Source of the DNA: a virus
Strand: one strand, 5' to 3'
DNA: 23,141 bases
IMG/VR virus record: IMGVR_UViG_3300037882_001884
Coordinates: 1 to 23,141 of that record
Made by a program: the position numbers and the translations under genes. The notes under the pieces were generated by a model, which saw only the letters and a program-made list of their open reading frames with translations, searched no databases and was not told where the DNA came from. Below are positions 1 to 23,141 of this stretch, piece after piece. Numbering within the stretch: position 1 is the first letter of the stretch; each line of letters begins with the position of its first letter.

Positions 1-875
1 TCCAAACGCGGTTCAAATTTCTGTACATTTTTTTTTTGTTCATTAGGTCGCCCCCTTTGCGCAACTATATAATTATTATCAACACGGCTTCCTTCTTTAG
101 TCGTAATTGTAAAACTTTTATCGTCGGGACTTTTTAGATTAAACTTAAATCCATTGCCCGCGTCCTTACTTTTTTCCGTTGTTTTCAAGTACCCTTTAAG
201 TATTTTATCGGACAAAAAATATTTGTAGTCCACTTCCGGTTCCAGGACGGACTTAAGATTTATTTTTTTATCTTTTGGTTGCGGGATCATACATTCCAAA
301 TAGCCGAACAACCCTTGAGGTTTTATAAATATGTTTGTCCAATATAAGCGGACGCGATTTTGGGCGGATAACAGGGCCGAATTAATTTGTATCGGTTTAA
401 TACCTATTGCGTCGGATAATACTTTTTTCCATTCCTTTGTCATTTGAACATTTTCCAATAAAAATTTAATATTTTGGTTTCGGCGTTTTAATGCAACAAG
501 AATTCGCATATATTCCCAAAATAAATAAGATTGGCCTTCGAACTCGTATTGTTCATTTTTTAATTCCAAATAGCGTTCCAATGTCAATATTTTTTCCTCG
601 CATTTGGTGGACATTCCTTTACGTTTTCCGGCAAAAGAAAACGATTGACACGGCGAACCGCCACATAAAAAATCTATGATTGGCAATTCGTCCGGGTTTA
701 CATCAACGACGCTTCCAAGTTGAATTGTATTTGGGAAATTATGTTGCGTTACCTGTATCGGATATTTTTCAATTTCGGACGCGTGGTATAATGCAACGGG
801 AATTCCCGCTTGTTGCAATGCTAATTGTCCGCAACTCATACCGTCGAATAAACTTAACACGTTAATTGGTTTCAT
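1..875 (-). CDS. C5-cytosine DNA methyltransferase, 3'-truncated by the window edge
   Basis: Methylates C5 of cytosine in DNA. I translated about 291 residues from the ATG at 875 with no stop before base 1, so the gene runs off the left edge. Visible motifs are the AdoMet-binding motif I (LFDGMSCG, about residues 9-16), motif IV with the catalytic Cys in GGSPCQSFSF (Cys about 76), motif VI ENV (about 141-143) and motif VIII QNRVRLYW (about 172-179). The target-recognition region begins after about residue 185; motifs IX and X must lie outside. The start overlaps the end of the upstream Xre-like gene by 14 bases, so the two are translationally close. A run of ten A residues on the coding strand (28-37) is a possible slippage site. 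Probable role: protecting phage DNA from host restriction (inference). The family is certain; the recognition site is unknown. Confidence 0.95.
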   Translation of the reverse strand, partial: MKPINVLSLFDGMSCGQLALQQAGIPVALYHASEIEKYPIQVTQHNFPNTIQLGSVVDVNPDELPIIDFLCGGSPCQSFSFAGKRKGMSTKCEEKILTLERYLELKNEQYEFEGQSYLFWEYMRILVALKRRNQNIKFLLENVQMTKEWKKVLSDAIGIKPIQINSALLSAQNRVRLYWTNIFIKPQGLFGYLECMIPQPKDKKINLKSVLEPEVDYKYFLSDKILKGYLKTTEKSKDAGNGFKFNLKSPDDKSFTITTKEGSRVDNNYIVAQRGRPNEQKKNVQKFEPRL

Positions 876-1095
876 AGTTACAAAGCTCGTTTAAGTTTAT
901 TTTTAGTATGCTGCATACTTCCACCGCCACGTCAATGGTTGGCAATGTTTCGCCAAGTTCCATTCGCTTATAAGTTCGTTCCGAAACGCCAATCGTACCC
1001 GCAAAAACTTTTTGGCTTACTTTAAGCGATTTCCGTTCGGTACTTAATTTTTTTGATATGCTATTCAATAGATGTTGACGTATGATGTTATTCAT
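862..1095 (-). CDS. Small Xre-family helix-turn-helix regulator
   Basis: A 77-residue protein that is little more than one DNA-binding domain. The helix-turn-helix is visible at about residues 26-46 (VSQKVFAGTIGVSERTYKRM), followed by the family's typical GETLPTIDVAVEVCSIL continuation. It sits between the adenine-type methyltransferase (8-base overlap at its start) and the cytosine methyltransferase (14-base overlap at its end). In restriction-modification systems a small Xre protein in this position is often a controller of methyltransferase expression. By analogy it may time expression of the cytosine methyltransferase or repress the cassette, but no operator is evident. An ordinary phage repressor or Cro-like protein is the alternative. 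Confidence 0.8.
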   Translation of the reverse strand: MNNIIRQHLLNSISKKLSTERKSLKVSQKVFAGTIGVSERTYKRMELGETLPTIDVAVEVCSILKINLNELCNYETN

Positions 1096-1768
1096 TGCTG
1101 AAAAAATTTAATTTTTGTTGTTGTTTATATTGGTTGTAACGCTTGCAATGGTTTTTGTAATATTCTTCGTCCGCTTCTATTCCGTCGAATTCCAATTGTA
1201 GTTCGGGTAATTCATAAACGGCTATTCGTGACGAACCCGAACCCAAATGTGTATCGATTATTTTTTCGCCTTTTTTCGCATATCGTTGATAAATCCAAGT
1301 ATAAAGGCCGACGGGTTTTTGCGTTGGGTGGATTCTGATTTCCTTTTGTTTCATATTTTTTTGAATCATTCCGTGCCATTTCCAACGTACAATCCGAACG
1401 GCGGATTTGAACGACGTCCAAGCCAATTCACAATCCGCAAAATCATTATCGCCGTTTTCCTTATCCCAAATAATCCAACAACTGGAATCAAACGGGATTC
1501 GACTTATAAAATGATTTGCCCCGAATATTATTTGGTTTTTAGATACTCGAAATAATTCTTTGAAAAATTCGTCCGAAGGCGGTTTTTTGTCCCAATCTTT
1601 TTTGGTGTAATTGTTGGGACGAACGCCCGTAGCCTTACAACGGGAAGCGGACTTGCCGCCGTGTTCCCCTATTCCATAAGGCGGATCAATAACGGCCAAG
1701 TCGTAATGTTTATCCGGGACGGTTCTTAAAAACTCCAAATTATCCCCGTAAATTGCGCGCGTTATCAT
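1088..1768 (-). CDS. DNA N6-adenine/N4-cytosine methyltransferase (beta-class order)
   Basis: A 226-residue AdoMet-dependent methyltransferase acting on the amino group of adenine or cytosine. The catalytic motif IV is DPPYG (about residues 28-32). HPTQKP (about 147-152) and the AdoMet-binding motif I, IDTHLGSGSSRIA (about 171-183), follow it; this IV-before-I order is the beta-class arrangement. Motif I has HLGSG where FLGSG or FxGxG is common. The short interval between IV and I leaves little room for a large recognition domain. DPPY with this layout is more often adenine-specific, but N4-cytosine cannot be excluded. The start ATG overlaps the upstream stop as TAATG. No restriction nuclease is adjacent, so it looks like an orphan modification enzyme. 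Confidence 0.93.
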   Translation of the reverse strand: MITRAIYGDNLEFLRTVPDKHYDLAVIDPPYGIGEHGGKSASRCKATGVRPNNYTKKDWDKKPPSDEFFKELFRVSKNQIIFGANHFISRIPFDSSCWIIWDKENGDNDFADCELAWTSFKSAVRIVRWKWHGMIQKNMKQKEIRIHPTQKPVGLYTWIYQRYAKKGEKIIDTHLGSGSSRIAVYELPELQLEFDGIEADEEYYKNHCKRYNQYKQQQKLNFFSNE

Positions 1769-1992
1769 TATTGTTTTACAATTGATAGTGAATAAGGAAC
1801 GTCTTCATGCCAATAATGACATTTTGCTTCAAAGGCATTTGAACAAATATTTTCTTTGAAATATTGGGATAAATCGTTTGTTTGTAAAATTGTAACTGAA
1901 ATTTCCGTTTTATTTTTCCACGCTTTGTAATCCGATTCAGTTATGTAATTAAAAATAACGGTCACATTGCTTAATTTATTTTTTGTTGTCAT
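1768..1992 (-). CDS. Small hypothetical protein
   Basis: About 74 residues from the ATG at 1992 (MTTKNKLSNV...), which lies one base after the upstream stop. A TTG at 2001 would add three residues; I prefer the ATG. No family is recognised. The protein is aromatic-rich, with a Cys and His in EAKCHYWHED near the C-terminus and no signal peptide or membrane segment. Its stop overlaps the ATG of the methyltransferase as TAATG, so it belongs to the same transcript driven by the promoter at 2331-2362. Function unknown. Confidence 0.65.
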   Translation of the reverse strand: MTTKNKLSNVTVIFNYITESDYKAWKNKTEISVTILQTNDLSQYFKENICSNAFEAKCHYWHEDVPYSLSIVKQ

Positions 1993-1993
1993 A

Positions 1994-2311
1994 TTATGCA
2001 ATTTTTTTTGTCCATAAAATACCTGTACCGCAACAGTTGTAAACTTCTATTCCAAACATTGTTTCATTTTCAACAAAATTTAATCGGTCGCGACTATCAC
2101 CCACGCACCATACACCACCGTGTCCTATTGCGTCGGCTTTTGATACTATACAAAAATTAGATTCTACCCTTTCGACGCAGTCAGTCATACCGCTGAAGCT
2201 CGATTTTATTTGTAAAAATAATTCGTCAACATTGTTTATAAAACTTTTTAATGTTGACATTGTCAATTTTTTTGTTCTTAGCGTTTCGGCTGTAATTTTA
2301 TTTTTGCTCAT
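1994..2311 (-). CDS. Hypothetical protein, first gene of the second early transcript
   Basis: A 105-residue protein not recognised as a family member. It starts at the ATG at 2311, about 20 bases downstream of a good Bacteroidota-type promoter box. The N-terminal third is charged and helical (MSKNKITAETLRTKK). The C-terminal half contains several Cys and Gly (HGGVWCVGD, YNCCGTGILW) and may be a small alpha/beta fold. There is no membrane segment. As the first gene after a dedicated promoter it may be a host-takeover or regulatory protein, but nothing in the sequence shows this. Confidence 0.7.
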   Translation of the reverse strand: MSKNKITAETLRTKKLTMSTLKSFINNVDELFLQIKSSFSGMTDCVERVESNFCIVSKADAIGHGGVWCVGDSRDRLNFVENETMFGIEVYNCCGTGILWTKKIA

Positions 2312-2315
2312 TTTT

Positions 2316-2362
2316 AATTTATTTACATTGCAAATATACGATTTGTATTTAATGTGCCAAAT
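2316..2362 (-). promoter_or_regulatory. Bacteroidota-type promoter P2
   Basis: Read on the minus strand, TTTG (2362-2359) is followed after 19 bases by TATATTTG (2338-2331). This matches the known Bacteroidota -33 TTTG / -7 TAnnTTTG layout. The leader to the ATG at 2311 is about 20 bases. The 24 bases at 2339-2316 match 23 of 24 bases of the promoter at 12471-12448, including the downstream GTAAATAAATT. It sits in the 66-base gap after the stop at 2378 and would drive the small-protein and methyltransferase genes. Confidence 0.75.
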
Positions 2363-2377
2363 TTGGAACGACTTTTT

Positions 2378-2755
2378 TTACAAAATATTTATATTTTTTC
2401 TTTTTGCGTATTGTTCAAGTCCATTTGCGCCCGCCAATATTGCGCCCGCCCTATCTTTTAGCGATTGGATTTGTTTTTTAATTTCTTCGGGGTCGTCGCT
2501 TAAATAATAACCGGACGACGTCGCAATTAATGGAATCATTCCTTTAACCCGGATAAAATTACAAATTTTACGCAACCTTACTTCAGTAAGTACGACGCCT
2601 GTTTCAGTTGATATTTTATTCATACCCGCGCAAATGTCCCGGGCCTTAATTGGGTTGTTCTTTGTACGGCGTTCAAAACCTTTGAATAAATAAGGTAACA
2701 ATCGACATTCGTCGTCGGTTAATTCTACTGTTATTTCCTCAAATCCTAAAATCAT
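2378..2755 (-). CDS. Winged-helix-like phage protein of the replication region
   Basis: A 125-residue protein that starts with an ATGA overlap on the DUF1064 gene. The central part (about residues 35-85: KARDICAGMNKISTE, then LRKICNFIRVKG and a SGYYLSDDPEEI segment) looks like a winged helix, where the hairpin before YYLSDD would be the wing. A short helical, coiled-coil-prone segment follows (IKKQIQSLKDRAGAI). Proteins of this look occur near replication and nuclease genes in many phages; that is a general impression. Probably DNA-binding; target unknown. Confidence 0.7.
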   Translation of the reverse strand: MILGFEEITVELTDDECRLLPYLFKGFERRTKNNPIKARDICAGMNKISTETGVVLTEVRLRKICNFIRVKGMIPLIATSSGYYLSDDPEEIKKQIQSLKDRAGAILAGANGLEQYAKRKNINIL

Positions 2756-3138
2756 TTTTTATAATTTTTATATGTTTCAAATATTTTTATTCCGTGGGTT
2801 TCAAACATTAATTTTTTACGGATAATGTAATCCGACGTTCGCACCCCTTTGTGATCTTCAACAACAAATAATTTTGTTTTGCAATCAAAATAAACAAAGT
2901 CGGCTGTGTACTTAAGGCCACCGAGTAACGGGAACGAATATTGGGTCACGGGTTCGGTTATTTCCCCCGCCTTATGTAACAACTTTAATTGTCCGTAACG
3001 TTCCGCTTCGGCGGTTGAATGGAAATATTTATCGTCAACCGTTTTTGGCTTGGCGTTATACTTACTTTTTTTCTTTGTCCCGCCCGAAATATATTCTTTG
3101 AATTCGGCGGCAGTCATTTGTTCGGTTTTATTTGACAT
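2752..3138 (-). CDS. DUF1064-family protein, candidate PD-(D/E)xK nuclease
   Basis: A 128-residue protein. After a charged N-terminus it reads KYFHSTAEAERYGQL (about residues 38-52), then YTADFVYFD (about 78-86) and LFVVEDHKGVRTSDY. The E at the start of the core helix, the D of ADF and the E-D-x-K of VEDHKG fit the PD-(D/E)xK nuclease core as it appears in DUF1064. It lies just after DnaB, where phages often carry a junction or structure-specific nuclease, so a role in resolving replication or recombination intermediates is plausible but inferred. The start overlaps the preceding 81-residue gene by 11 bases. Confidence 0.85.
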   Translation of the reverse strand: MSNKTEQMTAAEFKEYISGGTKKKSKYNAKPKTVDDKYFHSTAEAERYGQLKLLHKAGEITEPVTQYSFPLLGGLKYTADFVYFDCKTKLFVVEDHKGVRTSDYIIRKKLMFETHGIKIFETYKNYKK

Positions 3139-3373
3139 CGACTTCGGTTCTTTTTTGTTTTTTGAAATAATTAATTATTGGCATATAGTCGCCGTGGGGT
3201 AAATCTATTTTGATATAATAACAGGTTGCGGATAAATCCCTTCGGATATGGCTTAATGTTACGTTTTGCCCGTCAAATTCGGCAAGTAATCGGATAAACC
3301 TATCCATATATCCAAAAGTTACCTTGGCGGTTAAATTGTGCCTTAAAATCAATTTTATAATTTTTGTTTCCAT
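3128..3373 (-). CDS. Small hypothetical protein after DnaB
   Basis: An 81-residue basic protein starting at the ATG at 3373, three bases after the DnaB stop. No family is recognised. It contains beta-rich segments (TAKVTFGYMDRF, ATCYYIKIDLPHG) and a basic C-terminus (YFKKQKRTEVDVK), which suggests a small nucleic-acid-binding or helicase-accessory fold, but no motif proves it. Its end overlaps the DUF1064 gene by 11 bases. Confidence 0.65.
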   Translation of the reverse strand: METKIIKLILRHNLTAKVTFGYMDRFIRLLAEFDGQNVTLSHIRRDLSATCYYIKIDLPHGDYMPIINYFKKQKRTEVDVK

Positions 3374-3376
3374 AGT

Positions 3377-4900
3377 CTAAAAAGGGAATTCGCTTGGTTC
3401 AACATTATTATTAAAATTCGCGCTTGGCGTGTCGATTATATAATCTTTTTTTGGCTCAAAAAATTGCGTCGGCTTATTGATAATTTCATAAGGTATATCG
3501 ATAATCGTTTCTTCTTCGTTTCCGAACCGCTGGTGCGCACCGTCGAAATCGTAAACAATGTCCGCAAGGCGTCCGTTCCTATGTTTCGCAATCTTAAAGT
3601 GGCGTTCAAATGCTTTACGCGGGTTTTCCTTAATCTTATCTATTGTATTACCATATAAAAAACCGACGAAATCCGCGTCTTGTTCAATTGCCCCGGATTC
3701 CCTTAAGTCAGACAACATTGGAACATTAGACGAACGCCCTTCAACCATTCGCGACATTTGGCTTAATGCAATAATTGGAATATTCATTTCCTTAGCTAAT
3801 ATTTTAAGGTCGCGGGATATTTTGGAAATTTCTTGTTCGCGATTTCCTCTGTAAGTTGAATCCCCCTGCATTAACTGAAGGTAGTCAATAACTATTAAAC
3901 CGACGCCGTGTTCCCGTTGCATCTTTTTAGCCTTTGCGCGTAATTGGCTAATCGTCAAATTTGGTTCGTCGTCAATATACAATCCAAGGTCGCGGAAATA
4001 TTCCGTTTCGCGGCTCATATATTCCAAGTCCTGTTGGTTTAATTCGCCGTTCTTGATTCGGCTTAACTCAATATTTGATTTGTTCGACATTAGCCTTTGC
4101 GCCAATTGAGTGGCCCCCATTTCCAACGAAAACATTCCGACCGCCGTTTTATTTACTTCGGATTTTGCAGCGTTAAAAATAATATTAAGAATAAACGCCG
4201 TTTTACCAACTGAAGGTCTGGCCGCAATTATTATTAAATCTGTTCTTTGCCAACCCCCTGTTATTTGGTCTAAGTATTTGAACCCAGTCGGAACGCCCGA
4301 CATTTTAATTTCCTTATGTGAAGTTTCCACCGTTTCCAAAAACATTTGTTGCATTGGCCCGGAAATATGTTTGTATGGTTTACGGACAATTTGTTGTAAA
4401 ATATTGGTGGCGTGTTTTGAAAATAATTCCATAACCTCGAACGGATCTCCGTCATTATCGTATGCCTTAGACATAATTTCGCCAGCCGCTTTAACGGATT
4501 CCCTAAGCGCGTATTTTTCCAATACAATACGACAATGTAATTCAACATTCGTTGAACTTACAACGTCACGGGTTAATGATGTAACATAATAGGGACCACC
4601 GACGATTTCCAATTCATTAGACTTTTTTAATTCCTCACCAACTGTCATAAAATCAACTGTTGAACCGCGATCGTACATTTTTTTTATTGCGCCGAATATT
4701 CTTTGGTGCGCGTCCGAATAAAACGCTTCCTTAAAATTTATTACATCAAAAACCAAATCGATACAATTTTGTTCAATAAGCATTGCACCCAAAATTGCGG
4801 TTTCTAATTCAACAGCTTGCGGCGCTATTTTTCCGTATTGGAAAATATTGTCCGAATCTTTTTTATTGCGCTTCGCTTTTGCGTATTCTTTGTCCATCAT
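3377..4900 (-). CDS. dnaB: Replicative DNA helicase, DnaB family
   Basis: A 507-residue ring helicase that unwinds DNA ahead of the phage replication fork. The N-terminal domain (about residues 25-170) reads APQAVELETAILGAML and is the primase-interacting domain of DnaB. The RecA-like domain has the Walker A ARPSVGKTA (about 227-235), Walker B GLIVIDYLQLM, and the later SQMSRMVEGR and LSDLRESGAIEQDAD segments. Its length is close to bacterial DnaB. The gene starts inside the preceding loader-like gene (38-base overlap). The C-terminus ends EPSEFPF, which resembles the SSB C-terminal peptide and is not a usual DnaB ending; this is described as a finding. Confidence 0.96.
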   Translation of the reverse strand: MMDKEYAKAKRNKKDSDNIFQYGKIAPQAVELETAILGAMLIEQNCIDLVFDVINFKEAFYSDAHQRIFGAIKKMYDRGSTVDFMTVGEELKKSNELEIVGGPYYVTSLTRDVVSSTNVELHCRIVLEKYALRESVKAAGEIMSKAYDNDGDPFEVMELFSKHATNILQQIVRKPYKHISGPMQQMFLETVETSHKEIKMSGVPTGFKYLDQITGGWQRTDLIIIAARPSVGKTAFILNIIFNAAKSEVNKTAVGMFSLEMGATQLAQRLMSNKSNIELSRIKNGELNQQDLEYMSRETEYFRDLGLYIDDEPNLTISQLRAKAKKMQREHGVGLIVIDYLQLMQGDSTYRGNREQEISKISRDLKILAKEMNIPIIALSQMSRMVEGRSSNVPMLSDLRESGAIEQDADFVGFLYGNTIDKIKENPRKAFERHFKIAKHRNGRLADIVYDFDGAHQRFGNEEETIIDIPYEIINKPTQFFEPKKDYIIDTPSANFNNNVEPSEFPF

Positions 4901-5588
4901 CTAAATTTTTTGTTTGATTAATTGTTAAATTATTTTTGAATTTATTATCGTTTTTATGCCACGTTGCAATTCGTTTTGGAATTTCAAAAAACCGTTCCGA
5001 TTCCCAACGCATTGTTTTACCCGACTTATTAAGTTCGGTCCAGTAGTCGTAAAATTTACGAATCATTTCCGCGCTGTATTTTTCAACGTATGGAATTAAT
5101 TCGTTGTAAAATTTATTTTTTCTTTTTTCCAAAATGTCGGTTGGCGGTTTATCCGCTATATTCACTTCTTCTTCTATTCTACTTCTCTTCTCTTCGAGTT
5201 CAGGCGGACAGTTGTCAGCGGTCCGCGGCGGATTGGTTACATTTTGCGTTCCAAATTTGGCACATTCGCCGTTTTGCGGTCCCGGAAATTTAGATTTTTG
5301 AACCCGTAATCGTTGTCCAAAGTTGTAAATTTCCAAATATTCCCGACCGTCAACAATATATTTAATTGCCAATTCCGCGTCGATTATTTCGTCAATTAAG
5401 GGCGTTAAATCATTCGCCAATATATTTTCCTTAAGCGGGTACAAAGCGGCCTTTAATAGCTTTGTATTTGCATGATAACGACCGTAATCGTCCGCCTTCA
5501 TTAGTAGGCGTGTGAATAGTACTTCCGCCGACGGACTTAATTTGTCTATTCGTTCGCTGTCCGTCCAATCTCTAATCATTCGTGCCAT
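4863..5588 (-). CDS. Replisome organiser / helicase-loader-like protein
   Basis: A 241-residue protein directly upstream of DnaB. The N-terminus (WTDSERIDKLSPSAEVLFTR to about residue 50) resembles the winged-helix domain of phage replisome organisers. The middle (about 100-150) is low-complexity and Glu/Arg-rich, suggesting a linker. The C-terminus (KFYDYWTELNKSGKTMRWE, about 180-200) resembles the DnaT/loader-type C-terminal domain found on phage replication proteins. Probable role: binding the phage origin and recruiting DnaB. No P-loop is present, so it is not a DnaC-type ATPase. It overlaps the SNF2 gene by 17 bases and DnaB by 38 bases. Confidence 0.75.
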   Translation of the reverse strand: MARMIRDWTDSERIDKLSPSAEVLFTRLLMKADDYGRYHANTKLLKAALYPLKENILANDLTPLIDEIIDAELAIKYIVDGREYLEIYNFGQRLRVQKSKFPGPQNGECAKFGTQNVTNPPRTADNCPPELEEKRSRIEEEVNIADKPPTDILEKRKNKFYNELIPYVEKYSAEMIRKFYDYWTELNKSGKTMRWESERFFEIPKRIATWHKNDNKFKNNLTINQTKNLDDGQRIRKSEAQ

Positions 5589-7269
5589 TTTCCAAATTTT
5601 GATTTAAGTTAACATTGAATAAGTCCAACAATTTATCAACCGTTTTCATTTCCATTTCGTCGGTGGCCCCGGTTATTTGTTGGCTTATATTTTTTTTCTC
5701 CAATATAATATCCAACATTTTTTCGTCGATTGTATCAACTCCCAAAAAGTATGTACACATTACATTGTTTATTTGCCCAATTCGGTGCGCTCTGTCTTCG
5801 CATTGGGCGCAATCTGCATAAGTCCACGGGAACTCTAAGAACGCAACCCGGGATGAAGCCGTTAAGGTAATACCAACCCCCGCCGCTTTTATGTTGCAAA
5901 CGATTAATTGACATTTAGGGTCGTTTTGAAATCGATCCACATTCCTTTGTCGTTGTTCGGTATCAATTGAACCCGTAATCATTACAGCGTGTGGGTATCG
6001 TTCAACTACCGAATTTACTATTTCCTTAAGGTTACAAAACAATATTAATTTTTCGCCAGCGTCCATAATTTCGTCTATAAATTCCGACGCTTCGGCCAAC
6101 TTCCCGCGGGCCGAAATAGCGCGTAAAACATTCATTTGAACCAACGCCTGTGCCTTTAATGTTTTAGCGATTTTTGCGTCGCTAAAATCCTGTTGATATA
6201 ACCAATTTGTAAAGCTCGTATAAGCGTGTTCATATTCCGCACGGGTTGTTATATTACAAACTAATTTTTGCCGTTGTTTTTCGGGCAAATCTTTTGCAAC
6301 CTCCTTTTTTTCCCGACGAAAAAACGCGTATTTATTCAACATTGCGTTTAATGCTTTTAAGTTCGACGCCCCGTTCCCGCCGTCGCAAAACCTATCTTTG
6401 AATTGACGTTCGGTTGTTGCAAACACGTTATTATGTCCCATTATAGATATTTGTGGCCATAAATCCAACGGCTTGTTTACAATTGGCGTTCCAGTTAAAA
6501 GTATAACCCATTTTTTACCGTATGCCATACGCAAACAAAGGCGCGTTTGTTGCGTTGATGTATCGCGACAACGGTGTGCTTCGTCAATTATTATTGACTT
6601 AAATATCCCTGCTGCTGGCTTAAGTATTATGTCCGCCGAAGTCGTATGTTTTCCAGTCCTTATGGTATGAACAAAAAAAGATTTCATACTTTCATAATTT
6701 GTAATATAAAAGTTGGCGTATTTCATTTTTGCAAAATTTGGGAACGTGTCCTTAACCTTATTGTTAAGTATTAAAGCCGTTTCGTTAGAAAATGTTTCAA
6801 TTTCTTTTTTCCAATTTAATTTCAACGACGCTGGACAAATAACCAGCGCGGGGAATACGTCTTCGCCCAATTGATCCGCCGTAACAATAGTCGTAATTGT
6901 TTGAATAGTTTTACCCAAACCTTGTTCGTCACCATTTATATAACGCTTTAAGATTAATCCACGCGCAACCCCTTGTTTTTGGTACGGACGCAATGTTATG
7001 TTTTTTATTGGCGGTTCGACCTCTAATTCGGGCATTGGTTCAATTTCGGGTATTGCCAAATCTTCAGCACCGCCTTCGAATATTTGCGCCCTATGGCTGT
7101 ACTTTAATGCGATAACTTTGTCCCGACAAAGTCCCGGAAGCCACCACATACGTTTATTTTTATTGTAGGCGGCCCCTGGGATTTGTTTAACCCCCGACAA
7201 GTTTCGGGATTGCCATTTGTCGGGGGGGATGTAGATTAAAAAATAATCTTTGTAATCAAATACTTTCAT
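5572..7269 (-). CDS. SNF2-family DNA helicase/translocase
   Basis: A 565-residue superfamily 2 ATPase. Visible motifs are the Q-like LRPYQKQGVARG (about residues 93-104), Walker A DEQGLGKTIQ (about 114-123), DEAH (about 229-232), motif III LLTGTP (about 257-262), a second RecA domain with ITGSIDTEQRQ, and motif VI EDRAHRIGQ near residue 500. The compact layout with the short N-terminal extension resembles SMARCAL1-like annealing helicases and their phage relatives. Probable role: remodelling forks or recombination intermediates together with RecT and the SbcC-like ATPase (inference). It starts at the ATG at 7269, after a 29-base spacer holding a leader-like repeat. Confidence 0.93.
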   Translation of the reverse strand: MKVFDYKDYFLIYIPPDKWQSRNLSGVKQIPGAAYNKNKRMWWLPGLCRDKVIALKYSHRAQIFEGGAEDLAIPEIEPMPELEVEPPIKNITLRPYQKQGVARGLILKRYINGDEQGLGKTIQTITTIVTADQLGEDVFPALVICPASLKLNWKKEIETFSNETALILNNKVKDTFPNFAKMKYANFYITNYESMKSFFVHTIRTGKHTTSADIILKPAAGIFKSIIIDEAHRCRDTSTQQTRLCLRMAYGKKWVILLTGTPIVNKPLDLWPQISIMGHNNVFATTERQFKDRFCDGGNGASNLKALNAMLNKYAFFRREKKEVAKDLPEKQRQKLVCNITTRAEYEHAYTSFTNWLYQQDFSDAKIAKTLKAQALVQMNVLRAISARGKLAEASEFIDEIMDAGEKLILFCNLKEIVNSVVERYPHAVMITGSIDTEQRQRNVDRFQNDPKCQLIVCNIKAAGVGITLTASSRVAFLEFPWTYADCAQCEDRAHRIGQINNVMCTYFLGVDTIDEKMLDIILEKKNISQQITGATDEMEMKTVDKLLDLFNVNLNQNLENGTND

Positions 7270-7279
7270 TGTTTATTAT

Positions 7280-7294
7280 TTATTGCTCAATTAA
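7280..7294 (-). repeat. 15-base leader-like repeat copy upstream of the SNF2 gene
   Basis: Minus-strand TTAATTGAGCAATAA. It matches 14 of 15 bases of TTATTTGAGCAATAA at 12146-12160, where TTG-AGC-AAT is a likely gene start. Here the same reading gives TTG-AGC-AAT-AAA-TAA, a four-codon frame that stops before the SNF2 ATG. Confidence 0.55.
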
Positions 7295-7298
7295 TAAT

Positions 7299-7889
7299 TT
7301 ATTCCTGTTCGCCGAACAAATCCCCTTGGGGGTCGTCCGCAATTTTGCCGTTATGGTATTCCGTAACTTCGTAAACTAAAGATTGTGCGGCGACGCTTAA
7401 TTCCTGTAAAAAAGAATACTTATCCGACCAACGAATTTTGGGCGTTTCGAGCTTTACAACTTCGCCCGTACTCAATGCCTTAGTTCCTTTTAATACGATT
7501 GTCCCGTCTTCCAAATTACCGGAAAATGAAACGGAACTTACAACGAATGCCAAAAGTTTTTCGGTTGCCGCCTTTGTTTTACATTGCGCTTCCTCAATAC
7601 TCATAATTTCGTTATCCCCGACTTCTTCGCATATACAAGCCAAATGTGGGTTAAACGCGTCAAACGAATTGATTAAATCCGGGTTCATAAGGGCGTCGCG
7701 GTTTACATTTATGGAATCCGAAAAACCTTTGATTGATCGTTGCGAATAACTATAAGCGCAAGCACCTTTTGCCCGGGTTGCGCTTGTAATTCTTAATTCC
7801 GTTGCGCTTAACGCGCTTAAAAATTTGTTACCGTCAATTACAACGGTTTCGGCTCCTACATTATCGGTCACCTGTTTTTTATTTGCCAT
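7299..7889 (-). CDS. Unknown protein with C-terminal clamp-binding-like motif
   Basis: A 196-residue protein not confidently assigned to a family. It looks alpha/beta, with a strand-rich centre (LLAFVVSSVSFSGN, GTIVLKGTKAL) and a helical C-terminal section (FLQELSVAAQSLVYEVTEY). The last residues are DDPQGDLFGEQE; QGDLF fits the consensus of peptides that bind the bacterial sliding clamp. It lies between the MBL-fold hydrolase (4-base gap) and the SNF2 helicase, so a role in recombination-dependent replication is likely. It starts at the ATG at 7889. Confidence 0.75.
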   Translation of the reverse strand: MANKKQVTDNVGAETVVIDGNKFLSALSATELRITSATRAKGACAYSYSQRSIKGFSDSINVNRDALMNPDLINSFDAFNPHLACICEEVGDNEIMSIEEAQCKTKAATEKLLAFVVSSVSFSGNLEDGTIVLKGTKALSTGEVVKLETPKIRWSDKYSFLQELSVAAQSLVYEVTEYHNGKIADDPQGDLFGEQE

Positions 7890-7893
7890 TTAA

Positions 7894-8634
7894 TTAAAAA
7901 GGTTTTGAATTGAAATTTATTGTTTTACCCGGTTCCGCAATGGTTACGGTTTTACCCGTTTCCGTTGCGACGCGTTCCCGGAACTCATTCGCGTTTGAAT
8001 TGCCATTGGATAAATGAATAAGGACAATATTATTAACAGCCGTCAAATCGTTTGCCTTAAGCAAATCGACGCAATTGTCAATCGATAAGTGGCTGTTAAT
8101 AACTCTATCTTTAAGGAATAACGGAAGCATACCTTCGCCCGCCTTTTCGCGTATAATATCCAAGCTATAATTAGCTTCAACGATTACATTATTAAGTCCG
8201 CGAAACGTATAAGGACTATAAACTGAATCCGTTAAAAATAAAACCGTCCCCGTTTCCGGGTGTTGAATTAAAAATCCAAACGGTTGGGCGCAATCGTGAA
8301 CAATGTCGAACGGAATAATATCAAAGTTGCCAAAAATATATTTTTTTTTTGATTCTACTATTGAAATTTTACGCGGTTCTACATTTGCCAATTTACCTGC
8401 CGTTCCTTTAGATGTTATTATTTTAATGGACGCAGCCGAATAATCTTTTGCATAATTGGCGTGGTCGCCGTGTTCGTGGCTTATCAAACAACCAACTATT
8501 TTTCGGACATTAAAATTAACCGCCTGTTTTACTAATTTAACGGAAACGCCGGCTTCAATAACCAACGCTTCCGTATCATTTTGTAAAATATATCCATTCC
8601 CGGCACTACTACTTCCCAAAATGTTTAGTACCAT
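7894..8634 (-). CDS. Metallo-beta-lactamase-fold hydrolase next to RecT
   Basis: A 246-residue MBL-fold protein. The metal-binding motif HEHGDH is at about residues 53-58. Further candidate ligands are the His in DIVHDCAQPFGF and the Asp in LFLTDSVY, and a C-terminal His in VLIHLSNGN. The fold belongs to the YycJ-like branch, which includes DNA exonucleases and phosphodiesterases. It overlaps the RecT stop as TAATG, so co-translation is expected; a nuclease producing single strands for RecT is the natural reading, though unproven. The C-terminus ends SKPF. The coding strand carries a run of ten A residues (8341-8350) that encodes KKK. Confidence 0.88.
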   Translation of the reverse strand: MVLNILGSSSAGNGYILQNDTEALVIEAGVSVKLVKQAVNFNVRKIVGCLISHEHGDHANYAKDYSAASIKIITSKGTAGKLANVEPRKISIVESKKKYIFGNFDIIPFDIVHDCAQPFGFLIQHPETGTVLFLTDSVYSPYTFRGLNNVIVEANYSLDIIREKAGEGMLPLFLKDRVINSHLSIDNCVDLLKANDLTAVNNIVLIHLSNGNSNANEFRERVATETGKTVTIAEPGKTINFNSKPF

Positions 8635-9701
8635 TAGAATGGCGGATTATTTGGGTAATCAACTGGATTATTGCCGTCGTTTTGCGGGATTGGTTGTTGT
8701 TGCGGTTGCGGTATAACAACGGGCGTGGCGGGTACTACTTCGGCGAACCCTATTTCAGTTTTATTGGCCTTAAGGTCGATTTCGTTTTGTATATCCGCTT
8801 CTTTAACCGATTGTTCCGCCGCTATAATTGTTTGATATTTATCGTCAATCTTTTGCGAATCAATCGTCAAATTATTATAGGCCGCACGGTAAATTGTTTT
8901 ATACCACATTTCCTCTTGCCAACCCTCGACAATTTCAGTTCCAACCTTTTGTCCATTTTGCCACGTTGGTTTTTCGCCACCCCAAAATTCGGGACTGGCG
9001 TGTGTTGGGCGACGCTTCTCAATATCCTTTTTTGTAAATACGCGGATTTTGTTTCGTTCCGGGCGGTCGTTATAAACATAGTAATAAAACCCGCCTATTA
9101 ATTCGCCACGGTTAAAGTCGTCCAATACTTCAAAATAATACGTTTCAATAGTATTATTTGCATCCTTTTTAATCTGCTTAAACTTATCGTTTTGGTAAAC
9201 TAATTCGATAACGACATCGTCGGGAATATCCAATCCGTATTTTTTCGCTTTAAGTTCGCAACCGCGATAACCAATAATAAACCCAATGTCATACTTGCTT
9301 AAGGCGTTGTTTTTGTACGGTATGAAGTTTACGTGGTTGGGTTGTAACGGGTCTAATCCAACGGCGGAAAACGCGACAACGTCCAACGCTAATTTTGGAA
9401 GGTTTACATTATTCCAAGTAAGGCTTAAGGGTTCGCGGTAATTTTCCGATTTTGCCAATCGCTTTTTATCCGTGTCCTTTAACATGGTATCAATTTTAAT
9501 AAAATAGTTTTGCGCCAATCGTTGTTGAAAATCGGTAAGCGCGGCCCCTTTGTTAATTGATACTAATTCCTTTGTTACCATACCAAGGAATTTTTCGCCG
9601 ATTGTCGGTTGGTCGGTTCCAGGTTGTTGTTGAACGGCGGCGGAATTAGTCGTCGCGGCCGTTACCGGGGAAGTTCCCGGATTTTGTTTTGTTTCGCTCA
9701 T
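8634..9701 (-). CDS. recT: RecT-family single-strand annealing protein
   Basis: A 355-residue recombinase that anneals complementary single strands. The core (about residues 35-290) shows the RecT pattern: LAQNYFIKIDTML, VAFSAVGLDPLQPNHVNFIP, DIGFIIGYRGCELKAKK and the WYKTIYRAAYNNLTID segment. The N-terminal 35 residues are Thr/Gln/Pro-rich, and the C-terminal 50 are a Pro/Gln/Asn-rich tail ending DYPNNPPF, reminiscent of an SSB tail. It is flanked by the SbcC-like ATPase and the MBL hydrolase, forming a recombination module. The leader GTAAATAA before the ATG at 9701 is shared with other early genes. Confidence 0.95.
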   Translation of the reverse strand: MSETKQNPGTSPVTAATTNSAAVQQQPGTDQPTIGEKFLGMVTKELVSINKGAALTDFQQRLAQNYFIKIDTMLKDTDKKRLAKSENYREPLSLTWNNVNLPKLALDVVAFSAVGLDPLQPNHVNFIPYKNNALSKYDIGFIIGYRGCELKAKKYGLDIPDDVVIELVYQNDKFKQIKKDANNTIETYYFEVLDDFNRGELIGGFYYYVYNDRPERNKIRVFTKKDIEKRRPTHASPEFWGGEKPTWQNGQKVGTEIVEGWQEEMWYKTIYRAAYNNLTIDSQKIDDKYQTIIAAEQSVKEADIQNEIDLKANKTEIGFAEVVPATPVVIPQPQQQPIPQNDGNNPVDYPNNPPF

Positions 9702-9721
9702 TTTATTATTTACTTTTTAAG

Positions 9722-11701
9722 TTATTGAATACGCAATTTATCGTCTGTTTCGGTCACAACCAAATTAATAATTTGGGAATCGCTGAATATCAGTTCATTA
9801 ACCGATTCCCGATTGTCTATGAATACCGGGGCAGTTATTTTGTTATGGTTACATAACGCGTTTATTATATCAACACCTGCGTTTATTTGTCCCGCTTTAT
9901 TTGCCGAACTCCATTCAACCCAACTTCCATTGGTATTAATTAAAGTGTCGCAAACTTCGCGTTCCCCGCCGTTGATTTGGTCGTCAAATAGTTTGAACTT
10001 TACAAATAAAAACTTTGAATTTACCGCCGCGATTAATTGTTCGGTTTTCATTTTGGTGAATTGTTCCAAAGTAAATTCCGTCGCTTCTAAATCCGCCAAT
10101 TGTTGCGCCAAGTCGTCTTCTTGTTTTTGCAATTCCTCGATACGGTTGTCAACATTTGCAACCAATGTAAAGGCGTGTAATTCGTTGTTTATTTGCTGAA
10201 GTCGCGTTTGATGTCCCGTAATTTGTTGATTGATTACGGTATAGTCCGACGACTTGGCCGGTGGCAATTGAAATTCATTAATTGCATTGCGCAACGCGAT
10301 TATTTCGGTTGTTGGTTCGGGTACTGGACCAACGCCAGCGTTCGCTTCCGATTCTATTTCCAATAACAAATTTTGGGCGTGTTCTAATTCGGTTACTCCC
10401 GTGCTGCGTTCGTATTTGTATTCGGTAATTTGATTACTAATATTTGCCTTTTGGGTATTCAATGAATCCGCTTTTAACTTTACATCGCTTAAGCGTTGCA
10501 CCTTATCATTTTCAAAGTTTGTTTTCCATGTCAATTCTAAGTCCGCGATTTTACTTTGTTCAAACTTTGTTCCGCAAGTTGGACAACAATCTTTGCCATC
10601 CGGCTTAATAAATTGTTCGGCGTTAATATCCGTCCACTTTTGGCGCAATGTTATCAATTGTTGTTCAATCGATAATATTTCGCTTTGCAATGATCCGATT
10701 CTTTGTTCGGCGGTTGCTTTGTAATTTTCCGCGTCCTTTACTTTTTGCTTTGCGTTGCGGACTTTAACTTCCAAGTTAGATTTGCGGTTGTTATATTCCG
10801 ACGTCAATTCAAATTCCAATCGCTGAAGCTCCAATTTGCGTTCGTTTTGTTGGCGTTGCAAATCCAATAATTGTTGGTTGGCCGCTTGGTCGGTTTTAAG
10901 GGCGTTTTCCTTAGTTGCGTTTAATTCCGATACTTTGGCTTCTAATTCGGCTTTTTCACTTAATAACGACGGCTTAATTGATTCGTCGGGGCGTTGGCGG
11001 TTGGCTTCGTCAATACGGGTTGGGATTACTTCCATATCCGCCTTAATTCGTTTCTTTTTGTCGTTCAATTCTTTTTTGAACCCTTCAGCGGATTTACCTA
11101 CCTTAAGCATTTCGATAATTTGTTCGATTTGCGTTTTATTTTGGCCGTTTGCTATTGCGCCCAAAATATCGTCGTCACTTATTACGCCAGCCATACCAAA
11201 TAAAAGGCGACGGCGTTCGTCCCACTTTAGATTTGTATTAAAGTACATCGGATTAGTAATAAGTTTGAACAACCCTTCGTCAATAATTGAATTGACTTTG
11301 GCTTGGTATTCGCCGGCCTTCATTGGTACATCGTCCCAATAAAATAGTTGTTCGTGTCCCGACATTTCCGCCGTTAATTCACCGCGTTTTTTCGTCCACA
11401 TTTCCTTATATATACGGGTGGCCGTATGTTCAACGCCGTTGATTAGAAAACGCCCCGAAACGCTGTGTTCCAACTTATGTATTGGCTTGCCGTTTTCGTT
11501 TTGGGTTTTGATTTCAAAATCTTTTTTGTCCGTTGAATCCTTACCAAATAACAACCATGTAAATCCGTCAAATACGGACGTTTTGCCTTTGGCATTTTTT
11601 CCAAAAATTGTTGTTGGTGCGTCGCTGTTAAATTCGATTTGTAGGTCGCGAATACCTTTGAAGTTGTGGAACTTTAGTCCAATTAATTTAATGTTGCTCA
11701 T
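9722..11701 (-). CDS. SbcC/Rad50-like SMC-family ATPase
   Basis: A 659-residue ATPase. Walker A is GKNAKGKTS (about residues 34-42). Long coiled-coil arms run at about 205-350 and 385-560, with a CPTC zinc-hook motif at the apex (CCPTC, about 372-376). The C-terminal lobe carries Walker B-like VFIDN (about 626-630), where the usual catalytic Glu after Asp is Asn. It is shorter than bacterial SbcC (about 1000 residues), as expected for phage versions. No calcineurin-type SbcD partner is visible; the nearby MBL hydrolase could supply nuclease activity (inference). Probable role: end processing or recombination with RecT. It starts at the ATG at 11701. Confidence 0.88.
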   Translation of the reverse strand: MSNIKLIGLKFHNFKGIRDLQIEFNSDAPTTIFGKNAKGKTSVFDGFTWLLFGKDSTDKKDFEIKTQNENGKPIHKLEHSVSGRFLINGVEHTATRIYKEMWTKKRGELTAEMSGHEQLFYWDDVPMKAGEYQAKVNSIIDEGLFKLITNPMYFNTNLKWDERRRLLFGMAGVISDDDILGAIANGQNKTQIEQIIEMLKVGKSAEGFKKELNDKKKRIKADMEVIPTRIDEANRQRPDESIKPSLLSEKAELEAKVSELNATKENALKTDQAANQQLLDLQRQQNERKLELQRLEFELTSEYNNRKSNLEVKVRNAKQKVKDAENYKATAEQRIGSLQSEILSIEQQLITLRQKWTDINAEQFIKPDGKDCCPTCGTKFEQSKIADLELTWKTNFENDKVQRLSDVKLKADSLNTQKANISNQITEYKYERSTGVTELEHAQNLLLEIESEANAGVGPVPEPTTEIIALRNAINEFQLPPAKSSDYTVINQQITGHQTRLQQINNELHAFTLVANVDNRIEELQKQEDDLAQQLADLEATEFTLEQFTKMKTEQLIAAVNSKFLFVKFKLFDDQINGGEREVCDTLINTNGSWVEWSSANKAGQINAGVDIINALCNHNKITAPVFIDNRESVNELIFSDSQIINLVVTETDDKLRIQ

Positions 11702-11722
11702 TTTTTATTTACTTTTTTTTGT

Positions 11723-11923
11723 TTACGAAAATTGTTTGTTGAATTCCAAGTCCATTTCCCGAACCATTTCGATAATAAGTTCGTCGCGTGACGGACAAAA
11801 CTTTGAAATAAATCGGTCGTGAATTGCGTCGCGGGCTTCGTTCTTAGTAGTTTTATTAAGCCGAATAAACAATTTAATGTCATCGCATATTGCACGGGCC
11901 TCGATAATTAAGTCATTGTTCAT
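11723..11923 (-). CDS. Small hypothetical protein
   Basis: A 66-residue, entirely helical, charged protein starting with an ATGA overlap on the preceding gene. It is followed 21 bases later by the SbcC-like ATPase. Segments such as IKLFIRLNKTTKNEARDAI and RDELIIEMVREMDLEF suggest a helical hairpin, possibly a small partner of the ATPase or a recombination accessory. No family is recognised. Confidence 0.6.
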   Translation of the reverse strand: MNNDLIIEARAICDDIKLFIRLNKTTKNEARDAIHDRFISKFCPSRDELIIEMVREMDLEFNKQFS

Positions 11924-12156
11924 ATTAACGCGGTTTTTTGCAATAGAATAGTGGCGGTTATATTGTCCAATTCCCGTTCATATTCATTAGCTTTATTATT
12001 GAAATAGTCGATATGTTCCGGGTTTGTAAAACCAGCGGCGGCGACTTTAGTTTGGATAATTAAATCAATCCAACCAATAGCGATTGAATAGTTTAATTTT
12101 TCTTTTAGTAATTCATCTAATTTCATTACTTTTGTCTTGTTTAAGTTATTGCTCAA
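11920..12156 (-). CDS. Small hypothetical protein, probable TTG start
   Basis: A 78-residue helical protein if it starts at the TTG at 12156 (MSNNLNKTKV...). From the internal ATG at 12126 it would be 68 residues. The TTG is favoured because GTAAATAAATT lies directly upstream (12169-12159) and TTG-AGC-AAT reproduces the MSN/MSK start that follows the same leader at other early genes. Helical segments (MKLDELLKEKLNYSIAIGW, NNKANEYERELDNITATIL) suggest a small coiled-coil protein. The stop overlaps the next ATG (ATGA). Function unknown. Confidence 0.6.
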   Translation of the reverse strand: MSNNLNKTKVMKLDELLKEKLNYSIAIGWIDLIIQTKVAAAGFTNPEHIDYFNNKANEYERELDNITATILLQKTALI

Positions 12157-12175
12157 ATAATTTATTTACGGAAGG

Positions 12176-12201
12176 CGGTTCTTGATTGAACCGTTTTTTT
12201 T
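12176..12201 (+). terminator. Hairpin plus T8, oriented for plus-strand transcripts
   Basis: CGGTTC (12176-12181), a six-base loop and GAACCG (12188-12193) are followed by eight T on the plus strand (12194-12201). This is a canonical intrinsic-terminator shape for rightward transcription. On the minus strand the hairpin is preceded by A8 and followed by CCTTCC, so it should not stop the early transcript efficiently. No plus-strand gene is evident, so its use is uncertain. Confidence 0.55.
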
Positions 12202-12205
12202 ATGC

Positions 12206-12439
12206 CTATACGGTTGCGGCCTCCAATTCCACTATTTCGGTTATGTCGTCAACCTTACGTTTTAAGTTTTTAGAAACTGCCAAAACAATATCGTAATTCA
12301 TAAGTTTGTCGCTGTCGCGGCTTAGAATTTGATTGATTGTTCCGACTTGGCAATTATTAAGTTTTGCCATTTCAGCCATTAGGCCGGGATTGTTGCGGAT
12401 TTCTTTTTTTGTTTCCGCTGAAAAGATTCTTTTTTGCAT
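12206..12439 (-). CDS. Small helix-turn-helix-like regulator, first gene of the early block
   Basis: A 77-residue protein starting at the ATG at 12439, just downstream of promoter P1. A helix-turn-helix-like segment is visible at about residues 21-44 (MAEMAKLNNCQVGTINQILS and following), and the rest is helical (NYDIVLAVSKNLKRKVDDI). Its size and position suggest a Cro-like or early-gene regulator, which could act on the twin promoters. It is weakly diagnostic, and no family can be named. Confidence 0.7.
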   Translation of the reverse strand: MQKRIFSAETKKEIRNNPGLMAEMAKLNNCQVGTINQILSRDSDKLMNYDIVLAVSKNLKRKVDDITEIVELEAATV

Positions 12440-12447
12440 TTGATAAA

Positions 12448-12492
12448 AATTTATTTACAATGCAAATATACAAAACATATTTACAAAACAAA
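12448..12492 (-). promoter_or_regulatory. Bacteroidota-type promoter P1 for the early block
   Basis: On the minus strand TTTG (12492-12489), an 18-base spacer and TATATTTG (12470-12463) match the Bacteroidota promoter layout. The 24 bases at 12471-12448 match promoter P2 at 23 of 24 positions. The -33 element falls in the T-tract of the late terminator, so the late block ends and the early block begins within about 100 bases. It drives the small regulator at 12439 and probably the recombination and replication genes that follow. Confidence 0.78.
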
Positions 12493-12525
12493 AAAAACGG
12501 ACAATTTTTTTTGCCCGTTTTTGAA
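12487..12525 (-). terminator. Intrinsic terminator of the late/lysis block
   Basis: On the minus strand AAAAACGGGC is followed by a loop rich in A and then GTCCGTTTTTTTT, giving a stem of about ten pairs (including one G-T) followed by a T-tract. It lies 15-50 bases after the endolysin stop at 12541. The plus strand also reads hairpin then T5, so it may work in both directions. Confidence 0.8.
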
Positions 12526-12540
12526 AAAATATTTTTTTGA

Positions 12541-13041
12541 TTACTTTTTTGGAATAATAATATAATTATTGGCGTCCCTTTTATAGGCCTGTAGTATTCG
12601 CCAATTATTAAACCCAATTTTATCATAATGAGGCATATCCTTAAAGCTCGACCAGTTACCGCCCCAACTCCAACCGTACTTGGCGAATACTTTAACACAT
12701 TCGTCCCAATCCGCCACCCGGTCGCCGTCCCAATCTTTTTTGACGTCCCAACTTGCTGTTTTACCGTCAATTATTAAAACAATATCAACCGCAAATCCGT
12801 AATTATGAACCGATTGTCCGCCCTTTGCGTTGGTTACTTTTGGTCGTTGGGCGAATAACTTATCTTGTTCGTTGAATGTTCTTAAGCCCTGCGCAATACG
12901 AACCTTGGCGCGTCCGTTTAATACCAAATTTATTTCGGAAACAATCAATTCCATTTCCGCCCGTACTGCCGGGTGTAGCTTTGAAATTTTATCCGCTGAA
13001 GGTTTATCTATTAAACCGGGTTGAATTTTGTTGTTTGCCAT
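12541..13041 (-). CDS. Endolysin, peptidase M15 family (VanY/L-Ala-D-Glu type)
   Basis: A 166-residue zinc peptidase that cleaves peptidoglycan stem peptides for lysis. The zinc-site motif SVHNYGFAVD gives His about 79 and Asp about 86, and MPHYD supplies the third ligand, His about 138. QGLRTFNEQDKLFAQR is the usual family segment before it. Between the ligands lies DWDGDRVADWDE (about 103-114), which fits the spacing of an EF-hand calcium loop. No signal peptide is present, so export depends on the holin. It is the last gene of the late block, just after the spanin candidate, and is followed by the terminator. Confidence 0.93.
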   Translation of the reverse strand: MANNKIQPGLIDKPSADKISKLHPAVRAEMELIVSEINLVLNGRAKVRIAQGLRTFNEQDKLFAQRPKVTNAKGGQSVHNYGFAVDIVLIIDGKTASWDVKKDWDGDRVADWDECVKVFAKYGWSWGGNWSSFKDMPHYDKIGFNNWRILQAYKRDANNYIIIPKK

Positions 13042-13044
13042 ACA

Positions 13045-13578
13045 TTAAATTTTTAAGATTTTACGACCGTATAAATAAAATAGTAATAGTACCAAAAACG
13101 CCAATAAACCGACCCAAATCAAAGCCATTTTATACTTTGCCTTATATTCGGTTATGTCGTCCAATAAAACGGCTGTATTCGTCTGTAAATTGATTATTGA
13201 ATCCCGAAACACTTCCGTTTTGGCGTCGTCAGTAATTGTATGGTAATTCCGATCAAAAAAAGTATCAACCCGAACGGTGGACGGTGGACATTTGGCGCGA
13301 ACTATTTTTGGAATCGTATCGTGTATCAATACCGAATCAATAAAATAATTACCACAATCAACTTCGACATAATTATCGAAGGTATCAACGCGACCGGGCG
13401 AATAAATTATTTCGCGGGAAACGCTGTCGGTTCCAGGGTAATAATTGGCGCAAGCGTTCCTAACTACTTTTGGGAAAATAGTTTGTGCTTTTACAACTTC
13501 TTTAGTTGCTTTTTTAGCGGTATAACAACTGGCCACCATTGTAACCAATAAAAATAATATTAATCTATACATTGTCAT
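13045..13578 (-). CDS. Candidate unimolecular spanin: lipoprotein with C-terminal membrane anchor
   Basis: A 177-residue protein. The N-terminus is a lipoprotein signal (LILFLLVTMVASC, lipobox VASC with Cys about 18). The C-terminus has one strongly hydrophobic segment (MALIWVGLLAFLVLLLFYLYG, about residues 151-171) ending in a short basic tail. An outer-membrane lipid anchor plus an inner-membrane helix is the defining architecture of one-gene spanins such as T1 gp11, which fuse the two membranes at lysis. The periplasmic part (about 19-150) contains several Cys. It lies between holin (14-base overlap) and endolysin (3-base gap), which supports the assignment. Confidence 0.75.
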   Translation of the reverse strand: MTMYRLILFLLVTMVASCYTAKKATKEVVKAQTIFPKVVRNACANYYPGTDSVSREIIYSPGRVDTFDNYVEVDCGNYFIDSVLIHDTIPKIVRAKCPPSTVRVDTFFDRNYHTITDDAKTEVFRDSIINLQTNTAVLLDDITEYKAKYKMALIWVGLLAFLVLLLFYLYGRKILKI

Positions 13579-14080
13579 TTTTTTGCGCCGTTTCGGCTGT
13601 TTTAGATTGTGAAGTTAAATCTTTTGGGTCTAAAGTTTTATTAAATTCTTTTACTTTTTTCATCCACGCCAGCGGCGGGAATTGCTTATCGGTAACATAA
13701 TACATATTGTTAAACGCCGAGCCGGCCAAATAAAACAGATTCATAAGTTTACCAACCAACAATAAATAAATTTTTATTCCCGTATCGTCCACGCCTTCAA
13801 CGCCAGCAATCGCATTAAATAAAGTCATTGCAACGAAGGAAACGGCAATTTTTGTAAGTCCTTTAATAAACAATTCCGTAAAACTAAAATCCTTTTTTTT
13901 AAGGTGCGCCCATATACCCATAACAACGTCGGAAACATAAGCCATAAGGAACAACGCAACAAAGGATTTGTTTTCCAATAATATACCCTTATAGTAATCG
14001 GATAAGTAAGCAAGCGCGCCAATAAGCGTTCCGAATATGGTTAAGAAAACCAATTTAATTTTTATGTATAATGTTATCAT
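13565..14080 (-). CDS. Holin, phage_holin_4 (phi29-type) superfamily
   Basis: A 171-residue membrane protein. Hydrophobic segments are visible at about residues 8-28 (VFLTIFGTLIGALAYL), 38-58 (FVALFLMAYVSDVVMGIWAH), 73-92 (LTKIAVSFVAMTLFNAIAG) and around 103-120. The pattern SDVVMGIWAHLKKKDFSF is typical of this holin superfamily. It would permeabilise the inner membrane to release the endolysin. The start ATG overlaps the preceding stop (ATGA), and the C-terminal tail is charged and cytoplasmic. Confidence 0.85.
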   Translation of the reverse strand: MITLYIKIKLVFLTIFGTLIGALAYLSDYYKGILLENKSFVALFLMAYVSDVVMGIWAHLKKKDFSFTELFIKGLTKIAVSFVAMTLFNAIAGVEGVDDTGIKIYLLLVGKLMNLFYLAGSAFNNMYYVTDKQFPPLAWMKKVKEFNKTLDPKDLTSQSKTAETAQKNDNV

Positions 14081-14814
14081 AAAGTAATAATAATCGTGTT
14101 GTATGTATTTATATTGTTTACAAAATCGTGCGGCGTTAAGTTAGCAACGCTAAACGCTAATTTATTATTTATGCCATTAGGTAAAGGACCGCGATAAAAA
14201 AATCGATTTACTTCGAATTTAATTTCAAATACAATTGTTTCAAATGGATTAACAATAATATTTCCGCCGATTGTTCCCTTGTATTCCTCAAAAGATTTTA
14301 CATAAAAATCGTCGTGGCTTTTGAAATAATCTGCGGTATGTTTCATTGCTCCAATTTCAATTCCATTTGCTAATAATTTAACCGTCGCTATTGAATCCGC
14401 AAATTGGGCGTGTCCCAAATAGATGTCTAAAAATATTAACGGGTTAATTATTGTATTAAATAAAATAGGAATTTCAACAAACAAACATTTTGTTTTGCCG
14501 TCGGTTTCAATATATGTTGCCGTAGGAACGCCTTGTCCTAACACCGGGGTGTTGGTTACAATATCGTTTACATACACGACGTCAGAAATAAATGGATTAT
14601 CTAAAGAATTAAGAAAAACCAAATTTTGTAAACTTATATTTGAATTGCCGCCCGGATTGAACCCATTTAATACAAAGGCCTTTAATTGATCCGCTGTTGT
14701 TTTTTGGTTTGTTTTTGCGCCGTTGTTTCCCGGCACTTTTACAAACGGGATTAGGTCGTCCGCTGCTATATTAGCGGTTGCCATTTGCGATATTTTAATT
14801 TTTTCCCCTGCCAT
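14077..14814 (-). CDS. Possible tail-fibre or structural protein
   Basis: A 245-residue protein. The N-terminus (KISQMATANIAADDLIPFVK, then KTNQKTTADQLKAFV) resembles the attachment end seen on tail-fibre and head-fibre proteins of Bacteroidota phages. The C-terminal two-thirds is beta-rich and probably the exposed domain (for example FLDIYLGHAQF, ETIVFEIKFEVNRFF). No catalytic motif is visible. It lies between the Cys-rich protein and the holin, at the end of the structural genes, where receptor-binding proteins are common. Assignment is by pattern and position only. Confidence 0.55.
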   Translation of the reverse strand: MAGEKIKISQMATANIAADDLIPFVKVPGNNGAKTNQKTTADQLKAFVLNGFNPGGNSNISLQNLVFLNSLDNPFISDVVYVNDIVTNTPVLGQGVPTATYIETDGKTKCLFVEIPILFNTIINPLIFLDIYLGHAQFADSIATVKLLANGIEIGAMKHTADYFKSHDDFYVKSFEEYKGTIGGNIIVNPFETIVFEIKFEVNRFFYRGPLPNGINNKLAFSVANLTPHDFVNNINTYNTIIITL

Positions 14815-14817
14815 ATT

Positions 14818-15105
14818 TTACCATTTATTTAATGGACATTTTTCGTCCGTTACTAAAGTTTTTTGATTTACGGGACAACCACACGCGTCGCAATATACCG
14901 CGTCTATTTCGTGCGCGTTTCCGTTTACTAATTTTAAGAATGAACTGTATTTGCCCCGTTCGCAAATACTGCCACCAGTACCCGACGTTGCACAAATATT
15001 CAAACGTTCGGTTGAACGGATTTTGGTTTCCAAATCAACGGTAAAAAGTCCGACCGACTTTCCCCAACCGTCCAATATATGTTCCGCTTTTTTAAGTATT
15101 GACAT
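14818..15105 (-). CDS. Small Cys-rich zinc-ribbon-like protein (CxxCGCP...CPxxKW)
   Basis: A 95-residue protein. Cysteines at about residues 38, 48, 71, 74, 76 and 89 include the compact CDACGCP and the terminal CPLNKW. The arrangement fits a zinc ribbon, and C-terminal CPLxKW endings occur in small virion-associated proteins of many phages (general knowledge). It lies between the connector and the fibre-like gene, with short gaps. A structural or assembly role is likely; the exact function is unknown. Confidence 0.65.
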   Translation of the reverse strand: MSILKKAEHILDGWGKSVGLFTVDLETKIRSTERLNICATSGTGGSICERGKYSSFLKLVNGNAHEIDAVYCDACGCPVNQKTLVTDEKCPLNKW

Positions 15106-15112
15106 ATATAAA

Positions 15113-15895
15113 TTATTCAGGTTCTATACATTCGCCAAGTTCGGTAATAAATCCGTCCTGTACGATTTCGGTTAATATTTGGTTCATACAATCAGTACAG
15201 TTGCCCGTACTTTTTGCGGTATGTTTTGACGGGAAAACCCAATCCGTTTTCCGACCAATTGCGATTCCGTCGTCGTTACATTCGCAATGTCTTTTATACA
15301 ATGGATAATCGGATTTTCTTTTGCAAATCCAAGCGTGCATACGGGCCGCCAAAGGGTCGATTCTATCTTGCAACTGAATGTCCAATTTGAATTTTATGTC
15401 CTTATAGTCGCCTGTAACCGAACCGCCCGCGCTTCCACCGATAACTTCGGGATTGTTTTTTTGTTGCCCTGCCCCGGTATGCCTTAACCAACTGGGAACG
15501 GTCGTCAATAAGTCCACCGATTCCGCTGTTAATTTCCAAAGGAACATTTCCCAAAGTAAAACCAATTTAGGGTCGGTTATAAATTCAATAGCGTTGATAT
15601 ACATTCCGACTTTTAATTCATTAGACGGCAAAGGATTTAACCCTTCCAACGCACGGTCGGCGTTTATGTCCGCCAATAATTGCGATTGATTACTTGATGT
15701 AACGCGCAAATTTTTTTTCTCGATTAAGCTATAATAAAAATCGTCGCCCAACGCTGGCGCGATAATTCGTTCTTCAGCGTTTATAATTGAGTTAAGTATC
15801 AACCGGGCGTCGGTTTGTTTATCCGACGCAATGTGAAATATTACTTCGTCCGGGGTAATCAATACCGGCCGGTTTGTTCTATTTATTCTGCGCAT
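15113..15895 (-). CDS. Head-tail connector/adaptor candidate
   Basis: A 260-residue protein overlapping the portal stop by 17 bases. The N-terminus LITPDEVIFHIASDKQ, then INAEERIIAPALGDDFY and an all-helical middle, matches the pattern of head-completion adaptors that follow portal genes in Bacteroidota phages. The C-terminal section is unusual in carrying several Cys (RHCECND, NCTDCMNQ), which might bind metal or form disulfides. Directly after the portal is the expected place for an adaptor. Confidence 0.65.
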   Translation of the reverse strand: MRRINRTNRPVLITPDEVIFHIASDKQTDARLILNSIINAEERIIAPALGDDFYYSLIEKKNLRVTSSNQSQLLADINADRALEGLNPLPSNELKVGMYINAIEFITDPKLVLLWEMFLWKLTAESVDLLTTVPSWLRHTGAGQQKNNPEVIGGSAGGSVTGDYKDIKFKLDIQLQDRIDPLAARMHAWICKRKSDYPLYKRHCECNDDGIAIGRKTDWVFPSKHTAKSTGNCTDCMNQILTEIVQDGFITELGECIEPE

Positions 15896-17252
15896 CGCTA
15901 AATAAGTTTAATTGTGTTGAACTCTTAATCGTTTGTTTGCCCGTTTCGTCGCCTGTAGGTTCATAACCCAACGCGTCGCGACCTTCGTCCTTGGTCAATA
16001 CCGCGTTTATATCAATATCGTTTGCAATACCTAAAGCCGGTATATTATCGATCATAAATTCTAATTCGCCAAAATCATTTCCAAGCCATTTTCCCGCTTC
16101 TAACATTGCGGGTTGCAAAAATTTTTCTAAAATATAACTTTGTTCGGGACCAATTACTGTGTTCATTTTGGTTTCGTAAATTTCGCGGATTTGTTTTCCC
16201 GACGAACCCAATCCCGACGCCGTCGGATCAATTAATATTTTTGACCATTCGTTTGACATAAATATTTTTTCCTCGATACGTTTGTCACCTGCAACATAAT
16301 TAAAATCTTTGTTTTGGTCGAATGGAATAATTTTTGAATTTTCGATTCCGTCTTCAGAGCTTAATATTACAAATTTACCTCGATTTCCGTCGCCCGAATG
16401 TCCGACCGTAATTTCCCGACTTAGCTTTTTACTTTCGTCGTCCGTCATATTACCCTGTAACATAATAACCCCGCCAATAACCAAATTATTATCGAACATA
16501 TCCAAGTTAAACCTGGCGCCTTTATATTCCAAAATTTGTTGGGGTAAACAAGCTACATTGGAAGGCAATCCATAATAATCGTAACCGCTTATTTTATGCT
16601 TTATATGAATAACAATTCGTTCCGTTTTATCATCCAACTTTGCCCACTTCTGCAACGGGTCGCCGTTGTAAATTGGTAGTTCGATAACATCGTCTTTATT
16701 ACCCATTGTCCAAACTCCTTTTTTACGAAACAATTTTGAAATCAAAACCGTGTCCGGATAATCGTCGTCGTCGTCCGGCATATTTAAACGGCAATCGATA
16801 TAATTCCGAACAAATATTTTTAAATATTTTGATTTTCCAACGCTCAAACGAACCAATTCAATAAAACAATTACCCGATGAATAATAGTTGTTGAATATTT
16901 GTTTAATGATTTCATTTAACGATTCGCCTTTTTTATTAACCGAACGCGCCCACACCTTAAATTCTTTATGTTCGGCTTTGTCCTTAATCATAAGGCCACG
17001 ACCAATTGAATATTTTGTTTTAGAATTAACGCAAGCGAAATTCGTCGGACTTAATAAACCCGCTTCCAACAAAGTATTAAAAAAGTTGTCGCCATTATCA
17101 AAAAAAGGGACGTATTGACGCCCCTTTTTTATTTGGAACCCGTTTCCGTTTGTTTCCAATGGAATAGGGGTTTTTGAATCTAATTTGGCAGCGTTTACCA
17201 CCACGGATTTACGATTAACCGCTGTCGGCTTGTTGTCGATATTTTGTTCCAT
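15879..17252 (-). CDS. Phage portal protein
   Basis: A 457-residue protein with the general portal layout. The helical and strand segments around NSKTKYSIGRGLMI (about residues 78-91), the ring-domain part IFVRNYIDCRLNMPDDDD, and SGYDYYGLPSNVACLPQQIL (typical portal YGLP motif) are followed by an ILEKFLQPAMLEAG region near the C-terminus. It forms the dodecameric DNA gate at the capsid vertex. It lies downstream of the capsid gene instead of upstream, and is followed by the connector. The last residues, STQLNLFSDAQNK, happen to resemble a clamp-binding motif; this is probably chance. Confidence 0.85.
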   Translation of the reverse strand: MEQNIDNKPTAVNRKSVVVNAAKLDSKTPIPLETNGNGFQIKKGRQYVPFFDNGDNFFNTLLEAGLLSPTNFACVNSKTKYSIGRGLMIKDKAEHKEFKVWARSVNKKGESLNEIIKQIFNNYYSSGNCFIELVRLSVGKSKYLKIFVRNYIDCRLNMPDDDDDYPDTVLISKLFRKKGVWTMGNKDDVIELPIYNGDPLQKWAKLDDKTERIVIHIKHKISGYDYYGLPSNVACLPQQILEYKGARFNLDMFDNNLVIGGVIMLQGNMTDDESKKLSREITVGHSGDGNRGKFVILSSEDGIENSKIIPFDQNKDFNYVAGDKRIEEKIFMSNEWSKILIDPTASGLGSSGKQIREIYETKMNTVIGPEQSYILEKFLQPAMLEAGKWLGNDFGELEFMIDNIPALGIANDIDINAVLTKDEGRDALGYEPTGDETGKQTIKSSTQLNLFSDAQNK

Positions 17253-17281
17253 TCGTTGCCACGTTTTTGAAAACTAAAAAA

Positions 17282-17584
17282 TTATTTTTTGTCCTTATCG
17301 TCCTTACTGGGTTTTGTTTCCCCGACGTCCGTTTTGGGTTGTTCCGTTGTCGCTGGCGTTGTCGTTTGTGGTTCATGTTCGGCCATAAACAAATCGCCTT
17401 CATATTCCTTTATAGCTTCCGCCGTTGGCAATTCCTCAAACAAATTCAACAAACTTTCGTCGTTGCTTTCAATTGCGGTTTTTGCTAAAATATGAATGTC
17501 GGTTCTTATGCTTAACGGAAGTCCACTATTATTGTAACCGATACGCGTGTCAGCGAACTCCTTTTTTATTTTTAATCCTTTCAT
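17282..17584 (-). CDS. Small acidic protein with Lys/Thr-rich tail
   Basis: A 100-residue protein. The first 55 residues are helical (TDIHILAKTAIESNDESLLN), and the remainder is a low-complexity Thr/Pro/Lys tail (ATTEQPKTDVGETKPSKDD). No family is recognised. Its position between the second Gly-rich protein and the portal suggests a head-assembly or portal-associated function (inference). A 32-base AT-rich spacer separates it from the upstream gene. Confidence 0.65.
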   Translation of the reverse strand: MKGLKIKKEFADTRIGYNNSGLPLSIRTDIHILAKTAIESNDESLLNLFEELPTAEAIKEYEGDLFMAEHEPQTTTPATTEQPKTDVGETKPSKDDKDKK

Positions 17585-17616
17585 TTTACAAATGTAATTT
17601 AATTTAATTAAAAATA

Positions 17617-18438
17617 TTATTGGAACGCTAATATTGCGGGAACACCACCGGTGAACTCAAATAATGGACGCGTAAAGTCGCCGGCCAAAGTAACGTCCGC
17701 GCCGTTAAAGTCTTCATACTTTTTACCACTTCCGCCTTTTGAACTCATTTTGATTTTGAAACGGCGTTGTTCCACATTGCCGACAAATTTTTCACCCATA
17801 ACCATAACTTTAGAATTGTTTAATTCAAAAATTACGCCTAATCCGCAACAACAGCCCGCTTGGCTTAAGCTCGCTAAATAGTTGGTTAAATCTTGTCCGA
17901 TATTTAATATTTGCCCTACTAAAGTATGACTATATTTTGTTGAACAAGTATCCGCTGAAGGGTTATCGAATGTATATTCGCCCGTGTTTTCGTAAAAACT
18001 AAACGGATACATACGCGCGCCGCCAGCCAATGTTGCGCCCGAAGTTGATAATTGCGCCGTTGGCGGTGTTGTATAACCCGAACCACCCGAAGTAACTGTT
18101 ACGGAAACGATAACGCCACCCACTACATTAGCAACCCCCGAAGCTCCCGTACCACCACCACCGGTAAATGTTAAAGGAATAGTAGCAAAAGGATAATTAG
18201 TTCCACCAGATGTTACGGGAACGCTTGTAACAACATTACCGACCGTTATTACGGTTCCAAATGTTGCTGACGATCCAACGCGTAAACCAATGGTTGAATA
18301 TCCAGTCGGTTGCCCTTGGGCGTTATTGGCTCCAGCCGTAAAATTGAAATCGTTCGGGTCGAATATCCAACCGCGATTCACGCCACCCACCGTTGTTGTA
18401 CACGGTGCGCTATAATTATTTAATGAAATACAAAGCAT
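17617..18438 (-). CDS. Gly-rich two-repeat structural protein B (candidate decoration or head/tail protein)
   Basis: A 273-residue protein. Residues about 65-135 contain two tandem beta units of the form VTSGGxxY...PxxxxxTGGGGTGA..., the module also present in the protein at 19502-20131. The regions on both sides are different: an N-terminal segment (PCTTTVGGVNRGWIFDPND), a CCC cluster (QAGCCCGLGV, about residue 195) and a C-terminal half rich in Phe and Lys (GEKFVGNVEQRRFKIKM). Following the capsid gene by 30 bases, it is likely a virion protein. Exact role unknown. Confidence 0.65.
   Translation of the reverse strand: MLCISLNNYSAPCTTTVGGVNRGWIFDPNDFNFTAGANNAQGQPTGYSTIGLRVGSSATFGTVITVGNVVTSVPVTSGGTNYPFATIPLTFTGGGGTGASGVANVVGGVIVSVTVTSGGSGYTTPPTAQLSTSGATLAGGARMYPFSFYENTGEYTFDNPSADTCSTKYSHTLVGQILNIGQDLTNYLASLSQAGCCCGLGVIFELNNSKVMVMGEKFVGNVEQRRFKIKMSSKGGSGKKYEDFNGADVTLAGDFTRPLFEFTGGVPAILAFQ
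18034..18246 (-). repeat. Gly-rich two-unit repeat module (copy in protein B)
   Basis: Encodes two tandem units, the second with SGGSGYTTPPTAQL. It aligns in protein sequence with the module at 19667-19879, including TGGGGTGA in the first unit. Boundaries are approximate. Confidence 0.6.
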
Positions 18439-18467
18439 TGTATATAAAATTTTTAAGTGTTTACAAA

Positions 18468-19472
18468 TTAATTAATTGCCGTTGTTGCGATAACAATATG
18501 TTCCGGCAAAGCGATTTGAGTTCCCGCCTTTGCCGCCGCGTAATATTTCCATTCCATATTGTCGTCGCTGTACCAAACGCGGAACGCTTCGTTACGCTTA
18601 GGACCAACGCCGTAATTCTTATCCGTACCAAAAACAAAGTTTCCGCGAATTGTAAGGATAACAGCGTTTGCAGCAACACCACCGTTAAGTAATGTCATTA
18701 TTGGCCCCCAAATTGGCTCAACTAATACAGGAATACCCTTATAAAACAATTGTGAAAATCCGTTTTGGAATTGCGACGCGGGACCGGTACCGGTTGCGAT
18801 TAAATAATCTTCGTAAGCGTCAGCAATTTCTTGGCTTACATAGAATGCTTTAATATTCGTAGGCAAAGAACGCATTAACGGACTTTGTTTACCATACGCC
18901 CACTTAAGGTAGTTCAACGCGTCGTTTGCGCTTACAGCTCCCGGATTAATCGTTGCCGTTTGGCCAGCGGGAATAACGCCGCTTGCAATGTAACGTGAAA
19001 TCCATTTGAAAACGCCGTCGAATACATTCCAACTCCACACGCCAGTTTGATCGCCCGGACGGGTAATGTTACCAAAGTAACAATTCGAAGCCATATCCTT
19101 TGCAATCAATTTATAAAACCAATTAAGAACATAGTCGCGGAACTTTTGGGATTCTTGTTCGAAGTCCTCCAAACAACCCGTGTAAAATTCCTCGTCGCAA
19201 CTTTTTGTTGCGCCGTAAATTTTATCGACTTCTATTTGGCGCAATTCGCCACGCGCTACTGGCGACCAAACAATATCACAAGACGCGTCGCGACGCTTTA
19301 AGATATTGCCACCGCCTAATATATCAATGACGGTTCTTTTGCTCGATATATCGTCCATAACGGACCATTCGCCAAGCGTTCCTAAATAATTTCCGTTGTC
19401 TATTAAATCGGAAAAATGTGGGCGTACCATTACTTCGTAATACGCTTGACTACTCACTACTAATTTTTGCAT
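18468..19472 (-). CDS. Major capsid protein (HK97-fold type)
   Basis: A 334-residue protein. The overall pattern fits Bacteroidota phage capsid proteins: helix-rich N-terminal third (KLVVSSQAYYEVMVRPHF), a spine-helix-like region (FEQESQKFRDYVLNWFYKL, about residues 103-121), then a beta-rich C-terminal half with VFGTDKNYGVGPK and a final KAGTQIALPEHIVIA. Immediately upstream is a spacer repeated in front of the neighbouring Gly-rich gene. The protease/scaffold gene lies two genes upstream and the portal three genes downstream. No N-terminal propeptide is obvious. Confidence 0.8.
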   Translation of the reverse strand: MQKLVVSSQAYYEVMVRPHFSDLIDNGNYLGTLGEWSVMDDISSKRTVIDILGGGNILKRRDASCDIVWSPVARGELRQIEVDKIYGATKSCDEEFYTGCLEDFEQESQKFRDYVLNWFYKLIAKDMASNCYFGNITRPGDQTGVWSWNVFDGVFKWISRYIASGVIPAGQTATINPGAVSANDALNYLKWAYGKQSPLMRSLPTNIKAFYVSQEIADAYEDYLIATGTGPASQFQNGFSQLFYKGIPVLVEPIWGPIMTLLNGGVAANAVILTIRGNFVFGTDKNYGVGPKRNEAFRVWYSDDNMEWKYYAAAKAGTQIALPEHIVIATTAIN

Positions 19473-19473
19473 T

Positions 19474-19495
19474 TTTTATAAAAATTTTAAGGTTA
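19474..19495 (-). repeat. 22-base leader repeat upstream of the capsid gene
   Basis: Matches 21 of 22 bases of 20132-20153. It ends one base before the capsid ATG and includes the core TTTTATAAAA; no Shine-Dalgarno sequence is present. Probably a translation-enhancing leader. Confidence 0.65.
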
Positions 19496-19501
19496 TGAAA
19501 A

Positions 19502-20131
19502 TTAATTATTACCCGGGTTTACATTATCCCCTTGTTCGTTTACATTACTCAAAGTACCGGTTAAAGATGTCATTCCGATATTACTTTGACTTAAATCCGC
19601 TTTACAGCCACCATTACTTACAACGGTTGCTTTAATACATAAACCCGCTGGGTCTAATCCGACAATATTAACCGTTGCCGAAGTTGTATTCAATGTAACC
19701 GTTGGTGCTGAAACGTAACCCGTACCGCCCGAAACAATGGTAATTGATACTAACTGACCCGCCGCGTTTACATTGGCCGTCGCCGTTGCGCCTGTACCGC
19801 CACCGCCGGTAATTACAACTGAAGGTGGGGCCGTATAACCCGAACCGCCACCCGTTACTGGGATAGTAAGAACCGCACCACCTCCGAACGTTGCCGTTCC
19901 TAATGTTGCGCCCGAACCCGCGCCAGTCAAACGCGCCAAACGTTCGCGTCCGTTTTTATCATAAACCGCAACAAGTACAGCGTTTAAGCCGTCCCCCGCG
20001 TCAAATGTTGTTGATTGAGTAATCACGGCGGTACTTGTACCAACCGCATAATTTACAACGGGATTAAACGCGTTGCAACTGCAACCACCGCAAAGGTTGT
20101 TGACTAAATTGTCGTTATTAAATGCCTTCAT
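19502..20131 (-). CDS. Gly-rich two-repeat structural protein A
   Basis: A 209-residue protein. An N-terminal Cys cluster (LCGGCSCNAF, about residues 13-22) is followed by a beta-rich part and two tandem Gly-rich units at about residues 85-155 (VTGGGSGYTAPPSV, TGGGGTGATATANV, SGGTGYVSAPTVTL). The C-terminus is Asn/Gly-rich. The module is shared with the protein at 17617-18438. It sits directly upstream of the capsid gene, so a head decoration or fibre function is plausible; no homologue is named. Confidence 0.65.
   Translation of the reverse strand: MKAFNNDNLVNNLCGGCSCNAFNPVVNYAVGTSTAVITQSTTFDAGDGLNAVLVAVYDKNGRERLARLTGAGSGATLGTATFGGGAVLTIPVTGGGSGYTAPPSVVITGGGGTGATATANVNAAGQLVSITIVSGGTGYVSAPTVTLNTTSATVNIVGLDPAGLCIKATVVSNGGCKADLSQSNIGMTSLTGTLSNVNEQGDNVNPGNN
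19667..19879 (-). repeat. Gly-rich two-unit repeat module (copy in protein A)
   Basis: Encodes two tandem GGxGYxxxPxV units separated by TGGGGTGATATANV. It aligns with the module at 18034-18246. Boundaries are approximate. Confidence 0.6.
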
Positions 20132-20153
20132 TTTTATAAAACTTTTAAGGTTA
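20132..20153 (-). repeat. 22-base leader repeat upstream of protein A
   Basis: Matches 21 of 22 bases of the leader at 19474-19495 and abuts the ATG at 20131. A weaker version precedes the gene starting at 18438. Confidence 0.65.
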
Positions 20154-20158
20154 AAAAA

Positions 20159-21334
20159 TTATTCAGTTGTTGAAACATTACCGTTTGTAAATCCGATTCC
20201 GTCAATATCAAAACGGTTGTCCTTGCTATCGCTTTTTTCTTTTTTGCGATTAGCTGGCTTAGTACCGTTTGCGATTGTTTCCTTTACCGAATCCAATTCG
20301 GATTCCAATTCGGTAACAGATTGGTTTGTCGCCAAATCTTTAAGCGCGTCGGCCGTAACGAAATTTTTAATATCGTCAGCCTTAACGTAATTCTTTAGCG
20401 CATCCGCAACTGCATTTGAAACGGTTGTCGGTAAATCCTTTGTTGCATTCGTTACGGCGTCGTTTACCGCGTTTTCCACGCTGTCGTTTAACGCCTTAAT
20501 TTCCGCTTCAATGGACGTTGCCAATGTGTTTAATACGCCTGTCGTTTTATCGTCGGCGTTTGTTTTAACTCCTAAGTCGTTAAGAGCTTTATCGACCGCG
20601 TTCTTAATCGCGTTCGCTAATTTTTGTGGATCAAACTTCATGTCCGAAAAATTTTTGAAATTATTTACAATATTGTTATACTTATCCAACACTTCCGTAT
20701 TGTTAAAAAGCCAATTTTTTTTGTCGATTGCGTTCGTATATTCCAACGCCGCTTCAACATTTTTAACGAATCCATTTTCCGCCGCTTCGGTCCCCGTGTA
20801 CCACGTTTCCCTATTCATTAAGTCCTTAACGTCGTCCACCTTTTTACCAGTTGCATTTGCGTAAAAATTCGCAATCGTATCATTGAATTTTTTTAATGTA
20901 TTCAATTGCGATTCGCATTCCGTAACGGTTCCAAAAGTCCAACCGCTTACTTCGTGAATCATAAAAAATGAGTTCGCCGAAATAGTCGAATTTTTACCCG
21001 ACATTAAAATATAAGTTGCTGCAGAAGCTATTATACCGCGTCCGTATGTATTAACCGAATACCCTTTATTTTGTAATGAGATAAAATAGTCGTGAATAGC
21101 CATAGCTTCAGTAACCTGTCCGCCGCCCGAATTGATGTAAACATTAATAGTTTGAACATTTGCCGCGTCGATTTGTTCGCGAATTTTTTTGAATGATGTC
21201 GCCGTGTCGTCGTTCCACCATTCTTTATAAATGTTTTCGGTTGCTGCATCGACTATGTCCCCATCAATATACAAATCAATTACACCAGCGTTTGCCGTGT
21301 TTAATTGATAGTTAAAAAATGGAACTTTATTCAT
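20159..21334 (-). CDS. ClpP-type (S14) prohead protease fused to a scaffold-like domain
   Basis: A 391-residue protein. The N-terminal half (about residues 1-200) is a ClpP-like serine protease: oxyanion region INSGGGQV (about 67-74), catalytic Ser in IIASAATYILMSG (Ser about 104), catalytic His in FFMIHEVSG (His about 127), and the later WYTGTEAAENGFV segment. The C-terminal half (about 230-375) is Ala/Asp/Lys-rich and helical (LANAIKNAVDKALNDLG, NAVNDAVTNATKDLP), as expected for scaffolding. No separate scaffold gene is visible before the capsid gene. An in-frame ATG at 20641 (residue 232) begins the scaffold-like half. It would process and shape the prohead. Confidence 0.85.
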   Translation of the reverse strand: MNKVPFFNYQLNTANAGVIDLYIDGDIVDAATENIYKEWWNDDTATSFKKIREQIDAANVQTINVYINSGGGQVTEAMAIHDYFISLQNKGYSVNTYGRGIIASAATYILMSGKNSTISANSFFMIHEVSGWTFGTVTECESQLNTLKKFNDTIANFYANATGKKVDDVKDLMNRETWYTGTEAAENGFVKNVEAALEYTNAIDKKNWLFNNTEVLDKYNNIVNNFKNFSDMKFDPQKLANAIKNAVDKALNDLGVKTNADDKTTGVLNTLATSIEAEIKALNDSVENAVNDAVTNATKDLPTTVSNAVADALKNYVKADDIKNFVTADALKDLATNQSVTELESELDSVKETIANGTKPANRKKEKSDSKDNRFDIDGIGFTNGNVSTTE

Positions 21335-21370
21335 TACACAACAAAGATTGCAATAAATTTTTTTATAAAA

Positions 21371-21628
21371 TTACTTTTTTGGTTTATCCGTCTGTAAATT
21401 TTGGACGGATTTGTCCGGGCATTTTTGCGCAATTGCAAAAACGGTTGATTTACCAATCTTTAATTTAAGTCCAATTTGTCCAAGCGATAAACCTTTTTGT
21501 AATGAAAAACAAATAAATAATTGTCGCTTATTAATACCAGCCATTTTACAAAACAATTCAAAATCCGCCAACGCTAATTCGTGGATTTTGTTTTCAAATT
21601 CGACCAAGTTTACTTCCCCGTATTTCAT
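21371..21628 (-). CDS. Small helix-turn-helix protein
   Basis: An 85-residue protein beginning with a TAATG overlap on the tape-measure stop. A helix-turn-helix-like region is visible at about residues 38-70 (QLFICFSLQKG, LSLGQIGLKLKIGKSTVFAI). The C-terminus is Lys-rich. DNA binding is likely; it could be a late regulator or a small-terminase-like DNA-recognition protein, but it lacks the length and features to decide. It is followed by the protease after a 36-base gap. Confidence 0.65.
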   Translation of the reverse strand: MKYGEVNLVEFENKIHELALADFELFCKMAGINKRQLFICFSLQKGLSLGQIGLKLKIGKSTVFAIAQKCPDKSVQNLQTDKPKK

Positions 21629-23141
21629 TATAAAGTACCGATATTAACGTTATTGTAATAGTTGTTATTTTCTTTGCGAACTGCGTTTGGGTCTAAGATA
21701 ACCGGTTTTGTTGATTCCCTATGTACTATGTCCGCAAGTTCATAAATCATTGCCTTTAATTCCTCGTTGTTGCCATTGGTTCCAGGTTGTTGAACTAATC
21801 CGTACGCGTTGCGGAATATTGGCGGATTAACCGAACTATTAAACCCGGGAACGCCTATTGCGGCAAAAGTTGACGGACCGCCCAACGCCAATTGTTGTTG
21901 TTTGTTCAACACAACTTCGCCCGGCTTTAAGTAGCCCAATACATTATCCCCGTTCGGCAATGGATTAATATTTGGACTATTGGTAACAAGTCCGTTTCCT
22001 ATTGTTTCGGGTTGAACGCGACCACCACGCGCAAATTTTTGTTTGTTCAATAAAGATAATGCCGCCAAATATTCGCCAAGTACAATTCCGCTTTTAATTA
22101 AACCGTCAACAATGGTTGGGGACGTACTTAATGCCTTAATTGCGGCGACTGCAAATTCTATTGCTAATTGTTGGCGCGCAATACGCTGGCGTTCTTTGTT
22201 GCGTTGTATTTCAGCTTCTTTTTCTTTGGCTTCGAATTCGTCCTTAATCGCTTGTTCCTCGGCCTTTGATTGCGCAAAACCCAAACGGCGGTCGCGTTCA
22301 TTATTTAATTTTTCCTTTACTGCCGAATAGTTAGCTTCGGCTTCGGCCTTTTGCCCCTCTATGTATGAGTTAATAAATTTTTCCGCAACTTGCCACGCGC
22401 CCGCGATTAATTTTTCTTTAAGCTCGTTTTTTTGTTTTTCCGCTTCCAATTCGGCGTCGTTGGCCTGCTTAAGAATTCCCAATCGTTCGTTTTCTAAATT
22501 ACGAACGCGTTCGTTGTATTCACTTTGCGAAATAATTTTTTGACTAAGTAATTTTTCATTCTCTGTAAGCTCGACATCTATTTGATTATTACGAATATCG
22601 TTTGCTTCCTTAATTGCTTTTTCCCCTAATTCTTTTACTGCCTTAGCTTTTTCAGTTGCCGTTCCGTCGCCCGAAAAAATATCAAATGAACCTTTCGTCG
22701 TTTTATCCGCAACCTTATTTAATTCGTTTTGTTGGTCGATTTTAAGTTGTTCAAATTCTTTTAATTTGATGTTCCTTTTATCGTCAGCCAACTTTTTTTC
22801 AATTGCCAATATTGCGTCCGCGCGTTCCTGTGCGCTATTTGCTGAAGCTACTTTGTACGCGGATTCTAAATTCAACATACCCGCGTTAAATGTTTGTTCG
22901 CTTTGCAACAATTTACCGTCTAATTGTCCACGAAAACGGGCGCGGTTTAATTCCGTTATATCGACGCGGGTTTCGTTTTCGTCCAACATATTTTGGATTT
23001 GCTTATCCCGGATTTCCTTTTGTTGCTGCAGTTCCGTTACATCTTTTTGGAACATCTTATCCAAAGTTTCCGCGCGTTGTTGTGATAATTCGCCGTCAAA
23101 TAATTTTTTTGATTGCAATTCGTCGGCGTCTAACTTTTGAA
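21628..23141 (-). CDS. Tail tape-measure-like protein, C-terminal part, 5'-truncated by the window edge
   Basis: The frame is open to base 23141, so the gene continues outside; about 503 residues are visible. An apparent TTG start at 23118 is not the true start. The first 290 or so residues are highly charged coiled coil (for example NERDRRLGFAQSKAEEQAIK). A hydrophobic segment follows (AIEFAVAAIKAL, SGIVLGEYLAALSLL), then the Gly-rich ARGGRV, a GYLKPGEVVLNKQQQLALGG segment and a C-terminus of ELADIVHRESTKPV. This ending is typical of tape-measure proteins, which set tail length and pass through the tail tube. Another coiled-coil virion protein is possible. Confidence 0.72.
   Translation of the reverse strand, partial: QKLDADELQSKKLFDGELSQQRAETLDKMFQKDVTELQQQKEIRDKQIQNMLDENETRVDITELNRARFRGQLDGKLLQSEQTFNAGMLNLESAYKVASANSAQERADAILAIEKKLADDKRNIKLKEFEQLKIDQQNELNKVADKTTKGSFDIFSGDGTATEKAKAVKELGEKAIKEANDIRNNQIDVELTENEKLLSQKIISQSEYNERVRNLENERLGILKQANDAELEAEKQKNELKEKLIAGAWQVAEKFINSYIEGQKAEAEANYSAVKEKLNNERDRRLGFAQSKAEEQAIKDEFEAKEKEAEIQRNKERQRIARQQLAIEFAVAAIKALSTSPTIVDGLIKSGIVLGEYLAALSLLNKQKFARGGRVQPETIGNGLVTNSPNINPLPNGDNVLGYLKPGEVVLNKQQQLALGGPSTFAAIGVPGFNSSVNPPIFRNAYGLVQQPGTNGNNEELKAMIYELADIVHRESTKPVILDPNAVRKENNNYYNNVNIGTL

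Follow-up and report, generated by a model that had tools for sequence, protein, structure and literature searches.

Two DNA methyltransferase genes with a small Xre-type gene between them in a probable orphan anti-restriction operon of a phage

The left end of the window, a whole virus record of 23,141 bases that stops inside its C5 methyltransferase gene, carries an operon of five visible genes on the minus strand, running from 2311 down to 3. This operon is probably an orphan, early modification unit that serves anti-restriction, with enzyme activity, protective role and timing as predicted features. The reading is preferred because of the phage context, the motifs, the gene neighbours, the recurrence of co-located modification genes and a shared promoter element. 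In the proposed mechanism, promoter P2 (2331–2361) would drive two small genes without known function, an amino-methyltransferase, an Xre-type repressor and a C5 methyltransferase. A 24-base element found in both P1 and P2 would cause methylation to start together with replication, the two methyltransferases would modify newly made phage DNA at two types of site, and host restriction enzymes that cut at the marked sites would be blocked. The Xre protein would most likely bind P2, perhaps both promoters, and would damp the operon once enough protein had been made. Phage methyltransferases help to decide whether phage DNA survives under host restriction, and the time at which they are switched on bears on that survival. 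The features of the locus are as follows.

3–875, minus strand: C5-cytosine DNA methyltransferase, 3′ end cut by the contig edge (PF00145, phrog_116)
862–1095, minus strand: small Xre/HTH_3 DNA-binding protein, 77 aa (PF01381)
1088–1768, minus strand: beta-class amino-DNA methyltransferase, complete, 226 aa (PF01555, phrog_23224)
1768–2001, minus strand: small protein without known function, 77 aa, second gene of the operon (open reading frame)
1994–2311, minus strand: small protein without known function, 105 aa, first gene of the operon (open reading frame with one phage relative)
2316–2339, minus strand: 24-base element, P2 copy, with an imperfect dyad at 2321–2335 (shared with P1)
2331–2361, minus strand: Bacteroidota-type promoter P2 (TTTG-N19-TATATTTG)
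12206–12439, minus strand: small HTH-like protein heading the replication-recombination block, a possible second regulator (weakly seeded profile)
12448–12471, minus strand: 24-base element, P1 copy (shared with P2)
12463–12492, minus strand: second promoter, P1, heading the replication-recombination genes (strict promoter pattern)

The record is that of a phage: matches to portal, head protease, holin, endolysin, DnaB and RecT occur together in it. Its gene content comprises head, portal and protease genes, lysis genes, an SbcC/RecT/metal-hydrolase/SNF2/DnaB block and the modification genes, which occupy the left end, and all 32 genes in the list that was picked by us from the open reading frames lie on the minus strand. 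The source is probably a tailed phage, for which a Bacteroidota host is predicted. Three minus-strand reading frames described in an earlier note on this DNA (875–3, 1095–862 and 1768–1088) are present as reported, with the Xre gene overlapping the C5 gene by 14 bases and the amino-methyltransferase gene by 8 bases. The three genes do form a cassette, as that note proposed, and the C5 gene is part of it; the unit is larger than was described, with two small genes (2311–1768) ahead of the cassette, and the cut made in the C5 gene by the end of the record is an additional finding. The first of the leading genes (1994–2311) overlaps the second (1768–2001) by 8 bases, and the second overlaps the amino-methyltransferase gene by 1 base. 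Because 14 of the 31 junctions in the same 32-gene list overlap, by up to 38 bases, the overlaps within the methyltransferase cassette are not special. The first small protein has a relative in Flavobacterium phage 1/32 (45% over residues 6–99); for the second, Pfam, PHROGs, NCBIfam and PADLOC gave no convincing match to a family. The idea that these two genes are halves of one gene was rejected, as the relative, F132_20, aligns well with the first alone. The locus is real and its earlier description correct; its parts are ordinary and its gene order is uncommon.

The catalytic motifs are intact in both methyltransferases, for the C5 enzyme within the part that lies inside the record. The C5 enzyme matches PF00145 (E 6e-23) and phrog_116 (E 4e-42). 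Its reading frame of 291 aa, open at the contig edge, contains PCQS, ENV and QNRVR motifs, and its relatives are longer by roughly 100 residues, which carry the last motifs. The amino-methyltransferase matches PF01555 N6_N4_Mtase (E 1e-11) and phrog_23224 (E 5e-51), and its best match among solved structures is CcrM (E 9e-7). A DPPYG motif lies near the N end and a GSG AdoMet motif near the C end, which is the order of the beta class of amino-methyltransferases. In an alignment of seven sequences, DPPYG and HPTxKP are invariant and GSG is present in six. The target of this enzyme is probably N6-adenine. When solved structures are compared, the C5 enzyme scores best against DNMT3A/3B catalytic domains (E about 2e-12) and less well against HhaI (E 8e-10).

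Orphan methyltransferases of phages have been shown to protect against restriction enzymes (PMC4190342). The lactococcal 936-type enzymes described there resemble the present pair in being phage-borne, in lacking a cognate nuclease and in including one beta-class enzyme, and protection from host restriction is the role expected in both cases. In contrast to the 936-type orphans, two enzymes of different predicted chemistry are encoded here in one operon with a small HTH gene between them.

Consistent with the orphan reading, and as the earlier note had stated, no restriction nuclease is found beside the two methyltransferases on the readable side with Pfam, PHROGs, NCBIfam or PADLOC. Nuclease-like and helicase genes lie farther along the record: a Holliday junction resolvase (phrog_190), an SNF2 helicase and SbcC. 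Since the record ends inside the C5 gene and the combination of an HTH gene with a methyltransferase resembles restriction-modification systems, the locus might instead be an ordinary system of that kind, with its nuclease past the contig edge and the Xre protein as its controller protein. No nuclease is co-transcribed with Xre in the readable part of the operon, which may run past base 1. The neighbours of C5 relatives in viruses bear on this alternative. These neighbours were taken from the first scan (L043–L122, 80 loci including near-duplicates, which gave 79 upstream and 74 downstream neighbours) as the longest same-strand reading frame beside C5, a rule by which small genes can be skipped (at L051 a Mom gene was taken and not the Xre gene). 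Most of them either belong to phage replication or lack a family assignment, the leading families being DnaB (9), RusA (6) and VRR-NUC (4). No type II nuclease family was found in Pfam among the 74 downstream neighbours (all 19 families) or among the best 25 of 26 families at the 79 upstream neighbours, and PADLOC listed none in the 25 most frequent of 69 and of 96 families, which included methyltransferases, SspD, mad8 and a homing endonuclease. ResIII, a helicase domain named after type III enzymes, occurs at two upstream neighbours and one downstream, beside Helicase_C/SNF2 matches, and HNH_3 with NUMOD4, of the homing type, occurs at two upstream neighbours. Many C5 neighbours have no family at all, and nucleases of an unknown kind could hide among them. 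The absence of a recognizable controller box, described below, also speaks against a restriction-modification system, and we regard that explanation as very improbable.

The relatives of both enzymes are widespread in phages. C5 relatives occur in 469 of 50,697 phage records and amino-methyltransferase relatives in 395 of 50,697, each at E 1e-5, and two scans of IMG/VR for C5 gave at least 591 and at least 592 confirmed stretches. In 395 sampled host genomes, all from one phylum (that of the genome of L147), two have a C5 match at E 1e-30, and one of the two is L147's own, the centre genome that had been selected because it has a C5 gene. In these host genomes the C5 subfamily is therefore scarce.

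An early role for the operon is suggested by its promoter region. The strict promoter pattern, which includes an upstream TTTG at a set spacing, occurs on the coding (minus) strand at two sites, 2331–2361 and 12463–12492, and these lie in the sole two gaps of more than 50 bp (66 and 101 bp). Mononucleotide shuffles of the coding strand gave a mean of 0.13 strict sites and a maximum of 2 (n = 200). Because the plus strand, to which no genes are assigned, gives four strict matches, the pattern alone is not specific. The site at 2331–2361, TTTG-N19-TATATTTG on the minus strand, falls where the earlier note had put a promoter (2316–2362). A −7 box, TAnnTTTG, has been described for flavobacteria (PMC9723704). 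P1 and P2 share a 24-base element, GTATATTTGCAWTGTAAATAAATT (BLAST E 4.7e-5), which gave no match with up to three mismatches in 100 shuffles, the pattern having been drawn from the two sites themselves. The dyad that they share, ATTTRCAWTGYAAAT, is weak by itself, since 25 of 100 shuffles gave at least two sites with up to two mismatches; the 24-base match is firmer than this dyad alone. Because P2 has this element in common with P1, which heads the replication-recombination genes, methylation is probably part of the early programme. The sharing suggests common control of the replication and modification genes, which would probably have the same class of promoter. The 24 shared bases extend 13 bases past the promoter box.

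The gene that follows P1 (12206–12439) encodes a small HTH-like protein that may be an early regulator. In 10 of 16 RecT loci a profile relative of this protein is found about 0.6 to 1.7 kb upstream of SbcC; among these ten, L028 and L029 have the same sequence in that stretch and L030 served as a profile seed. Its kinship to HTH proteins comes from an iterated profile seeded by matches of E 0.056 and 0.086, and since later rounds drew in Xre proteins, there is some circularity in the 96% profile match between it and the Xre set. BLASTP of this protein against the Xre protein gave no alignment, and a single-sequence fold model has a mean pLDDT of 66.9, a low confidence. The core sequence GTATATTTGCA precedes relatives of the gene in L028/L029 (identical) and L032, or three of the nine loci with upstream bases, and is absent before those in the other six; it may simply be a host promoter sequence. 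In many of the related phages a small HTH-like protein that diverges fast is encoded upstream of the SbcC-RecT-hydrolase block, as in L025, L027, L028, L030–L033, L035 and L038.

Within the anti-restriction operon, the role of the Xre protein can be read in more than one way; the bystander and dedicated-controller roles weighed below are alternatives inside the anti-restriction reading and do not exclude it. The protein, of 77 aa, matches HTH_3 (PF01381, E 1.4e-9). Its best NCBIfam model is NF041951, phage_RstR (E 1e-11), where it scores 44.9 bits, below the curated cut-off of 80. The NCBIfam matches, every one below its cut-off, place it nearer to RstR/HipB-type repressors, and its top phage tblastn matches are also RstR-type (37.7% over residues 13–73). 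It thus resembles RstR-type phage repressors in these matches and differs from them in its score and its genome context. Thirty phage records match it weakly at E 0.01, no close relative was confirmed in IMG/VR, and none was found in 395 host genomes, a search without a positive control that is uninformative.

The earlier note had likened the position of the Xre gene to that of controller proteins, and this parallel fares poorly. The protein does share with type II controller (C) proteins an HTH_3 domain, a length of about 80 residues and a gene beside a methyltransferase gene. In contrast to those systems, no nuclease is in view here, the Xre gene has no promoter of its own (it overlaps the preceding gene, with no gap before it), and no C-box is recognizable. 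The controller box (C-box) has the form GACT...AGTC; no GACT-N0-20-AGTC box lies within 860–2420 in the exact form searched. The nearer likeness to RstR/HipB-type proteins argues against the parallel as well, as does the rarity of the arrangement among relatives.

That rarity was assessed in 101 distinct viral C5 loci, which were obtained from at least 151 by merging identical 200-base signatures and of which 98 have at least 300 bases upstream. All reading frames of fewer than 160 aa were compared with a profile of our own making, by which some HTH proteins may be missed. Three of the 101 loci listed contain a small HTH gene: directly before C5 in L051, the one such case; 387 nt before C5 with a 79-aa reading frame between in L108; and on the opposite strand from C5 in L101. 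None of the 18 amino-methyltransferase loci contains a small HTH match, and the order N6-Xre-C5 has no second case in these two sets of sampled loci. Modification genes do lie together elsewhere, an N6-family gene being found within 1.5 kb on the same strand in nine of the 101 viral C5 loci listed, at 3 nt in L120.

The closest counterpart is L051 (IMG/VR contig 3300032291_001948), where the order is DnaB, Mom (PF25680, E 1.5e-36), Xre (67 aa), C5 and RusA. As in the present operon, a modification gene, a small Xre gene and a C5 gene stand in a row, there with a 1-base overlap and between DnaB and RusA, and the C5 enzyme is 66% identical to the one described here. In contrast, the first gene of the three is Mom there and the amino-methyltransferase here, and the Xre proteins of the two loci show no more than distant similarity. 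Two other loci, L356 (80%) and L357 (52%), hold relatives of the L051 Xre protein, and in each of them a VRR-NUC gene is nearby (E 7e-5, just below the cut-off, and E 2e-10, respectively). No C5 or Mom match was found in the fetched 5.5 kb of L356 or 7.2 kb of L357, and the sole N6-family match lies in L357, more than 2 kb from the Xre gene. A recurring modification-Xre-C5 module, as L051 might imply, is not borne out by these loci. The row of Mom, Xre and C5 in L051 spans 1193–3259.

These observations are what would be expected if the Xre protein were a general regulator of a mosaic early region, brought between the methyltransferases by gene shuffling and exerting no control over them. The tight overlaps, which are the norm in this phage, fit such a bystander too. 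However, the Xre gene shares an operon with the two enzymes, and dyads of a size used by small repressors occur in the promoter region at 2354–2369 and 2321–2335; the fetched piece of L357 is also part of a 39 kb contig on which a C5 gene may stand elsewhere. A bystander role is possible, and we hold it to be less probable than the operon reading itself. In this part of phage genomes, shuffling affects modification genes and small regulators alike, and adjacency alone is no proof of control.

Alternatively, the Xre protein could be a dedicated modification controller, a detached counterpart of the N-terminal HTH of autoregulated C5 enzymes. In M.SsoII and Ecl18kI a small HTH unit is likewise coupled to a C5 enzyme, and PMC3978073 and PMC3874152 describe repression of the enzyme's own promoter by the N-terminal HTH, which in M.SsoII is a region of 71 residues (PMC3978073). 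In those enzymes the HTH is fused to the C5 N-terminus and the enzyme is paired with a nuclease, whereas the two overlapping reading frames here are separate, which sets the locus apart from the M.SsoII type, and no nuclease is in view. An HTH match lies within the C5 reading frame in 14 of 74 host-genome C5 loci, N-terminally where inspected, and a separate Xre gene stands just before C5 both in L051, with its 1-base overlap, and in the host locus L198 (85 nt); in the host locus L169 an Xre gene overlaps the longest C5 reading frame, although where that frame truly starts is uncertain. However, the phage C5 enzyme is only about 25% identical to the fused enzymes, and within its own subfamily in phages a separate Xre gene is rarely paired with C5. 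A dedicated controller of modification has little support, and we consider it unlikely.

Less likely still is a more elaborate role, in which the Xre protein would control modification alone by binding the 24-base element at both early promoters and so time methylation relative to replication. Also quite unlikely is the corollary that the locus is a restriction-free counterpart of the controller-protein circuit with exchangeable modification genes (N6 here, Mom in L051). If the regulator did control only modification, the type of switch known from restriction systems could exist without restriction; among the matches listed in the open-licence literature, none dealt with regulation of orphan phage methyltransferases by an Xre protein. 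Within the orphan anti-restriction reading, the Xre protein plausibly gives negative feedback on the operon, its target being a predicted one. Above all, the locus offers a clear instance of modification genes brought together in one phage operon, behind a promoter like that of the replication genes.

Other groupings of modification genes were seen in the viral loci. Among 80 Mom loci (L051 included), two (L051 and L337) have C5 matches and 15 have an N6-family match nearby. In L349 (2847–4118), 6 bases separate an N6-family methyltransferase gene from the Mom gene that directly follows it. Finally, one viral contig (L115, 2935–8171) carries five tandem reading frames with C5 methyltransferase matches, joined by 4-base overlaps.
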